Assembly (NCBI RefSeq): GCF_030696805.1
Contig: NZ_JAUYRO010000095.1
Location: 1-64,000 of the forward strand
Length of the DNA: 64,000 nt
Direction: 5' to 3'
Source: Methyloversatilis sp.
GTDB lineage: Bacteria; Pseudomonadota; Gammaproteobacteria; Burkholderiales; Rhodocyclaceae
Positions within the stretch are counted from its first letter, which is position 1. The number at the start of each line of letters is the position of its first letter. Of the stretch, positions 1 to 64,000 are shown in pieces. A program made the position numbers and the translations under genes. The notes beneath the pieces were generated by a model that did no database searches, had not been told where the DNA came from, and saw only the letters and a list, made by a program, of their open reading frames with translations.

Positions 1-352
1 ATGCCGGCCACGGCGTGCTGAACATCAACCGGTATTCCAGCGGGTGGCGGTGCGCGTAATCGAGGTAGCGCCTGCCGAGCGCGCCGAGGTCGTCCCTGGG
101 ATCGTCGAACTGCCCCCGCGCGTCGAGGTGGGCGGCGAAGCTTTCGAAACAGCGCCGCATGACTTCGGCCAGCAGGTGGTCGCGGCTCGGGTAGTGCTTG
201 TACGGGGCCTGATGCGACACACCAAGCCGGCGCGCGACGTCGCGCAGGCTCAGCTGTTCGATGCCGTGCTCGGCAATGGCTTCGCGCGCCGCGACGATGC
301 AGGCATCGCGCAGGGCGATCGGCGCGTGTGCGGCGTCCTTCGTCTGGGGCAT
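1..352 (-). CDS. TetR/AcrR family transcriptional regulator, C-terminus cut by window edge
   Basis: Reading leftwards from the ATG at 350-352, an open frame runs without a stop to base 1, so only about the first 117 residues are present. The N-terminus carries a TetR-type helix-turn-helix: a helix starting near residue 11, then the segment LSLRDVARRLGVSHQAPYKH with the usual G-V-S turn and an aromatic-containing recognition helix, then a helix opening the ligand-binding domain. This is a DNA-binding repressor of unknown ligand. The missing C-terminus prevents any statement about the effector. The gene it controls is not identifiable; the DUF2141 gene to its right is on the same strand and points towards it. 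The family call is firm, the function is not. Confidence 0.85.
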   Translation of the reverse strand, partial: MPQTKDAAHAPIALRDACIVAAREAIAEHGIEQLSLRDVARRLGVSHQAPYKHYPSRDHLLAEVMRRCFESFAAHLDARGQFDDPRDDLGALGRRYLDYAHRHPLEYRLMFSTPWPA

Positions 353-439
353 CCGGTCCGGGAGGCAAAATGATCCGGCGACAACGTTAACACGACGGGC
401 CACCCGCGCATGCCCCGGCGAGCCGCGTGGAGCGCTGGA

Positions 440-886
440 CTATCGTGTCACGGCGACATCGAGCACCGTCTCGCCGTCGTTGTCCTTCACGACGAAGGCT
501 GCCTCGTCGAAGCGGGGTGCGCGCAGCGTCGGACGCACACCATTCGATACCCCCCACGCTTCGGTCGGCAGGCCGATGAGATTGGTGTCGACACGCCGAT
601 TGCCGTTCAGGTCGTGCACAACCGACACCGCGTAGCGCCCGGGCACAACGTCGGCGAAGCGGCAGGTGACGCCTTCAGCAGCTGCGGCTTGCCAGCGCAC
701 GCGTGCCGACGTGTTGTCCATCGGAAAACCGATGTCCCGTTCGAACAGCGCGCAGCCGATCTCGCCGTTCGCAGCGGTCACGCCGCTCACGCGCACCACG
801 ATTTCGGCGGCCGCTCCGTTCAGCGGCAACGCGGACAGGGCCAGCAGCCATGCAAGGCGGGCGAATGGAATGCTCTGGACAGACAT
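440..886 (-). CDS. DUF2141 domain secreted protein
   Basis: A 148-residue protein starts at the ATG at 884-886, preceded by GGAGG about eight bases upstream. A longer in-frame start at 955 lacks such a site and would add an Arg-rich, non-signal N-terminus. Residues 1-27 form a signal peptide ending in G-A-A-A. The rest is a beta-rich domain with features of DUF2141: an opening strand with V-R-V-S-G, a G-x-I-x-C-A-L-F segment, and V-V-H-D-L-N-G-N in the middle. DUF2141 proteins are periplasmic or secreted and of unknown function. The next gene downstream is the TetR regulator. Confidence 0.8.
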   Translation of the reverse strand: MSVQSIPFARLAWLLALSALPLNGAAAEIVVRVSGVTAANGEIGCALFERDIGFPMDNTSARVRWQAAAAEGVTCRFADVVPGRYAVSVVHDLNGNRRVDTNLIGLPTEAWGVSNGVRPTLRAPRFDEAAFVVKDNDGETVLDVAVTR

Positions 887-1087
887 CGGGTACCTCCGGC
901 AGCGGAGTCGTGACGGCATGGCAGCGGATCGGGCGCGCGGCTTCGCCGGGTGCATCCGATGGCTGCCGATGATCAGCGGTTGACACTGTCAACGCACGGT
1001 GCCGATAATGAAGGTTGAAGTAGACGGCGTCAACCTCAAGGCGTCGATCCCGTCACCCCGACCCTGACTCTGCTGCGAGGTTTCGCC

Positions 1088-1600
1088 ATGTCACCTGCCC
1101 TGCCGCCGGGAAGCCGCCCTTTCATGCTGTTGCTGCGCACCCTGCTGATGGCGGCCAGCCTGTCCGCACTGGCGGGCGCGTGCGCGCTGTCGACACCGTT
1201 TCCGCGCATCGACACGGCCGTCGCCGGCGAGGCGGACGACGCCGTCGTGCTGGTGCTGACGCACATCGTCGTCGATGGCGCCCGGCGCGATGAATTCGAC
1301 CGCCAGACGCGCCGCGTCATCGACAGCATGGCGACACAGCCCGGCCTGATCGGCTATTCGGCGCGACGCGAACTGTTCGGCAACGAGGCGTGGACGATGA
1401 GCGTGTGGGCCGGCGACGCCCCGCGCGCCCGCTTCGTCCGCTCCGCCGTGCATCAGGAGGCCATCGCGAAAAGCGAGTCGGCGATTGTGACCGTCCGGCT
1501 GAAGCGGCTGAACATGGCCCGCAAGGACGTGCCGCGCGATTGGGCGGCGGCGCTGGAGTTGCTGGCGCGGCCGGGCAACGAGCGAATGTATGGCAGATGA
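1088..1600 (+). CDS. Secreted protein with antibiotic-biosynthesis-monooxygenase-like domain
   Basis: A 170-residue protein begins at 1088 with GAGG eight bases upstream; a second possible start is the ATG at 1124. The N-terminus has a hydrophobic segment (residues 13-31) ending L-A-G-A-C-A, so it is exported. A lipobox is only approximate. Residues about 52-130 resemble the ABM ferredoxin-like fold: a first strand V-L-V-L-T-H-I, a helix, a P-G-L-I-G-Y-S strand, then a W-T-M-S-V-W strand followed by an F-x-x-S-x-x-H helix. Most ABM proteins are cytoplasmic, so an exported version is slightly unusual. No substrate can be assigned. The following 229 bases are unusually AT-rich and hold no gene. 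Confidence 0.65.
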   Translation: MSPALPPGSRPFMLLLRTLLMAASLSALAGACALSTPFPRIDTAVAGEADDAVVLVLTHIVVDGARRDEFDRQTRRVIDSMATQPGLIGYSARRELFGNEAWTMSVWAGDAPRARFVRSAVHQEAIAKSESAIVTVRLKRLNMARKDVPRDWAAALELLARPGNERMYGR

Positions 1601-1829
1601 ATGACCAACTTCGCGACTATATCGAAAGTTATAGATCGGCTGGTCAATGTCATTCGAAAGTCAAATCGGCGAATCAAAAGTTATCGATTCACGATGATCG
1701 GATGAGAGGTGCATCTGCATAATCCATTCGCCACGACCGGGTCCTGACGCACCAAGCGGCGGGAACGACACGTCTCGCGTCTACAGGTCGCTCATCACTG
1801 CCCTCCTCGCGGAGAGAAAGACAACAACA

Positions 1830-2948
1830 ATGCGCAACACCCCTCACAGATTGCTGGTCGCGCTGGCACTTGCCGGTCATGCAGTGGCCGCGCAGGCGGC
1901 CGGATACACGTTCTCCTTGATTGAATTGCCGGGCGACGGATACACGACGGCAACCACGATCAACGCGGCCGGGCAGGTCGTCGGTTCCGGCGGCGCGGGT
2001 GGGTCGGGAGTGCATCCGCGCATATGGCTGGGCGGCGTTACCTCGACGCTCGCCTCGCCGCCAGCAAGCACGGGCAATGCGCAAGGAATCAACATGGCGG
2101 GGCAGATCGTCGGGGCCATCACCGAATCCGGGTCAATCAGCCGAGCCACGCTGTGGAATGGGGCAAACGTAACAAGTCTTGCGCTGCCGCAAATGAGCTC
2201 AAGCACCGCCCGTGCGATCAATGATGCGGGTGACATCGTCGGTGATTCAACGTTCGGGGGTGGCCTGTCGAACGCCACGCTGTGGCGAAATGGCGCCGTC
2301 ATCGTACTGCCCGGCATCGGCGGCGAAGCCCGTGCCATCAACAACGCAGGCCAGATTGCAGGCATCTACGCCGTCACCGAAGCGGGTTCGAACGGACCGA
2401 CGGTCGTCGCGTACCAGGCCGCCCGCTGGGACAACTACGTGCTCAGCACGCTGGGCGGCCCGAACAGCCAGGCCTACGACATCAACGACGCCGGCGTGGT
2501 CGTGGGAGAGATGTTCAGCAGCGAAGGCTATATCCGCCCGGTGCGCTGGGATGGTACGGTCGCGACGGACCTGGGCACGCTGGCAGGCGAGTTTGCCGCA
2601 GCCTTCGGCATCAACAATGCCGGTCAGATCGTGGGGACCGGCCTGAAGGCAAGCATCTTCGATCCGGCGTCGACCTTCGAGCAGAGGGCGTTCCTGTGGG
2701 ACGGCCCTTCGATCATCGATCTCACCAGTCTTCTCGACAGCGAAACGCTGACCGCTGGCTGGGTGCTTGAATCGGCGAATGACATCAACGATCAGGGCTG
2801 GATTGTCGGCAGTGCGTACAACACGCTGACCGACGCCCGCCGCGGCTTCGTGCTGGCGCCGGTGCCGGAGCCCGAAACCTGGGCGATGCTGCTCGCCGGG
2901 CTCGGTCTGATCGGCGCGATCGCCCGCCGTCGCGTCACGGTCGTGTAA
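1830..2948 (+). CDS. HAF-repeat PEP-CTERM surface protein
   Basis: A 372-residue exported protein starts after the purine-rich site GGAGAGAAAG. Residues 1-23 are a signal peptide. The body contains at least seven degenerate repeats with the core I-N-x-A-G-x-I/V-V-G (for example INAAGQVVG, INNAGQIVG, INDQGWIVG), each following a W-x-x-G-x segment; this is the HAF repeat of extracellular beta-propeller-like proteins. The C-terminus carries VPEPETWAMLLAGLGLIGA followed by Arg-Arg-Arg, the PEP-CTERM sorting signal processed by exosortase. The protein should be exported, cleaved and released to or anchored at the surface. No exosortase gene is in the window. The ligand or role is unknown. Confidence 0.85.
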   Translation: MRNTPHRLLVALALAGHAVAAQAAGYTFSLIELPGDGYTTATTINAAGQVVGSGGAGGSGVHPRIWLGGVTSTLASPPASTGNAQGINMAGQIVGAITESGSISRATLWNGANVTSLALPQMSSSTARAINDAGDIVGDSTFGGGLSNATLWRNGAVIVLPGIGGEARAINNAGQIAGIYAVTEAGSNGPTVVAYQAARWDNYVLSTLGGPNSQAYDINDAGVVVGEMFSSEGYIRPVRWDGTVATDLGTLAGEFAAAFGINNAGQIVGTGLKASIFDPASTFEQRAFLWDGPSIIDLTSLLDSETLTAGWVLESANDINDQGWIVGSAYNTLTDARRGFVLAPVPEPETWAMLLAGLGLIGAIARRRVTVV

Positions 2949-2980
2949 TGCAGCGCGTCAGGCGGCGTCCGCCCGACGCG

Positions 2981-4918
<1,938 letters not shown>

Positions 4919-5237
4919 GCGGGTGAAGCTCCAGCGGACGTCCCGCAACGACAGGCGGCAAGACCAGGGAAGGGGTGGCGGGGCGGAAAAGATGGGGCAG
5001 GCGACCGGAAACCTGGACTGAATGGTCGCACGGGGCGAAGTATCTTCGCCCGCGCCGGTTGTCGTCAATCGGAACACCGTGCGACCCAAGCGGGATCTTT
5101 CACACGCCTGCATGCCCGGAGGTCGAATGCGTGCTGCCGCTGGCGTGAGCGGCACAGTAACGGAAACCGCCCTGTTCCCGACCGCCCTCAGCCCGCCGCT
5201 TCAGATGTTGCCAGGGGCGAACCGACTACAGACGGCG

Positions 5238-5534
5238 TCAGCGCGCCTCGATCAGTTCACGTCCCCGCAGAAAGCCCATGCCTTCGGCAATCGCCTGTGA
5301 CGCGTAGAACAGACCCAGGTCCGCTTTCGCGCTGACCAGTTCTTCGTTCTGCGCATTCGCACCCCGCAAGCTGACGGTGACCGTGAAGGTCCATTCATTG
5401 CCGTGGCCGGACAATGACGGGTTGCGGTTGATGAGGCGTTCGGTGCACACGTGCATATCGTGATCGTGGTAAGTCTCGGTCTTCCACACTGGCGTATCGG
5501 TCTGTTCGTTGGGCGTGATCTCGAGCGTGGTCAT
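5238..5534 (-). CDS. Hypothetical protein
   Basis: This is a 98-residue soluble protein without signal peptide or membrane segment. It starts at 5534 behind a GGAGAC purine run. The N-terminus is acidic and polar (T-E-T-Y-H-D-H-D-M-H), with a central W-T-F-T-V-T-V-S-L-R beta segment and a C-terminal helix. The length, codon use and ribosome-binding site look genuine, but I recognise no family. It stands alone between the ABC-F gene and the oppositely oriented BON lipoprotein. Confidence 0.6.
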   Translation of the reverse strand: MTTLEITPNEQTDTPVWKTETYHDHDMHVCTERLINRNPSLSGHGNEWTFTVTVSLRGANAQNEELVSAKADLGLFYASQAIAEGMGFLRGRELIEAR

Positions 5535-5795
5535 TGATGTCTCCTGGAATCGTCATCGTGGATTCGGACGCCCTGCGCCGGATGGACCCTCTGCGCTGCC
5601 GACGCCCGGGAGGCGACGTTGCTCGCGGGCAACGCCAACGGTCTGTGCGCTGGCGGACGGAGCTCAGCGCACGATCGCGTCCCGGGCCATGCCCGGCAGA
5701 TCAACCGCTGTGTTCGTTCTGGTACGGACGCGCCACGTCGCGACGCCGATGATCGCAAACACGGTCGACTTGACCGTCTGCGCGGAGAAACTTTC

Positions 5796-6188
5796 ATGAC
5801 CACCCACCAAAGATCACTGCCCACTGCCGCAGCGCTTGCCTGCCTGGGCGTGCTGCTGCTCGCCGGCTGCGACAAGCAGGAGCCCTTGCCCGTCACGCAG
5901 TCGCCCTCGACTGCGCCTGCTGCGATGCCGTCGAGCGCGACGACCCAGTCGATGCCGGGGTCGGAAGCGAACCTCGACGATGCTGGCGTGACAACCCGCG
6001 TCACGACTGCCCTGCTGGCCGATCCGACCATCAAGGCTTTCCCGATCGAAGTCATTTCGCTCAAGGGCGATGTGCGTCTGCTCGGCGTCGTCGACACCCA
6101 GGTACAGCGCGAGCGGGTGCTGGAAGTGGCACGCGGTGTCGAAGGCGTGCATGCGCTGCACGATGAACTGACGCTGCGCCAGCAGTGA
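5796..6188 (+). CDS. BON-domain lipoprotein
   Basis: A 130-residue protein starts at the ATG at 5796, a choice that places a perfect lipoprotein signal at the N-terminus: a short basic region, a hydrophobic core and the lipobox L-L-A-G-C with Cys at about residue 24. A low-complexity Pro/Ser/Thr linker leads to a single BON domain (residues about 63-130) beginning D-D-A-G-V-T-T-R-V and including the conserved I-K-A-F-P-I-E-V-x-S-L-K-G-D-V-x-L-L-G and a final V-H-A-L-H-D-E-L. BON lipoproteins of the OsmY/DolP type bind phospholipid and protect the envelope. The 261 bases upstream show no gene. Confidence 0.88.
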   Translation: MTTHQRSLPTAAALACLGVLLLAGCDKQEPLPVTQSPSTAPAAMPSSATTQSMPGSEANLDDAGVTTRVTTALLADPTIKAFPIEVISLKGDVRLLGVVDTQVQRERVLEVARGVEGVHALHDELTLRQQ

Positions 6189-6234
6189 TGCTCGTGCTGC
6201 GACGCGCCGGACTTCGGCGTGTCGCAGCGTTCGT

Positions 6235-7980
6235 CTAGGCGTCGATGAACTGCAGCCGCGCCAGCTTCGCGTAGAGGCCGTCCCGCGCCAGCAGCTCGGC
6301 GTGCGTACCGATTTCGACCGCGTGGCCATGCTCGAGCACAACGATGCGGTCGGCGCGCTGCACGGTGGCGAGGCGGTGCGCGACGACCAGCGTGGTGCGG
6401 CTGGCCATCAGCGGCGCCAGCGCGGCCTGCACCATGCGCTCGCTTTCGGCGTCGAGCGCCGATGTGGCTTCATCCAGCAGCAGGATGGGCCGGTCTGCGA
6501 GAATGGCGCGCGCGATGGCGATGCGCTGACGCTGGCCGCCGGACAGGCGCACACCGCGCTCGCCGAGCGGGCTGTCATAGCCGCCCGGCATGGCGCGGAT
6601 GAAGGCGTCGGCGAAGGCCGCTTCGCAGGCAACGCGCACCTCGGCGTCGCTGGCGTCGGGCCGCGCATAGCGCACGTTGTCGGCCACACTGGCGGCAAAG
6701 ATGACCGCCTCCTGCGGCACCAGCGCGATGCGCGCGCGCACGTCGGCCGGATCTGCGTCTGCCAGCGGCACGCCGTCTATGCTCACCGTGCCCGACCGCG
6801 GATCGTAGAAGCGCAACAGCAGCTGGAATAGTGTCGACTTGCCGGCGCCCGACGGCCCGACCAGCGCGACGGTTTCGCCGGCGCGCACGTCGAGGCTGAA
6901 GCCGTCGAGCGCCGGTGTGTCGGGACGGCTCGGGTAGCTGAAGCGCACGTCGCGGAACGCGATGTCGCCGCGCGCCGGCTGCGGCAGCGCGCGCGGCGAC
7001 TTCGGCGCCGTGATGTCGGGCTGCGTGTCGAGCAGTTCGATCAGCCGCTCGGTGGCGCCCGCGGCGCGTTGCAGTTCGCCCCACACTTCCGAAAGCGCAC
7101 CGACCGAACTGGCCACCATGGCGGCGTAGAACACGAAGGCCGACAGTTCGCCCGCGCTCAGCCGGCCCTCCAGCACATCGTGTCCGCCGACCCACAGGAT
7201 GACCGCGACCGAACCGAATACCAGCAGGATGACCATCACCACCATCAGTGCCGAATGGCGGTAGCGCTTCACGCCAGTGTCGAAACTGCGCTCGACCAGC
7301 GACGTGAAGTGCGCTTGGTCGGCGTCTTCGTGGCCGCAGGCCTGCACGATGCGGATGGCGTGCACGCTTTCATCGACATGGGTGCCGAGGTCGGCCACCC
7401 GCGCCTGACGCTCGCGCGACAGCGCCCGCACCTTGCGGCCGAACAGCACGATGGGTGCGACCACCAGCGGCACGCCGGCCAGCACCAGCAAGGTCAGGCG
7501 GCCGCTGGTCAGCGCCAGCATCACGAGTCCGCCGGTCAGCAGCAGGATGTTGCGCAGTGCGATCGACAGCGTGGAACCAACCACATTCTCGATCTGCGCC
7601 GTGTCGTTGGTCAGCCGCGAAATGACTTCGCCGGTGCGCCCGGCCTCGAAGAACGACGGCGGCAGCGTCAGCAAATGCGCATAGACCCGCGTGCGCAGGT
7701 CGGCCGACACCCGCTCGCCGAGCCAGGACACGTTGTAGAAGCGCAGCCAGGTTGCGCCCGCCAGCAGCACGACCAGCAGCAGCGAACCGCCGAGCGCCCG
7801 GTCCAGCCAGGCGGCATCACCGGCTGCAAAACCCTGGTCGATCACGCTGCGCAGACCCTGACCGAGCGCCAGCGCCGCACTCGCCGCCAGTACCAGACCG
7901 AGGGTGGCCAACAGCAGCCGACCCCGATGCGGCTTCACCATTTCGAACATCACCTGCCGCGCTCGCTGTACATCCGTCAC
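6235..7980 (-). CDS. ABC transporter, fused permease and ATPase (MsbA-like exporter)
   Basis: This 581-residue half-transporter starts at a GTG (7978-7980) with AAGGAG eight bases upstream. Residues about 20-310 are the six-helix ABC exporter domain, including the coupling segment T-N-D-T-A-Q-I-E. The ATPase domain has Walker A GPSGAGKST, Q-loop VPQEAVIF, signature LSGGQRQRIAIARA, Walker B ILLLDEATS and the H-loop VVAHRL. Overall it resembles homodimeric exporters of lipids, peptides or drugs. Whether it is MsbA itself cannot be told from the sequence alone; no lpxK neighbour supports that. It is separated from the BON gene by a short convergent spacer. Confidence 0.88.
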   Translation of the reverse strand: MTDVQRARQVMFEMVKPHRGRLLLATLGLVLAASAALALGQGLRSVIDQGFAAGDAAWLDRALGGSLLLVVLLAGATWLRFYNVSWLGERVSADLRTRVYAHLLTLPPSFFEAGRTGEVISRLTNDTAQIENVVGSTLSIALRNILLLTGGLVMLALTSGRLTLLVLAGVPLVVAPIVLFGRKVRALSRERQARVADLGTHVDESVHAIRIVQACGHEDADQAHFTSLVERSFDTGVKRYRHSALMVVMVILLVFGSVAVILWVGGHDVLEGRLSAGELSAFVFYAAMVASSVGALSEVWGELQRAAGATERLIELLDTQPDITAPKSPRALPQPARGDIAFRDVRFSYPSRPDTPALDGFSLDVRAGETVALVGPSGAGKSTLFQLLLRFYDPRSGTVSIDGVPLADADPADVRARIALVPQEAVIFAASVADNVRYARPDASDAEVRVACEAAFADAFIRAMPGGYDSPLGERGVRLSGGQRQRIAIARAILADRPILLLDEATSALDAESERMVQAALAPLMASRTTLVVAHRLATVQRADRIVVLEHGHAVEIGTHAELLARDGLYAKLARLQFIDA

Positions 7981-8036
7981 ACTGCTGACTCCTTGTCGTG
8001 GCTGTTTTGTTGTATATTCCGGCCCCTATCCGAAGT

Positions 8037-8121
8037 GCGCGGGTGGCGAAATTGGTAGACGCGCTGTCTTGAGGGGGCAGTGCCGCAAGGCGTAAGAGTT
8101 CGAGTCTCTTTCCGCGCACCA
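8037..8121 (+). tRNA. tRNA-Leu (anticodon GAG)
   Basis: An 85-nt sequence folds as a class II tRNA. The acceptor stem GCGCGGG pairs with TCCGCGC (last pair G-T). The D-arm is GGTGGCGAAATTGGTAGACG, the anticodon stem CTGTC/GGCAG with loop TTGAGGG gives anticodon GAG, the variable arm is long (TGCCGCAAGGCG), and the T-loop is TTCGAGT. The CCA end is encoded (8119-8121). It reads CUC and CUU leucine codons. The gene is alone, downstream of the divergent ABC exporter start. Confidence 0.97.
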
Positions 8122-8354
8122 CACATTCAGTATCTCAGGTGCCTCACGGCGCTTCTGTTTCACCTTCCGGCCAGCCCGGCCGGAAAATCCACGTCTTGGT
8201 CAGGCATGCCGGGCACCGGTTGCGATGTTGCAGCGCAAACCGTGTCATGGCATCGCTTTGCTACCATCCGTCTCGCAATTCCGGGCCCGTCTCAATACAG
8301 AAAAGATTCCGGTCATGTAACCGGAACAGAATTCGGTCGGAGGAGGAGAAACCG

Positions 8355-9074
8355 ATGGCGTTGGATAAAGTACTTCTGGGCCGCTTGTTGCAGTTGAACG
8401 AGCCGTGGACGGTACGCGATTTTCGCTTCGATCCGGATGCCCGCAAGCTGGATGCCTGGGTCGGCGTCGAGCCGCCGCGCGGCTGGTTCGCCCGCGTGCG
8501 GCGTCAGCCGGCCGAGGGGCCGGAGCGCGTCTGGCGCCATGTCGATCTCGCGGGCTGGCGCTGCCATGTGCATGTGCAGGCGCCGATCGGCGCAGATCTG
8601 AGCGCGCTGCCCTGGGCTGGCGCCCTCGACATGCCGTTTTCCCAGGCCCTTTCCAAGCATGTCTTTGCGCTGTTCAACGAAGGCGTCCCGCTGAACGGCA
8701 TCTGCACGATCACCGGCATTCCGCTGCAGGAACTGTGGAAGTTCAAATACTCGCTCGATCAGGGCAAGACTGCCATCGCGACGCCGGCGTCGCCGCTGGT
8801 CGATCTGACGCCCGCCGGCTCCGTCGCGCCTGCCGCGCTGGCGGACGACATCCCCGACCTGACGGATCCGGTCTGGCTCAAGCTGATCGAAGGTCAGGTG
8901 GATCTCGATATCCGTGCGCTCAGCCTGAAGCTGCTGATGACCCGGCTGCGCAGCCAGCTCGAAGTGATCACCGACGAAGAAGTGCGCATGCTCAAGCTGC
9001 GCGAGCTGCACCGTTATTTCGTCAAGAACGCACGCATGCTCGGGCACGAGCTGTCCCAGTTGCGTGCCAGCTGA
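8355..9074 (+). CDS. ISL3-transposase-like DNA-binding remnant, conserved hypothetical
   Basis: A 239-residue protein starts at 8355, preceded by a strong AGGAGGAG. The N-terminal half reads like the zinc-binding and HTH portion of ISL3-family transposases: an opening D-F-R-F-D strand (about residue 22), R-V-W-R-H-V-D-L (58-65), C-H-V-H-V (70-74), L-P-W-A (85-88), and a C-terminal helix-turn-helix with I-T-G-I-P-L-Q-E-L-W-K. The usual zinc cysteines are mostly gone and no DDE catalytic domain follows. The C-terminal third is a different helical region, E-E-V-R-M-L-K-L-R-E-L-H-R. This fits a domesticated transposase-derived regulator rather than an active transposase. The resemblance is my reading of motifs. 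The gene lies immediately upstream of a FIST-like gene. Confidence 0.55.
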   Translation: MALDKVLLGRLLQLNEPWTVRDFRFDPDARKLDAWVGVEPPRGWFARVRRQPAEGPERVWRHVDLAGWRCHVHVQAPIGADLSALPWAGALDMPFSQALSKHVFALFNEGVPLNGICTITGIPLQELWKFKYSLDQGKTAIATPASPLVDLTPAGSVAPAALADDIPDLTDPVWLKLIEGQVDLDIRALSLKLLMTRLRSQLEVITDEEVRMLKLRELHRYFVKNARMLGHELSQLRAS

Positions 9075-9090
9075 AACCCGTCCCGACTTC

Positions 9091-10110
9091 ATGAACAGTC
9101 AGACCAAGCCGGAACTGAGCGGGCGCATGATGGGGCTGTCGGAAGCGACTGCCCTTATCCGCGGTGGTGGCTACTACAGCGTAGCCGGCGACGAACTGCT
9201 GCTGCGCGAGTTGCCGCGAGGCCACTGGATCGGCGGCACCATTCCTTATTTCATGGGGCAGGACGGCGGGGTCACCACGCGCGACCAGCTCTATGTCGCG
9301 CAGGTGCCGGTCAGCGGCGGTGTGCCGCTGATGCGCTTCTACGACCAGATCAGCCTGGAACGGGTGTGCGCCGACGCGCCGGAGAACGGCTTTTCCATCA
9401 TCGTCATCCCCGCCTTCTCGGCCGTGCACTCACTGTTCGCGCGCAACGCGCCGGGCTACGAGGACATGTACCTCAAGCCGTTGATCGGCTGGATTTCCGG
9501 CATCCATCTCGATGATCTCGGACGCGCCAGTCCGCTCGCCGTCAATGGCGAAACGCTGGAATTCGAGCCCGACCGCGCACTGGTGATGCACGTGCCACTG
9601 CCGGCCGACAAGTACGCGCACATCGACATCATCAATCTGTTCACGCCGGGTGATGGCGACAGCATCCGCTTCCCGGCCAAGGGTTTTTCGGTCGGCGAGT
9701 GCCGCATCAATGGCGAACCTGCCAACTTCGCGCGCTATGTCACCACGAACGCCATCGACACCCGCCTGCCGCTGGTCGCCGACTACAGCGGTGCAATGAT
9801 CAACGTGAGCATCAAGGCGGTCGATCTGGGCAAGGGCGTGGTCGATTTCTACGCCCCGGTGTTCGACGATGTCGAATACCGCTTTGCCGCGCCGGTGCCC
9901 GATTACGTCAGCGCCTTCCAGCAGGCGCTGCGCGAGAGAGAGGGCGGCCAGGCCGGTCCGGTCGGCTTCAGCTGCAACTGCGTCCTGAACTATCTGTACA
10001 GCGAACTCGAAGGCAAGCGCGTGCCTACGCTGCTCGGCCCGATGACCTACGGCGAAGTGGCCTATCAGCTGCTGAACCAGACGCTGGTCTATCTGACGAT
10101 CGAAGACTGA
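9091..10110 (+). CDS. Conserved hypothetical protein, FIST-C-like C-terminus
   Basis: This 339-residue soluble protein starts at the ATG at 9091, 16 bases after the preceding stop; an in-frame GTG at 9064 would overlap that gene. It has no signal peptide. The last 80 residues, beginning G-F-S-C-N-C-V-L-N-Y and ending in a Y-L-T-I-E-D tail, resemble the C-terminal half of FIST sensory domains. The N-terminal half contains G-G-G-Y-Y-S-V-A-G-D-E and G-G-T-I-P-Y-F-M-G, also reminiscent of FIST proteins. FIST domains are thought to bind small ligands, perhaps amino acids. With the preceding DNA-binding-like gene it could form a ligand-sensing regulatory unit. That role is speculative. Confidence 0.5.
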   Translation: MNSQTKPELSGRMMGLSEATALIRGGGYYSVAGDELLLRELPRGHWIGGTIPYFMGQDGGVTTRDQLYVAQVPVSGGVPLMRFYDQISLERVCADAPENGFSIIVIPAFSAVHSLFARNAPGYEDMYLKPLIGWISGIHLDDLGRASPLAVNGETLEFEPDRALVMHVPLPADKYAHIDIINLFTPGDGDSIRFPAKGFSVGECRINGEPANFARYVTTNAIDTRLPLVADYSGAMINVSIKAVDLGKGVVDFYAPVFDDVEYRFAAPVPDYVSAFQQALREREGGQAGPVGFSCNCVLNYLYSELEGKRVPTLLGPMTYGEVAYQLLNQTLVYLTIED

Positions 10111-10120
10111 GCCGGGCTCT

Positions 10121-10150
10121 TGTGGGAGCGGCATCCCCGCCGCTCCCACA
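10121..10150. repeat. Dispersed palindromic repeat, TGTGGGAGCGGC type
   Basis: TGTGGGAGCGGC (10121-10132) is repeated inverted as GCCGCTCCCACA (10139-10150) around a six-base loop, and a further half-copy CAGCTCCCACAGG follows. The same unit occurs near 14599 and 17480. All three copies lie just after stop codons, as REP-type elements do. The copy here could form a transcript hairpin at the end of the FIST-like gene. Confidence 0.8.
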
Positions 10151-10240
10151 GGAACAGCTCCCACAGGAACAGCCCTCGCAACCGCCGCGCTGCCACGCCG
10201 ACAGGGGTAGCATGCCGGTTTGCTTTATCAACTGCTCCGC

Positions 10241-11308
10241 ATGAACGATACCCATACCTCGCAGCGCCGCCTGGCGCTGGTGATTGACGCCGACAACGCC
10301 CAGCCGTCGCTGATCCAGCCTGTGCTGCTGGCCGCCGCGTCGCGCGGGCGCGTCACGGTGCGTCGCATCTACGGCGACTGGACCTCGCCCAACATGACCA
10401 GCTGGAAGGCACATCTGCTCGACCACTCGATCCGGCCGATCCAGCAGTTCCGCATCGTCGGAGGCAAGAATGCGACCGACAGCGCGATGATCATCGACGC
10501 GATGGATCTGCTGCACTCCGGCCTCGTCGATGGTTTCTGCATCGTGTCCAGCGACTCCGACTTCACCTCGCTGGCGCGCCGCATCCAGGAAAGCGGGCTT
10601 TTCGTCATGGGTGTCGGCCGGCGCACCACGCCGGTTGCCTTCCAGCGCGCCTGCGAAGAATTCGTGTTCACCGATGACATGCGCGCCGCACCCTCCGCCA
10701 CATCATCGTCATCGAAGCGACGTCCGGCTGACCGGAACGTGTCGGCGAGCCCGGCCGGCGCAGCGCCGGCACGCGCCGAGGCACCGCGCAAGGCGCGCAG
10801 CTACCAGCCCGACGCGCAGGTGCTCGAGCTGCTGTCGCAGGGCGTCCGTTCCGCCACCGACGAAGACACCGGCTGGGCCGGTATCGGGCGTGTCGGCCAG
10901 ATCGTGCGCCAGTACGAACCGGGCTTCAGCAACAAGGACTACGGACACGCCAGCCTGTCCGGTCTGCTGGAAAGCCGTCCCGAGCTGTTCCGCCTGCGCA
11001 AGGGCGACACCGGCCAGGCCCAGGTGCAGTTGATCGAAAAGCCGATCGAACGGGCGCCCGAACCCGCGGCGGACGACACCCCGAAGGCCGCAGCCCGGCC
11101 GCGGCGCAGCCGTCAGCCGCGCAACGCGCCGGCCGATGCAGGTGCTGCAGACAGCGTGGTCGTTGCGCCAGCGCCAGCGCCAGTCGCCGCCGACCCGGCG
11201 CCCGACGCGCCGACCGCCAGCGACGCCAAGGCCGTGAAGCCCCGCGCGCCGCGACGCGCCCGGGCGCGCAAGCCGGCGGCCGCGGCGACGCCGCAGGACG
11301 GCGAGTGA
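10241..11308 (+). CDS. NYN-domain protein with OST-HTH/LOTUS-like domain
   Basis: The protein has 355 residues. Residues about 8-150 form a NYN (PIN-like) nuclease domain: an opening A-L-V-I-D-A-D-N, then Y-G-D-W, then K-N-A-T-D-S-A-M and a C-I-V-S-S-D-S-D-F motif. These are the acidic positions expected to hold metal for RNA cleavage. Residues about 190-265 resemble an OST-HTH/LOTUS RNA-binding domain (L-L-S-Q-G-V-R-S-A-T with a later F-S-N-K-D-Y-G-H-A-S-L). The tail is Ala/Pro/Arg-rich and disordered, possibly for nucleic-acid contact. The family (LabA/DUF88-like) is common in bacteria and is thought to act in RNA turnover; the target is unknown. The start is taken at ATG 10241. Confidence 0.85.
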   Translation: MNDTHTSQRRLALVIDADNAQPSLIQPVLLAAASRGRVTVRRIYGDWTSPNMTSWKAHLLDHSIRPIQQFRIVGGKNATDSAMIIDAMDLLHSGLVDGFCIVSSDSDFTSLARRIQESGLFVMGVGRRTTPVAFQRACEEFVFTDDMRAAPSATSSSSKRRPADRNVSASPAGAAPARAEAPRKARSYQPDAQVLELLSQGVRSATDEDTGWAGIGRVGQIVRQYEPGFSNKDYGHASLSGLLESRPELFRLRKGDTGQAQVQLIEKPIERAPEPAADDTPKAAARPRRSRQPRNAPADAGAADSVVVAPAPAPVAADPAPDAPTASDAKAVKPRAPRRARARKPAAAATPQDGE

Positions 11309-11336
11309 GCGCAGCTGCAGCCGCGCGGGTCGACGG

Positions 11337-12113
11337 ATGAGGGCGGACCAGACGCTGGTGGCGCGCGGACTTGCGCGCTCGCGCACCGCCGCGCAGGCGA
11401 TGATCGCAGCCGGCCGTGTCGCGCTGCTGTCGGCTGCCGGTCGCATCATCGTGACCCGGCCGTCGCAGGACATTGCTGCGCACATCGAACTGGCCGTCGA
11501 AGCCAGCGAAGACGATCGTTTCGTGTCGCGTGGCGGCCTGAAGCTGGCCGGCGCACTGGAACACACCCGGCTGGTGGTGGCCGATGCGAGCTGTCTGGAT
11601 GTCGGGCAATCGACCGGCGGCTTCACCGATTGCCTGCTGCAGGCCGGTGCGGCGCGTGTGGTCGGTGTCGATGTCGGCCACGGTCAGCTCGATGCGCGGC
11701 TGCGCGGCGATGCGCGCATGACCTGCATCGAACACCTGAATGCCCGCACGCTCGATGCGGCCGCGCTCGGTCGTCACCTGCCCGACGGCGGCTTCGATCT
11801 GGTGGTGTGCGACGCCAGCTTCATTTCGTTGACACTGCTGCTGCCGCAATGGCCTTCGCTGCTCAAACCGGCCGGACAGGTGCTTGCATTGGTCAAGCCG
11901 CAGTTCGAACTCGGGCCGGATGCGCTCGGAAAGGGCGGCATCGTACGCGATGCGGCACAATATGCGGCCCTGGAGGTGCGTATGCGCACGTTCGCCGAGG
12001 CGAGCGGTCTCAATGCACTGGATTATTTCGACAGCCCGATCACCGGCGGTGACGGCAACCGCGAGTTCTTCATGTTCGCCATGAAGCCGCCCGGAACAGA
12101 CCACGATGAATGA
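11337..12113 (+). CDS. tlyA: TlyA family rRNA (cytidine-2'-O)-methyltransferase
   Basis: A 258-residue protein. Residues about 1-60 form an S4 RNA-binding domain beginning M-R-A-D-Q-T-L-V-A-R-G-L. This is followed by the conserved linker F-V-S-R-G-G-L-K-L and an FtsJ-type Rossmann methyltransferase with the SAM loop L-D-V-G-Q-S-T-G-G-F-T-D. Later come V-G-V-D-V-G-H-G-Q, V-C-D-A-S-F-I-S and L-V-K-P-Q-F-E. TlyA 2'-O-methylates 16S and/or 23S rRNA cytidines in ribosome maturation; older annotations call it haemolysin A. The gene overlaps metF by eight bases, so the two are probably co-translated. Confidence 0.9.
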   Translation: MRADQTLVARGLARSRTAAQAMIAAGRVALLSAAGRIIVTRPSQDIAAHIELAVEASEDDRFVSRGGLKLAGALEHTRLVVADASCLDVGQSTGGFTDCLLQAGAARVVGVDVGHGQLDARLRGDARMTCIEHLNARTLDAAALGRHLPDGGFDLVVCDASFISLTLLLPQWPSLLKPAGQVLALVKPQFELGPDALGKGGIVRDAAQYAALEVRMRTFAEASGLNALDYFDSPITGGDGNREFFMFAMKPPGTDHDE

Positions 12114-12945
12114 CTCGATCCCGCGCGTGTGCAGCGTTGAATTCTTTCCGCCCGCGACCGACGAGGGCGCAGAAAAACTGCGTGCCACGCGTCGTCAGCT
12201 GCGCCAGCTCAACCCGGCCTTCTTTTCGGTTACCTACGGCGCGGGCGGCACCACGCGCGACCGCACGCTTGAAACCGTGCTCGAAATGCAGGCCGAGGGC
12301 CTGAATGCGGCGCCGCACCTGTCCTGCATCGGGTCGACGCGCGACAACATCCGCCAGCTGCTGCAGCGCTATCAGGCCGAAGGCATCCACCACATGGTGG
12401 CGTTGCGCGGCGATCTGCCGTCCGGCGTAGTCGATCCGGGCGATCTGCGCTACGCCAACGAACTGGTCGAATTCGTGCGCGCCGAAACCGGCGACTGGTT
12501 CCACATCGAAGTGGCGGCCTACCCGGAAGTGCATCCGCAGGCGCGCAGCGCCGAAAAGGACCTGCAGGCTTTCGTTGGCAAGATGAAGGCGGGTGCCGAT
12601 TCGGCCATCACGCAATACTTCTACAACACCGACGCCTACTTCGCCTTCGTCGACGATGCGCGCGCGATGGGTGTCAATGCGCCGATCTATCCGGGCATCA
12701 TGCCGATCGCCAATTTCTCGAAGATTTCGCGCTTCTCCGAAGCCTGCGGCGCGGAAATTCCACGCTGGATGCGGCGCAAGTTCGAAGGTTTCGGCGACGA
12801 CGCGGCCTCGGTCCGCGCCTACGGGCTGGACGTGATCACCACGCAGTGCGAACGCCTGCTGGCCGGCGGTGCTCCCGGCCTCCACTTCTACACGCTGAAC
12901 CAGGCCGGGCTCACCTCGACCATCTGGCAGCGGCTCGGTCTCTGA
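12106..12945 (+). CDS. metF: 5,10-methylenetetrahydrofolate reductase
   Basis: A 279-residue FAD-dependent TIM-barrel enzyme with the family's usual length. Recognisable segments are the N-terminal S-V-E-F-F-P-P, S-V-T-Y-G-A-G-G-T-T-R, H-L-S-C-I-G-S, A-L-R-G-D-L-P, and I-T-Q-Y-F-Y-N-T-D-A-Y near residue 165. It reduces methylene-tetrahydrofolate to methyl-tetrahydrofolate for methionine synthesis. In a methylotroph it also draws on the C1-folate pool that N-methylglutamate oxidation would feed. The start overlaps the end of tlyA by eight bases. Confidence 0.96.
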   Translation: MNDSIPRVCSVEFFPPATDEGAEKLRATRRQLRQLNPAFFSVTYGAGGTTRDRTLETVLEMQAEGLNAAPHLSCIGSTRDNIRQLLQRYQAEGIHHMVALRGDLPSGVVDPGDLRYANELVEFVRAETGDWFHIEVAAYPEVHPQARSAEKDLQAFVGKMKAGADSAITQYFYNTDAYFAFVDDARAMGVNAPIYPGIMPIANFSKISRFSEACGAEIPRWMRRKFEGFGDDAASVRAYGLDVITTQCERLLAGGAPGLHFYTLNQAGLTSTIWQRLGL

Positions 12946-12961
12946 GGCTCGTCATCACATC

Positions 12962-13399
12962 ATGCGCATCTTTTCCGTCCTTGCCCTGATCATCGCGCTG
13001 TTCGGCGGCTACACCTGGATCGTGCTCAGCTGGAGCTACTCGACCGGCGAGCGCGCCGGCTACGTGCAGAAATTTTCCAACAAGGGCTGGTTCTGCAAGA
13101 CCTGGGAAGGCGAACTGGCCATGGTGACCATGCCCGGCACACTGACCGAAAAGTTCGAATTCAGCGTGCGCGATGCCCAGGTCGCGAAGCAGCTCAACGA
13201 AAGCATGGGCCAGCGCGTGTCGCTGCACTACGAGCAGCACGTCGGCGTGCCGACCAACTGCTTCGGCGAAACCCAGTATTACGTCAGTTCGGTGCGCGTG
13301 GTCGAGGCGACCGAGGTGGAGCGCCGGATGATGCAGCAGGCGCCGATCACTGCCCCGGCGCCCGCTCCTGCGGCCGCCCCGTCTGTGCCGGCGCAGTGA
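12962..13399 (+). CDS. Membrane-anchored conserved hypothetical protein
   Basis: A 145-residue protein with one N-terminal hydrophobic helix (residues about 4-25) followed by a periplasmic domain. The domain contains G-W-F-C-K-T-W-E-G-E-L, an R-V-S-L-H-Y-E-Q-H segment and a second cysteine in P-T-N-C-F-G-E-T, so a disulfide between the two cysteines is possible. The tail is Ala/Pro-rich. Similar short proteins are annotated as hypothetical in related bacteria; I know no function. The stop overlaps the start of the downstream MFS gene (GTGA), so it is probably translationally coupled. Confidence 0.7.
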   Translation: MRIFSVLALIIALFGGYTWIVLSWSYSTGERAGYVQKFSNKGWFCKTWEGELAMVTMPGTLTEKFEFSVRDAQVAKQLNESMGQRVSLHYEQHVGVPTNCFGETQYYVSSVRVVEATEVERRMMQQAPITAPAPAPAAAPSVPAQ

Positions 13400-14577
13400 C
13401 CGGTTCGCCGCGCGGGCTGGCCTTCCTGCTGGCCGGCCTGTCTGCCATCGGTCCGTTCGCGATCGACACCTATCTGCCGGCCTTCCCCGCGATCGCCGCC
13501 GATCTGGGCGCGACGCCGGTCCAGGTGCAGCAGACGCTCACCGTCTATCTCGGCTTCTTCGCGCTGATGACCTTGTGGCACGGCGCACTGGCCGATGCGC
13601 TGGGCCGGCGCCGCGTGGTGCTGTGGATGATGGCGATGTTCTTCGCCACCTCGGTCGGCTGCGCCATGGCGACCAGTATCGAACAACTCTGGCTGGCGCG
13701 CGCGCTGGCCGGCATGTGCGCCGGTGCCGGCATGGTGATCGGTCGCGCCATCGTGCGCGACCTGTTTGAAGGTGCGCAGGCGCAGCGGCTGATGAGCACC
13801 ATCCAGCTGCTGTTCGCGCTGGCGCCAGCGGCCGCGCCCATCATCGGCGGTTGGGTGTTCGGCCTGTTCGGCTGGCGCTCCACGTTCTGGTTTCTTGCCG
13901 CCTACGCCGCGGTGCTGTGGGTCGCCTGTTTCATCTGGCTGCCGGAAACGCTGGATCCGGCGCATCGGCGCAGCCTGCATCCGGTCAAGCTGGGGCGCGA
14001 CTACGCGCACATGTTTGCCCATCCAGCGCTGATTGCGCTGGTGCTCGCGGTGTCGATGAATTTCGCCGGCTTCTTTCTGTACGTGCTGTCGGCGCCCGCT
14101 TTCCTGATGGACCACCTCGGCGTATCGCCGCAAGGCTTCGCCTGGCTGTTCGGCCCGACCGTGGCCGGCATGATGACCGGCTCGTGGATCTCCCGCCGGC
14201 TGGCCGGACACATGGCGCCGATGGTGCAGCTCAAGCTGGCCTACAGCATCATGATCGCGGCCGCCTTCGCCAATGTCGCCCTCAATCTGGCGACCACGGC
14301 CAGTCTGCCCTGGGCAGTGCTGCCGATCGCGCTGTACAACATCGGCCAGGCGATCGCGATGCCCGTGCTGTCGCTGCTGGCGCTCGACCTGTTTCCGAAG
14401 TCGCGCGGCATGGTGTCCAGCTGTCAGGGCTTTGCCCAGTCGCTGACCAATGCGCTGGCCGCAGGGCTGATCGTCCCGCTGCTGTGGGGTGAACCGCTGC
14501 ATCTGGCGGTCGGCATGGCCGGCTTCATCATCGTCGGCTGGCTGGCCTGGATGCGCTACCGCTCGCTGCAGACCTGA
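13396..14577 (+). CDS. Bcr/CflA family multidrug efflux MFS transporter
   Basis: The protein has 393 residues with about twelve hydrophobic helices. The start is the GTG at 13396, which overlaps the previous stop as GTGA. The first helix contains A-I-D-T-Y-L-P-A-F-P, a hallmark of the Bcr/CflA family. Loop 2-3 has G-x-L-A-D-A-L-G-R-R-R, the MFS motif A, and helix 4-5 has G-A-G-M-V-I-G-R-A-I-V-R-D. Proton-driven efflux of drugs or small metabolites is the family function; the substrate here is unknown. Confidence 0.9.
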   Translation: MTGSPRGLAFLLAGLSAIGPFAIDTYLPAFPAIAADLGATPVQVQQTLTVYLGFFALMTLWHGALADALGRRRVVLWMMAMFFATSVGCAMATSIEQLWLARALAGMCAGAGMVIGRAIVRDLFEGAQAQRLMSTIQLLFALAPAAAPIIGGWVFGLFGWRSTFWFLAAYAAVLWVACFIWLPETLDPAHRRSLHPVKLGRDYAHMFAHPALIALVLAVSMNFAGFFLYVLSAPAFLMDHLGVSPQGFAWLFGPTVAGMMTGSWISRRLAGHMAPMVQLKLAYSIMIAAAFANVALNLATTASLPWAVLPIALYNIGQAIAMPVLSLLALDLFPKSRGMVSSCQGFAQSLTNALAAGLIVPLLWGEPLHLAVGMAGFIIVGWLAWMRYRSLQT

Positions 14578-14998
14578 CGGTCCGTATCCGCCGTCCTCTG
14601 GGAGCGGCCCTTGTGGGATCGCCGCTCCCACCGCCCATAGAACCTCTGCTGCGCCAAGCCCGGCGCTCAGAGCCAGGTCGCGGTCTTCAGCTCACCGCTC
14701 CCACAGCCAGAGCCTCGTCCGCTGCGCCAACGATATGCGCACTCGCTTGGGTCACCGACAGTGCGCGCGCACCACTCGCGATTTATTCCCGGCTCGGCAC
14801 CGGTTCGGTGCATCGCCAGCGGTGAATACAAAGCCCTCAAACTTTCAATTGGATAGAGTCGAAAAAGCATCGCAAGTCGCGGAAAGAAAGGGATTTCAAG
14901 CTGTGGACCGGTTTGTGCTATGCCTACACGTCCTTACAAAAAAGGATGAAAAACAGCGTTGCCCGTAATCAACCGTTCTATCTAGGAGAGGTCCCCTG
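14578..14998. other. Intergenic region with repeat, upstream of the amidase-dockerin gene
   Basis: About 420 bases without a supportable gene. The left part holds the TGTGGGAGCGGC-type repeat and further half-copies to about 14710. The right part (14820-14980) is AT-rich compared with its surroundings and probably contains the promoter of the amidase gene; I could not pick out convincing -35 and -10 boxes. A TAGGAGAGG ribosome-binding site lies just before 14999. Confidence 0.5.
14599..14630. repeat. Dispersed palindromic repeat, second copy
   Basis: TGGGAGCGGC (14599-14608) and GCCGCTCCCA (14621-14630) form inverted arms around a 12-base loop that itself contains TTGTGGGA. The unit is the same as at 10121 and 17480, and it follows the stop of the MFS gene by about 20 bases. 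Shorter fragments (CCGCTCCCACAG) recur near 14695. Confidence 0.7.
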
Positions 14999-16798
14999 AT
15001 GAAGAGAAAGATATTGGCAACTGCGATGGCGCTGGTCGGCAATGTGGCCGCATTCAACGCCCTGGCGCAAACCGCGCCGAAGCAGTTCAGTCTGATCGAG
15101 GCAACGGTGCCGCAAATTCAGGAAGCCTTCCACTCGAGGCTTCTGTCTGCAGAACAACTCATCAACATGTATCTGGCACGCGTGGCCAAGTACGACGACG
15201 CTGGTCCGAAGCTCAATTCCTACATCTATGTCAATCCGCAGGCAGCTGCCACCGCAAAAGCGATGGACGAAGCCCGCTTCGTGCCCGGCACGCCGATCGG
15301 ACCGCTGTACGGCGTGCCCATCCTGTTGAAGGACATCATCGACACCGACGACCAGCCGACCACCGGCGGTGCCGTCGCGCTGAAGGATTCGATTCCGCTG
15401 GACGACGCCTTCATCACCAAGAAGCTGCGCGACGCTGGCGCCATCATCATCGGCAAGGCGACGCTGAGCGAATTCGCCAACTTCATGACCAGCGGCGGTG
15501 TGTCAGGCTTCAGCAATCTGGGGGGCTACGGCTACAACCCTTACGACACGCGTCCGTCGCTCACCAATCCGGATGGCCGACCGTTGCTCAACCCGAGCGG
15601 CTCCAGTTCCGGTTCGGGCATTGCGGCAGCCGCCAATCTGGTGGCGCTGACCATCGGTACCGAAACATCGGGCTCCATCCTGAGCCCGGCCAACGCCAAC
15701 GGTATCGTCGGCATCAAGCCAACCGTCGGTCTGGTCAGTCGTGACGGCATCATCCCGATCACGGCCGATCAGGACACCGCCGGTCCGATGACCCGCACGG
15801 TGACCGATGCCGCCATCGTGCTCGGCGTAATTGCCGGTTACGACCCGACCGACCCGGCGACACTGGAATGTCTGGAGCCGGGCAACTGCTTCAGCGACTA
15901 CACGCCCTTCCTGAAGGCAGACGGTCTGGCCGGTGCCCGCATCGCGGTGCCACCGTTCCCGAACAATCGTGCCGACATCATGAACGCCGCGATCGCCAAG
16001 ATGGAGGCGCTGGGCGCGACGGTGGTCAGGATTCCGGCTGTGACCTTCCCGAGCACCCCCGGCGTGCTGAACTACGGCCAGAAGCGCGACGTGAACGCCT
16101 ATTTCGACACGCTGCCCGACAGCTTTCCGATTCAGTCGCTGGCTGACCTCATCGCGTTCAATGCCGAACCGCCGGCGCCGCTGACCACGGCCGACACCAT
16201 CAAGTACGGTCAGACAACGTTCATCTCGTCGAACAACCTCGACATCAGCCCGGACAGCGCCGACACGCTGAACTATCAGACCAACTTCGCCAACGGCATC
16301 AGCCGCTCGCGCACTGCGATCAACAATGCGCTGAACGGTCCGGACGGTGAAGAGGGTACGGCCGATGATTTCGACGCCATCTTCTATTCGGGCAGCGGCA
16401 GCGCTGGCACCTGGGCACGCGCCGGCTACCCGAGCATCGTCATTCCGTACGGCTCGGTCATTTCGAACGACGTGCCGATTCCCGCCGGTGTGTCGTTTGC
16501 CGGTCGTCGTTTCGGCGAGCCGCGGCTGATCGAACTGGCCTACGCACTCGAACAGGCCACCCAGGGACGCTTCGTGCCGCCGAGTGCGCCGCCGCTGCCG
16601 ACCGACGTGGTGCTGCGCGGCGACATCGACGGCGACGGCAAGGTGAACAGCAAGGATGTGATGGCCGCCTCGCGCCGGCTGAACCAGCCTGCGACCGGCC
16701 CTTACGACAAGGCCGACATCAATGGCGACGGCAAGATCACGGCGCTGGACACGCGCCTGATCACGAATCTGTGCAGCAAGCCGCGCTGCGCACTTTGA
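14999..16798 (+). CDS. Secreted amidase-signature enzyme with C-terminal dockerin-like module
   Basis: The protein has 599 residues with a signal peptide (1-23, ending A-L-A-Q). The amidase-signature domain shows the catalytic lysine in G-V-P-I-L-L-K-D (Lys111), the Ser-rich loop G-S-S-S-G-S-G (201-207, cis-serine about Ser202) and the nucleophile in G-T-E-T-S-G-S (Ser226), followed by G-I-K-P-T-V-G. It should hydrolyse an amide in the periplasm or outside the cell; the substrate is unknown. The last 64 residues hold two 12-residue EF-hand-like calcium loops, DIDGDGKVNSKD (542-553) and DINGDGKITALD (573-584), spaced as in type I dockerins. The next gene encodes a cohesin-like protein, which implies a dockerin-cohesin partnership. 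An extended RBS (TAGGAGAGG) precedes the start. Confidence 0.88.
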   Translation: MKRKILATAMALVGNVAAFNALAQTAPKQFSLIEATVPQIQEAFHSRLLSAEQLINMYLARVAKYDDAGPKLNSYIYVNPQAAATAKAMDEARFVPGTPIGPLYGVPILLKDIIDTDDQPTTGGAVALKDSIPLDDAFITKKLRDAGAIIIGKATLSEFANFMTSGGVSGFSNLGGYGYNPYDTRPSLTNPDGRPLLNPSGSSSGSGIAAAANLVALTIGTETSGSILSPANANGIVGIKPTVGLVSRDGIIPITADQDTAGPMTRTVTDAAIVLGVIAGYDPTDPATLECLEPGNCFSDYTPFLKADGLAGARIAVPPFPNNRADIMNAAIAKMEALGATVVRIPAVTFPSTPGVLNYGQKRDVNAYFDTLPDSFPIQSLADLIAFNAEPPAPLTTADTIKYGQTTFISSNNLDISPDSADTLNYQTNFANGISRSRTAINNALNGPDGEEGTADDFDAIFYSGSGSAGTWARAGYPSIVIPYGSVISNDVPIPAGVSFAGRRFGEPRLIELAYALEQATQGRFVPPSAPPLPTDVVLRGDIDGDGKVNSKDVMAASRRLNQPATGPYDKADINGDGKITALDTRLITNLCSKPRCAL

Positions 16799-16826
16799 TC
16801 ACTCATAGACACGGGACCTGAACATC

Positions 16827-17384
16827 ATGAAATTCGTCAATGCATTGCTTGCTTCAGCTCTGCTGGCCACGGGAGCCGCGCAGGCCCAGGTGGTCACCGC
16901 CGTGCCGTCCTCGTCGGAAGTCGCCGTCGGCGACTTCTTCACCGTCGATCTGATCGTATCCGGTCTGGCGGATGCCACCGTCGGCAGCTTCGACTTCGAC
17001 TTCATCTACGACCCGTTCGTGATGACGTCGTATGGCGTTGTTTTCGGTGAAGGGCTGGACGTGCTCAGTCTGGGTTCGCTGTTTTCGGCGTCGTCTGCGC
17101 CCGGCCTGATCAACATCTTCCAGTCGTCGTTCGACTCGATCGAAGACCTGATCGCGCTGCAGCCGGACACGTTCACGCTGGCGACGCTGTCGTTCAAGGC
17201 AATCAGCCTGGGCAGCAGTTCGCTGGAAGTGTTCGTGAACGCGATCGGCGACGCCGAAGGCATGGCGCTGCCGGTCGAACTGGGCGCCGGCATGGTGACC
17301 GCGGTGCCTGAGCCGCAGACCTACGCCTTGCTGCTGGCCGGTCTGGGCCTGATCGCCCTGTCCGCCCGCCGCCGTCGCGGCTGA
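16827..17384 (+). CDS. Cohesin-like PEP-CTERM protein
   Basis: A 185-residue exported protein, 28 bases after the amidase-dockerin gene and so probably co-transcribed. Residues 1-20 are a signal peptide (A-A-Q-A). Residues about 24-150 look like a cohesin-type beta-sandwich: V-A-V-G-D-F-F-T-V-D-L-I-V-S-G-L, then F-D-F-D-F-I-Y-D-P, and later A-T-L-S-F-K-A. The C-terminus (158-185) is a PEP-CTERM signal, V-P-E-P-Q-T-Y-A-L-L-L-A-G-L-G-L-I-A followed by four arginines among small residues. It would be sorted by exosortase and could hold the dockerin-bearing amidase at the surface. The cohesin assignment is from pattern only; the PEP-CTERM signal is clear. Confidence 0.82.
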   Translation: MKFVNALLASALLATGAAQAQVVTAVPSSSEVAVGDFFTVDLIVSGLADATVGSFDFDFIYDPFVMTSYGVVFGEGLDVLSLGSLFSASSAPGLINIFQSSFDSIEDLIALQPDTFTLATLSFKAISLGSSSLEVFVNAIGDAEGMALPVELGAGMVTAVPEPQTYALLLAGLGLIALSARRRRG

Positions 17385-17408
17385 ACTTTCGCGTCCTGCA
17401 GTGTGAAA

Positions 17409-17442
17409 AGCCCCCCGTGCCGCAAGGCCGGGGGGCTTTTTT
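17409..17442 (+). terminator. Rho-independent terminator after the cohesin-like gene
   Basis: AGCCCCCC (17409-17416) pairs with GGGGGGCT (17430-17437), with the loop GTGCCGCAAGGCC able to extend the stem, followed by a run of T. It lies 25 bases past the stop and ends the amidase/cohesin transcript. The preceding A-run makes it potentially bidirectional. Confidence 0.92.
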
Positions 17443-17479
17443 CTTTGCGATGCTGCGCGGTCCATTTGGGGGCGGCCCC

Positions 17480-17514
17480 TGTGGGAGCGGCTCCCACAAG
17501 AAGCGGCTCCCACA
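17480..17514. repeat. Dispersed palindromic repeat, third copy
   Basis: TGTGGGAG (17480-17487) and CTCCCACA (17491-17498) form a tight inverted repeat with loop CGG; a second copy of GCGGCTCCCACAAG follows directly. It sits between the terminator of the cohesin-like gene and the end of the oppositely oriented HDOD gene. It is the same family as the units at 10121 and 14599. Confidence 0.75.
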
Positions 17515-17571
17515 AGAGAGGCGGCTCGGCAAGCAGTGGATCGCCCCTTCCTGTCGCCCATCCAGCGCCGG

Positions 17572-18708
17572 TCAGAACTCCAGTGTGTCGGCGAACTTAA
17601 GCGCCGACATCTGCGCGCGATTGACCTGAATGGCGTCCAGGCCGAGCGAGTGCGTCAGCTCGCGCAGCGCACCAGCCGACACATCCTCGCAGGCGCGCGC
17701 CAGTTTCAGGAAGGGCGTGTAGGCGCCGTCGTTGCCGAGCAACGCGTCGGTGATCGGGTCGGGCAGCGTCATTTCTTCGAGCACGGCATCCATCGGTGCG
17801 CCGAGCAGCTTGTCGAGCAGCGAAAAGGCGCCGGTGATGAACAGGTTGTCGTGCTCCTCGCGCGGAAAGAACTCCGCGCCGAGCACTTCCATCAGCCGGC
17901 CGCGCGCAATCGCCGCCTGCATCAATGCCGGTGCCGACGGGTCCTTGCCGGCGGTGACCAGCAGCAGCGACAGCCACTTGTTCAGCTTTTCATAGCCGAG
18001 GATGACCACCGCGTGGCGGAAGGACTGCACCTGACACATCAGGCCGAAACCGGCCGAATTGATGTAGCGCAGCAGCTTGAACGACAGCGCCACGTCCTGC
18101 TTCAGGGCATCCTCGATCTGTTTGGGGTCGGCGTTGCGGCGCACCAGATTGAGCACGCGCACGATCTGCGCGTGCGCCGGGGCCAGCTTTTTCGCCGTGG
18201 TCTGGTTGGCCTTGAAGAACCAGCCCGTCGCGCCGCCGTAGCCGGCCTTGATCGCGGCGTCGAACGCCAGCGGATCGGCCACCCCGGTGGCGAGAAGGAT
18301 GCCGGGCACGCGGATGGTGACCGGCTGCACCCGCGCGTCCGCCATGACGAAGCGAAAGCCGAGGCCGGACGGCAGTTCGGTGCCCACCTTGTAGTCGCCC
18401 AGCACCAGCGGTACGCCGGCCTGCGCGAGCTGCAGCACCGCCTCTGCGCAGGCCGGATCGGCAAGTTGCACCGCGCCGACTTCCATCATGGCTCCTTCCG
18501 GCGCGATCCAGTCGGCCAGACTGGCGTCGGGTGCGCAGCCGGCGAGGCTGACGAACACCGGGCGAGCCGGCGGCCAGTCTTCGCCGATGGCGTCCAGCGC
18601 CGCCACGGCGTCGCCGCAGGCGGGCGCATGCACGCGCAGCCGGGTGGCCGTGATCGCGCGCTGCTTGTTGATGACCGGTTCGCGGGTGAAGAAGACGTCC
18701 TGGCTCAT
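17572..18708 (-). CDS. EAL-HDOD family signalling protein
   Basis: A 378-residue protein starting at 18708 (MSQDVFFTRE). The N-terminal 180 residues resemble the degenerate EAL half of YuxH-type proteins: F-T-R-E-P-V-I-N-K opens the domain and V-P-L-V-L-G-D-Y-K-V-G-T-E-L lies in the middle, without an intact E-A-L or the usual metal-binding residues. The C-terminal half is an HDOD domain, containing L-S-F-K-L-L-R-Y-I-N-S-A-G-F and A-V-V-I-L-G. Such proteins are regulatory, probably through protein contacts, and are not expected to hydrolyse cyclic di-GMP. The start overlaps the stop of the upstream reductase gene by four bases (ATGA). Confidence 0.85.
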   Translation of the reverse strand: MSQDVFFTREPVINKQRAITATRLRVHAPACGDAVAALDAIGEDWPPARPVFVSLAGCAPDASLADWIAPEGAMMEVGAVQLADPACAEAVLQLAQAGVPLVLGDYKVGTELPSGLGFRFVMADARVQPVTIRVPGILLATGVADPLAFDAAIKAGYGGATGWFFKANQTTAKKLAPAHAQIVRVLNLVRRNADPKQIEDALKQDVALSFKLLRYINSAGFGLMCQVQSFRHAVVILGYEKLNKWLSLLLVTAGKDPSAPALMQAAIARGRLMEVLGAEFFPREEHDNLFITGAFSLLDKLLGAPMDAVLEEMTLPDPITDALLGNDGAYTPFLKLARACEDVSAGALRELTHSLGLDAIQVNRAQMSALKFADTLEF

Positions 18709-19721
18709 TGCGGTGAATAGGTAAATGAGTCTGCGTGAAAGTGCTCTATCGGCAGATTGCACTGTCGGGTGAAGTCCGCCTTCGCGGCGTCGATCATCGC
18801 CGGTCCGCCACAGGCATAGACCTGATGGCCGGCGAGATCGGGCAGGTCGGCCAGGACCGCCTGATGAACGAAACCGGAGCGTCCGGTCCAGGCGTCGTCG
18901 GTCGCCGGTTCCGACAGCACCGGGATGTAGCGGAAACCGGGCAGCCGGCCGACCCAGCTCGCCGCCAGATCGTGCATGTACAGATCCTGCTTCGTGCGCG
19001 CGCCCCAGTACAGCGTGATCGGCTTGTCGTAGCCGGTTTCGATGGCGTGTTCGATGATGGCCTTGATCGGCGCGAAGCCGGTGCCGCCGGCCACCATGAC
19101 CACCGGCCGGTCGACCTCCTCGCGCAGGAAGAAGCTGCCCAGCGGCCCCTCGAAGCGCAGGATGTCGCGCTCCTTCATCGCGCCGAACACATGAGCGGTG
19201 AAGTGGCCGCCCGGCACCTCGCGGATGTGCAGCGTCAGGAATTCGTCGTCGTGCGGCGCGTTGGCGATCGAAAAGCTGCGCCGCTTGCCGTCGCGCAGCA
19301 GGAAGTCGATGTACTGCCCGGCCAGGTACTGCAGCCGTTCGTTGGCCGGCAGCTTCAGGCTGACCGCCATCACGTCCGGCGCAAGCCGTTCCAGTTTCTG
19401 CACCCGGGTCGGCATGGTGCGCACCGCGATGTCCTTCATGCCGCCGACTTCGCGGCATTCCAGTTCGAGGTCGGAGCGCGCCGTGGCGCAGCAGAACAGC
19501 GCAAAGCCCTGCGCCTTTTCGGCGTCGGTCAGCTTGGCCGCCTGATGCTTTCCGTAATCGACCGTGCCGGACAGGACTTTCCCCTTGCACGAACCGCAGG
19601 CGCCGTTGCGGCAGCCATAGGGCAGATTGAAGCCGGCCGCCAGCGCAGCGTCGAGCAGGCGGGTTTCGGTGTCGGTGGTGAAGGTGTGCTGACTGGGCTT
19701 GAGGGTGACCTGATAGGACAT
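18705..19721 (-). CDS. Ferredoxin-type NAD(P)H oxidoreductase, CDP-6-deoxy-glucoseen reductase-like
   Basis: A 338-residue protein starting at 19721 (MSYQVTLKPS). Residues 1-90 are a plant-type [2Fe-2S] ferredoxin domain with the cysteines in Y-G-C-R-N-G-A-C-G-S-C (37, 42, 45) and a fourth in L-F-C-C (77/78). An FAD-binding domain follows with R-S-F-S-I-A-N, then an NAD-binding domain with G-G-T-G-F-A-P-I-K and Y-A-C-G-G-P. Members of this family are widely annotated as CDP-6-deoxy-delta-3,4-glucoseen reductase, but no deoxysugar genes are nearby. A general electron-transfer reductase role is more likely. It is coupled to the HDOD gene by a four-base overlap. Confidence 0.88.
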   Translation of the reverse strand: MSYQVTLKPSQHTFTTDTETRLLDAALAAGFNLPYGCRNGACGSCKGKVLSGTVDYGKHQAAKLTDAEKAQGFALFCCATARSDLELECREVGGMKDIAVRTMPTRVQKLERLAPDVMAVSLKLPANERLQYLAGQYIDFLLRDGKRRSFSIANAPHDDEFLTLHIREVPGGHFTAHVFGAMKERDILRFEGPLGSFFLREEVDRPVVMVAGGTGFAPIKAIIEHAIETGYDKPITLYWGARTKQDLYMHDLAASWVGRLPGFRYIPVLSEPATDDAWTGRSGFVHQAVLADLPDLAGHQVYACGGPAMIDAAKADFTRQCNLPIEHFHADSFTYSPQ

Positions 19722-19743
19722 GGCAGCGTGAGACAATCCGTGA

Positions 19744-20673
19744 ATGAACAAGGTAAAGCGACCACAACGCACGGCCCCGGCGGGGTGGTGCGGCAAACGG
19801 TCAAGGGTGCTGATTGTAGGCTGTGGCGACGTTGCACGTCGCGCGCTGCCCTGGCTGGCACCGCGGGTGAGGGTATGGGCCATGGTGCGCAACGCGGAAT
19901 CGGCTGCGGAACTGCACCGGCTGGGCGTGCGCTGCGTGCGTGGCGATCTCGATGACGCGGCCAGCCTGCGCCGCGTGGCGGCACTCGCACCCTGGGTGTG
20001 GCACTTTGCACCGCCGCCCGCCTCGGGTGAGGGCGATCCGCGCAGCCGCCGCCTGGTGGCCGCGCTGGCGCGCGCCGGGCGTACCGACCGTCTGTGCTAC
20101 ATCAGCACCAGCGGCGTCTATGGCGACTGCGCAGGCGAGCGCGTGCCGGAAACGCGGCCGTTGAACGCCGGCAGCGCGCGTGCTGCGCGGCGGGTCGACG
20201 CCGAATCGGCGGTGCGCCGTCTGGCGCGGCGTGGCGTCGCGGTCAGCATCCTGCGGGCGCCCGGCATCTACGGCCCCGAACGCCTGCCGCTGGACCGCCT
20301 CAAGCGTGCCGATCCGGTGCTGCATCCCGATGAGGATGTTTACACCAATCACATCGACGCTTCTGATCTGGGTCGACTTGCCTGGGGCGCGCTGATGCGC
20401 GCACGCGGCGGCCGCACCTACAACGCGAGCGACGACACCCGGCTCGCCATGGGCGACTATTTCGACCGCGTGGCCGACGCCTTTGCGCTGCCGCGCCCGC
20501 CGCGCGTCACGCGCCAGGAAGCGCGCGCGCGGCTGAGCCCGATGATGCTGTCTTTCATGAACGAATCGCGCGTACTCGAAAACGGCCGCATGAAGCGCGA
20601 GTTACGGGTGAAACTGCGCCGCCCCGACGTCGACGCCGTGCTCGCACACGCCCTGCAAACTTTCCAACGCTGA
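19744..20673 (+). CDS. NAD-dependent epimerase/dehydratase-like SDR, YeeZ-like
   Basis: A 309-residue extended SDR. The N-terminus reads V-L-I-V-G-C-G-D-V-A-R-R, a modified glycine-rich NAD(P) loop. Y-I-S-T-S-G-V-Y-G-D-C holds the catalytic Ser/Thr region typical of the YeeZ branch, and R-A-P-G-I-Y-G-P follows. The classical Y-x-x-x-K is not evident (A-A-R-R-V-D replaces it), as in other YeeZ-like proteins, so catalysis is uncertain. It is divergent from the reductase gene (22 bases between starts) and precedes hemJ by eight bases. Confidence 0.8.
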   Translation: MNKVKRPQRTAPAGWCGKRSRVLIVGCGDVARRALPWLAPRVRVWAMVRNAESAAELHRLGVRCVRGDLDDAASLRRVAALAPWVWHFAPPPASGEGDPRSRRLVAALARAGRTDRLCYISTSGVYGDCAGERVPETRPLNAGSARAARRVDAESAVRRLARRGVAVSILRAPGIYGPERLPLDRLKRADPVLHPDEDVYTNHIDASDLGRLAWGALMRARGGRTYNASDDTRLAMGDYFDRVADAFALPRPPRVTRQEARARLSPMMLSFMNESRVLENGRMKRELRVKLRRPDVDAVLAHALQTFQR

Positions 20674-20681
20674 GCCACGCA

Positions 20682-21110
20682 ATGACCAGTACCTATCTGT
20701 GGGCCAAGGCCCTGCACATCGTTTTCGTCACCAGCTGGTTCGCCGGCCTGTTCTACCTGCCGCGCCTGTACGTCAATCTGGCCATGCTCGGTCCGGACGA
20801 AACCGCGGTGCGCGACCGCCTGCTGCTGATGTCGCGCAAGCTGCTGCGCTTCATGGGCCCGCTGGCCGGTCTGGCGGTCGGTTTCGGCCTGTGGCTCTGG
20901 CTGGGCGAAGGTATCGGCGGCGGCTGGATGCACGCCAAGCTGGTGCTGGTCATTTTCCTGATCGGCTATCACCATTACTGCGCGCGCCTGTTGCGTGCGT
21001 TCGAAGCCGGTCGCAACACGCGCAGCCATGTCTGGTATCGCTGGTTCAACGAAGCGCCGGTGCTGCTGCTGTTCGTCGTCGTGCTGCTGGTCGTGCTGAA
21101 ACCTTTCTGA
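20682..21110 (+). CDS. hemJ: HemJ-type protoporphyrinogen IX oxidase (CopD family)
   Basis: A 142-residue integral membrane protein with four hydrophobic segments. The N-terminal K-A-L-H-I-V-F-V-T-S-W-F-A-G-L followed by F-Y-L-P-R-L-Y-V is the HemJ/UPF0093 hallmark, with the conserved His at residue 12. R-K-L-L-R-F-M and W-M-H-A-K-L follow, as in the family. HemJ oxidises protoporphyrinogen IX to protoporphyrin IX in haem synthesis. The haem demand implied by the cytochromes and amine dehydrogenase here is consistent with this role. The gene lies between the SDR and RNA methyltransferase genes with almost no spacing. Confidence 0.88.
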   Translation: MTSTYLWAKALHIVFVTSWFAGLFYLPRLYVNLAMLGPDETAVRDRLLLMSRKLLRFMGPLAGLAVGFGLWLWLGEGIGGGWMHAKLVLVIFLIGYHHYCARLLRAFEAGRNTRSHVWYRWFNEAPVLLLFVVVLLVVLKPF

Positions 21111-21114
21111 TCCC

Positions 21115-22431
21115 ATGACGAATTTCCCGCCGAAAAGACTCCCGCCAAAGACATCCGCGCCGCGCCCGGCTGCGCCCGCCGTACGCTCCACGGCTGCACC
21201 TGCCGTGCGCTCCATTCGCCGCGTACCCCGCCCCGAAGGCGAAATGCCGCCCGAGCTGCTGGGCGAGCAGCGCTATTTCTCGCCCTGTCCGCGCGGCTTG
21301 GAAGCCGTGCTGGCCGACGAACTGGTGGCGCTCGGCGCCGACACCGTGAAGGCCGTGCCCGGTGGCGTCGCCTTCGAAGGCCCGTGGGCGCTGGTGTATC
21401 GCGTCAATCTGGAAAGCCGCATCGCCACCCGCGTGCTGTGGCGTGTCGGCCACGGGCCGTACCGCAAGGAAGAAGACATTTTCAAGCTGGCGCTGGACCT
21501 GGGCTGGGAGCGCTGGTTTTCGCCACGCTGCACGCTGCGCGTCTACACCACCGCGGTGCGCTCGCCGCTGAAATCGGTCGATTTCGTCACCCTGCGCGTG
21601 AAGGATGCGATCTGCGACCGCATGCGCGAACAGACGCGCTCGCGGCCGAGCATCGACACGGTGGCGCCGGATGTGCGCGTGCACGTTTTCCTGACCGACC
21701 GCGATGCCACGATCTATCTCGATACCTCGGGCGAGCCGCTGTACAAGCGCGGCTTCAAGGTGGCGCACGTCGAGGCGCCGCTGAAGGAGAACCTCGCCGC
21801 CGGCATCATCCTGCTGTCCGGCTGGGACAAGGTCGAACCCTTTTTCGACCCGATGTGCGGCAGCGGCACCTTCCTGATCGAGGCGGCGCAGATGGCACTC
21901 GACATCGCGCCCGGACTCGGCCGCAGCTTCGGCTTCGAAAAACTCACTGGCTATCGCGCCGCCGACTGGCACGCCGTGCGCGACGCAGCCGCCGCACGTG
22001 CCCAGCCCGCGCGCGAATTGCCGATCTACGGCTCGGACATCGCCGGCCGCGAAGTCGCGCGCTGCAAGGAAAACCTGCAGGCGGCAAAACTGCCCTGGGT
22101 GGTGCGGGTCGAGGGCTTCGACCTGATGGACCGCGAGCCACCGGCCGACCACGGCGTGCTGGTGACCAATCCGCCGTATGGCGAGCGGATCGGCGAAAAG
22201 CAGGCGCTGGCAACCTTCTATCCGAAGCTGGGCGACCTGCTGAAGCAGCGCTACAGCGGCTGGCGCTGCCTGTTCATCACCGCTGACACCGACTTTCCGA
22301 AGTTGATCAAGCTGAAAGCGAGCCGCCGCACGCCGCTGTACAACGGCGCACTGGAATGCCGGCTGTACGAGTACCGCATGGTCGAAGGCAGTCTGCGCGC
22401 GCCGCGCGCCGAGGCAGCGCCGGATCCGTGA
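21115..22431 (+). CDS. THUMP-domain class I SAM-dependent RNA methyltransferase
   Basis: A 438-residue protein resembling the N-terminal half of RlmL (23S rRNA m2G2445 methyltransferase). A Pro/Ala-rich tail (1-45) precedes Y-F-S-P-C-P-R-G-L-E, then a THUMP RNA-binding domain (about 60-190). The Rossmann methyltransferase follows with F-D-P-M-C-G-S-G-T-F-L-I-E and the catalytic N-P-P-Y-G-E-R-I-G. These motifs are intact. The Ala/Pro-rich N-terminus may mean that a start nearer 21241 is used, but the spacing from hemJ favours 21115. Confidence 0.88.
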   Translation: MTNFPPKRLPPKTSAPRPAAPAVRSTAAPAVRSIRRVPRPEGEMPPELLGEQRYFSPCPRGLEAVLADELVALGADTVKAVPGGVAFEGPWALVYRVNLESRIATRVLWRVGHGPYRKEEDIFKLALDLGWERWFSPRCTLRVYTTAVRSPLKSVDFVTLRVKDAICDRMREQTRSRPSIDTVAPDVRVHVFLTDRDATIYLDTSGEPLYKRGFKVAHVEAPLKENLAAGIILLSGWDKVEPFFDPMCGSGTFLIEAAQMALDIAPGLGRSFGFEKLTGYRAADWHAVRDAAAARAQPARELPIYGSDIAGREVARCKENLQAAKLPWVVRVEGFDLMDREPPADHGVLVTNPPYGERIGEKQALATFYPKLGDLLKQRYSGWRCLFITADTDFPKLIKLKASRRTPLYNGALECRLYEYRMVEGSLRAPRAEAAPDP

Positions 22432-22445
22432 AGGAGGAGGCAGCA

Positions 22446-22817
22446 ATGAGTCTGACAAGGGTTCTGTGCGTACTGGCGGCGATCGTCACACTGCCGGCGG
22501 CCGCCGGAGAAGCGCCGCCGGCCGCAGACTGGCACCTTGCCGGCCGGCTCGGCCAACTGCAGTTCATCGTCGTGCCGGAGGCGTCGGCGCGCGACCGCGC
22601 CTACTACGACCGCATCATCGAAACGGTGTGCGATGACGACACCGCGTCCTGCTTCCTGCGTTTCTTCACCAACGCGAGTGGCGTCGCGATGAGCTTTCCG
22701 CTGCCCGACGCAGTGCTGGCGGAACCGACCGTCATGTACCAGCGCTCCGCCAAACACCGGACCGAGCAATTCCAGTGGAGCTGCCGGCTCGGGCTGGCGC
22801 AAAGCGTCTGCTTCTAG
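22446..22817 (+). CDS. Small secreted hypothetical protein
   Basis: A 123-residue protein starting at 22446 behind GGAGGAGG. Residues 1-19 form a signal peptide ending P-A-A-A-G. The mature part contains four cysteines (V-C-D-D-D-T-A-S-C, S-C-R-L and V-C-F), consistent with disulfides in the periplasm. The centre has Q-L-Q-F-I-V-V-P-E and a helix with R-D-R-A-Y-Y-D-R-I-I. I recognise no family. It follows the RNA methyltransferase by 14 bases and converges on msrA. Confidence 0.65.
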   Translation: MSLTRVLCVLAAIVTLPAAAGEAPPAADWHLAGRLGQLQFIVVPEASARDRAYYDRIIETVCDDDTASCFLRFFTNASGVAMSFPLPDAVLAEPTVMYQRSAKHRTEQFQWSCRLGLAQSVCF

Positions 22818-22833
22818 AACCTACCGCCGACGC

Positions 22834-23337
22834 TCATTGAGCGCTGCGCGGCAGCACCCACCCGGCGCGCGGAAAGTGGCAGGTGTAGCCGTTCGGAATG
22901 CGTTCCAGATAGTCCTGGTGTTCCGGTTCGGCTTCCCAGAAGTCACCGACCGGCTCCACCTCGGTCACCACCGGCCCCGGCCACAGGCCTGACGCATTCA
23001 CGTCGGCGATGGTGCGCAGCGCCTCGTCGCGCTGCGCCTCCGACACCCAGTAGATTGCCGACCGGTAGGCCAGGCCGCGATCGTTGCCCTGCCGGTTTTT
23101 CGTCGTCGGGTCATGGATCTGGAAGAAGAATTCGAGCAGCTGCCGATAGCTGATCTGCGTCGGATCGAACACGATTTCGATCCCTTCAGCGTGCGTGCCG
23201 TGGCTGCGGTAGGTCGCATTCGGCACATCGCCGCCGGTGTAGCCGACACGGGTTTTCAGCACCCCGGGCAGCTTGCGGATCAGGTCCTGCATGCCCCAGA
23301 AACAGCCGCCGGCCAGCACCGCGCGTTCGCTGCTCAT
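22834..23337 (-). CDS. msrA: Peptide-methionine (S)-S-oxide reductase MsrA
   Basis: A 167-residue protein with the diagnostic A-G-G-C-F-W-G-M near the N-terminus; Cys12 is the catalytic nucleophile. The family segments V-G-Y-T-G-G, the T-Y[12 protein letters not shown]/[12 protein letters not shown] and R-S-A-I-Y are present. It repairs the S-epimer of methionine sulfoxide. Its start overlaps the msrB stop by four bases, so both epimers are handled by one coupled operon. Confidence 0.97.
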
Positions 23338-23783
23338 CGCGCGCCCTCCACCTGGTCGATGTAGTCGCCATAGCCTTCCGCCGTCATGTCCTTCAGGTGG
23401 ACGAAGCGCAGCGACGCCGAATTGATGCAGTAGCGCAGGCCGCCGCGTTCGCGCGGGCCGTCGTTGAACACGTGGCCGAGGTGGCTGTCACCGTGTGCCG
23501 AGCGCACTTCGACGCGCACCATGCCGAGCGAGGCGTCGCGCAGTTCGGTCACGTGCGCCGGCTCGATCGGCTTGGTGAAGCTGGGCCAGCCGCAGCCGGA
23601 TTCGAACTTGTCGGTCGAGGCGAACAGCGGCTCACCCGACACGATGTCGACATAGATGCCGGGCGCGTGATTCTTGAGGTACTCGCCGGTACCGGGGTAT
23701 TCGGTGCCGTTCTGCTGCGTGACGCGGTACTGCTCGGGCGTCAGGCGGGCGAGGGCTTCGGGGGTCTTGGCGTAGGTTTTCAC
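23334..23783 (-). CDS. msrB: Peptide-methionine (R)-S-oxide reductase MsrB
   Basis: A 149-residue protein with [10 protein letters not shown] (Cys64), [10 protein letters not shown] and the catalytic R-Y-C-I-N-S-A-S-L (Cys119). The two zinc-binding CxxC motifs seen in many MsrB proteins are absent, so this is the zinc-free type. It reduces the R-epimer of methionine sulfoxide and is the first gene of the msrB-msrA pair. The sequence lacks a signal peptide, so it acts in the cytoplasm. Confidence 0.97.
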
Positions 23784-23896
23784 GGGATTCTCCGGCCGGG
23801 ATGGGATGCAGCCTCTGCAGGTGCTGCCGCACAGAGGGATTTAAAGCCCGCGAGTTCCGTCTGTCGAGCACACGGCAGGCAGATCGCAGGCCACCC

Positions 23897-24502
23897 TCAC
23901 TCGTGCGCCTGCTCCGGATAGATGATGATCGACAGGAAGCGGATCGGCACTTCGGTGAGCTTTTCCGGGCCGTGCGGCACATTGCCGTCGAAGGTGAGCG
24001 CGTCGCCCGGCTCCAGCGAGTGGATGGTCTTGCCGTGGCGGTAGTCGATGCGGCCTTCCAGCATGTAGATGAATTCAGTGCCGGGGTGCTCGAACACCGG
24101 GAAGGTGGCCGAGGTCTGTTCGATGGTGATCAGGAAGGGCTCGAACAGCTTGGTCGGCCCCTGGTGGTAGGACAGCAGGTGATAGGTGTGGCCGCTCTTC
24201 GTGCCGCGCCGCGCCACTTCCATGCTTTCGCCCGCTTTCACCAGTTGCGCCCCGCCGCCTTCGGTTTCGTAATCCTTGAACAGTGCCGACAGCGACACGC
24301 CGAGCGCGCGCGCGATACGCGACAGTGCGTCGAGGCTGGTTGCGGTCTGGCCGTTCTCGATGCGCGACAGCATGCCGCGGCTGATGTCGGCGCGGTCCGA
24401 AATGTCGGCGATCGTCAGCCCGTGTGCGCGGCGCAGCTCGCGGATCGTGGTGCCGAGGTAGCGCTCAAGTTCGCCTTCCATCGCACTGTCTTGCGTGCTC
24501 AT
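23897..24502 (-). CDS. XRE-cupin transcriptional regulator, probable regulator of the N-methylglutamate cluster
   Basis: A 201-residue protein starting at 24502, with GGGAGG 10 bases upstream. Residues about 15-70 are an XRE helix-turn-helix (L-T-I-A-D-I-S-D-R-A-D-I-S-R-G-M-L-S-R-I-E-N-G). Residues about 125-195 are a cupin domain with E-H-P-G-T-E-F-I-Y-M-L-E-G-R-I-D-Y and L-E-P-G-D-A-L-T-F. XRE-cupin proteins such as PuuR sense small metabolites, often amines or amino acids, through the cupin. It is divergently placed 196 bases from the first N-methylglutamate dehydrogenase gene, so control of that operon is a reasonable inference. The effector could be methylamine, N-methylglutamate or gamma-glutamylmethylamide. 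Confidence 0.88.
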   Translation of the reverse strand: MSTQDSAMEGELERYLGTTIRELRRAHGLTIADISDRADISRGMLSRIENGQTATSLDALSRIARALGVSLSALFKDYETEGGGAQLVKAGESMEVARRGTKSGHTYHLLSYHQGPTKLFEPFLITIEQTSATFPVFEHPGTEFIYMLEGRIDYRHGKTIHSLEPGDALTFDGNVPHGPEKLTEVPIRFLSIIIYPEQAHE

Positions 24503-24587
24503 TGTTGTGGCCTCCCTGTTCTGGCTGTGCGCGATTTTACGTGCCAGGTTTCATCGTACGAATTTTTGTTGACTCCTGCTTTAAAAG

Positions 24588-24635
24588 GTTCATGATTTGA
24601 ACTAAAGTTGCTTCACACGAACATTGTCGTGAAGC
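24588..24635. promoter_or_regulatory. Inverted repeats in the divergent control region of the methylamine operon
   Basis: Two symmetrical elements lie between the XRE-cupin gene and the first dehydrogenase gene. GTTCA (24588-24592) and TGAAC (24598-24602) form a short palindrome. GCTTCAC (24610-24616) and GTGAAGC (24629-24635) form a longer one with 12 bases between. A TTGACT hexamer occurs just upstream, at 24569-24574. The stretch from 24540 to 24610 is AT-rich. One of these is a candidate operator for the regulator; which one is not determinable by eye. Confidence 0.4.
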
Positions 24636-24698
24636 GAGTCGCCCACCGGCGGTCGCCCTGCAGCCTGGAACTGCGGAAACTCAACTTCGGAAAATTTC

Positions 24699-25940
24699 AT
24701 GCCCTGGCGCCTATTGCGGTTCGGTCTGTCCAAGTCACATCCGGAACCGCGGATGTTCACGACCCACGACACGCTGAAACCTTCGTACGACGTGGTGATC
24801 ATCGGCGGCGGCGGCCACGGGCTGGCCAGCGCCTACTACCTGGCGCGCGACCACGGCATCACCAATGTCGCGGTGCTCGAAAAAGGTTACATCGGCGGCG
24901 GCAACACCGGCCGCAACACCACCATCATCCGCTCGAACTACCTGACGCCCGAAGGCGTCAAGTTCTACGACAAGTCGGTGCAGCTGTGGCAGGACCTGTC
25001 GACCGAGTTCGACCTCAACCTGTTCTTCTCCACCCGCGGCCACTTCACGCTGGCACATACAGACTCGGCGATGCGCACGATGCGCTGGCGCGCCGAGGTA
25101 AACAAGCACTACGGCATCGCGTCCGAAGTGGTCGGGCCGGAAGACGTGAAGCGCGCCACGCCGCAGATGGATCTGTCCTGTGGCGGCCACGCGCCGATCC
25201 AGGGCGCGCTGTACCACGCGCCCGGCGCGGTGGCCCGTCACGACGCGGTCGCCTGGGGCTACGGCCGCGGCGCCGACATGCGCGGTGCCGAAATTCACCA
25301 GCAGACGGCGGTCACCGGCATCGAGGTCAAGGGCGGCAAGGTGGTCGGCGTGCACACCACGCGCGGCTTCATCGCGACCAGCAAGGTGATCTGTGCGGTG
25401 GCCGGCTTCACGCCCCGCATCACCGACATGGTCGGCATCAAGACGCCCATCTACATTCACCCGCTGCAAGCCATGGTGAGCGAGCCGATGAAGCCCTGGC
25501 TTGATTCCATCCTGGTGTCGGGCAGCCTGCACATCTACGTCAGCCAGAGTTCGCGCGGCGAACTGGTGATGGGCGCCTCGCTCGATCCGTACGAAGTGCA
25601 ATCAACACGCTCGACGCTCGACTTCCCGGAAGGCCTGTCGGCGCATCTGCTCGACATGTTCCCCTTCCTGTCGCACGTGAAGGTAGTGCGCCAGTGGGCT
25701 GGCATGGCCGACATGACACCCGACTTCGCACCGATCATGGGCATGACGCCAATCGAGGGCTTCTACCTCGATTCCGGCTGGGGTACCTGGGGCTTCAAGG
25801 CGACGCCGGTCTGCGGCAAGACCATGGCCTGGACCGTGGCGAACGACAAGCCGCATGAACTGATCACCGGTTTTTCGCTGGACCGCTTCCGCAACTACGC
25901 GCTGACCGGCGAGAAGGGAGCGGCAAGTGTGGGTCACTGA
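24699..25940 (+). CDS. mgdA: N-methylglutamate dehydrogenase subunit A (sarcosine oxidase beta-like)
   Basis: A 413-residue FAD-dependent oxidoreductase of the SoxB type. It has the dinucleotide loop D-V-V-I-I-G-G-G-G-H-G-L-A-S-A-Y-Y-L-A, then L-E-K-G-Y-I-G-G-G-N-T-G-R-N-T-T, and a C-terminal Y-L-D-S-G-W-G-T-W-G-F-K. The start at 24699 gives an N-terminal L-L-R-F-G-L-S segment like the family; the ATG at 24753 is the alternative. With the next three genes it forms the four-subunit dehydrogenase that oxidises N-methylglutamate to glutamate plus a C1 unit. The enzyme name rests on the adjacent gmaS and mgsABC; by sequence alone it would be called sarcosine oxidase. Symbols follow the mgdABCD naming by gene order. 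Confidence 0.88.
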   Translation: MPWRLLRFGLSKSHPEPRMFTTHDTLKPSYDVVIIGGGGHGLASAYYLARDHGITNVAVLEKGYIGGGNTGRNTTIIRSNYLTPEGVKFYDKSVQLWQDLSTEFDLNLFFSTRGHFTLAHTDSAMRTMRWRAEVNKHYGIASEVVGPEDVKRATPQMDLSCGGHAPIQGALYHAPGAVARHDAVAWGYGRGADMRGAEIHQQTAVTGIEVKGGKVVGVHTTRGFIATSKVICAVAGFTPRITDMVGIKTPIYIHPLQAMVSEPMKPWLDSILVSGSLHIYVSQSSRGELVMGASLDPYEVQSTRSTLDFPEGLSAHLLDMFPFLSHVKVVRQWAGMADMTPDFAPIMGMTPIEGFYLDSGWGTWGFKATPVCGKTMAWTVANDKPHELITGFSLDRFRNYALTGEKGAASVGH

Positions 25941-26006
25941 GTTTGTCAATGAGTGGGTCATGGAATCCTTGCCCGTATCCCTTCGCCGGACTGCAGGAGC
26001 GACGAC

Positions 26007-26264
26007 ATGAAATTGATGACCTGTCCGGTCAATGGCACGCGGCCGGTATCGGAATTCGTCTACTGGGGCGAAATCCGCCCGATGCCGGATCCCGACGCCT
26101 GCAGCGATGACGAGTGGGCCGCTTACGTGTTCAACCGCAATGGCGCACCCGGCGTGAAGAAGGAGTGGTGGTGCCACACGCCGTCGAACACCTGGTTCAT
26201 CGCCGAACGCGATACCGAGAAAGATTTTGTGCTGCGTACCTATCTATTTGGAGATGACCGGTGA
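26007..26264 (+). CDS. mgdB: N-methylglutamate dehydrogenase subunit B (sarcosine oxidase delta-like)
   Basis: An 85-residue small subunit of the SoxD family, starting at 26007 after CAGGAGCG. It opens M-K-L-M-T-C-P-V-N-G and contains Y-W-G-E-I-R, W-A-A-Y-V-F-N-R-N and K-E-W-W-C-H. In sarcosine oxidases delta carries cysteine and histidine zinc ligands near its N-terminus. Here Cys6 is kept while the usual N-terminal C-P-x-C-G motif is reduced to C-P-V-N-G. The stop overlaps the next start (GTGA), so translation is coupled. Confidence 0.87.
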   Translation: MKLMTCPVNGTRPVSEFVYWGEIRPMPDPDACSDDEWAAYVFNRNGAPGVKKEWWCHTPSNTWFIAERDTEKDFVLRTYLFGDDR

Positions 26265-29173
26265 AGCGCCTGCCCGCCATGCCCGACGAGTGGATCGACC
26301 GCAACACGGTCGTCCGCTTCCGTTTCGAGGGATCCGCATTCGAAGGTCTTGCCGGCGACAGCATTTCCAGTGCGCTGTGGGCCGCCGGCCAGCGCGCGCT
26401 CGGCCGCAGCTTCAAGTACCACCGGGTGCGCGGCATCCTGTCGGCCGCCAACCATGACGTGAACGTCATGCTGCAGGACGGCCCGCGCCTGAACACCCGT
26501 GGCGACGTCACTGCGCTGCGCGACGGCATGGACCTCACGGCCGTGAATACCTTCGGCGGCGTCGCCAACGACCGCGCACGTGTGCTCGGCCTGTTCGCAC
26601 GCTTCCTGCCGGTCGGCTTCTATTACAAGGCTTTCCATTCGAAGCGGCTGTTCCCGACGTGGGAACGCATGTTCCGCCGCATCACCGGTCTGGGCGTACT
26701 GGATTTCAACACGCCGCACGTGCGCACGCCCAAGCGCTATGACTTCTGCGACGTGCTGGTGATCGGCGCCGGTCCGTCCGGCCTGTCCGCTGCACTGGCC
26801 GCGGCCGATGCCGGGGCAAACGTGGTCATCGTCGACGAGAACGCACACGCCGGCGGCAGCGGCCTGTTCCAGCTCGGTGGCGACGCCGCGCGCCGCGAGC
26901 ACACGCGGCAACTGCTGCAACGTGTGAGGGCGCACACCCGCATCCGCCTGCTCGAAGGCACCTGTGCCGGCGCGTATTACGCCGACAACTGGGTGCCGCT
27001 GATCGACGCCGAACGCATGACCAAGATGCGCGCCGCGGCGGTGGTGGTCGCCAGCGGTGCGTTCGAACAGCCGGCCGTGTTCCGCAACAACGACCTGCCG
27101 GGTGTCATGAACGGTTCGGCCATGCAGCGCCTGATCTATCGCTATGCCGTGCTGCCGGCGCAGCGCAGCGTGGTGCTGGCGGCGAACGCCGACGGCTATC
27201 GCGTCGCGCTCGATGTGCTGGCTGCCGGCGGCGACGTCGCCGCCGTGCTCGACCTGCGTGCCGACGTGCCTGCATCGCCCCAGCTCGACGCGCTGCGCAG
27301 CCGCGGCGTCGAACTGCTCACCGGCCATGCAGTGTATGAGGCGCATGCCGACGGCCGCGGCGCGCTGGCCGGCGTCACGGTGTGCCGCGTCGATGCGGCG
27401 GGCAAGGTGGTCGCCGGTTCGCAGCGGCGCATCGATTGCGACGGCTTGGCGATGAGCACCGGCTGGTCGCCGGCCGCCAACCTGCTGTACCAGGCCGGCA
27501 CCAGGATGCGTTTCGACGACGGCCTGCAGCAGTTCGTGCCGGATGTGCTGCCGCAGGGCGTGTTCGCCTGTGGCCGGGTGAATGGTGCCTACCGCATCGA
27601 GTCACGCATTGCCGACGGCCGGCGCGCAGGGGCCGCCGCCGCGGCGCACGCCGGCTTCCCGAGCGCGATCGACGCGGTCATCCAGCCGGAGATTACGCAA
27701 GAGAGCGAATCGCCGTCGCACGCCTGGCCCATCGTCGCCCATCCGGATGGCAAGAACTTCGTCGATTTCGACGAAGACCTGCAGGTGAAGGACTTCGAGA
27801 ACGCGGTGCAGGAGGGCTACGACAACATCGAGTTGATGAAGCGCTTCTCGACCGTCGGCATGGGCCCGAGCCAGGGCAAGCATTCCAACATGACGGCGTT
27901 GCGCATCCTTGCGCGCCTGACCGGCAAGTCGCCGCAGCAGGTCGGCACCACCACTGCGCGGCCGTTCTTCCACCCGGTGCCGCTGTCGCATCTGGCCGGA
28001 CGCGGCTTCAGCCCGCAACGCCAGTCGCCGCTGCACGGCCGCCACGCCAGGCTCGGCGCCGTGTTCATGCAGGCAGGTGCCTGGGAGCGGCCGGCCTACT
28101 ACGCGGTCGAGGGACGCACGGCGACCGACTGCGTGCGCGCCGAAGTGGCGCGGGTGCGCTCGGCGATCGGTCTGATTGACGTCGGCACGCTGGGCAAGCT
28201 GGAAGTGCGCGGTCCGCAGGCGGCCGAATTCCTGAACCGCGTCTATACCGGCCGCTATGACAACATGAAGGTCGGCAGCACGCGCTACGCGGTGATGTGC
28301 GACGAGTCCGGCGTGCTGGCCGATGAAGGCGTCGTGGCGCGCGTGGCCGATGACGTTTTCTACTTCACGACGACCTCGTCCGGCTCCGCCACCGTGTATC
28401 GCGAACTGTCCCGCCTGAACACCGAATGGCGGCTCGATTGCGGGCTGGTGAATCTGACCGGTGCCTACTCGGCGATGAATCTCGCCGGCCCGGCGTCGCG
28501 CGCCGTGCTGGCCACCCTGACCGACATGGATCTGTCATCGGCGGCCTTCCCCTACCTTGCGGTGCGCTCCGGCCATGTGGCCGGCGTGCCGGTGCGCATG
28601 ATGCGGGTCGGCTTCGTCGGCGAGTGGGGCTACGAAATCCATGTGCCGGCCGAGTACGGCCCGGTGCTGTGGGATCTGCTGATGAAGGCGGGCGAGGCGT
28701 CCGGCATCGGTGCCTTCGGCGTCGAAGCGCAGCGCCTGCTGCGGCTGGAAAAGGGCCACCTCATCGTCAGCCAGGACACCGACGGCCTGACCCATCCGTT
28801 CGAGGTCGGCATGGACTGGGCGGTCAAGCTCGACAAGCCCTTCTTCACCGGCCAGCGCTCGCTGAAAATCATCAAGAAGCTGCCGCTGAAACGCAAGCTG
28901 GTCGGCTTCATGCTGCCGGCCAGCCATATGGGTCAGGTGCCGCAGGAATGCCATCTGATCATTGATGGCGGCGACATCGTCGGCCGCGTGACCAGCATTT
29001 CGTGGAGCCCGAATGTCGGTCGCCACATCGGGCTCGCCTTCGTGCCGCCCGAAATGACCGCACCCGGCACGGCGCTGTCCATCCGCGTCACCGATGGAAC
29101 GATGGTGCCGGCCGAAGTCTGTACGACACCGTTCTTCGACCCGACAGATGCCCGCCAGAAGGAGGCGACATGA
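26261..29173 (+). CDS. mgdC: N-methylglutamate dehydrogenase subunit C (sarcosine oxidase alpha-like)
   Basis: The largest subunit, 970 residues, with a GTG start coupled to mgdB. Residues about 12-100 resemble the SoxA N-terminal ferredoxin-like domain, with F-E-G-S-A-F-E-G and a central R-S-F-K-Y-H-R-V-R-G. A Rossmann domain follows with L-V-I-G-A-G-P-S-G-L-S-A-A-L-A (about 165-180). Residues about 590-960 are an aminomethyltransferase (GcvT)-type folate-binding domain with Y-F-T-T-T-S-S-G-S-A and W-G-Y-E-I-H-V-P. The folate domain implies that the oxidised methyl group is handed to tetrahydrofolate, linking methylamine oxidation to the C1-folate pool. Confidence 0.9.
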   Translation: MKRLPAMPDEWIDRNTVVRFRFEGSAFEGLAGDSISSALWAAGQRALGRSFKYHRVRGILSAANHDVNVMLQDGPRLNTRGDVTALRDGMDLTAVNTFGGVANDRARVLGLFARFLPVGFYYKAFHSKRLFPTWERMFRRITGLGVLDFNTPHVRTPKRYDFCDVLVIGAGPSGLSAALAAADAGANVVIVDENAHAGGSGLFQLGGDAARREHTRQLLQRVRAHTRIRLLEGTCAGAYYADNWVPLIDAERMTKMRAAAVVVASGAFEQPAVFRNNDLPGVMNGSAMQRLIYRYAVLPAQRSVVLAANADGYRVALDVLAAGGDVAAVLDLRADVPASPQLDALRSRGVELLTGHAVYEAHADGRGALAGVTVCRVDAAGKVVAGSQRRIDCDGLAMSTGWSPAANLLYQAGTRMRFDDGLQQFVPDVLPQGVFACGRVNGAYRIESRIADGRRAGAAAAAHAGFPSAIDAVIQPEITQESESPSHAWPIVAHPDGKNFVDFDEDLQVKDFENAVQEGYDNIELMKRFSTVGMGPSQGKHSNMTALRILARLTGKSPQQVGTTTARPFFHPVPLSHLAGRGFSPQRQSPLHGRHARLGAVFMQAGAWERPAYYAVEGRTATDCVRAEVARVRSAIGLIDVGTLGKLEVRGPQAAEFLNRVYTGRYDNMKVGSTRYAVMCDESGVLADEGVVARVADDVFYFTTTSSGSATVYRELSRLNTEWRLDCGLVNLTGAYSAMNLAGPASRAVLATLTDMDLSSAAFPYLAVRSGHVAGVPVRMMRVGFVGEWGYEIHVPAEYGPVLWDLLMKAGEASGIGAFGVEAQRLLRLEKGHLIVSQDTDGLTHPFEVGMDWAVKLDKPFFTGQRSLKIIKKLPLKRKLVGFMLPASHMGQVPQECHLIIDGGDIVGRVTSISWSPNVGRHIGLAFVPPEMTAPGTALSIRVTDGTMVPAEVCTTPFFDPTDARQKEAT

Positions 29174-29808
29174 ACGCACCAGTGCGCATCAGCCCGTTGT
29201 TTGACGTGCAGGCGCCGCTCGCCCGGAACTGGACCACCCGCGAACGCATGCAGGTTGTCGCGCGCTTCGGCGCCGACGAAGCCACCAAGCGGGCCAGCGC
29301 CGGCATCGGTGATCTGAGTTTCCTGCATCGTACGGGCGTCAAGGGCGCCGGCGCAGCCGCCTGGCTCAATGCGCAGGGCATCGACACGCCGGCGCAGCCC
29401 AACAGCTTCCTGCAGATGGCCGACGGCACGCTGGTGGCGCGTCTCGGGCTGACCGAATACCTGATCGAAGATGCACCGGGCGGCACACGCGCCGCCGCAT
29501 TGATGGCGCAGCCGCCAGGTGAGCGCGTCTATCCGGTGCCGCGCTTCGATGCCGCGCTGGTGCTCACCGGCACGCAGATACCCGAATTGCTTCGCCAGAC
29601 CTGCGCCTTCGATTTTTCCACGCTGGCAGCACCGGCGCTGGTGATGACTTCCATGGTCGGCGTGGGTGTGACCGCGCTGACGCTCGACAGCGCCGATGGC
29701 CCGGTCGTCCGTCTGTGGTGCGACGGCACGTGGGGCGGTTATCTGTGGCTCACGCTGGTCGAGGTGGCGGGCGATCTGGGCGGCGGCGCGGTCGGCGTCG
29801 AAGCTTAA
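29170..29808 (+). CDS. mgdD: N-methylglutamate dehydrogenase subunit D (sarcosine oxidase gamma-like)
   Basis: A 212-residue SoxG-type subunit whose start overlaps the mgdC stop (ATGA). It contains a GcvT-like fold fragment: [14 protein letters not shown] near residue 50 and later [12 protein letters not shown]. Gamma subunits complete the tetramer and have no known independent catalytic residues. Downstream, gmaS follows after 37 bases. Confidence 0.86.
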
Positions 29809-29845
29809 CGAGACTGAACAACAGCGGGCGACAGGGAGAAATGAC

Positions 29846-31186
29846 ATGACACCGAGCGAAGCAAAGCAGTTTCTGAAGGACAACAAGGTCAGGTATCTGC
29901 TGGCACAGTTCGTCGACATCCACGGTTCGGCCAAGACCAAATCGGTCCCGGTCGAACATTACGACACCGTCGTGAGCGATGGCGCCGGCTTTGCCGGTTT
30001 CGCCATCTGGGGCATGGGCATGACGCCCAATGTCGATGCCGACTACATGGCGGTCGGCGATGCCTCGACGCTGTCGCTGGTGCCCTGGCAACCGGGCTAT
30101 GCGCGCATCGCCTGCGACGGCCATACGCACGGCACGCCGCACGAATTCGACGCCCGCGTGGTGCTGAAGAAGCAGCTCGAACAGTTCAAGTCCCGCGGCT
30201 GGACCTTCTACACCGGCATGGAGCCGGAGTTCTCGCTGCTGCGCAAGGTCGAGGGCAAGATCCTGCCGGCCGACGCCGGCGACACGCTGGCCAAGCCCTG
30301 TTACGACTACAAGGGCCTGTCGCGTGCCCGCGTGTTTCTCGAGCGGCTGTCCGAATCGCTGCGTGAGGTCGGCATCGACGTCTATCAGATCGACCATGAA
30401 GACGCGAACGGCCAGTTCGAAATCAACTACACCTTCACCGATGCGCTGACCTCGTGCGACCACTACACCTTCTTCAAGATGGGTGCCGCCGAGATTGCCG
30501 CCGATCTGGGACTGATCTGTTCCTTCATGCCCAAGCCGTTCTCGAACCGCCCGGGCAACGGCCTGCACATGCACATGTCGATCGGTGAAACGGCGCCCGG
30601 CGGCAGGAAGAACCTGTTCGAGGACAAGTCCGACAAGCACGGTCTTGCGCTGTCGAAGCTGGCCTACCACTGGGCGGCCGGCCTGCTCAAGCACGCACCG
30701 GCGCTGGCCGCGCTGTGCTGCCCGACGGTCAATTCATACAAGCGCCTGGTGGTCGGCCGCTCGCTGACCGGCGCCACCTGGGCACCGGCCTATATCTGCT
30801 ATGGCGGCAACAACCGCAGCGGCATGATCCGCAGCCCCGGCGGCCGGCTTGAACTGCGCCTGCCGGATGCCTCGTGCAACGCCTATCTGGCCACCGCCGC
30901 AGTGATCGCTGCCGGCATGGACGGCGTGAACAACGAGCTCGATCCGGGCGCGCCGCAAAACGACAACCTGTACGAGTACAGCCAGGCGCAGCTTGATGCG
31001 GCCGGCATCTGCGTACTGCCGCAGAACCTGCATGAAGCGCTGCTGGCGCTCGAAAAGGACGAAGTGATCCGGGCTGCACTGGGTCCGGTCGTCGACGAGT
31101 TCCTGCGCCTCAAGCATATGGAGTGGGTCGAGTACATGCGCCACGTTTCCGATTGGGAAGTGCAGAGCTACCTCGAATTTTTCTGA
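29846..31186 (+). CDS. gmaS: Gamma-glutamylmethylamide synthetase
   Basis: A 446-residue member of the glutamine-synthetase superfamily, starting at 29846 after AGGGAGAA. It opens with [15 protein letters not shown] and has the GS-type ATP/metal motifs [26 protein letters not shown] and N-R-S-G-M-I-R. It is shorter than GlnA (about 470) and lacks its adenylylation segment, as GmaS proteins do. It joins methylamine to glutamate with ATP, giving gamma-glutamylmethylamide, the first step of the N-methylglutamate pathway. Its position between mgdABCD and mgsABC makes the assignment secure. Confidence 0.94.
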
Positions 31187-31205
31187 TCATCCCCGGAGAA
31201 CCGAT

Positions 31206-32114
31206 ATGTGTGGAATCGTGGGTTTGCTGGTGAAGACGCCGGCACTGAAGGAAAGACTGGGCGAATTGATGGTGCCCATGCTGATCGGCATGACCGAACG
31301 CGGGCCGGATTCGGCCGGTCTGGCGGTGTTCGCCGATCCGCTGCCCGAAGGTTCGCGCAAGCTGAGCCTGTATTCGGGACTGACCGATGAAGGCGCGGAT
31401 TTCAACTGGCATGGGCTGACGCACGCGCTGAAGGATCACCTCGACGTCGAGGCGCTGATCGACGTGAAGAACAATCACGCCGTGCTGTCGTTCGCGGTGG
31501 CGCCGGACATGATCAAGCGCTGGTTGCGCGAACACCATCCGAAGCTGCACATCCTGAGCACCGGCCGCACGATCGACCTCTACAAGGACGTCGGCACGCC
31601 GGCCGAAGTGGCCGAGCGCTACGACTTCAAGTCGATGAAGGGCTCCCACCTGGTCGGCCACACACGGATGGCGACCGAATCGGCGGTGACGCCGGACCGC
31701 GCCCACCCGTTCACCGCCGGCGAGGATTTCTGCCTGGTGCATAACGGCTCGCTGTCGAACCCGAATGACATCCGCCGCAAGCTGCAGCCGCACGGCATCC
31801 ATTTCGACACCGACAACGACACCGAAGCGGCCTGCCGCTTTCTCGAATGGCGGCTGCGCGAAGGCGACGAGCTGGAAGCGGCGCTGCAGCGCGGCTTCGA
31901 CGAGATGGACGGTTTCTACACCTTCCTGATGGGGACGCCGGACAAGCTTGCGCTGATCCGCGATCCGTTCGCCTGCAAGCCTGCGGTGGTCGCCGAAACG
32001 GACGACTACGTCGCCATCGCGTCGGAATTCCGCTCGCTGGCACACCTGCCCGGCGTCAAGCACGCCCACGTGTTCGAACCCGCGCCCGAGGAGATGTACG
32101 TATGGAAAGCCTGA
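31206..32114 (+). CDS. mgsA: N-methylglutamate synthase subunit A (class II glutamine amidotransferase)
   Basis: A 302-residue protein beginning M-C-G-I-V-G-L-L, so Cys2 becomes the N-terminal nucleophile after Met removal. Other GATase II motifs are R-G-P-D-S-A-G, G-H-T-R-M-A-T, H-N-G-S-L-S-N and D-N-D-T-E-A. It corresponds to the amidotransferase domain of GltB. It is inferred to release methylamine from gamma-glutamylmethylamide and channel it to the synthase core. The stop overlaps mgsB by 13 bases. Confidence 0.92.
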   Translation: MCGIVGLLVKTPALKERLGELMVPMLIGMTERGPDSAGLAVFADPLPEGSRKLSLYSGLTDEGADFNWHGLTHALKDHLDVEALIDVKNNHAVLSFAVAPDMIKRWLREHHPKLHILSTGRTIDLYKDVGTPAEVAERYDFKSMKGSHLVGHTRMATESAVTPDRAHPFTAGEDFCLVHNGSLSNPNDIRRKLQPHGIHFDTDNDTEAACRFLEWRLREGDELEAALQRGFDEMDGFYTFLMGTPDKLALIRDPFACKPAVVAETDDYVAIASEFRSLAHLPGVKHAHVFEPAPEEMYVWKA

Positions 32115-32791
32115 ACTTCGATCTGGCGAGTTCGTCGCTGAGCGACATGAACCGCTTCCTGCATCGCGATCTGGCCGACGGTGACCGTCGCCACGTGTCG
32201 GTGCTGAACCCGGACGGCGCGCACAACATCGCGGTCGGTCTGAATCACCCGGTCACGGTCGAGGTGCATGGCCACGCCGGCTACTACGCGGCTGGCATGA
32301 ACAAGCACGCCACCGTGGTGATCCACGGCAGCGCCGGCACCGGTGTCGCCGAAAACATGATGAGCGGCACCGTGCATGTGAAGGGCTTCGCGTCGAATGG
32401 CGCCGGCGCCACCGCACACGGCGGCCTGCTGGTGATCGACGGCGATGCCGGCCTGCGCTGCGGCATTTCGCTCAAGGGCGGCGACATCGTGGTCGGCGGC
32501 AGCGTCGGCAGCTTTTCCGGCTTCATGGCGCAGGCCGGCCGCATGGTCATCTGCGGCAACGCCGGCGACGCGCTCGGCGACTCCTTGTACGAGGCGGTCA
32601 TCTACATCCGCGGCACCGCGAAGTCGCTCGGCGCCGATGCGCAGTTCGAGGACATGACCGACGCCGACTACGCGGCGCTGGCCGAACTGCTGTCGAAAGC
32701 CGGTCTGGACCACGATCCGAAGTCATTCAGGCGTATCGCCTCGGCTCGTTCCCTGTACCACTGGAACGCCGACGCCGACCAGGAATATTGA
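32102..32791 (+). CDS. mgsB: N-methylglutamate synthase subunit B (GltB C-terminal GXGXG-like)
   Basis: A 229-residue protein overlapping mgsA by 13 bases. It is built of repeated right-handed beta-helix turns rich in G-x-x-G: G-H-A-G-Y-Y-A-A-G-M, G-S-A-G-T-G-V-A-E-N, G-D-A-G-L-R-C-G and G-N-A-G-D-A-L-G. This is the GXGXG structural domain found at the C-terminus of glutamate synthase large subunits. It has no catalytic residues and is expected to scaffold MgsA and MgsC. Confidence 0.9.
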   Translation: MESLNFDLASSSLSDMNRFLHRDLADGDRRHVSVLNPDGAHNIAVGLNHPVTVEVHGHAGYYAAGMNKHATVVIHGSAGTGVAENMMSGTVHVKGFASNGAGATAHGGLLVIDGDAGLRCGISLKGGDIVVGGSVGSFSGFMAQAGRMVICGNAGDALGDSLYEAVIYIRGTAKSLGADAQFEDMTDADYAALAELLSKAGLDHDPKSFRRIASARSLYHWNADADQEY

Positions 32792-32838
32792 GCCGGGCGT
32801 ACCGGAAACCCGCAGGACTCAGCACCAAAGGACTCAGC

Positions 32839-34203
32839 ATGGACACCAAGCCCGTTACGTTCAAACGCCCGTCGCTCGAACAGTCGGCCGGTTTCGACCG
32901 CACTGTCATCGACTACATCCAGAATGCGGCCGCGCACGGCCTGTACGAAATCCGCGGCCTGGGCGCCAAGCGCAAGCTGCCGCATTTCGACGATCTGGTC
33001 TTTCTCGCCGGTTCGCTGTCGCGCTACCCGCTCGAAGGCTATCGCGAAAAGTGCGTCACCAAGACGGTGCTCGGCACGCGCTTCGCCAAGAAGCCGATCG
33101 AACTCGACATCCCGATCACCATCGCCGGCATGAGCTTCGGCGCGCTGTCGGCCAACGTGAAGGAGTCACTCGGTCGCGCCGCGACCGAAATGGGCACCTC
33201 GACCACCACCGGTGACGGCGGCATGACGCAGGAAGAGCGCGGCTCGTCGAAGACGCTGGTGTATCAGTGCCTGCCGTCGCGCTACGGCTTCAATCCGGAC
33301 GACCTGCGCCGCGCCGACGCGATCGAAGTGGTGATCGGCCAGGGCGCCAAGCCGGGCGGCGGCGGCATGCTGCTCGGCCAGAAGGTGAATCCGCGCGTGG
33401 CGAAGATGCGCACGCTGCCGCAGGGCGTGGACCAGCGCTCGGCCTGTCGCCATCCCGACTGGACCGGCCCGGACGATCTGGCGATCAAGATCCAGGAACT
33501 GCGCGAACTGACCGACTGGGAAAAGCCGATCTATGTGAAGGTCGGCGCGACCCGCACCTTCAACGACGTCAAGCTGGCCGTTCATTCGGGCGCCGACGTC
33601 GTGGTGGTGGACGGCATGCAGGGCGGTACCGCCGCCACGCAGACCTGCTTCATCGAGCACGTCGGCATTCCGACGCTGGCCGCGGTTCGCCAGGCAGTCG
33701 ATGCGCTGGAAGATCTGAACATGAAGGGCAAGGTGCAGCTCATCGTGTCCGGCGGCATCCGCAGCGGCCCCGACGTCGCCAAGGCGCTTGCGATGGGGGC
33801 CGACGCAGTGGCCATCGGCCAGGGCATCCTGATCGCGCTTGGCTGCAATGCCGAAACCTACATCCAGAACGGTGAACATCACTCTGCGATCGAGTCCTAC
33901 GACGCGCTGGGCACGGCACCGGGTTTCTGCCACCACTGCCACACCGGCAAGTGCCCGGTCGGCGTGACCACGCAGGACGCCATCCTCGAGCAGCGGCTGC
34001 AGCCGGACGTCGGCGCGCGTCGCGTGAAGAACTACCTGCAGACGATGAACATGGAGCTGACCACGATTGCCCGTGCCTGCGGCAAGCAGAACGTGCATCA
34101 CCTGGAACGCGAAGATCTGGTTGCGCTGACGCTGGAAGCCGCCGCGATGGCACGCATTCCGCTGGCCGGTACCAGCTGGATCCCGGGTCACAACGGCTTC
34201 TGA
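32839..34203 (+). CDS. mgsC: N-methylglutamate synthase subunit C (FMN/Fe-S glutamate synthase core)
   Basis: A 454-residue protein equivalent to the FMN domain of GltB. It has M-S-F-G-A-L-S, G-D-G-G-M-T-Q-E, G-Q-G-A-K-P-G-G-G-G, K-V-G-A-T-R and V-V-D-G-M-Q-G-G-T-A-A. The cysteine cluster C-H-H-C-H-T-G-K-C-P (Cys364, 367, 372) would bind the [3Fe-4S] centre. The start at 32839 follows AAAGGACTC. It reduces the imine formed from 2-oxoglutarate and methylamine, giving N-methylglutamate. Together MgsA-B-C amount to a split glutamate synthase. Confidence 0.93.
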   Translation: MDTKPVTFKRPSLEQSAGFDRTVIDYIQNAAAHGLYEIRGLGAKRKLPHFDDLVFLAGSLSRYPLEGYREKCVTKTVLGTRFAKKPIELDIPITIAGMSFGALSANVKESLGRAATEMGTSTTTGDGGMTQEERGSSKTLVYQCLPSRYGFNPDDLRRADAIEVVIGQGAKPGGGGMLLGQKVNPRVAKMRTLPQGVDQRSACRHPDWTGPDDLAIKIQELRELTDWEKPIYVKVGATRTFNDVKLAVHSGADVVVVDGMQGGTAATQTCFIEHVGIPTLAAVRQAVDALEDLNMKGKVQLIVSGGIRSGPDVAKALAMGADAVAIGQGILIALGCNAETYIQNGEHHSAIESYDALGTAPGFCHHCHTGKCPVGVTTQDAILEQRLQPDVGARRVKNYLQTMNMELTTIARACGKQNVHHLEREDLVALTLEAAAMARIPLAGTSWIPGHNGF

Positions 34204-34232
34204 ACGCACTTGCTGATCCGGGTGCGGCGGCC

Positions 34233-34562
34233 ATGACCGGCTGGCTCTTCCTGCTCGGCGCCATCGTTGCGGAAGTCATTGCAACGAGCGCCCTGAAACA
34301 GGTGGCCGGCCTGTCACGTCCGCTACCCCTGGTCGTGACCGTAGTCGGCTATGTCATCGCATTTTCGCTGATGTCGCTGTCGCTCAAGACCATTCCGCTC
34401 GGCATCGCCTACGCAGTGTGGTCGGGCGTGGGCATCGTCGCAATATCAATAATCGGCCTGATCGCATTCGGTCAGCGCCTCGATGCCGCCGCAGTGGCCG
34501 GCATTGCCCTTATCGTGAGCGGGGTCGCCGTGATCCAGCTTTTCTCGAAGTCGCAGGCCTGA
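34233..34562 (+). CDS. SMR family multidrug/amine efflux protein
   Basis: A 109-residue protein with four hydrophobic helices. The first contains the essential glutamate (Glu14, in G-A-I-V-A-E-V-I-A-T). The third has the family core I-P-L-G-I-A-Y-A-V-W-S-G-V-G. Small multidrug resistance proteins form antiparallel dimers and exchange cations for protons; typical substrates are quaternary ammoniums or guanidinium. It starts 29 bases after mgsC, so it may be part of the methylamine operon and export excess amine or an alkylated by-product. That function is inferred from position only. Confidence 0.9.
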   Translation: MTGWLFLLGAIVAEVIATSALKQVAGLSRPLPLVVTVVGYVIAFSLMSLSLKTIPLGIAYAVWSGVGIVAISIIGLIAFGQRLDAAAVAGIALIVSGVAVIQLFSKSQA

Positions 34563-34682
34563 ACGCATCACCCCGGACAACACTTTCAGAAGGAGACCCC
34601 GACACCGCACATCCAATGTTTCCCTCTGCTGCTGACGATTTCATCCCATCAAAAAATTGCACCCATAAAGGAGGAGAGCAAG

Positions 34683-35036
34683 ATGGATCAAGGCAAAAGC
34701 AAACACCCCGCAAACCCCGCGCTCGACGGCCGCATCCGCCGCATGTTCGGTCGTGACAGGGCAACGGCGCTGTTCGCGCTCGTCGGCCTCTGGCTGGCGC
34801 TGGGCTATGTGTACTTTGCTGTCCCGCACGGCTTTCTCGACTCGCCCACCGGTCTCGTGCTGACCGTGGCCGGCGTGCTCGTGCTGCTGTTCAACACGGC
34901 GTCCGTCGTGGCCATGCTGCGTCACTACGACGAAGACCGCGCGCACATCTACGGCATCGACATCCACCACCTCGACGAACACCGCGCCCGTGCCCGCAAG
35001 GCCGCACTGCGCCCGGCGCACGTCGACATCGACTGA
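34683..35036 (+). CDS. Small two-helix membrane protein of unknown function
   Basis: A 117-residue protein starting at 34683 behind the strong AAAGGAGGAG. It has a basic N-terminus, two hydrophobic helices (about 28-47 and 55-78) and a charged C-terminal tail with H-Y-D-E-D-R-A-H-I-Y-G-I-D-I-H-H-L-D-E-H. No family is recognised. It opens a six-gene block (34683-38029) that also encodes an APC permease. The tight spacing suggests an accessory role for that permease. Confidence 0.65.
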   Translation: MDQGKSKHPANPALDGRIRRMFGRDRATALFALVGLWLALGYVYFAVPHGFLDSPTGLVLTVAGVLVLLFNTASVVAMLRHYDEDRAHIYGIDIHHLDEHRARARKAALRPAHVDID

Positions 35037-35047
35037 GGAGTGCGCAC

Positions 35048-35449
35048 ATGACCCGCAGTGTCTACAAGCCCCCCGTACAGAAAGGCTTCGGCCAGTTCAT
35101 CGATGCGTTCGTCGTGCTGGCCCTGGTCTATCTGAGCCTGCTCGCGCCGCTGCTGCTCGGCGGTACGGCGGCCGAGTCCGATGCGCCGGCAGAAAAGCCG
35201 GTCGCCTCCTGGGAGGCGATGAAGCAGAACGAAACCATGGCCGCCCAGTGGCAGAAGCTCGGCTACGACGCAGAGAAGGCCGAGCCCATCGTCAGCAAGA
35301 AGTTCAGCTACGAGATCGAACCCTGGTCGCTCGGCATCACGGTCGCCGTGATCGCCGCGTACTTCTTCTTCGTGCTCAAGGTGTCCGACCGCGAGTACCG
35401 CGAAGTCATCAACGAGCGCTTCGGCCCGCGCACCGGCAAGGAGGACTGA
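35048..35449 (+). CDS. Small membrane protein of unknown function, permease-associated
   Basis: A 133-residue protein, 11 bases after the previous gene. Two hydrophobic helices (about 20-40 and 94-113) enclose an exposed, charged central region with A-S-W-E-A-M-K-Q-N-E and W-Q-K-L-G-Y-D-A-E-K. The C-terminus is polar, ending F-G-P-R-T-G-K-E-D. No family is recognised. It is part of the same block as the APC permease. Confidence 0.65.
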   Translation: MTRSVYKPPVQKGFGQFIDAFVVLALVYLSLLAPLLLGGTAAESDAPAEKPVASWEAMKQNETMAAQWQKLGYDAEKAEPIVSKKFSYEIEPWSLGITVAVIAAYFFFVLKVSDREYREVINERFGPRTGKED

Positions 35450-35452
35450 GTC

Positions 35453-35593
35453 ATGGATTTCTGGACGGCACTGGAATACGCAGCCTGGGGCATTTCGATC
35501 GTGCTGGTCGGCTGGATGCTGGTCGATGCACGTTTCGTCAGCAGCACCTACGGCGAAGACTTCCTGCTCAGTTCGCGCGAAGGCGACGAGTAA
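35453..35593 (+). CDS. 46-residue single-helix membrane peptide in the permease block
   Basis: A very short gene, three bases after the preceding stop and 50 bases before the permease start. It encodes M-D-F-W-T-A-L-E-Y-A-A-W-G then a hydrophobic helix I-S-I-V-L-V-G-W-M-L-V, then a polar tail L-L-S-S-R-E-G-D-E. The upstream GGAGGACTGAGTC region contains the ribosome-binding site. Its location inside a tightly packed set of membrane genes and its single helix argue that it is real. Similar small helices stabilise transporters. Confidence 0.6.
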   Translation: MDFWTALEYAAWGISIVLVGWMLVDARFVSSTYGEDFLLSSREGDE

Positions 35594-35643
35594 CGGGTGG
35601 TTCGAACCACGCACAACGGCGTGCGTGAACACGGGAGAACAAG

Positions 35644-37038
35644 ATGGGAACGACAACCGCAGCAGAAGGCAGGCAGGAGAAGATTTCGCTCCTGAAAGTG
35701 TTGGGCCCGGTGCACGTGTGGGCACTGGGCGTGGGCATCGTGCTGGTCGGCGAGTACATGGGCTGGAACTTCTCGGTGGCGAAGGGCGGCGCCTACGGCG
35801 CACTCATCGCCTGCTGGGTGATCGGCCTGCTCTACACCTGCGTGGCAATGATCGACTCGGAGGTGACGTCGACGGTGGCCGCAGCCGGCGGCCAATACAC
35901 GCAGGCCAAGCACATCATCGGACCCTTGATGGCGTTCAACGTCGGCCTCTATCTGGTGATGGCCTACACCATGCTGGAGGCAGCCGACGCGCTGGTGGTC
36001 GGCGACCTGCTGAAGGCGGTGGCGGCGCAGTACGGCGCCGAACTCGATCCACGGCCCTTCGTGGTGCTGACCATCGCCTTCCTCGCGTGGCTGAATTACC
36101 GCGGCGTGTTCATGACGCTGACAGTGAATTTCGTCATCACCGCCTTCGCCGTGCTCGCCATCCTGGTGCTGTTTTTCAGCACCACCGGCATCGCCGGCGG
36201 CGAAAGCGTGCTGCGGCACAGCGAACTGCTGACCGACCTGCCGTATGGCTGGATCGGCGTGCTCGCTTCGCTGCAGTTCGGCATGTGGTACTACCTCGGC
36301 ATCGAAGGCACCTGCCAGGCGGCGGAAGAAGTGCGCTCGGCCGGCCGCTCGATTCCGCTCGGCACCATGGGCGGCATGATGACGCTGCTGATCGCCGCCT
36401 CGCTCACCTGGTACATCTGCACCGGCCTCATTCCGTGGGAATACCTGGGCCAGGCGACGACGCCCCTGTATGACGCCGCGCGACTGACCGGCAGTGTCGA
36501 ACTGGAGGTGATCCTGTTCATCGGCACCATGTTCGCGGCGATCGCTTCGGCCAACGGCTGCATCAACGACTCGTCGCGTGCCTGGTTCTCGATGTCGCGA
36601 GACCGCTACATGCCGCACTGGTTCGGCGCCGTGCATCCGCGCTATCGCACGCCCTACCGTGCCATCCTGTTCCTGATCCCGATCGCGGTGTCGTTCGCCT
36701 TCACCGGGCTGCTCGACCAGGTGATCACCTTCTCCATCCTGTCGGGCCTGCTGGGTTACACCTTCATGTCCTTCAACATCGTGCGCTTCCGCCGGCTGTG
36801 GCCGCTCGGGTCGATCGAGCGCGGCTACGTGCATCCGTTTCATCCGGTGCCCGCCATCGTGCTCGGCCTGCTGTGCGGCGCGACCTACTTCGCGACCTAT
36901 CTGGGCTACGGCACGTCACTGCTGTCGATCATGGCCTTCTACATCCTGGTGTCGATCTGGTTCGTCGTGCGTCGCTATCCCTACGTGAAGCGCGGCGAGC
37001 AATTCACGATGCCCTGGCCGCGACCGAAGGGTTACTGA
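35644..37038 (+). CDS. APC family amino acid/amine permease (ethanolamine-permease-like)
   Basis: A 464-residue protein with about twelve hydrophobic helices. The first contains the unwound APC motif G-I-V-L-V-G-E-Y-M-G-W-N, followed by K-G-G-A-Y-G-A-L. Helix 6 reads G-M-W-Y-Y-L-G-I-E-G-T. The overall length and the E-Y-M-G-W-N motif resemble ethanolamine permeases. The position next to methylamine assimilation genes suggests uptake of methylamine or another primary amine, but the substrate is inferred. The stop codon shares one base with the next start (TGATG). Confidence 0.88.
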   Translation: MGTTTAAEGRQEKISLLKVLGPVHVWALGVGIVLVGEYMGWNFSVAKGGAYGALIACWVIGLLYTCVAMIDSEVTSTVAAAGGQYTQAKHIIGPLMAFNVGLYLVMAYTMLEAADALVVGDLLKAVAAQYGAELDPRPFVVLTIAFLAWLNYRGVFMTLTVNFVITAFAVLAILVLFFSTTGIAGGESVLRHSELLTDLPYGWIGVLASLQFGMWYYLGIEGTCQAAEEVRSAGRSIPLGTMGGMMTLLIAASLTWYICTGLIPWEYLGQATTPLYDAARLTGSVELEVILFIGTMFAAIASANGCINDSSRAWFSMSRDRYMPHWFGAVHPRYRTPYRAILFLIPIAVSFAFTGLLDQVITFSILSGLLGYTFMSFNIVRFRRLWPLGSIERGYVHPFHPVPAIVLGLLCGATYFATYLGYGTSLLSIMAFYILVSIWFVVRRYPYVKRGEQFTMPWPRPKGY

Positions 37039-37715
37039 TGACGATCGCGACCATCGCGGCGCTGCTGCTCGCCGGCGCGGGCTTCGCGTGGTGGCACCGG
37101 CGCGTGCAGCGACGATTCGGCGACGAGCGGGCAGCGGTGTATGAGCAGTGCGCCGGCCTGTTCGACGCGGTCGACGTGGCCGCTTCGGGTGCGGATTATC
37201 CGCGCCTGAGCGGCCGCTACGGCGGGGCGCAGTTCGAGTTGCAGGCCCTGCTCGATCACGTCGGCTACCGCAAGGTGCCGTCGCTGTGGCTGTCCGTCAC
37301 GCTGCGCACGCCGTTGCCGGTGGGCGGCAGCTTCGACCTGCTGATGCGACCGCAGAACATCGAGTTCTGGTCCGCCTCGGATGGCATGGACGAGCGCATC
37401 GACTTGCCGGCCGACTGGCCGGTGCACCAGATATCCAAGGTGAGCCCGGCCGGCTGGCGACCGCCGCTGAATACGCTGCGCGTAGCGGCCGGCAGCCTGA
37501 TCGACGAGCCCTCGTTCAAGGAACTGCTGGTGAGCCCGCGCGGCGTGCGCATCGTGTTCCGCGTCGGCGGCGTGCAGCGCGCGCACTACCTGGTGCTGCG
37601 CTCGCTGCTGCCGGACGAGGCGCGCGTCGAACCCGAACTGCTGCAACCTCTGCTCGATGCGGCGCTGCGCATCGCCGCGTCGCTCAAGATCACGAAAATG
37701 GAGAAAGCCGCATGA
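37038..37715 (+). CDS. Membrane-anchored hypothetical protein downstream of the permease
   Basis: A 225-residue protein whose ATG overlaps the permease stop by one base, indicating translational coupling. An N-terminal helix (residues 1-18) anchors a soluble domain with F-E-L-Q-A-L-L-D-H-V-G-Y-R-K-V-P-S-L-W-L and V-R-I-V-F-R-V-G-G. No family is recognised. The conserved placement suggests a partner of the amine permease. Confidence 0.65.
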   Translation: MTIATIAALLLAGAGFAWWHRRVQRRFGDERAAVYEQCAGLFDAVDVAASGADYPRLSGRYGGAQFELQALLDHVGYRKVPSLWLSVTLRTPLPVGGSFDLLMRPQNIEFWSASDGMDERIDLPADWPVHQISKVSPAGWRPPLNTLRVAAGSLIDEPSFKELLVSPRGVRIVFRVGGVQRAHYLVLRSLLPDEARVEPELLQPLLDAALRIAASLKITKMEKAA

Positions 37716-38029
37716 CATCCGACATCGCATCGGCCGCCGCAGTGGCAACACCTCGTCCACCGCATCCGCTGTTCGTGCTGGCTGCGGCCGCGCTGCTGCC
37801 CGGCATGGGCCAGGTGCTCAACGGCATGCAGGTACGCGCATGGATCATGCTGTTCTTCGCGCTCAGCCTCGGCGTCGTGAGCTGGCACATGACGACGCCC
37901 GAACACTCCTTCGTCGGCCGCCACGCTGGCGGCTTCTTCGTCTACGCCGTCATGGTGATGGACGCCTATGTGTGGGCACGCTACCGGCACACGCTGGCGC
38001 GGGTGCGGGCGGGGGCAGGCGTGGCCTGA
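37712..38029 (+). CDS. Small multi-helix membrane protein, last gene of the permease block
   Basis: A 105-residue protein overlapping the previous gene by four bases (ATGA). It has three hydrophobic segments: about 20-38 (L-F-V-L-A-A-A-A-L-L-P-G-M-G-Q), 44-60 and 72-90 (F-F-V-Y-A-V-M-V-M-D-A-Y). The P-G-M-G-Q-V-L-N-G motif also occurs in other small TM2-like membrane proteins. Function is unknown. The region from 38030 to 38224 contains no gene that I can support. Confidence 0.65.
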   Translation: MTSDIASAAAVATPRPPHPLFVLAAAALLPGMGQVLNGMQVRAWIMLFFALSLGVVSWHMTTPEHSFVGRHAGGFFVYAVMVMDAYVWARYRHTLARVRAGAGVA

Positions 38030-38224
38030 ACGCCGCCGACCGACGCCCCGTCGACCAAATGTGGCGTGCCGGCTGGCATGAACACGCGATCTCCTGCCGC
38101 GGGTTTCACCAGTCGGCCATCCATCGCCATGTTTGCTTAGACCCTTGCGCCCCCAGCGCCTACTGGTGCAGCGTGAGGGTGGTCTTTTGCCCTGCCGAGT
38201 ATCGCGTTTGTTCGGATCCGTGTA

Positions 38225-38623
38225 TCAGATGCTGCGTCTGCGCACGTATTCGCGCAACCGCTGGTCGCGCGCATCTTGTTCAAGCTCTGGAGATGCATGC
38301 ACGATTTCGTCCAGGCATTGCCCTAACTCGCGAGGCAACCAGTTTGCGTTGGTCATCACGGCATTCAAATGACGTAATGCGTCCACTGGGGAGCGCTGAC
38401 ACAAGCCCGATTGGTGCAGCCGACGTACTATGTCACCCGGATGTTCAAGCGGTTGCAGCCAGTCTTTCACTGCAGCCAACGCAACGGGGAACTCAGATCG
38501 GGCTGCAGTCGCCAACCTGGTCAATGAATTAGCGATTCGAGGCGTGGCGAGGCTGCGGGATTTTGGCCAGACGTGTTGCCAGAACGGCTGAACACGGTTT
38601 TTCCAATGGTATCGATTCCGCCT
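38225..38623 (-). pseudogene. C-terminal remnant of a larger protein of unknown family
   Basis: An open frame of about 130 codons lies on the minus strand directly after, and in frame with, the stop of the DUF1016 nuclease gene. It encodes a coherent protein-like sequence (for example W-L-Q-P-L-E-H-P-G-D-I-V-R-R-L-H-Q-S-G-L-C and W-L-P-R-E-L-G-Q-C-L-D-E-I) ending R-R-R-S-I, but has no plausible start or ribosome-binding site. The composition looks like the C-terminal end of a large helical-repeat protein truncated at its 5' side. It is therefore called a gene remnant. A short TTG-initiated peptide from 38524 is the only alternative reading. Confidence 0.55.
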
Positions 38624-39787
38624 TCATTCGCCGTCCTCAGCGGCACCCCGCCGTGCGATCTGCCGTGCCTCCAGTTCGCGTCTCGTCTTATCCAGTTCGG
38701 CCTGCAGCAGTTCAACGTCCGGCAGCACGGTCTGGTATTCGGCCGCCATGATCTTGTTCGGCAGGCCGTCCAGTGCGTAGCGGGCCAGGGCGGATCCGGC
38801 CCGAGCGCAAAGAATCAGGCCGACCGGCGGGTTTTCGTCGGGTAGCGTCCAGTGCTCGCGGGCGTAGTTGCAATACAGGTGCATCTGGCCCACGTCGGCA
38901 TGGGTGAGCGCGGTCAGTTTCAGGTCGATGATGACCAGACAGCGCAGGCGACGATGAAAGAACAGCAAGTCAACGCGAAACCAGCTTTCGTCGATGCGCA
39001 GCCGTCTCTGGCGGCCGACAAAAGTGAAGTCGCTGCCCAGTTCGAGCAGGAAATCTTCAAGGCGGTGTATCAGCGCGTCTTCCAGTTCCGACTCGGAGTA
39101 CTCGTCCTTGAGGTCAAGAAACTCGAGAACGTAGGGATCCTTGATGGCGTCGTCTGCCGTGACGAGCTCGCCGGGTTGGGGCTGGCCGCCTTTTTCCAGC
39201 ATGTCCCGCTTGTTCTTCGACAGCAGCGCCCGCGTGTAGAACTGGCTGCCGATCTGGCGATCGAGCTGGCGCACGCTCCATCCGCCGCGCAGTGCTTCGG
39301 CTTCGTAGAACGCGCGCTCCTCGGCGGACCGGGTGCGGCGCATCAGGTGGATGTAATGCGTCCAGGACAGAGGAAACACCTGGGCCAACTGGTGCAGATC
39401 GAAATTCCGAATCGACGGTTCGGAATTCGGCGGCTGCGCGCCAGGGGGCAATTTCCGAATCAGTGATTCGGAAATGTTTTCGGGCGGATAGGTCTTGTAG
39501 AAAAGGCGCATGGATTCGAGCGAGTCCACCCCGAAGCCGCGCCCGAAGCGGGCCGACAGGTCGGCGGACAGGCGCTTCAAGAGTGCTTGCCCGTACTCTG
39601 CCCGGTCTTTGCCACCCTGTTCGAACTCGACGATGCGTCGGCCGATTTCCCAGTAAGAGGCCGTCATCAGTGCATTGACGCTGCGCGCGGCGGCCCGCCG
39701 GGCGGCCTCCAGCAGCGCGACGATGTCCGCGTGTACAGCCGTGTAGTCGAGTTTCGGGGGTGAAGAGGGAGGGGTTGGACGCGTCAT
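38624..39787 (-). CDS. PD-(D/E)XK nuclease of the DUF1016/YhcG family
   Basis: A 387-residue protein starting at 39787 behind GGAGGGAC. The N-terminal DUF1016 helical region has A-R-R-A-A-A-R-S-V-N-A-L-M-T-A-S-Y-W-E-I-G-R-R-I-V-E and an L-S-x-D-L-S-x-x-F-G-R-G-F. The C-terminal nuclease core reads F-V-G-R-Q-R-R-L-R-I-D-E-S-W-F-R-V-D-L-L-F-F-H-R and V-I-I-D-L-K-L. These supply the acidic and lysine residues of the fold. YhcG-type proteins are linked to phage defence and restriction islands. Two palindromes (39403-39475) are embedded in frame about 110-135 residues from the start. Confidence 0.9.
   Translation of the reverse strand: MTRPTPPSSPPKLDYTAVHADIVALLEAARRAAARSVNALMTASYWEIGRRIVEFEQGGKDRAEYGQALLKRLSADLSARFGRGFGVDSLESMRLFYKTYPPENISESLIRKLPPGAQPPNSEPSIRNFDLHQLAQVFPLSWTHYIHLMRRTRSAEERAFYEAEALRGGWSVRQLDRQIGSQFYTRALLSKNKRDMLEKGGQPQPGELVTADDAIKDPYVLEFLDLKDEYSESELEDALIHRLEDFLLELGSDFTFVGRQRRLRIDESWFRVDLLFFHRRLRCLVIIDLKLTALTHADVGQMHLYCNYAREHWTLPDENPPVGLILCARAGSALARYALDGLPNKIMAAEYQTVLPDVELLQAELDKTRRELEARQIARRGAAEDGE
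39403..39475. repeat. Two long palindromes inside the nuclease coding sequence
   Basis: ATTTCCGAATCA (39451-39462) is followed, after one base, by its exact inverse TGATTCGGAAAT (39464-39475). A second element, AATTCCGAA (39403-39411) and TTCGGAATT (39419-39427), has seven bases between its arms. Both share CCGAATC/GATTCGG and keep the reading frame open, encoding I-S-E-S-L-I-R-K-L and S-E-P-S-I-R-N-F. The arrangement looks like a small palindromic repeat that has inserted into the gene. Confidence 0.75.
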
Positions 39788-40097
39788 GCCCGTCCCTCCG
39801 CAGCCAGGGCGTCGATCCCGTTCGGTAGACTTTTCTCTTCGGCTTGGTGACTGCGCATCGCGACATTCTAGCCCGCCATCATTAACCGGAACGGCGGCTT
39901 CTTCAGTGCCCACGCGTCCGCTTCAAGCCTGTTCTTGATGTTTGCCTGGCGCGGCCGACGCGCGACGAGAACGTTCTCCGTGTTGCTGTGGCCATCGGCG
40001 AGCAGGCCGGGAATCTCGCGTCCAGAGCCTCGGCGTCGACAGCGGCACATGACGACATCCGAGTGTTCCTTCGTCGGGTGTCAAGCCAGCGGCCGTT
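39788..40097. other. Intergenic region between the nuclease and AraC regulator genes
   Basis: About 310 bases with no supportable gene. Short open frames here lack ribosome-binding sites and protein-like composition. The nuclease promoter should lie near 39790-39900, but no clear box pair is visible. The right end is the 3' end of the AraC regulator. Confidence 0.45.
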
Positions 40098-41177
40098 CTA
40101 TTGATCCGCCAGCCCGGGAAAGAGCCAGTCACCGCCGCCTGACGACCAGGGCTGGACATGTACTCTCGGCGGGCGCTTCAGCGTGGACGATGGTGACTCG
40201 CCGAACAGCGCCTTGTAGTAGGACGAGAACATGCCCATATGCCAGAAGCCCCACTTGCAGGCGGCACTGCCGACCGACATGTTCGGGCCGCCGTGCAGCA
40301 GGTCCTTGCGCACGCCGTGCAGGCGCACGTAGCGCAGGAAGGTGACCGGGCTGATGCCCAGCACGTTGATGAATGCGTGGTGCAGGCCGCGCCGGCTCAT
40401 CTTCAGGTGTGCGCTCAGATCGCTGACCGTAGGCGGCGCGTCGCGGTTGGCGAGGATGTACTGGCGTGCGCGTTCGACGATGGCGCGGTGAATGGCGTGG
40501 CCGCCGCGGCTGCGTTCGGTTTTATCGGAGATCGACAGCAGCGCCGTGAGCGAGGCGTTGATGATGGATTCCGACACCGCCTGGCATGAGGCGGCGTGCC
40601 GCAGAACCTCGGGCGTCGCCTGCACGCAACACATGACCTCGAGCAGCACCTGTCGGTAACGCGTTGCTGCGCCCGAGTGCAGGGTCTGCATCTGCGTTCG
40701 CGCCAGCACGCTCGCCACTTCACTCGCCACCTCGCGCCCCAGCACCGATTCGGCGTAGGTCTCCAGGGTATCGGCGTCGATCACGGCAACGAAGATGTCG
40801 GACATCCTGGGCGTGCGGAAGTGAAGTTCCTCGCCCGGCAGCAGTGTCAGCAGGCTGTCGCGCTGGACTTCCTGCGCCTGCCAGTAACCGTCCGGATGCA
40901 CGTTCATCGGCACGCCGACGGTGTAGGACGACGGACGCGGATGGCCCTTCTCGTCGATCACCTGGTCCATCGATTCGCGGAACAGTTGCACCGGGCCGGT
41001 CGTCATTTCGACGATACGACCGCGAAACTCGCCGCTGGTCAGCTGCATGTACTCCTGTGACCACTGCGGCAGGCTGTCCGCGTGCTGGCAAGGGTCCTCG
41101 GTGACGAAACAGCACAACTGGGGCAAGACTGGCTGCCCATGCGATAGCGTCTCGCCGGTGGATTCAACGGTATTCAC
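40098..41177 (-). CDS. qhpR: AraC family regulator of the quinohemoprotein amine dehydrogenase operon
   Basis: A 359-residue protein. The start is taken at the GTG 41175-41177 with AAGGGAG seven bases upstream; an in-frame ATG at 41291 gives an Arg-rich extension without a ribosome-binding site. The C-terminal 100 residues contain an AraC DNA-binding domain: P-P-T-V-S-D-L-S-A-H-L-K-M-S-R-R-G-L-H-H-A-F for the first helix-turn-helix and G-F-W-H-M-G-M-F-S-S-Y-Y-K-A-L-F-G-E-S-P for the second. It faces qhpA across 381 bases. This placement and family match QhpR, the amine-responsive activator described for qhp operons. Confidence 0.85.
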   Translation of the reverse strand: MNTVESTGETLSHGQPVLPQLCCFVTEDPCQHADSLPQWSQEYMQLTSGEFRGRIVEMTTGPVQLFRESMDQVIDEKGHPRPSSYTVGVPMNVHPDGYWQAQEVQRDSLLTLLPGEELHFRTPRMSDIFVAVIDADTLETYAESVLGREVASEVASVLARTQMQTLHSGAATRYRQVLLEVMCCVQATPEVLRHAASCQAVSESIINASLTALLSISDKTERSRGGHAIHRAIVERARQYILANRDAPPTVSDLSAHLKMSRRGLHHAFINVLGISPVTFLRYVRLHGVRKDLLHGGPNMSVGSAACKWGFWHMGMFSSYYKALFGESPSSTLKRPPRVHVQPWSSGGGDWLFPGLADQ

Positions 41178-41558
41178 GCTCACTCCCTTCGCCGCTCGTG
41201 ACCGGCGCAACCCCTGCTGCGTAGCAGTACGGATGACGCTTCGTGAAGATGGCGGCGTTCGTTGTATCGGCGGGCCTGCGAACGTCTGCACCGGTTGCTG
41301 GCCGGCGCGTCCGGAACCCTCTGAAACCGATGGTAGGCCCGGCGCCGGGGCTCGGCAATACGCGGCCCGACATCATCCGGACGAACGGGCCGATTCTTGA
41401 TATTGCGGACGGAACCTTTGGCCGGTTCGCGATAACGCCCCTGCCTACCCCACTCCTATAGTCGATCAACGGCCGGCGGGCTCCGCCAACGCCGTGATCA
41501 ACAGACGCCGCGCAGTCAGCGAGCGGCCTTCATCGCCCAACAACTCAAGAGGTACTCG
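41178..41558. promoter_or_regulatory. Divergent control region of qhpR and qhpA
   Basis: No gene lies in these 381 bases. A TATAGT hexamer at 41457-41462 is a possible -10 for qhpA, with no matching -35, as expected for an activator-dependent promoter. The stretch 41400-41460 has alternating T-rich and C-rich runs where an AraC protein could bind. Before qhpA, a purine-rich AAGAGG at 41547-41552 acts as the ribosome-binding site. No obvious perfect repeat was found, so the activator site is not assigned. Confidence 0.4.
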
Positions 41559-43172
41559 ATGCATAGAACAGTACTTAGCAGGACGTCGCCGCGTGCGCTT
41601 GCGCTCGCTGCCGGCCTGGTCACCCAGCTCTACGTCGCGGGCGCCCATGCGGCAGCTCCGGCGAGCGAGGCACTGGTCAACACCAAGTGCGCATCCTGTC
41701 ACACCGCCAAGGGCGACGGCAGGTGGGACCGCATCAGTGAAAGCCGTCGCACACCCGAAGGTTGGGATATGACGGTCGCGCGCATGGGCTTCGCTCACGG
41801 CGTGAAGATGACGCATGACGAGCGCAGCGCCATCGTCAAATACCTCTCGGATGCCTACGGGTTGTCGCCGGACGAATCGGCCGCGCACCGCTACATCGTT
41901 GACCGTACGCCCAGCGTGGTCGAGCACCCGGAGAACAAGCTGATCGGCGACACCTGCGCGCGCTGCCACTCCTACGGGCGCATCGCGGTACAGCGCCGCA
42001 CCGAGTCGGACTGGCGCAAGCTGGTGCACTTCCACGTCGGCCAGTTCCCGGCCATCGAAATCCAGGCCGGCGGCCGCGATCGAAACTGGTTCGACATCGC
42101 CGTCGGCGATGCCTCGGTCGAACTGGGCAAGGTGTATGGCTTCGAGTCCGACAGCTGGAACAAGTGGAAGGCACAGCAGCCGGCCGATGCCAGCGGCAAC
42201 TGGCGCCTGGTCGGCCACAAACCCGGGGCCGGTGCCTATGAAGGTACGGCCACCGTGCAGCGCACCGGCAACGACGCCTATTCGGTCAGCATGGTATTGC
42301 GTTACGAGAACGGTACCAGCGAGAACCTGAAGGGCTCGGCCATCGTGTACTCCGGCCATGAGTGGCGGGCGACGATGAAAAGCGGCGAACGCGAAATCAA
42401 CCAGGTCATGACGCTGGCCGACGGCGGCCGTGCGCTGTCCGGTCGCTGGTTCGAGTCGGGTTACGACGCGATAGGCGGGGTGCTGCGTGCAGTCCGTGCG
42501 GACGGTGCACAGCCCGCCGTGCTGTCGGTGCAGCCGGCGGCGCTGAAGGCGGGTACTCGCAGGCGCCTGGTCATCAACGGCGTGGGTCTCGACGGCGACG
42601 TGAGTCTGGGCAGTGGCGTGAAGGTGCTGTCGGTGGCCGAGCGCAGCCTTGATCGCGTAGTGGTCGAGGTCGAGTCGGCGAAGGACGCGGTCAGCGGCCC
42701 GCGCGAAGTGAAGGTCGGCGACGCACGCAGCGGCGAAGCGCTCAAGGTCTATCAGCGCATCGATTACGTGAAGATCACGCCCGACCATCCGATGGCCCGC
42801 GTCGGCGGCAACGGCGGCTCGATGAACAAGGTGCCGGCCCAGCTGGAGGCGCTGGCCTACACCGTCGGGCCTGACGGGAAGAAGGGCACTGCCGACGATC
42901 TGTTGCTCGGTGCCATGCCTGCAGCCTGGTCCTTCGACAACCTGAACAAGGTTGCCGCCGAGATGAAGGACGCCAGATTCGCTGGCCGCATCGACCAGAA
43001 CGGCCTGTTCATGACCAACGATGCGGGTCCCAACCCGCAGCGCAAGTACCGCACCAACAACGCGGGCGAGCTGAAGGTGACCGCAGCGGTCAAGGACGGC
43101 ACCCGCACGGTCAAGGCCACTGCGCCGCTGATCGTGACGGTGCAGCGCTTCAACGATCCCCCGATCCGCTGA
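41559..43172 (+). CDS. qhpA: Quinohemoprotein amine dehydrogenase alpha subunit, dihaem
   Basis: A 537-residue exported protein. The signal peptide covers residues 1-32 (A-G-A-H-A-A-A). Two haem c motifs are present: CASCH (44-48) and CARCH (133-137), in an N-terminal dihaem cytochrome region. The remainder is beta-rich, with immunoglobulin-like segments as in the known alpha subunit. It passes electrons from the quinone cofactor on the gamma subunit to a periplasmic acceptor, allowing primary amines to be oxidised outside the cytoplasm. It starts the qhp operon opposite qhpR. Confidence 0.95.
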   Translation: MHRTVLSRTSPRALALAAGLVTQLYVAGAHAAAPASEALVNTKCASCHTAKGDGRWDRISESRRTPEGWDMTVARMGFAHGVKMTHDERSAIVKYLSDAYGLSPDESAAHRYIVDRTPSVVEHPENKLIGDTCARCHSYGRIAVQRRTESDWRKLVHFHVGQFPAIEIQAGGRDRNWFDIAVGDASVELGKVYGFESDSWNKWKAQQPADASGNWRLVGHKPGAGAYEGTATVQRTGNDAYSVSMVLRYENGTSENLKGSAIVYSGHEWRATMKSGEREINQVMTLADGGRALSGRWFESGYDAIGGVLRAVRADGAQPAVLSVQPAALKAGTRRRLVINGVGLDGDVSLGSGVKVLSVAERSLDRVVVEVESAKDAVSGPREVKVGDARSGEALKVYQRIDYVKITPDHPMARVGGNGGSMNKVPAQLEALAYTVGPDGKKGTADDLLLGAMPAAWSFDNLNKVAAEMKDARFAGRIDQNGLFMTNDAGPNPQRKYRTNNAGELKVTAAVKDGTRTVKATAPLIVTVQRFNDPPIR

Positions 43173-43199
43173 GTGCGGGCCATTACCGGAAAAGCCATC

Positions 43200-44642
43200 A
43201 TGACCGAAGCCAATCTGCTTTACGTCGATACGCACGCCTTCCACGACGTGGATGTGAAGGGCCGGCGCGTGCTGCTGCACGTGCCCAGCACCGGCATCTT
43301 CGATCTGGACGGTGTGACGGCCGAGGTGCTCGATTTCGTGCGGCCGATGACGACCGTGAGTTTCGAGGCGCTGCTGCAACGCTTCTCGGGCAACGGTTCG
43401 CCGACGCTGATCGCCGGCGCGATCGAGGATCTGAAGTCGCTGGGTGTGCTGCGCGGCGGCCCTGCCGTGGCCGACCGCGGTGCAGGGATCAGCGTGACCG
43501 AATTTCCGCTCAGCACCATCGTGCTGAACGTGAATACCGGCTGCAACCTGAGCTGCACCTATTGCTACAAAGAAGACCTGACCACCCCGTCCAGGGGCGA
43601 GAAGCTCGACTTCGACAAGGCGAAGAAGAGCATCGAACTGCTACTGAAGGAAGGGGCGAAGCGCGACCGCGTCAACGTGGTGTTCTTCGGCGGCGAGCCG
43701 CTGTCGAACATGCGGCTGATCAAGGCGGTCACCGCCTACGCGGAGGAGCGCTGCCGCGAGGAAGGGAAACAGGTCGACTTCTCGCTCACCACCAACGCCA
43801 CGCTGCTCACCGAAGAGATCGCCGACTGGTTCAACGAGCACTCGTTCGGCATCTCGATCAGCATGGACGGCCCGCAGGCGGTGCATGACCTGCGCCGCAA
43901 GACCGTAGGTGGCAAGGGCACCTACGAGGTGGTGGCGAAGAAGGCACGCATGCTGCTGTCGCGCTACACCTCGCGGGCGGTCGGTGCGCGGGTCACGCTG
44001 ACCGCAGGCTATTCCGATGTGGCGGCCATCCACCATCACCTGAAGGACGAACTCGGCTTCGCCGAAGTGGGCTTCGCGCCGGTCACCAGCAACCCGATCA
44101 CCACCTTCAATCTGGTCGGTGACGAGCTGCGCGCGGTGTTCGACGCGATGAAGGCGCTGGGCCGCGAATACGTCGCCGCGGCGGTCGAGGGCCGGAACAT
44201 CGGCTTCTCGAACATGCACCAGATGCTGTCCGACCTGTACGAGGGGCGCCGCAAGGCGCTGCCCTGCGGTGCCGGCATCGGCCTGCTGGCGGTCGATCAC
44301 AAGGGCGACCTGAACCTCTGCCACCGCTTCACCGGCTCCGCGTTGCCGACCTTCGGCAACGTCGATACCGGCATCGCCAAGGTGGAACTGGGAGCCTTCC
44401 TGGAAGGCGCGCTCGACCGATCGCAGCGAGGCTGTTCGACCTGCCGCATCCGCAATCTCTGCTCGGGCGGTTGCTACCACGAGTCCTACGCCAACTTCAG
44501 TGACCCGCATTCGCCCGTTTATCACTACTGCGAACTGCTCAGGGAGTGGGTCGATTTCGGCATCGAGGCCTATCTCGAAATCCTCGAAAAGAACCCCGCC
44601 TTCCTCCACAAGCATGTCGCGAACAGGAGCTCCGAACTATGA
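43200..44642 (+). CDS. qhpD: Radical SAM maturase of the gamma subunit
   Basis: A 480-residue radical SAM/SPASM protein starting at 43200; a GTG at 43173 adjoining the qhpA stop is an alternative start. The N-terminus resembles a peptide-recognition domain. The radical SAM cluster is in [12 protein letters not shown] (Cys115, 119, 122), with F-F-G-G-E-P following. The SPASM region has P-C-G-A-G, L-N-L-C and [14 protein letters not shown]. QhpD forms the intrapeptidyl thioether bonds in the gamma subunit QhpC. The stop overlaps qhpC (ATGA). Confidence 0.95.
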
Positions 44643-44959
44643 ACCGCTTGAAACCGCTGAACCGCAAGGCCCACCAGATCGAAGCAGCCCCGAACGAGGA
44701 GGCGGTCGAGAAGGTGGTCGCGATGACCGCCGCCGTTGCCGGCTGCTCCACAACTTTCGACCCGGGCTGGGAACTGGACCCCTTCCTTGGCGTGGCCGGT
44801 CTGTGCCAGCCGATGGAAGCCGACTTGTACGGCTGTTCCGACCCCTGCTGGTGGCCGGCCCAGGTGCCGGACACGCTGCACAACTACCCGGACTGGAACA
44901 CCGGGAAGGACGACGCTGCGCGCGATTGGAACACGCTGCAGAGCGTGTTCCCGAAATAA
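44639..44959 (+). CDS. qhpC: Quinohemoprotein amine dehydrogenase gamma subunit (CTQ-bearing)
   Basis: A 106-residue precursor coupled to qhpD. The leader (about 1-29) lacks a Sec signal and is removed by QhpE. Aligned with the known gamma subunit, every modified residue is present: Cys36-Glu45, Cys56-Asp62 and Cys70-Asp78 for the three thioether bridges, and Cys66-Trp72 for the cysteine tryptophylquinone cofactor (mature 7-16, 27-33, 41-49 and 37-43). The block [12 protein letters not shown] holds the cofactor site. These residues predict a fully functional subunit. Confidence 0.96.
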
Positions 44960-44991
44960 GCCTGCGAATGCAAACGGAGGAATACCTGCTC

Positions 44992-46101
44992 ATGAAGATC
45001 AAGACCACGGCGGCCGCACTGGCCGCCAGCTTCGGCGTCACACTGTTCGGCGCCCTCCCGGCCACAGCCCTCGCGGCCAAGGACTACCTGGTGACTGCCG
45101 CGCGGCCCAATCTCGTGTTCGTGATGGATGCGAAGGAACGCAAGGTGGTGAAGACGCACACCATTCCGAACACTTCGATGGGCAACAGCCCGATCACGCT
45201 GGTGCATTCGCGTGACGGCAAGACCGCCTACGTCATCCACAACCGCTGGGAAACCGTGTCCGGCATCGATCTGGACAGCGGCAAGGAAGTGTTCCGCGCC
45301 GAACTGTCCGGCGGCGACATCCGCGGCAAGTCTCCCTTCCCGATGGACCTGAGTCCGGATGGCAAGGAACTGGCCGTCTATGTGAACCCGACCCAGCTGC
45401 TGCCGGGCGAGTACAAGGTGCTCGATCCCTACATCGCGATCTACCGCACCGACGCCGGCACCGACGCCGAGCCGGCACGCAAGCTCAAGGTGCCGCGCCG
45501 CGTGTCCACGCTGGCCTGGTCGGCAAAGGGCGACACGCTGTACGCCTTCAGCTGGGACATGCTCAAGCTCGACCCGCAGACCGGCGCAGTCAAGGGAAAG
45601 CACCCGTGGCGCAGCTGGAAGAACGGCGAGCAGGGCGAGCCGGACACGCTGGCAATCTGGCCGCAGTGGGAACAGACCAATGTGTTCGCCACGCCCTACT
45701 ACGTTGCCTACGCGAACAAGCCGGAAGGCGACCCGTCCGCGCTGCGCGCCGGCATCTGGACGCTCGACCTCGAAAAGGACACGGTGCATTTCAAGGAATT
45801 CGAGAATGCCGGCGTCGTGCTGTTTTCCAGCGTGGTGAACCCGGTGCGCCGCGACGAAACCTATACCGTCTATACCCAGCTCACCAAGGTGAACACGAAG
45901 ACCGGCAGGATGGACCGCGTCGATCTCGACCACACCTACTACAACGTGAATGTGTCGAGCGACGGCAAGGAGCTGTACATCGGCGGCACCCAGGGCGACA
46001 TCGCGGTGTACGACAGCGCCACGCTGAAGCGCATCGGCAACATCCGCACGCCGGGCGGTGGCGACCAGGTTCTCACCTCGCTGCGCATCTTCCAGCGCTG
46101 A
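44992..46101 (+). CDS. qhpB: Quinohemoprotein amine dehydrogenase beta subunit
   Basis: A 369-residue protein starting at 44992 with GGAGG 11 bases upstream; an ATG at 44968 is a weaker alternative. The signal peptide runs to about residue 29 (A-L-A-A). The body is a seven-bladed beta-propeller of methylamine-dehydrogenase heavy-chain type, with repeats such as F-V-M-D-A-K-E-R-K-V-V-K-T and L-Y-I-G-G-T-Q-G-D-I-A-V-Y-D. It houses the gamma subunit and shapes the active site. In amine dehydrogenases the beta propeller holds no cofactor itself. Confidence 0.95.
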   Translation: MKIKTTAAALAASFGVTLFGALPATALAAKDYLVTAARPNLVFVMDAKERKVVKTHTIPNTSMGNSPITLVHSRDGKTAYVIHNRWETVSGIDLDSGKEVFRAELSGGDIRGKSPFPMDLSPDGKELAVYVNPTQLLPGEYKVLDPYIAIYRTDAGTDAEPARKLKVPRRVSTLAWSAKGDTLYAFSWDMLKLDPQTGAVKGKHPWRSWKNGEQGEPDTLAIWPQWEQTNVFATPYYVAYANKPEGDPSALRAGIWTLDLEKDTVHFKEFENAGVVLFSSVVNPVRRDETYTVYTQLTKVNTKTGRMDRVDLDHTYYNVNVSSDGKELYIGGTQGDIAVYDSATLKRIGNIRTPGGGDQVLTSLRIFQR

Positions 46102-46106
46102 GCGGC

Positions 46107-47837
46107 ATGAGGGCAGAAGCACTCCATGTGCCCGCAGCGGGCGCCGCGCCGGTCGCGGCGGCGCCTGCGGCGCAGGGCGGCCGTCGTCTCGGCGCGCTCT
46201 ACCGCTGGGCCGGCGACTTCATCCGGCCCGAGTGGCCGGCGCTGGCCGCCGTGCTTCTGCTGTCCACGCTGGCCGTGCTGGCCGGATTGGCCCAGCCGCT
46301 GCTGACCCGGGCGCTGATCGACGACGGCATCCTCGCGCACAATCGCGCGGCGGTGCTGGCGAGTGGCGGCTGGATGGTCGGGCTGGCGCTGTTCGCGCTG
46401 GCGGTCGGCTTCGCCTGCCGACGCATCCACGTGGCGGCGTCGGCCCGCATTCTTCACCGCATGCGCGAATCGCTGTTCGCGCATGTGCTGCGGCTGTCGC
46501 CGGCCTTCTTCGCGCGCATGCGCCAGGGCGACCTGCTGACGCGGCTGGAAGGCGATCTGGGCGAAGTGCAGCGCTTCGCGGTCGACGCCGTGCTGTCGGC
46601 GATCAACTCGGTACTCACGCTGATCGGCACCGTCGTGCTGCTCAGTCTGCTCAGCCCGAAGCTTGCGCTCTTCCTCGCGTTACTGATGGTGCTCAACAGC
46701 ATCGTGTTGTCCTGGGTGCGACCGCGCATCGAGAAGCTGTCGCAACAGTCGCGCGACGCCGGTGTCGAGGTGTCCAGCTTCCTGGTCGAGAAGATCGGCG
46801 CGGTGCGCTGCATACAGACGCACGCTGCCGAGAAGCGCGAGCAGGAACAACTTGGTGCGCTGCACGGCACGGTGCGCGAGCGTCTGCTGTCGCTGCAGCT
46901 GTTCGGCTATCTGGGCGGCGCCTTTCCCAATCTGCTGTTGTCGCTGGCGGTGATCGGCATCTTCGTCGGCGGCAGCCTCTCGATGCTGGCTGGCGAGCCG
47001 CTGACGCTGGGCACGCTGGTCGCCTTCGCCACCTGCGTGCAGCGCGCCAGCGCGCCGCTGCATGCGCTGATGGGGCTCTACCTGCAGTGGCAGCGCGTGA
47101 AGGTCGGCCTGAACCGCGTCGACGAACTGCGCGCGCTCGACGTGCCGGACGATTCGGCTCCCTTGCCGGGCAACGCCTTCCCGGTCGGCGACCTGATGGT
47201 GCGCGACCTCGCTTTCACCTATCCGGGTGCTGCGCGCGCGGCCTTCTCCGGACTGAATCTGACCCTTCCCGCCGGTGCGCGGGTGTGGCTGCGCGGTGAC
47301 TCGGGCAGCGGCAAGTCCACCTTCATCGATCTGCTGCACCGCCACTTCGAACCGTCGGCCGGCTGGATGGCCATCGGCGGCGTGAACCTGAAAGCCATCG
47401 ACCGCGCGACGCTGCGTCGGCGCATTGTCGTGGTGTCGCAGGAGGCGGTGCTGTTCACCGGCTCGCTGCTCGACAATATCCGCTATGGCCGGCCTGACGC
47501 GAGTCGCGAAGAGGTCGGGCGGGCGGCGCAGGCGGCCGGCGTGAGCGACTTCCTGTCGCGTCTGCCCGACGGGCTGGACGCCATGGTCGGCCCGCGCGGC
47601 GCCTCGCTGTCCGGCGGCGAGCGGCAACGGGTCGCGCTGGCGCGCGCGCTGCTGATGTCGCCGGCAGTGCTGGTGATCGACGAGGGCACGTCCTCGCTCG
47701 ACGGCGCGCTCGAGCTGCGCACGCTGGCGGCGATCGACGCGCTGCTGCCGCAGGCGACGCGCATCGTGGTGAGCCACCGTGACCTGTCGCAGTTCGCCTT
47801 CGACCGCGTCATCGATTTTCCGCAGGCCGCCGCATGA
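46107..47837 (+). CDS. qhpF: ABC transporter of the qhp operon
   Basis: A 576-residue half-transporter starting at 46107, six bases after qhpB. Residues about 30-330 are the six-helix exporter domain. The ATPase has Walker A GDSGSGKST, the Q-loop V-S-Q-E-A-V-L-F, the signature LSGGERQRVALARAL and Walker B VLVIDEGTS (with Gly replacing the usual Ala). QhpF exports the processed gamma subunit to the periplasm, since QhpC lacks a Sec leader. The last four bases overlap qhpE. Confidence 0.93.
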   Translation: MRAEALHVPAAGAAPVAAAPAAQGGRRLGALYRWAGDFIRPEWPALAAVLLLSTLAVLAGLAQPLLTRALIDDGILAHNRAAVLASGGWMVGLALFALAVGFACRRIHVAASARILHRMRESLFAHVLRLSPAFFARMRQGDLLTRLEGDLGEVQRFAVDAVLSAINSVLTLIGTVVLLSLLSPKLALFLALLMVLNSIVLSWVRPRIEKLSQQSRDAGVEVSSFLVEKIGAVRCIQTHAAEKREQEQLGALHGTVRERLLSLQLFGYLGGAFPNLLLSLAVIGIFVGGSLSMLAGEPLTLGTLVAFATCVQRASAPLHALMGLYLQWQRVKVGLNRVDELRALDVPDDSAPLPGNAFPVGDLMVRDLAFTYPGAARAAFSGLNLTLPAGARVWLRGDSGSGKSTFIDLLHRHFEPSAGWMAIGGVNLKAIDRATLRRRIVVVSQEAVLFTGSLLDNIRYGRPDASREEVGRAAQAAGVSDFLSRLPDGLDAMVGPRGASLSGGERQRVALARALLMSPAVLVIDEGTSSLDGALELRTLAAIDALLPQATRIVVSHRDLSQFAFDRVIDFPQAAA

Positions 47838-48484
47838 CCGTCGTCGTTCGCGTGGGTCTGCTCGACAGTGCGCTGGACAGCGGCTTGAGCGACGCGGTGT
47901 ATGCCACATCCGGAACCGCGCCGCTGGACGCCGACGCACGCGGCCACGGCAGCCAGATCGCGCGCTGCGTGCTCGCGCATGCACCGCAGGCGCGGCTGGC
48001 GGTGGCACAGGTGTTCGGAAGCAGCCGTGAAACCACGGTCGATGCAGTGCTCGACGGCCTCTACTGGCTGATCGGACAAGGCGTGCAACTGATCAATATG
48101 AGCTTCGGCATGCCGAGCGCCACCCGGCGGCTGGCGCAGGCCTGCCGCGACGCCGCAGACGCCGGCATCGTGCTGGTCGCCTCGGCGCCGGCGCGCGGTG
48201 CGCCGGTGTATCCGGCCGCGTTCGCGCACTGCATCGCGGTCACCGGCGACGCCCGCTGCGCAGCGGGCGACGTGTCGTGGCTGGCGACCGCTGTGGCCGA
48301 TTTTGGCACTCACCCGCTGATCGAACCCGGCCGCCCGGAGCACGGCGGCGGCGCCAGCATCGCCACCGCGCGGATGAGCGGGCTGATTGCCGCGCTGCTT
48401 GCGCAAGGCGTCGCGTCGGATGATCTGCGCGCGCGGCTGCAGCGAGCGGCGATCCATGTCGGACCGGAGCGCCGTCATGCGTGA
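47834..48484 (+). CDS. qhpE: Subtilisin-like protease that processes the gamma-subunit leader
   Basis: A compact 216-residue S8 protease, lacking signal peptide and prodomain, so cytoplasmic. The triad is Asp11 (G-L-L-D-S), His38 (G-H-G-S) and Ser175 (G-G-A-S-I-A-T-A-R), with the oxyanion Asn88 in N-M-S-F-G. QhpE cleaves the QhpC leader after modification by QhpD. It overlaps qhpF by four bases and the following CcmF-like gene by eight. Confidence 0.93.
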   Translation: MTVVVRVGLLDSALDSGLSDAVYATSGTAPLDADARGHGSQIARCVLAHAPQARLAVAQVFGSSRETTVDAVLDGLYWLIGQGVQLINMSFGMPSATRRLAQACRDAADAGIVLVASAPARGAPVYPAAFAHCIAVTGDARCAAGDVSWLATAVADFGTHPLIEPGRPEHGGGASIATARMSGLIAALLAQGVASDDLRARLQRAAIHVGPERRHA

Positions 48485-50636
48485 TCGCCTGCTGTGGGGT
48501 GCCGTGCTGCTGGCGGCGCTGGGCTGTGCGGTGTTGCCGGCGGCTGGCAATGTGCTGCTTGCAGCCGCCGGCGCCGCCGCACTGTGGGCCGGGGTGGTGC
48601 CCGTCCGGCGCTCCGCGCTGCTGCGCGTCGTGGCCGGCCTGCTGTGGGGCGCGCTGATCGCGCTCGCCGTGCTTCTGCTGGGCGACCGCTTCGACGTGCG
48701 CTACGTGTGGATATACAGCGGCGCCGAACTGCCGCTGCACCTGAAGCTCGCCAATCTGTGGGGTGGCGACGAAGGCACGACGCTGCTGCTGGCCGCCTTC
48801 CTGGCCACGCTGGCGGCACGCGGCGCCGCGCAACGCAGTCAGCGCATCGACATCGCTGCCCTGCTGGCAGCCTGGTATGCGCTGACCGCCGCCTGGCTCG
48901 GCCCGTTCGCGGCGACGCCGGTCGACTGGCTGCAGAAGTCGGCATCGCAGGGCATGAATGCGCATCTGATGAAGATCTGGATGCTGGTGCATGCGCCGCT
49001 CATCCTCGCCGCCTACGCATGGACGCTGTCGCTGGCCGCTCCCGCGCTGGCGGCACTCGCCGGTCACGACGCGCGCTGGCCGGGCAGTGCGCTGATGCAC
49101 GCGCGACGCGCCTGGGCGCTGCTCACCGCCGGCATCGGCTTCGGCATGGTGTGGGCCTTCGAGGACGCGATGTACGGGCAGGTGTGGCACTGGGACCCGG
49201 TACAGACCGCAGTGTTCGCCGTGTGGTGTCTGCTTGCCGCCCACCTGCACGGCGCCGGCGGCTGGCGGGCCGGCCGCACGATGTGGCGCTGGGTGCCGTT
49301 CGCCGCGCTGGCCGCGGCGGTGCTGACCGCGGTCGCGATGGGCGTCACGCGCAATGATGCGCTGGCCAGTTCGCACCGCTACGTCGGGGCCTCGACCTGG
49401 GCGGCGCACATCGCACTGGCCGGGTTGCTGCTGGGTGCCGGCCTGCTGGCCTGGCTGCGCGGCTGGCGCACGGTGCAGCCGCTGCCGCACGCCGCGCGCC
49501 TGAATCTGGCGGCCTGGGGTCTGCGCGTGACGCAGCTCATCTTTGTGTTCATCGGCCTGGCGGCGGCTACCCACCTCGCCTGGGCCTGTTTCTCCAGCGC
49601 GCGGGATCTGCCGCGGCCGGACGACCTGAAACCTTTTTTCGAAACGTTGAAGAACTGGGCGCGCGGCTCCGAGCTGCCGGCGCTGCGCGCGGCCTTCGCC
49701 CAGTGGGACGTCGATGGCTACGGGCTGGCGCGCCTGCTGCTGCTGCCCATGGTCGCGGCCGGGCTGATCGGCGGCTGGTTCTTCGCGCGCCGGCTGTCGG
49801 CGCGGCTGGGCTGGATCACGCTGGCTGTCGCGACGCTGCTTTGCGCAGTCGTGTTCGTACGGGGCGGCCTGCTGGCGAACGGCTACGCCGGCAGTGGCGT
49901 GCTGTCGCAGCAGATCGTCGCCGTGCTGCCACGCATCGACGCCGCGCTGATCGCGGGCGCCTATCTCGCGCTCGGCTGTGCCGTCTGGAGCGTGCACGGC
50001 GCCTGGCGCACTCGCCGCACTGCCGGCTACCAGCTGCCGCTCGGTCTGCTGCATCTGGGCGCGGTGGTCGCGCTGTGGGGCGGTCTGCTGGCGACTGCGC
50101 TGAATGGCTATTCGCAGCACCTGATCGATATCGATGGCGACTGGCAACGCGCGCACCAGGGCTATGCCGTTCGCGTCACCAGCCTCGACGTGGACCGCGC
50201 GCCCGACGGCGGTCGCACGCGGGGCAGCGGCAGCTTCCGCGCGCTGGCGCAGATCGAGATTTCGACGCCGGAGCACGGCGTGCTGCAGGGGCAGACGCTG
50301 TACCGCGACGCGCGCAGCGCGATCGCCGGCTACGCAGGTCCGGTGCGCCAGATCTGCGAAATCCTCGACTACCGTTATGCGCGCTACGCGGACCAGCCGG
50401 GCTATGTGCTGCATCCCTTCATCGACCGCGGCTGGGCGCGCGACCTGCAGCTATGGGTCGCCACCTCGTCTGCGGTGGCGGCGCTCGAAGGCGGGCCGCA
50501 GGCCGCGCAGGCGGTGGTGGTGCTGCGTGTGCTGCCTTTCGCGTCGCTGCTGTGGATCGGTCTGACGCTGACTTCGCTGGGCGCCCTGTGGCTTGCATTG
50601 CGCCCGCTGCCCGTGCACCGGGAGCCGCAGCGATGA
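48477..50636 (+). CDS. CcmF-like cytochrome c assembly membrane protein in the qhp operon
   Basis: A 719-residue protein with more than a dozen hydrophobic segments. It contains W-G-G-D-E-G-T-T-L-L and V-W-H-W-D-P-V-Q-T-A-V-F-A-V-W-C, variants of the CcmF/CcsA haem-handling motifs and tryptophan-rich WWD-like segment. Conserved histidines occur nearby in M-L-V-H-A-P and A-A-H-L-H. A C-terminal periplasmic domain (about 540-650) precedes a last helix. It overlaps qhpE by eight bases and qhpG by four. The inferred role is delivery or ligation of haem to the dihaem alpha subunit. I do not recall this gene as part of the classical qhpADCBEFG set. Confidence 0.8.
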   Translation: MRDRLLWGAVLLAALGCAVLPAAGNVLLAAAGAAALWAGVVPVRRSALLRVVAGLLWGALIALAVLLLGDRFDVRYVWIYSGAELPLHLKLANLWGGDEGTTLLLAAFLATLAARGAAQRSQRIDIAALLAAWYALTAAWLGPFAATPVDWLQKSASQGMNAHLMKIWMLVHAPLILAAYAWTLSLAAPALAALAGHDARWPGSALMHARRAWALLTAGIGFGMVWAFEDAMYGQVWHWDPVQTAVFAVWCLLAAHLHGAGGWRAGRTMWRWVPFAALAAAVLTAVAMGVTRNDALASSHRYVGASTWAAHIALAGLLLGAGLLAWLRGWRTVQPLPHAARLNLAAWGLRVTQLIFVFIGLAAATHLAWACFSSARDLPRPDDLKPFFETLKNWARGSELPALRAAFAQWDVDGYGLARLLLLPMVAAGLIGGWFFARRLSARLGWITLAVATLLCAVVFVRGGLLANGYAGSGVLSQQIVAVLPRIDAALIAGAYLALGCAVWSVHGAWRTRRTAGYQLPLGLLHLGAVVALWGGLLATALNGYSQHLIDIDGDWQRAHQGYAVRVTSLDVDRAPDGGRTRGSGSFRALAQIEISTPEHGVLQGQTLYRDARSAIAGYAGPVRQICEILDYRYARYADQPGYVLHPFIDRGWARDLQLWVATSSAVAALEGGPQAAQAVVVLRVLPFASLLWIGLTLTSLGALWLALRPLPVHREPQR

Positions 50637-52027
50637 TTCCACTGCTGATACTCGGTACCGGTCCGGCCGCCAGCCTGCTGGCGATCGCACTCGCGCGGCA
50701 CGACATACCGGCGCAGGTGATCGGGCGGCCGCGCACGGCGCCCGCGGTCGAGGGTCTGTCGCAGCGCGTGGTCGCGGCGCTGAATCAGCTCGGCTGTCAC
50801 GAGGCGCTCGCCCTGCTCGGCCCGCGCTGGCATCGCGTGTCGAGCTGGAACGCGCAGGAGGTTGAGATGAACGGCGAGTTCGTGGTCGATCGCGTCGCCT
50901 TCGACGCCGCACTGCTGCGCGACGTGCGGGCGGCCGGCGTCGACTTGCGCGACGGGCTTGTGCGCGAGCAGGAGCGTGGCGAGGGCGGTGCCTGGTGCGT
51001 GCGCTGGGAGGACGTCGACGGTCGCCAGCAGCGCACCGACACTGCACTGCTCGCCGAGTGTCGCGGCCATACCGCGCCGAAGATGGCGCCCGATCTCCAC
51101 ACCGGCCCGACGCTGGTATCGCTGGGGCGCACCTTCGACGGCGCGCGGGCGCAGCCGCGAACAACTTTCATCGAATCCTTCCCGTCCGGCTGGGCCTGGG
51201 GGGGTGTCGATCTGCAGGGCTGTGCGCACATCCAGGTTGTCATGCGGCCGGCCAGCGTGGCCGCCTTCGGCGGTGACCTCGATCTCGCGCACGCGGCGGC
51301 GCTGGCGCAGCTCACGCGTCTGCCGCAGCGCTTCGGCAGGCAGCTGAAGGCGACCGGTGCCGCGCGGGCGCGCGGCATACAAGCGGCACTGCGCGGCGCG
51401 GTCGCCGGCAACGGCTATCTGCGTGTCGGCGACGCCGCCTACACCTGCGATCCGCTGTCCGGCCACGGCATGTTCGAGGCGGCCTCCGGCGCCATTGCCA
51501 CGGTGCCGGTCATCAAAACGCTGCTGCAGCGCCCGGCGCAGGCAGAACTGGCGCGGGGCTACCTGCGAGAGCGCATCGAAGCGGTGTTCTTCTCGCGCGT
51601 CAAGGTGGCGCGACAGCACTACGCAGCCGAGACGCACTGGGAGGACGAGCCCTTCTGGCAGTGGGTGACGCAGCCAGTGGCCACGCGGCCGTCCGTCGCA
51701 AACGCCACCGGTCCGGCTGCGTTCGCAACGTTGCCGGTAGTCGAGGACGGATTCATCGTCGAGCGCCGCGTCGTCGTAAGCGCCGAACATCCGCGGGGCG
51801 TGCGCTTCATCGACGGTATTGATCTCGGCCGGCTCGACGCGCTGCTGCAGGCGGACGCAGCGATCGTGCCGGCCGACATCGGCTGTCATCTGGGCGCGCC
51901 GGCCGACGCAGTCGCCCGGGCGCTGCGCTGGCTGCAGACGCATTCCCTTCTTACCCGCGCCGGGCATCGATCCGGCGATCTCACCACCGCAAGAGGAGCG
52001 TTTAACGATGAAAAGAACCCGGTTTGA
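50633..52027 (+). CDS. qhpG: FAD-dependent monooxygenase for cofactor formation
   Basis: A 464-residue protein with an N-terminal FAD-binding loop I-P-L-L-I-L-G-T-G-P-A-A-S-L-L and a later G-D-A-A-Y-T-C-D-P-L-S-G-H-G motif, as in p-hydroxybenzoate hydroxylase-type monooxygenases. QhpG hydroxylates the gamma-subunit tryptophan during cysteine tryptophylquinone formation. The C-terminal 100 residues (I-D-G-I-D-L-G-R and following) extend the flavin domain. It is coupled to the CcmF-like gene through a four-base overlap and overlaps the porin gene start. Confidence 0.9.
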   Translation: MIPLLILGTGPAASLLAIALARHDIPAQVIGRPRTAPAVEGLSQRVVAALNQLGCHEALALLGPRWHRVSSWNAQEVEMNGEFVVDRVAFDAALLRDVRAAGVDLRDGLVREQERGEGGAWCVRWEDVDGRQQRTDTALLAECRGHTAPKMAPDLHTGPTLVSLGRTFDGARAQPRTTFIESFPSGWAWGGVDLQGCAHIQVVMRPASVAAFGGDLDLAHAAALAQLTRLPQRFGRQLKATGAARARGIQAALRGAVAGNGYLRVGDAAYTCDPLSGHGMFEAASGAIATVPVIKTLLQRPAQAELARGYLRERIEAVFFSRVKVARQHYAAETHWEDEPFWQWVTQPVATRPSVANATGPAAFATLPVVEDGFIVERRVVVSAEHPRGVRFIDGIDLGRLDALLQADAAIVPADIGCHLGAPADAVARALRWLQTHSLLTRAGHRSGDLTTARGAFNDEKNPV

Positions 52028-52793
52028 TGTCCTGCTGCCCATGTTGCTGATGGCGGCATTGCCGCTGCCTGCCCATGCTCAGGAGCCCGTGCCAGCCTTC
52101 ACTGTGAGCGCGAACGTGGGGGTGTTCTCGCAGTACATCTTCCGCGGCATTTCGTACTCGCAGGAGAAACCCGCGGTGCAGGGCGGCTTCGATCTGGCGC
52201 ATTCGAGCGGCCTCTACCTCGGCGTGTGGGGCACCAATGTCAGCGGGGATGCGCTGCCGAACGCGGTGGGCGAGATCGACGTCTATGGCGGCTATGCGCA
52301 CGCGATCGGTGACTTCACGCTGGACGTGGGCTTCCTGCAGTTCCTGTTCCCGGGTGGCGAGTACAACGGCAGCGGCGAGAACTTCAACTCGCTGGAGCTG
52401 TATGCCGGGGTCACCTGGAAATTCCTGAACGTGAAGTACTCGCAGATGGTGACCGACTACTTCGGCTTCAACGATCGCTCCATGGGCATGGGCCGTGGCG
52501 ACTCCGACGGTTCCTACTACCTGGAGGCGAACGTCAATTACGAATTCCTGCCCGGCTGGACCGCACAGCTTCACGTCGGCCGTCAGGACGTGAAGCACTA
52601 CGACCAATACAGTTTCACCGACTGGAAGGTGGGCGTGACCCGGAACTTCGAAGGTGGCTGGCAGGCCGGGCTGTCGTATGTCGACACCAATGTCGACAAG
52701 AACGCCTACCTGCCGATCTGCAACGGCAATGGCAACGGCTGCAAGCAGCCGGGCGATCCGAACTGGCTGGCCTTCGTCAAACGCACCTTCTGA
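52008..52793 (+). CDS. TorF family putative porin
   Basis: A 261-residue protein whose ATG at 52008 lies inside the 3' end of qhpG, behind AAGAGGAG. Residues 1-24 are a signal peptide (L-P-A-H-A). The mature protein is a beta-barrel with the TIGR02001/TorF signature: V-S-A-N-V-G-V-F-S-Q-Y-I-F-R-G-I-S-Y-S-Q and strands ending in aromatic residues, with a C-terminal F-V-K-R-T-F. It is an outer membrane channel, here probably letting amines reach the periplasmic dehydrogenase. It is the last gene of the qhp transcript. Confidence 0.88.
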   Translation: MKRTRFDVLLPMLLMAALPLPAHAQEPVPAFTVSANVGVFSQYIFRGISYSQEKPAVQGGFDLAHSSGLYLGVWGTNVSGDALPNAVGEIDVYGGYAHAIGDFTLDVGFLQFLFPGGEYNGSGENFNSLELYAGVTWKFLNVKYSQMVTDYFGFNDRSMGMGRGDSDGSYYLEANVNYEFLPGWTAQLHVGRQDVKHYDQYSFTDWKVGVTRNFEGGWQAGLSYVDTNVDKNAYLPICNGNGNGCKQPGDPNWLAFVKRTF

Positions 52794-52834
52794 CCGTTCC
52801 CGGGGTCTTGCCGGCATCGAATGCAGCGCGTGGC

Positions 52835-52858
52835 CGCCCCCGTCCCGGGACGGGGGCG
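52835..52858 (+). terminator. GC hairpin after the porin gene
   Basis: CGCCCCCGTCC (52835-52845) pairs perfectly with GGACGGGGGCG (52848-52858) around a two-base centre. No T-run follows, so it is either a weak intrinsic terminator or a stabilising 3' hairpin between two convergent genes. Confidence 0.5.
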
Positions 52859-52888
52859 CGCTGTTCTGGCCTGCCCCGGTAGTTGCTA

Positions 52889-53779
52889 TCAGGGTTCGAT
52901 GGCGATGCCGCGCAGCGGCTCGCCCTTGCCGACCTTGCCCAGACGCGTCGCCGCGCCGGTTTTCAGGTCGATCAGGTAGAACTGCGGCGTGGCGTCCTGC
53001 ACCGTGCTGACCGCGGCGTAGGCGTCGTTGCTGACGTCGGCGATGTCGAAGTGCGCGTCGGCCAGCCCGGCAATGCCGAGCGCGCCGACCGTGAACAGCT
53101 TGCCGGTATTCGGTGACACCACCGGCTTCACGCCTTCCACCGAGCCCTGACGCACCAGCGCACCGGTGGCGGCGTCGATCGCGAAATTGGTCGTGAGCTT
53201 TTCGTCGTCCTGGTTGTACGTGTAGCCGGCGGCGACGATCTTCGGCGCCACCGCGGCGTTGATGTCGCCTTCCACATAGGTCAGCGGGCCGTCGGGCTGC
53301 AGGCCGGCGATGTCGGGTGCGGCGTCGACCAGTGCGCCAGTGTCGGGATGGGCGCGCAGGTTCTGCCGCGCGTCGGACACGATGCGGATGCGATCGGCCG
53401 CCGGATTGAAGTCGAAGCCGAAGCGCTGACCATTCAGCGGCGCGGCGAATTTCGCGCTGCCGACCGGCTTGAGCTGGCCCTGGACGACATCGACCGTGAA
53501 GATGCGGCCAGTGCTGCCGAGCGCAAACATGACACCCCGGGCGACCCGATAGTCGATGCCCAGCAACTGTTCGCCGTTGTCCAGCCCGGTCAGGGCGACA
53601 TCCGACAGGAGCCTGCCCGGCTGGCCGGCATTGAAGCTGATCAGGTGGTGCGACTGGGTCACAGCAAATACGGTTTCCTTGCGCGGCGGGCCTTCGATGT
53701 CGGGTGTGCCGGCGCAGGCGGTGAGCAGGCAGACGGTCGAGGCAAGCGTCAGCAGCGGAAGACGGGCGGCGCTCTGCAT
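52889..53779 (-). CDS. DUF4394 lipoprotein
   Basis: A 296-residue protein starting at 53779 (MQSAARLPLL). The N-terminus is a lipoprotein signal with the lipobox L-L-T-A-C. The mature part has repeated segments such as L-L-G-I-D-Y-R, F-G-F-D-F-N-P-A-A-D-R-I-R and L-T-Y-V-E-G-D-I-N, characteristic of the beta-propeller-like DUF4394. The function of this family is unknown. It converges on the TorF porin. Confidence 0.85.
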   Translation of the reverse strand: MQSAARLPLLTLASTVCLLTACAGTPDIEGPPRKETVFAVTQSHHLISFNAGQPGRLLSDVALTGLDNGEQLLGIDYRVARGVMFALGSTGRIFTVDVVQGQLKPVGSAKFAAPLNGQRFGFDFNPAADRIRIVSDARQNLRAHPDTGALVDAAPDIAGLQPDGPLTYVEGDINAAVAPKIVAAGYTYNQDDEKLTTNFAIDAATGALVRQGSVEGVKPVVSPNTGKLFTVGALGIAGLADAHFDIADVSNDAYAAVSTVQDATPQFYLIDLKTGAATRLGKVGKGEPLRGIAIEP

Positions 53780-54121
53780 GGAGATGTCCTTGATTGAATG
53801 AAGGGGGGGCTGACAGCCTCGCGCTTGCGGTTTGCTCACGTTTCCTGGCGCGCGGACAAGATCCATGGAGGGTTACGGTTGATTCGCTGCAGCCTTTAGC
53901 GCACTCATCAATTGCCTGTATGAACTTCATGCAACTGTCGCGATCGCGACGCGCAGTGACGTCAGGTTTGTCTGTTTCAGGCGCCCCGACGCCACCCCGG
54001 GCTGACGTCTGATGCGCGGTGGCATCCCTAAAGGGTGACGCCCTGCTGCCGTTAGCCGGAGCATCGACAGTTTGTGGGTAGCGGGATCGTGCGCGTCAAG
54101 GGAGTGCGGAAGCAGGCTTGC
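53780..54121. other. Intergenic region between the DUF4394 and cupredoxin genes
   Basis: About 340 bases between divergent genes. No supportable coding frame was found, nor a convincing promoter. The region just upstream of the cupredoxin gene contains GTG codons in frame that could serve as earlier starts (from 54074). Confidence 0.4.
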
Positions 54122-54721
54122 ATGGCAGGACGGATGACGCGCGCGGCAGGGCTTTCCGCAGCGCTTCTGACGGGTGCTGCGCAGGCCGCAACCGTCACCT
54201 TCCAGACCAGTGAACCGTCGGGACGTGCGCTCGACAGCGTCGTGGTGACCCTGTTGCCGGTGGCCAGGGGCGCGTTGCCGCCGCCTCGTCCGGCCAGCAT
54301 CGAACAGGTCAGGAAGACCTTCGTGCCCCTGGTCAGCGTGGTGCAGACCGGCGCCGCAGTCGAGTTTCCGAACAACGACACGGTGCGTCACCATGTGTAT
54401 TCCTTTTCCGCGTCCAAGGTGTTCGAGTTGAAGCTGTACGCCGGCACACCCGCCCGCCCGGTGGTGTTCGACAAGCCGGGCGTCGTCGTGCTCGGCTGCA
54501 ATATTCACGACCGGATGCTGGCTTACATCATGGTTGCAGACACCCCGTGGTTTGCCGTGTCGGGTGACGATGGCACGGCGAAGGTGGCCGACCTGCCGCC
54601 GGGTGACTATCTGCTGCAGGCCTGGCATCCGCGACGGCTCGGCATGCCGGACCTTCCGCCTCGTCCGATCAGGGTGAGTGCCGACATGACCGAGCCGGTG
54701 ACGGTCGATCTGAAACCCTGA
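54122..54721 (+). CDS. Periplasmic cupredoxin-like protein
   Basis: A 199-residue protein; the start at 54122 yields a signal peptide ending A-A-Q-A-A. A GTG at 54074 is an alternative start. The domain shows a plausible blue-copper site: V-R-H-H-V-Y-S-F (His90/91) and L-G-C-N-I-H-D-R-M (Cys126, His129, Met132). Proteins of this kind are often annotated as methylamine utilisation proteins, although no mau genes are here. It ends four bases before the GGDEF-EAL gene, which suggests a redox or copper signal passed to cyclic di-GMP metabolism. Confidence 0.8.
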   Translation: MAGRMTRAAGLSAALLTGAAQAATVTFQTSEPSGRALDSVVVTLLPVARGALPPPRPASIEQVRKTFVPLVSVVQTGAAVEFPNNDTVRHHVYSFSASKVFELKLYAGTPARPVVFDKPGVVVLGCNIHDRMLAYIMVADTPWFAVSGDDGTAKVADLPPGDYLLQAWHPRRLGMPDLPPRPIRVSADMTEPVTVDLKP

Positions 54722-54725
54722 AACG

Positions 54726-57143
54726 ATGCGAATGAACAGTCTCAAATGGCGCATTGCCACCTGTTGCGCACTGCTGCTGCTGGTGGTGCAGGCCGGCGGA
54801 CTGCTGATGTTCGGCCAGCTCGGCCGCGCCAGCGCGCTCGACGATGTGCGTGCCGAACTGCAGACGGCCGATCGGGTCCTGTCCCGCCTGCTCGAACAGC
54901 GGGCCAGCCAGCTGACCCAGGCCGCCCGCGTGCTGGCCGCCGACTACGGCTTCCGTGAGGCGCTGACCAGTCGCGACAACGAAACGATCGTGTCGGCGCT
55001 CGGCAATCATGGCCAGCGGATCGAAGCCAGCCTGATGATGCTGCTCGGCCTCGACGAAAGCGTCACGGCGGTTTATCCGGACGAAGCGCAGGGCGTTGCG
55101 CCGCAACTGCACGGCCTGATCGAGAACGCACGCAATGGCGGATCGGGGAGCGGTCTGGTCATCATCGACGGCACGCTGTACCAGGTCGTGGTGGTGCCGG
55201 TACTCGCGCCGCTGCCGGTCGCCTATGTCGTGACCGCATTCATCGTCGATCAGCCGTTCGTGCAGGACCTCAAACGGGTGTCCGGCCTCGACCTGAGCTT
55301 CCTGAGCCGGACCGATGGCGGTGAATGGATGCTGGCGGCCAGTTCGCTCGCCGATACGCTGCAGCCGGGGCTGCTCGCGGCCTTCCGCAGCCATCGCGGG
55401 GCGCTGCCTGAAATGCTGCCACTCGATGGCACGGACTACGCAAGCCGGCCCAAGATCATCGAAGCGGGCACGCAGCAGCACATCACGGTCGTGCTGCAGC
55501 TGTCGCTCGATCGCGCGCTTGAACCGTGGCAGCGCCTGTACGACAACTGGCTGCAGCTGTCGCTGGCGGGCATGCTGTTTGCGCTGGTGGCCAGCGCGCT
55601 GCTCGGGCGATCGATCGCCTCGCCGGTGGCCCGGCTTGCGCAGTTCGCGCGCCGCGTCGGCAAGGGCGAGTACGGCGTGCCGCCGGTCATGGACCGGCGT
55701 GACGAGATCGGGCAGCTGGCCGATGCCTTCTCGCACATGACCGAAGCCATATCGACGCGCGAGGCGCGCATTTCCGAACTGGCCTACCGCGATACGCTGA
55801 CCGGCCTGCCGAACCGCGCCTACTTCGTCGAGCGGCTGACCGATGGTGTCCGCGACGCCAAGGTGCGCGCTGGCGCACTGGCCGTGCTGACGCTCGACAT
55901 GGACCGCTTCAAGATGGTGAATGACGCGCTGGGCCACGGCCTGGGCGACCTGCTGCTGGTCGAAGTGGGCAAGCGGTTGCGCGACACGCTGCGCGATGTG
56001 CGCGATCAGGTGGCGCGCCTGGGCGGTGACGAATTCGCCGTACTGCTGCCGGGCGCCGATGCGCAGAAGGCCTACGGCGTGGCGATGCGCATTGCCGAAG
56101 CCCTCGACCAGCCGATGAGCCTCGAAGGGCAGATGGTGGACGTCAGCGCCAGCATGGGCATTTCTTCGTTTCCGGAACACGGCGACGACGTGCAGGCGCT
56201 GCTGCGCCACGCCGACGTCGCCATGTATCAGGCGAAACGCCAGAACAGCGGCGCGGCCATCTATGACCCGCGCCACCATGAACGCAACGTGGAGCGGCTG
56301 TCGCTGCTGACCGAGCTCCGGGCGGCTGTCGAGCACGATGAACTGGTGTTGTATTACCAGCCCAAGGTCGCGCTGGTGCCGGGCCGCCAGCACCACGTCG
56401 AAGCGCTGGTGCGCTGGATCCATCCGACGCGCGGCTTCATTCCGCCGTTCGATTTCATCCCGTTCGCCGAGCAGACCGGCTACATCAAGGCGATCACGCT
56501 CTGGGTCATGAATGCCGCGATCCGCCAGTGCGGCCTGTGGCTGCGTGCCGGCATCGAAGTGAACGTGTCGGTGAACATTTCGGCGCGCGACCTGCTCAAC
56601 CCCGACCTGCCCACCAGCTTCATCGGAATGCTTGAGCGCCATGGCTGCGAATCGCGCCTGATCACGCTGGAAATCACCGAAAGCGCGGTGCTCGACGATC
56701 CGCTGCGCGCGCTGGCCAATCTGCAGGCGCTGCGTGACACCGGCTGCCTGCTGTCGATCGACGACTACGGCACCGGCTATTCCTCGCTGTCCTACCTCAA
56801 GCAGATGCCGGTCAGCGAAATGAAGATCGACCGCAGCTTCGTGATGAACCTGGTCGAAAATCCGAACGACGAAATCATCGTACGTTCGACAATCGAACTG
56901 GCGCACAACATGGGTCTGAAAGTGACGGCCGAAGGCGTCGAGACCGAAGCCGTGCTGGAACGGCTGCGCGAACTCGGTTGCGATCTGGCCCAGGGCTACC
57001 TCATCAGCAAGCCGATTCCGGTGGAAGCGCTTGAAAAGTGGTTCCGGGAGTCGCACTGGGCGCTGACTTCGGTCGCCAAGCCGGGCACCTGCGCAGACAA
57101 CGACGAGGTCGTTGCGCAACCTGAACACGCTGACGCTTTGTGA
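54726..57143 (+). CDS. Membrane GGDEF-EAL protein with periplasmic sensor domain
   Basis: An 805-residue protein. Two hydrophobic helices (about 10-30 and 275-300) flank a periplasmic sensor region, and a HAMP domain follows (S-P-V-A-R-L-A near 300). The GGDEF domain has the intact active site R-L-G-G-D-E-F-A (433-437). The EAL domain has V-E-A-L-V-R-W (Glu559) and D-D-Y-G-T-G-Y-S-S-L plus E-G-V-E-T, all compatible with active phosphodiesterase. It could both make and break cyclic di-GMP, switched by the periplasmic domain. The cupredoxin gene just upstream is a plausible signal partner. Confidence 0.92.
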   Translation: MRMNSLKWRIATCCALLLLVVQAGGLLMFGQLGRASALDDVRAELQTADRVLSRLLEQRASQLTQAARVLAADYGFREALTSRDNETIVSALGNHGQRIEASLMMLLGLDESVTAVYPDEAQGVAPQLHGLIENARNGGSGSGLVIIDGTLYQVVVVPVLAPLPVAYVVTAFIVDQPFVQDLKRVSGLDLSFLSRTDGGEWMLAASSLADTLQPGLLAAFRSHRGALPEMLPLDGTDYASRPKIIEAGTQQHITVVLQLSLDRALEPWQRLYDNWLQLSLAGMLFALVASALLGRSIASPVARLAQFARRVGKGEYGVPPVMDRRDEIGQLADAFSHMTEAISTREARISELAYRDTLTGLPNRAYFVERLTDGVRDAKVRAGALAVLTLDMDRFKMVNDALGHGLGDLLLVEVGKRLRDTLRDVRDQVARLGGDEFAVLLPGADAQKAYGVAMRIAEALDQPMSLEGQMVDVSASMGISSFPEHGDDVQALLRHADVAMYQAKRQNSGAAIYDPRHHERNVERLSLLTELRAAVEHDELVLYYQPKVALVPGRQHHVEALVRWIHPTRGFIPPFDFIPFAEQTGYIKAITLWVMNAAIRQCGLWLRAGIEVNVSVNISARDLLNPDLPTSFIGMLERHGCESRLITLEITESAVLDDPLRALANLQALRDTGCLLSIDDYGTGYSSLSYLKQMPVSEMKIDRSFVMNLVENPNDEIIVRSTIELAHNMGLKVTAEGVETEAVLERLRELGCDLAQGYLISKPIPVEALEKWFRESHWALTSVAKPGTCADNDEVVAQPEHADAL

Positions 57144-57231
57144 CCTTCCGTGTGACGTTTTCGACAATGTGTGTCCGGGCCCGATACCTGCTTGCAGTTA
57201 AAGTGTCTCGAAACCATCGGAGCACTGAAAC

Positions 57232-58068
57232 ATGATCAAGCGCCAAGGTCCGCTGGAAGTCATCACGCGAAGACCGGCTGCGGCGACCCACGCAACACCC
57301 CTGCTGTTCGTCCACGGCGCCTACACGGCAGCCTGGTGCTGGGACGAGCATTTCCTGTCCTACTTCGCCGACGCCGGCTTCGAGGCGACCGCGTTGTCGC
57401 TGTCCGGCCATGGCGGCAGTCCGGGGCGCGAATTTCTCGATCTGCTGAGCCTCGACGACTACGTGCGCGACGTGCTCGAACTCATCGACGGCTCTGAAGT
57501 ACCCCCCATCCTGATCGGACACTCGATGGGCGGCATGGTGGTACAGAAGTGTATGGAAGTGAGACAGGTGTCCGGTGCGGTACTGATGGCGTCGGTGCCG
57601 CCGCAGGGGCTCTGGGCGTCGGCGGTCGGCCTGGCGCTGCGCAGGCCCGACCTGATGTCGGAACTGAACAACCTGCTGAACGGCGGCGGCACGTCGCCCG
57701 AGGTGCTGCGCGAAGCCCTGTTCGCCCAGCCGGTGTCGATGGAGCGCCTGCAGCAGATGGCGCGTCGCGTGCAGCCGGAATCGGCGCGCGTGATCTGGGA
57801 CATGACCCTGTTCGACCTGCCGCAGCCATCACGCATGCGGCGCGCGCCGCTGCTGGTGCTCGGCGCCGAGTACGATCCCATCATTCCGCCTTCGCTGACC
57901 GAAATGACCGCCCGTGCACTCGATGTCGAGGCGCGCATCTTCCCCGGCATGGGCCACGGCATGATGCTGGAAGCCGACTGGCGCAAAGTGGCCCAGTGCG
58001 TGCTCGACTGGCTGCCGGTCGCCTGCCGCAGTGCGCGCAGCCAGTCGCAGGGGGCAGGCGTCGTCTGA
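57232..58068 (+). CDS. Alpha/beta hydrolase
   Basis: A 278-residue soluble hydrolase. Oxyanion-region motif is F-V-H-G-A-Y-T-A-A-W-C-W; the nucleophile elbow is G-H-S-M-G-G-M (Ser102 by count of the frame); Y-D-P-I-I-P-P and G-M-G-H-G supply the acid and histidine. The family covers esterases, lipases and haloalkane-type enzymes, so the substrate cannot be fixed. It stands alone behind GGAG and converges on the cytochrome gene. Confidence 0.85.
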   Translation: MIKRQGPLEVITRRPAAATHATPLLFVHGAYTAAWCWDEHFLSYFADAGFEATALSLSGHGGSPGREFLDLLSLDDYVRDVLELIDGSEVPPILIGHSMGGMVVQKCMEVRQVSGAVLMASVPPQGLWASAVGLALRRPDLMSELNNLLNGGGTSPEVLREALFAQPVSMERLQQMARRVQPESARVIWDMTLFDLPQPSRMRRAPLLVLGAEYDPIIPPSLTEMTARALDVEARIFPGMGHGMMLEADWRKVAQCVLDWLPVACRSARSQSQGAGVV

Positions 58069-58087
58069 GCGTGTGTCGGGCGCCGAG

Positions 58088-58768
58088 TCAGCGCCCGGCC
58101 TTGCTTTCCAGATAGCCCAGGATGTCCTGGCGCCGCAGCTGGGGTTCGTCCCGCTGCGGCGTTGAACCCACGATCCGGTTCATCCAGGACATGTTGTCTT
58201 CCATGCGCTGCACGATGCGACGCCACTCCCGGGCGGGTCGGCTGGACGGTTCCGGCAGCACGTGGCACTGGTCGCAGGCGTCGCGGAAGCTGCGCCCGCG
58301 CGTGTCCAGGTCCGGATAGCGCGCCACATCAATCGGCTTCTGTGCATTACGTCTCAGGTAGCCGGTGAGCATGTGTACTTCTTCCTCGTCCGGCGCGCCG
58401 CCGCCGCCCATCATGTGTTTCATCAGCGCCCCGCGGTTTCCGCTGCCCCGCATGCGCAACACCATCCGGTCGACGATTTTCGGCCATTTGTCAGGGTGGT
58501 GCATCGCAGGGCTCGGCAGGTGGTGGCACTGAACGCAGTAGCGCGCCAACAACGACGCAGCGGGCGAATCCGGTTCGGGCAGCGCAGCGGCCGTCATTGT
58601 CGGCGGCAGGATGCGCGACAGCCAGCCTGCCTGCGGACCGGTCGACCAGCGCGCGAGCGCGGCATCAATGATCTGCTGATTCGCGCGGCTCGCTGCATCC
58701 GCGGCGGCGGCGGGTTGCGTACCGCACGGTGCGCACAGCGAAACAAGCAGGATGCAGCAACGGAACAT
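58088..58768 (-). CDS. Secreted dihaem cytochrome c
   Basis: A 226-residue protein; the start is taken at the ATG 58768, with a GTG at 58783 as alternative. Residues 1-23 form a signal peptide (A-A-A-A). Two haem c motifs are present: CVQCH (78-82) and CDQCH (165-169), each followed by a W-x-x-I-V-x-R-M helix. The duplicated arrangement is a tandem of cytochrome c domains. It is a periplasmic electron carrier; a link to QhpA is possible but unproven because it lies 6 kb away and is not in that operon. Confidence 0.85.
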   Translation of the reverse strand: MFRCCILLVSLCAPCGTQPAAAADAASRANQQIIDAALARWSTGPQAGWLSRILPPTMTAAALPEPDSPAASLLARYCVQCHHLPSPAMHHPDKWPKIVDRMVLRMRGSGNRGALMKHMMGGGGAPDEEEVHMLTGYLRRNAQKPIDVARYPDLDTRGRSFRDACDQCHVLPEPSSRPAREWRRIVQRMEDNMSWMNRIVGSTPQRDEPQLRRQDILGYLESKAGR

Positions 58769-58929
58769 GGCAGCGAGATGCACCGGTGGGGAGGAGGTCA
58801 GACCTCTTCAGCGTAGTTCAACGAGACGGCAGACAGAAGCCGCAAACATGTGTGCCACCGGCGATCGGAACCCTCAAGTCGCCGGGGCACGAGCCGATGG
58901 CAATGGACGGTGTGTTCAGGAAGAGAAAC

Positions 58930-59121
58930 ATGGACCTGTTTGATTTCATGACTGGAAAGTCGCTCGGCCGCCAGGATTACGGCGACGAAGTGCTCGACGC
59001 AGGCTGGCTGCCGCAGCCCGAAGCAGCGCTTGCCAGCCGCCGCCCATCGGTTGCGCGCTCGCACACTGCCGTGTCCGATCCCGATGCGTTCCTGCGCGAT
59101 ATCTATCGTTTGCAGGAATAA
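58930..59121 (+). CDS. Small hypothetical protein
   Basis: A 63-residue soluble protein starting at 58930 after AGGAAGAG. It opens M-D-L-F-D-F-M-T-G-K-S-L-G-R-Q-D-Y-G-D and ends D-A-F-L-R-D-I-Y-R-L-Q-E, giving a predicted helix at each end and a flexible centre. No family is recognised. A start at 58900 would add ten residues but has no ribosome-binding site. It is 148 bases from the kinase-like gene. Confidence 0.5.
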   Translation: MDLFDFMTGKSLGRQDYGDEVLDAGWLPQPEAALASRRPSVARSHTAVSDPDAFLRDIYRLQE

Positions 59122-59268
59122 ATCGTCGTAATGCCGGCCCGGGCTGCTGCGCGAGGGTGTGCAGTGGCAGCAGCTTGGGTAAGATCGCAAACATGCCTTG
59201 CGATACTTTTTTTAACGTTCCACGCCAACAGCTTCACCCTCCACCGCTGAACGCACGAGGCGTCGCGC

Positions 59269-61125
59269 ATGGCTGATGCGCCGCGCAAGGTGGGGCGCTA
59301 TGCGCTCGGGCGAGAAATCGGCCGCGGCGAACGCGGCGCTGTATTCGAAGCGACCGAAGCGGGCAGCGGTCGTCTGGTCGCGCTGAAAACCTTCCGTACC
59401 GATCTTGCCGATGACGTGCCGGCTTACGTCCGCGCGCTCGGCGCCCGTCTGCTGCACGCCTCACAGCTCAATCATCCGTGCATCGTGCGCATCATCGAAC
59501 AGGGCGTCAGTGCCGGCGACGGTACGCCCTGGGTTGCCATGGACCGCGTGGATGCACGTTCGCTGCGGCAGCTGCTCGACGCACTTCCGCGCCTGTCTTT
59601 CGAATGGGTATGCAGCATCGGTCTGCAGACTGCCGACGCGCTGGCGCATGCCCACACCAACGGCGTCACGCATGGCGGCCTGACGGCATCCAACCTTCTG
59701 GTTGACGGCGCCGGCCATGTGTCGGTGACCGACTTTGCGCTGCCCGCCCCGGCCCCGGATGCCTTGCCGGCGATGCCGCAGTATCTTTCACCCGAACAGG
59801 TTCAGGGGCTTGCCCCCGACGCGCGCTCCGACGTGTTTTCGCTCGGTGCGCTGCTGTTCGAAATGCTGGCCGGCCGGCCGCCTTTCGGCTCGCCGCTGAC
59901 CGGCACCTTGTCCAGCGTGCTGGAAAACATCGCTCACGTACCCACGCCCACGCCGAGCGCGATCGACCCGGATGTACCGCCCGAACTTGATCTGCTGGTG
60001 ATGAAGGCGCTTGCGAAATCGCCCGTCGACCGTTTCCAGACGGCCGCCGAGCTGGCCGATGCGCTGCGCTGGATCCGGTTCAAACCGGTTGCTGCAACGG
60101 TGCTGAAAGTGGCTGAACCGCCGCCACGTGCGATGGAAAGTCCGGAGTTGGTGGACGGTCCGGAAAGCCTGCGTCGCGGTCAGTCGCAGAAACCCGGTCT
60201 GCCGGTCGACGACGTGCTGGCCGCGCTGGCGGCTGACATCGATGCGTTTTCGGCCCGTGGCACCGCGCCGCCCTCGATCGGCGTGGTGTCCGACGGCACC
60301 GCGCAGAGCCGCCTGAAGCCGCTGCGCGAGGCGGCGACACAGGGGCCGGCTTTCCCCACGCTGCACGACGAGCCGGAAGTCGCTGCGGGTGCAGCGGTGC
60401 CCGCAGCATCGAACGGCGCGGCGCCGGGTGCGCCGGCAGCCGCCGCGTCGTCGCTGCTGGCCGATCTTGCCAGCGAGGCACAGCGCATCCGCACGCACAA
60501 CGCGCAGATGCAGCGCGGCGAGCGGGCGGTGCGCACCGAAGCGGAACAGGCGCTCGCCGCCCGCCTTGTGCTGGTGCGCGACTACCTGACGCAGCTTGCG
60601 GGCCAACTCAATGTGATCAAACCGCAGGTCGCGCGAGACTATCCGCTGCTCGGTCTGGGTGTGCTGCGCGGATTGGCCTGGCAGGCGTCCGACGTCAACA
60701 CCCGCAATCGCGGTCCGGAGGCGCCCGATCAGCTGGCTCGCGTGTCGCTGGCCTGGCTGCTGCGCGGCCAGGCCCTGATGCGCTGCGAGCGCGAGCCGCA
60801 GGCGGCGAGCGCGCTGCGCGTGGCGCTGCGCGAACACGGCCTGCGCTTTGAGGAACAGGCCTTGCGTGACGAACAGAATCGCCTGCGTGCCCAAGTATTC
60901 GATGTTGCGCCCGAAGTGCGCGGCCGGGTCGAACTGAACGCCGATTTCACCCGGCTGACGCTGCGCCTGACCTTGCAGAATGTCGAACGTTTCGGCATCG
61001 TCGATTACCAGCCGCCCGCAGAAGACAACGGGACCGAATGGCTGGACGAACTGGCAAAGCTGATGCTCGGTCAACCGAGTCGCTTCGCCACGCTTGCCCG
61101 GCTGATCGTTCCGACACCGCAGTAG
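59269..61125 (+). CDS. Serine/threonine kinase-like protein, probably a pseudokinase
   Basis: A 618-residue soluble protein. The kinase fold is clear: G-R-E-I-G-R-G-E-R-G-A-V (Gly loop), V-A-L-K (Lys40), P-Q-Y-L-S-P-E-Q (APE-region equivalent) and D-V-F-S-L-G-A-L-L-F-E-M-L. The catalytic loop, which should read H-R-D-L-K-x-x-N, is H-G-G-L-T-A-S-N (135-142), so the catalytic Asp and Lys are missing. The D-F-G motif is D-F-A (155-157). It would bind but not turn over ATP in the normal way. A Pro/Ala linker leads to a helical C-terminal region (about 410-618) of unknown fold. The AAA+ ATPase gene follows. Confidence 0.85.
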   Translation: MADAPRKVGRYALGREIGRGERGAVFEATEAGSGRLVALKTFRTDLADDVPAYVRALGARLLHASQLNHPCIVRIIEQGVSAGDGTPWVAMDRVDARSLRQLLDALPRLSFEWVCSIGLQTADALAHAHTNGVTHGGLTASNLLVDGAGHVSVTDFALPAPAPDALPAMPQYLSPEQVQGLAPDARSDVFSLGALLFEMLAGRPPFGSPLTGTLSSVLENIAHVPTPTPSAIDPDVPPELDLLVMKALAKSPVDRFQTAAELADALRWIRFKPVAATVLKVAEPPPRAMESPELVDGPESLRRGQSQKPGLPVDDVLAALAADIDAFSARGTAPPSIGVVSDGTAQSRLKPLREAATQGPAFPTLHDEPEVAAGAAVPAASNGAAPGAPAAAASSLLADLASEAQRIRTHNAQMQRGERAVRTEAEQALAARLVLVRDYLTQLAGQLNVIKPQVARDYPLLGLGVLRGLAWQASDVNTRNRGPEAPDQLARVSLAWLLRGQALMRCEREPQAASALRVALREHGLRFEEQALRDEQNRLRAQVFDVAPEVRGRVELNADFTRLTLRLTLQNVERFGIVDYQPPAEDNGTEWLDELAKLMLGQPSRFATLARLIVPTPQ

Positions 61126-61242
61126 TGGCACGGTTGATGCATCGGATGACGCACCGACCGTGCGCCTGCGGACCCGACTCAACTTCCCGGTGCGCGCGAC
61201 GTTAGACCTTCAGGTGGGTGCAGCAACATCGGGAGACGAATC

Positions 61243-62223
61243 ATGCGAGGGGCTGAGATGCAAGGGGCTGAGTTTCAGATTCCACTGGCCGAATGCCGCG
61301 AAATCTACAGCGTTGGCGCGGTCGACCGGGCGATGGAATCGGGTGCCACATCACGCAACGAGTCGCTGGTGGCGTACTACGAAAAGATGAAGCAGTTGGG
61401 TGGCGTGCGCTACGTCGTCAAGCCTTCGTCATTCGACGGGCTCGATCCGCTGTACGCCCGCTGTCCGAATTTCGCACCCGTGCTGGACGATCTCAAACGC
61501 TATCTCGCGCTGGCGGTAGCCGGCAACGAGCCGATGCATTTCACGCCCATCCTGCTGCTCGGCGAGCCGGGCATCGGCAAGACCCACTTCGCGAAGCAAC
61601 TTGCCAATGTGCTGGGTACAGGCTTCGAGTTCGTCTCGATGTCGTCGCTGACTGCTGGCTGGATACTGAGCGGCACCTCGTCGCAGTGGTCGCACGCGCG
61701 GCCGGGCAAGGTCGCACAGGCGCTGGTGTCCGGCGACTACGCCAATCCGCTGCTGGTGCTCGACGAGGTCGACAAGGCCGGTGGCGACCCGCGCTATGAC
61801 CCGATGGGTGCGCTGTATGGCTTGCTGGAGCAGGACACCGCGCGCCAGTTCAAGGACGAATTCATCGAGGTCGACATGGATGCCAGCCACATCATGTGGG
61901 TGTCCACGGCGAATGACGAGCGTTCGATTCCCGACCCTATCCTGAGTCGCATGAATGTGTACACCGTTCCGCGGCCGGATCACGATCAGGCCTGTGCGAT
62001 AGCGCGTACGTTGTATGGCGAGATTCTTGCCGTACATCACTGGGGCTTCGACGAAGACGCGCCGGAAGACGTCATCGACGGTCTGGCCCGTGTGCCGCCG
62101 CGCGACATGCGCAAGGTGCTGATGGCGGCCTTCGGCAATGCCAAGCTGGAACGGCGCGACCACCTGCTGCCGGCCGATCTGGACGCCGGCCGCGCGACCC
62201 GGCAGAAGAAGATAGGGTTCTAG
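61243..62223 (+). CDS. AAA+ ATPase, Lon-like without protease domain
   Basis: A 326-residue protein starting at 61243 behind GGGAGACG. The AAA core has Walker A GEPGIGKT (107-114), Walker B L-V-L-D-E-V-D-K (Asp174/Glu175), sensor-1 W-V-S-T-A-N-D and a C-terminal sensor-2 region with P-P-R-D-M-R-K. It resembles the ATPase segment of Lon, but ends before any proteolytic domain and lacks the N-terminal LON domain. It is a stand-alone remodelling ATPase of unknown client. Its position 117 bases after the kinase-like gene suggests functional linkage. Confidence 0.85.
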   Translation: MRGAEMQGAEFQIPLAECREIYSVGAVDRAMESGATSRNESLVAYYEKMKQLGGVRYVVKPSSFDGLDPLYARCPNFAPVLDDLKRYLALAVAGNEPMHFTPILLLGEPGIGKTHFAKQLANVLGTGFEFVSMSSLTAGWILSGTSSQWSHARPGKVAQALVSGDYANPLLVLDEVDKAGGDPRYDPMGALYGLLEQDTARQFKDEFIEVDMDASHIMWVSTANDERSIPDPILSRMNVYTVPRPDHDQACAIARTLYGEILAVHHWGFDEDAPEDVIDGLARVPPRDMRKVLMAAFGNAKLERRDHLLPADLDAGRATRQKKIGF

Positions 62224-62253
62224 CGCACACGTGCTCTGGTACGCTCCGGTCGC

Positions 62254-63588
62254 ATGAACCACCCGAGTCTTCCAGCGCTGAACGACGCTCCTTCGATCGC
62301 TGCCCCATCGTGTGAAGTGCCTTCATCTTCAGCCGTATGGCGGCCGATGATAGGCCCGGCTGCCAGCCGCGATCTGTGCACCGACTGCGGCATTTCGCGC
62401 AGCAGCGAAGACAAGCGCTGCGGCCGAGCCTGCCAGTTCATCAAGCCGGATTACCCCGAACTTGAAACGCGCGTACATGGCCGCGCACGCGACCCGCGGC
62501 GACCGGACGAAATGCATTTCGGGCCGCATCGCCGCATGCTGCGTGCCGCACTCAAGCCGGCCAGAGCCGATGCCCAATGGACCGGCATCACCACCCGCAT
62601 CGCCGAACGGCTGCTGGAAACCGGCGCCGTCGACGCCGTGCTGACGATGGCGCCCGACCCGGACGATCGCTGGCGCCCGGTGCCGGTGCTGGTGACGCGA
62701 TCGGAAGGCATGGCGCAGTGCCGCGGCATGCGCATGGGCTATGCGCCGCTGCTTGCGCTGCTCGAACCGGCGCGCGCGCAGGGCTACCGGCGGCTCGCGG
62801 TGATCGGAATTCCGTGTCAGGTCTATGCGCTGCGCGCACTCGAAGCCGAACTGGGTTTCGACAGGCTATACGTGATCGGCACGCCCTGCTCGGACAACAC
62901 CACCACCGAGCGCTTCCACGAGTTCCTCGAACTGCTGGCGCGGGAAACCGATGTTGCCGCCGACGACATCACCTATCTCGAATTCCGCGCCGACTATCAC
63001 GTCGAGCTGCGCTACCGCGATGGCACGAAGCGCGCCATTCCCTTTCTGATGCTGCCGCTGTCGCAATTGCCGAACGACTTCTTTCCGCTGACCTGTCGCA
63101 CCTGTGTCGATTACACCAATGTGCTGGCCGACATCACGGTCGGCTACATGGGTGGCGAGGGCGAACAGTGGCTGCTGGTGCGCAACGAGCGCGGCGAAGA
63201 ACTGCTTGCGCTGCTGGGCGACGAAGTGGTGACGCGTGCGCCGGGCAGTGCGGGCAAGCGGCAGGGGCCGGTGAAAGGCTTCCTCGCCAATGTGGAGCGC
63301 GCCGCGGGCGGGCTGCCGCTGCGCCGCATGCCGCAATGGCTGCGCCCCATCGTGGGCTGGTTGATGCCGCGTGTCGGGCCGAAGGGGCTGGAATTTGCGC
63401 GTGCCCGGGTCGAAATGAAGGCGGTCGAAACCGTCATCCACCTGCGGCGCGAAATGCCGCAGCGTCTCAAGAGCATGGTGCCGGCGCACATCTGGAAGCT
63501 GGTTGCGCCGTATGCGCTGACGCCGGTGCCAACCGAATTGCCGGCCGAGCGGGACACCCGCGCGCCGCGAGAGGGTGATGCCGGCTGA
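62254..63588 (+). CDS. bciB: BciB-like ferredoxin-dependent 8-vinyl reductase (FrhB family)
   Basis: A 444-residue protein with the N-terminal Fe-S cysteines D-L-C-T-D-C-G (42, 45) and C-G-R-A-C (56, 60), and a later C-R-T-C-V-D-Y. The block E-T-R-V-H-G-R-A-R, then F-G-P-H-R-R-M, then A-Q-W-T-G-I, then R-L-A-V-I-G-I-P-C-Q and L-Y-V-I-G-T-P-C-S-D-N-T follows the cyanobacterial and bacterial BciB pattern closely. BciB reduces the 8-vinyl group of divinyl protochlorophyllide or chlorophyllide in bacteriochlorophyll synthesis. Other FrhB-type proteins are the alternative. No other photosynthesis gene is in the window. Confidence 0.75.
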   Translation: MNHPSLPALNDAPSIAAPSCEVPSSSAVWRPMIGPAASRDLCTDCGISRSSEDKRCGRACQFIKPDYPELETRVHGRARDPRRPDEMHFGPHRRMLRAALKPARADAQWTGITTRIAERLLETGAVDAVLTMAPDPDDRWRPVPVLVTRSEGMAQCRGMRMGYAPLLALLEPARAQGYRRLAVIGIPCQVYALRALEAELGFDRLYVIGTPCSDNTTTERFHEFLELLARETDVAADDITYLEFRADYHVELRYRDGTKRAIPFLMLPLSQLPNDFFPLTCRTCVDYTNVLADITVGYMGGEGEQWLLVRNERGEELLALLGDEVVTRAPGSAGKRQGPVKGFLANVERAAGGLPLRRMPQWLRPIVGWLMPRVGPKGLEFARARVEMKAVETVIHLRREMPQRLKSMVPAHIWKLVAPYALTPVPTELPAERDTRAPREGDAG

Positions 63589-63999
63589 TCAGTGCAACTT
63601 CATCGGGTCGACCAGGAAGGTGCGGCTGCCGCGCGTCAGATCGAGCTCACCCCGCATCAGGCAGCCGGATTCAAGATCGATGTCATTGGCGACCCAGGTT
63701 TCGCGCTCTTTCGACACCAGATAGATCAGCACGACATCGCGCGTGACCGGCGGCTGATCGGGTTCGTCGTCGTCGAATTCGGCCAGCCGCAACAGGCAGC
63801 TCAGGCCGACCACATCGATGTCCGGTTGAGCGACCGTTTCCTGCACGAAGCGGGTCACGGCGAGTTCGTCCAGAAAGTCGACGTGGGCAAGCGCCGCACT
63901 GCGGATGCGGCCGTGCTCAATGTGCGCCATCAGCGCGGTGGGACGAGGTGGGTCGCCGCGCGCAAGCAATGCGTCGGCGTGATCCTGGCAGGCGCGCAA
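63589..63999 (-). CDS. Hypothetical protein, 5' end outside the window
   Basis: An open frame runs from the stop at 63589 to the window edge, so the N-terminus is missing; an ATG-type start within the window would be at about 63930. The visible part is soluble, with V-G-L-S-C-L-L-R-L-A-E-F-D-D-D-E and V-L-I-Y-L-V-S-K-E-R-E-T-W-V. I recognise no family. It converges on the BciB-like gene. Confidence 0.5.
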   Translation of the reverse strand: MRACQDHADALLARGDPPRPTALMAHIEHGRIRSAALAHVDFLDELAVTRFVQETVAQPDIDVVGLSCLLRLAEFDDDEPDQPPVTRDVVLIYLVSKERETWVANDIDLESGCLMRGELDLTRGSRTFLVDPMKLH

Positions 64000-64000
64000 C

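Follow-up and report, generated by a model that had tools for sequence, protein, structure and literature searches.

A dockerin-bearing amidase beside a PEP-CTERM cohesin protein in Methyloversatilis sp.: a candidate minimal surface-display unit that recurs with unrelated cargoes

In this study we describe two adjoining genes of Methyloversatilis sp., located in a 64,000-nucleotide stretch of contig NZ_JAUYRO010000095.1 (the window), which encode a secreted amidase ending in a dockerin and a small cohesin protein with an exosortase sorting signal. The pair probably constitutes a minimal surface-display unit, in which the cohesin holds the dockerin-bearing enzyme and the cargo is exchangeable. 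In other bacteria the same pair stands beside quite different enzymes, and this points to a simple and reusable means of keeping secreted proteins at the cell surface. In our best reading the cassette, with one plug and one socket and anchored by exosortase, puts the cohesin-dockerin principle into a new form. We are also inclined, with less assurance, towards a broader claim: a general and hitherto undescribed plug-in display system. Its two parts would be an anchor that bears a single cohesin and is sorted by exosortase, and a variant dockerin clasped by disulfides. They would travel as one module and sit at the C- or N-terminus of secreted proteins that are not related to one another (amidase, lipase, phosphoesterase, nuclease, peptidases, propellers, RHS/PKD proteins), in Pseudomonadota as well as in one desulfobacterium or more.

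The gene pair and its genome

The features of the locus, all on the plus strand, are as follows.

14999..16798, plus strand: secreted amidase of the amidase-signature family with a C-terminal dockerin, 599 aa (Pfam Amidase 5.5e-65, Dockerin_1 1.4e-11)
14999..15067, plus strand: probable signal peptide of the amidase, MKRKILATAMALVGNVAAFNALA (translation judged by eye)
15164..16036, plus strand: amidase catalytic core with motifs LLKDI, GSSSGSG and TETSGSI (Pfam stretch, residues 56-346)
16619..16768, plus strand: type I dockerin with two calcium loops (Dockerin_1, residues 541-590)
16772..16795, plus strand: C-terminal C-x4-C tail CSKPRCAL, common to relatives (dockerin alignment)
16799..16826, plus strand: gap of 28 bases between the amidase stop and the ATG of the cohesin gene (sequence)
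16827..17384, plus strand: cohesin PEP-CTERM protein, 185 aa (Pfam Cohesin 1.4e-6, PEP-CTERM 9.4e-9; AlphaFold2 model and fold match)
16899..17216, plus strand: cohesin domain according to Pfam, residues 25-130 (the predicted sandwich spans residues 21-160)
17301..17375, plus strand: PEP-CTERM exosortase sorting signal, VPEPQTYALLLAGLGLIALSARRRRG (PF07589, 35.4 bits)
about 17406..17442, plus strand: intrinsic terminator closing the gene pair (strong hairpin, then a T run)

An earlier note on this DNA had proposed that the amidase ends in a dockerin with two calcium loops, and this was borne out. The Dockerin_1 match reached 44.9 bits against a Pfam cut-off of 22.9, and acidic residues are kept at the calcium-ligand positions of both loops, DIDGDGKVNSKD and DINGDGKITALD. 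With two 12-residue calcium loops and a profile match over the cut-off, the domain is a type I dockerin (PF00404). The enzyme itself belongs to the amidase-signature enzymes (peptide amidase-like) by its family match as well as its signature motifs, whose lysine and two serines are presumably catalytic. Its nearest solved structures are the peptide amidases 5ac3 (3.4e-84) and 1m21 (1.6e-81), and the 25 NCBIfam amidase-type models listed for it all stayed below their cut-offs.

The neighbouring protein, called cohesin-like in the note, matched Pfam Cohesin (PF00963) with 29 bits against a cut-off of 24.1, and its sorting signal at residues 159-183 likewise exceeded the PEP-CTERM cut-off of 20.7 bits; apart from these two, no Pfam domain was found on it. 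AlphaFold2 predicted a confident beta sandwich (pLDDT 87.7). In a fold search with this model the 50 PDB matches listed were, by title, cohesins or cohesin-bearing cellulosome chains (best match 3.4e-10), with 2xdh from Archaeoglobus among the top ones, and a cohesin-type beta sandwich is therefore the predicted fold, as the note had supposed. The spacing of 28 bases and the strong terminator given there agree with the sequence as well. The terminator region gave -37.5 kcal/mol for 60 folded bases; a consensus scan listed one terminator-like site, and since shuffled sequences average 2.2, the evidence for the terminator is the hairpin itself.

Over the respective cut-offs, the 4.19-Mb genome holds one cohesin, on the small protein, and one dockerin, on the amidase. 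It also encodes two exosortases (PF09721, 4.0e-75 and 4.2e-72), so that the small protein has both the tail over cut-off and the exosortase in the same genome that define a PEP-CTERM sorted protein. No curated NCBIfam model specific to the cohesin protein or to the dockerin variant matched the pair of the window, the matches being to amidase-type, PEP-CTERM or other sorting-signal families. For 10 proteins of relatives, the matches were to families of the sorting-signal kind and, below its cut-off, to one ELWxxDGT repeat model.

Recurrence of the pair and variation of its domains

Conserved adjacency in other genomes, named in the earlier note as support for its reading, was found: we tabulated 29 distinct dockerin-cohesin gene pairs from 21 genera, and three further pairs (L163, L158, L201) lie beyond this table. 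In a survey of 13 genomes of the genus, both genes were adjacent in five (six pairs), the amidase was cut by a contig end in one, and an ortholog of neither gene was found in seven. The cargoes beside the cohesin are unrelated: amidase, GDSL lipase, phosphoesterase, several peptidases, nuclease, propellers and Ig/PKD proteins. The proposal of a miniature, single-enzyme system is supported for this locus, with its one cohesin/dockerin pair, and is too narrow as a general description, the amidase being one of several cargoes.

Small PEP-CTERM cohesins were also collected independently of the dockerin, as Pfam cohesin matches in the class and the order at E <= 0.01 with a PEP-CTERM-like tail judged by eye (in G237 the tail lies on the next gene). 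This count leaves out many Burkholderiales cohesin matches in frames of about 760-850 aa, which we take to be secretins. A dockerin gene adjoins 12 of the resulting 17, namely 8/8 over the Pfam cut-off and 4/9 below it; G418:C181, G226, G705, G676 and G065 had no dockerin neighbour. In G418 the dockerin match sits in a multicopper-oxidase gene, and the subtilase across the cohesin matches below cut-off. The 192-aa PEP-CTERM relatives in G002, G003, G004 and G010, weaker in their cohesin-profile matches (3e-14 to 5e-11), had no dockerin neighbour in the stretches examined. Of 21 cassette proteins scanned, 11 had a Cohesin match below the Pfam cut-off or none listed, and 8 reached the PEP-CTERM cut-off, one of the scanned sequences (L055:3059-3460) being partial, with its PEP-CTERM end outside it.

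Most dockerins of the pairs form a distinct variant with two cysteine pairs, at alignment columns 2 and 51 and columns 55 and 60, each of which is predicted to form a disulfide. The two cysteines of a pair covary in all 25 sequences aligned, being both present or both missing (13/12 and 23/2); the C-x4-C tail has both cysteines in 23 of them and neither in 2. The dockerin of L218 has all four cysteines. Counted by hand at one row per genus, the figures are 11/8 and 17/2 of 19. Cohesin and dockerin distances correlated over all 25 pairs (r 0.63, 0/5000 permutations) and, at one pair per genus (19), with r 0.30 (51/5000 permutations), a modest correlation after genus thinning that linkage alone could produce. 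In the tandem copies of the relative G012, dockerin and cohesin are 92-100% identical, with much of the amidase down to 60-80%.

Strong matches to the dockerin variant in the family search stood apart from a cohesin in 3/12 cases, all in G845. A contig scan gave at least 8 loci, which makes the taxonomic range of the cassette a lower bound. L173, L175 and L176 carry the pair, L174 is the G845 contig and has the dockerin without an adjacent cohesin, and beside the dockerin variant of L180 and L177 no recognised PEP-CTERM cohesin was found. L178 and L179 contributed nothing further. For Pfam dockerins outside the variant, a PEP-CTERM cohesin adjoins in 2 of 18 further neighbourhoods (G616, G237); in G377 such a cohesin lies about 2.5 kb off, and in G409 a weak match stands right where the stretch ends.

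Proposed arrangement and its alternatives

The occurrence of the same plug-and-socket pair with unrelated cargoes indicates that dockerin and cohesin are a functional and evolutionary unit and that the enzyme is exchangeable. In the proposed arrangement the amidase would be exported via its signal peptide, bearing a calcium-folded dockerin as the plug, and the neighbouring protein would likewise be exported, its cohesin fold serving as the socket. Through its PEP-CTERM tail the latter would be sorted by an exosortase to either the cell envelope or the exopolysaccharide, and the enzyme would be held at the surface through cohesin-dockerin binding. We infer this binding, as well as its calcium dependence, the surface location and the target of the amidase; the observation on the gene pair in the earlier note is confirmed, and its interpretation is supported.

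The same domain and adjacency evidence would apply if the cohesin bound the dockerin as a transient carrier or release station, with exosortase cleaving the tail and the complex ending in the exopolysaccharide matrix or the medium. The available parts of PMC1569441 and PMC9850573 connect PEP-CTERM proteins with exopolysaccharide and with the formation of flocs, and we give this course of events a small but real chance. It seems improbable that the protein is cohesin-like without binding the dockerin, a surface protein using its cohesin fold for a ligand such as polysaccharide and merely co-expressed with secreted enzymes. The five of 17 PEP-CTERM cohesins lacking a dockerin neighbour fit such a role. 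So does a docking attempt at locus L218 of a relative, whose dockerin and cohesin genes lie in one frame, separated by one stop codon: AlphaFold2, run on the read-through as a single chain without error matrix or mismatched-pair control, gave no confident interface, and its pTM of 0.55 is roughly that expected of the cohesin by itself. Against it, the dockerin recurs on the partner gene while the catalytic part is unrelated, and in the tandem copies it is the dockerin, not the catalytic part, that stays matched with the cohesin. The genome is rich in PEP-CTERM proteins: at E <= 0.001 the small protein has 31 matches in it, of which the ones listed fall mostly at the PEP-CTERM end. That the two genes are chance neighbours there is very unlikely because the pair recurs in other genera; domains single genome-wide over cut-off, adjoining genes and recurrent adjacency put the pairing beyond chance.

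Relation to known systems and meaning

A cellulosome consists of a scaffoldin with type I/II cohesins and of dockerin-bearing glycoside hydrolases. The surface-display unit that we favour resembles it in the cohesin fold, the type I dockerin with two calcium loops, the secreted enzyme cargo and, presumably, anchoring via the cohesin partner. It differs in having one cohesin in place of a multi-cohesin scaffoldin, with one dockerin gene beside it, in its non-cellulolytic cargo and proteobacterial host, and in using an exosortase PEP-CTERM tail where cellulosomes have SLH or LPxTG anchors. A cellulosome proper was considered and rejected: there is one cohesin over cut-off in the genome where a scaffoldin with several would be expected, and one dockerin, on an amidase, in place of several on plant-cell-wall enzymes.

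Also related are the single-cohesin or 'nonSLH-anchoring' scaffoldins of PMC11557425, which combine at least one cohesin with a cell-surface signal; the anchors named in the available part of that source are LPxTG, LysM, a C-terminal TM helix and Cu-amine-oxidase-like domains. PEP-CTERM is not among them, 'Proteobacteria' and 'Pseudomonadota' do not occur in its text, and, unlike in those scaffoldins as described there, the cohesin gene here is coupled to that of one cargo. Non-cellulosomal cohesins and dockerins occur in archaea and other bacteria (Peer et al. 2009, via the accessible parts of PMC5244752 and PMC9012536), and the former source gives their function outside the cellulosome as not known. 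Our pair shares with them a cohesin and a dockerin outside cellulose degradation, whereas its recurrence as a two-gene unit with a sorting signal offers a specific candidate function. With the PEP-CTERM/exosortase system, as presented in the part of PMC1569441 at hand, it shares the C-terminal PEP motif, hydrophobic stretch and Arg cluster as well as exosortases in the genome; in contrast to that system, we propose that the sorted protein is a socket for a second, untagged protein and not an effector. The literature searched held no description of a dockerin/PEP-CTERM-cohesin cassette.

According to the available part of PMC5244752, non-cellulosomal cohesins and dockerins have long been on record with no function assigned to them, and the compact gene pair makes this question directly testable in a system that is easy to express. 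If the proposed arrangement is true, such pairs would be a source of short orthogonal binding partners for protein display. The principle of cohesin and dockerin would then also reach Gram-negative bacteria that are not cellulolytic, and some PEP-CTERM proteins would gain a possible role, that of anchors for other proteins.

The window's gene pair and its genus

The earlier note had described a secreted amidase with a C-terminal dockerin, followed after 28 bases by a small cohesin-like PEP-CTERM protein and closed by a strong terminator, and all of these elements were recovered, with the four Pfam domains each exceeding their curated cut-offs:

14999-16798, + strand, amidase ORF (Pfam Amidase, 5.5e-65)
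amidase residues 541-590, Dockerin_1 (Pfam, 1.4e-11)
16827-17384, + strand, cohesin PEP-CTERM ORF with two Pfam domains
small-protein residues 25-130, Cohesin (Pfam, 1.4e-6; the comparison proposed in the note)
small-protein residues 159-183, PEP-CTERM (Pfam, 9.4e-9)
about 17406-17442, strong hairpin with T run, 3' of the cohesin gene

Peptide amidases 5ac3 and 1m21 are the nearest solved structures to the amidase, and no specific curated model in NCBIfam matched either window protein or ten proteins from relatives. Palindromic repeats GGGAGCGGC/GCCGCTCCC (TGTGGGAGCGGCTCCCACA-like), recognised by eye at 14598-14710 and 17482-17520, flank the gene pair and are possibly REP elements that could aid its recombination.

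With 20 aligned cassette cohesins (A2) as input, AlphaFold2 modelled the small protein at a mean pLDDT of 87.7 and a pTM of 0.74, with pLDDT blocks of 89-97 across residues 21 to 160. Judged by title, all 50 Foldseek matches listed from the PDB were cohesins or cohesin-bearing cellulosome chains, headed by 5lxv_A (3.4e-10) with 1g1k_A and 6kgc_A; 2xdh, a non-cellulosomal cohesin of Archaeoglobus, is among them. The confident model argues for the cohesin fold which had been proposed. Sequence comparison only (phmmer against PDB) gave weak matches, 5lxv_A among them at E 0.22.

The 4.19-Mb genome contains two exosortases and a single match over cut-off to each of the Cohesin and Dockerin_1 models, namely the two window proteins. 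Among 13 genomes of the genus, the window's included, the adjacent pair is present in five (G000, G002, G005, G006 and G012, the last with two tandem amidase-cohesin pairs), a contig end cuts the amidase in G011, and an ortholog of neither gene was found in the remaining seven. G002 (locus L064), G003 (L012), G004 (L015) and G010 (L010) encode a more distantly related PEP-CTERM protein of 192 aa that weakly matches the cohesin-subfamily profile (3e-14 to 5e-11); no dockerin neighbour was found within the stretches examined in these four genomes.

Recurrence, cargo and frequency of adjacency

Adjacency is kept in other genomes, as the earlier note had asked to be checked: we tabulated 29 distinct dockerin-cohesin gene pairs across 21 genera (those of the searched genomes, plus Paraglaciecola, a Desulfohalobiaceae genome and 'Proteobacteria bacterium'), beyond which lie the pairs at L163 (genome G481), L158 (G418) and L201 (G237). 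In all 29 both genes share a strand, and the inter-frame gap is below 130 bases except in G181 (779 bases). Outside the genus the first genes are unrelated.

Pfam assignment of cargo at loci outside the genus
L157: GDSL lipase
L168: calcineurin-like phosphoesterase
L163: M12B-type metallopeptidase
L159: glucose/sorbosone dehydrogenase
L238: peptidase C25
L233: endonuclease I and endonuclease/exonuclease/phosphatase
L216, L217, L234: propeller-like proteins
L060, L173: Ig/cadherin or PKD repeats
L222: dockerin ahead of PKD/Ig repeats with an RHS-like stretch (scores under cut-off for both dockerin and RHS); gene follows a cohesin gene
L166, L206: EF-hand-like loops as only match
L175: dockerin as only match
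L167: no Pfam match

At L158 a single cohesin is flanked by genes for a multicopper oxidase and a subtilase, each of which ends in a dockerin-like stretch (17.6 and 18.7 bits, cut-off 22.9); another search, which took in its neighbours, counted the first of these as over cut-off.

In a Pfam scan of 21 cohesin partners, Cohesin was over the cut-off in 10, listed below it in 7 and unlisted in 4, one of these (L201:3576-4133) being a PEP-CTERM gene whose neighbour is a distinct cohesin gene with 17.8 bits for Cohesin; PEP-CTERM was over the cut-off in 8, listed below in 10 and absent in 3 (one an incomplete sequence). Recognition of part of the family therefore depends on its own alignment, A2.

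Pfam Cohesin exceeded its cut-off in 19/369 genomes of the class and 56/399 of the order. For small cohesins we accepted frames under 400 aa with E ≤ 0.01 and a PEP-CTERM-like tail, judged by eye, on the protein itself or, for G237, on the next gene; five frames truncated at contig ends (G091 twice, G122, G175, G306) were excluded, and the other small frames had no such tail by eye. A dockerin gene adjoins 12 of the 17 proteins obtained: all eight over the Pfam cut-off (G000, G138, G164, G181, G297, contig C112 of G418, G481, G761) and four of the nine below it (G237, G386, G076, G480), the five lacking a dockerin neighbour being those of G418:C181, G226, G705, G676 and G065.

Searched from the other side, the dockerin-variant profile (A1) gave 15 matches in 10/101 genomes of the family. 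A cohesin gene adjoins 9 of the 12 strong ones (E below 1e-14) and none of the other three, all in G845; cohesin-profile matches were absent from the stretches examined around the weak matches of G846, G035 and G850. With the genomes contributing to A1 removed, 5/11 matches had a cohesin neighbour. In the class, 9 matches fell in 9/171 genomes. Six are next to a small cohesin gene whose product has a PEP-CTERM-like tail (3/6 matches after the same removal), one (G176) is surrounded by cohesins lacking that tail, and two (G110, G238) have no such neighbour. Other Pfam dockerins had a PEP-CTERM cohesin neighbour in only 2/18 further neighbourhoods, and hence cohesin adjacency is common for the variant but uncommon for dockerins overall.

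Within G845 (L219-L222) five proteins carry the variant upstream of PKD/Ig or RHS-like repeats, near the N-terminus and directly behind the signal peptide in the proteins read, while the stretches examined yielded only two cohesin PEP-CTERM genes; one socket may be common to several plugs.

Cohesin domains were also met in other settings. Many Burkholderiales matches of the order search belong to frames roughly 760-850 aa long (e.g. L124-L127), which we take to be probably secretins and a separate use of the fold. Cohesin-match proteins without PEP-CTERM at L162:3839-4648, L165:1212-2048 and L211:3810-4814 have in common an NPNIDDKLIP..INSILL-type tail, and each stretch also contains a small ORF which, by eye, we take to resemble REP-associated transposases. 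Frames of 8,000-14,000 aa with dockerin and/or cohesin stretches, sometimes both within one protein, occur at G480:C69, G564:C21, G088:C2 and G705:C17.

The dockerin variant and the dockerin-cohesin segment

In the alignment of 25 pair dockerins, whose rows are not independent, Asp at columns 14, 36 and 47 and Arg at column 49 are invariant. Cysteines at columns 2 and 51 are both present in 13 rows and both missing in 12, never single; those at columns 55 and 60 are both present in 23 and missing in two (G145 and G386, whose aligned segments stop short of column 60). With one row per genus (hand count, n=19) the figures are 11/8 and 17/2. This covariation suggests two disulfides, of which 2-51 would act as a clasp between the last helix and the beginning of the first loop, and 55-60 would close a C-x4-C loop; the window dockerin has only the latter pair.

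Between the tandem pairs of G012 (L055:2903-9574) the amidase body is 60-82% identical in most 100-base bins, with exceptions up to 92% and 96-98% in the first 200 bases, whereas identity is 92-100% over the whole stretch that spans dockerin, gap and cohesin. Two amidase alleles therefore share nearly one dockerin-cohesin segment, as a result of conversion or exchange. Gene order across the 29 tabulated pairs fits dockerin and cohesin moving as one DNA segment: the cohesin gene is upstream in all four pairs with an N-terminal dockerin (G845 twice, Paraglaciecola, G164), downstream in 20 of the 23 with a C-terminal one (upstream in G075, G076 and G138), and upstream in both with an internal one (G145, 'Proteobacteria bacterium'). 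Cohesin and dockerin distances are correlated (r 0.63, n=25, 0/5000 permutations; one per genus, r 0.30, n=19, 51/5000), and linkage alone could yield either correlation.

Docking model and proposed anchoring

At L218 the dockerin and cohesin genes are in a common frame with one TAA between them, and we folded the read-through chain (TAA as glycine, 243 residues, alignment A7). The pTM of 0.55 is about the value to be had if the cohesin is confident and the dockerin unplaced, and by part the cohesin reached about 95, the dockerin 72-79 and much of the linker below 50.

No paper joining cohesin, dockerin and PEP-CTERM, or dockerin and PEP-CTERM, was found in the open-access literature, from which print may differ, and broader open-access searches showed no such gene pair among the titles and abstract beginnings listed. 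PMC9012536 presents archaeal dockerin/cohesin sets of unclear role, and PMC11557425 groups anchoring scaffoldins according to LPxTG, LysM, TM helix and other features.

As alternatives to stable docking, the cohesin could be a transient carrier, or the cohesin-fold protein could bind something other than the dockerin. In the docking mechanism that we propose, signal peptides would export both amidase and cohesin protein and exosortase would handle the PEP-CTERM tail of the latter, as the domain matches suggest; the calcium-folded dockerin would then bind the cohesin, and the enzyme so bound would be held at the envelope or matrix.
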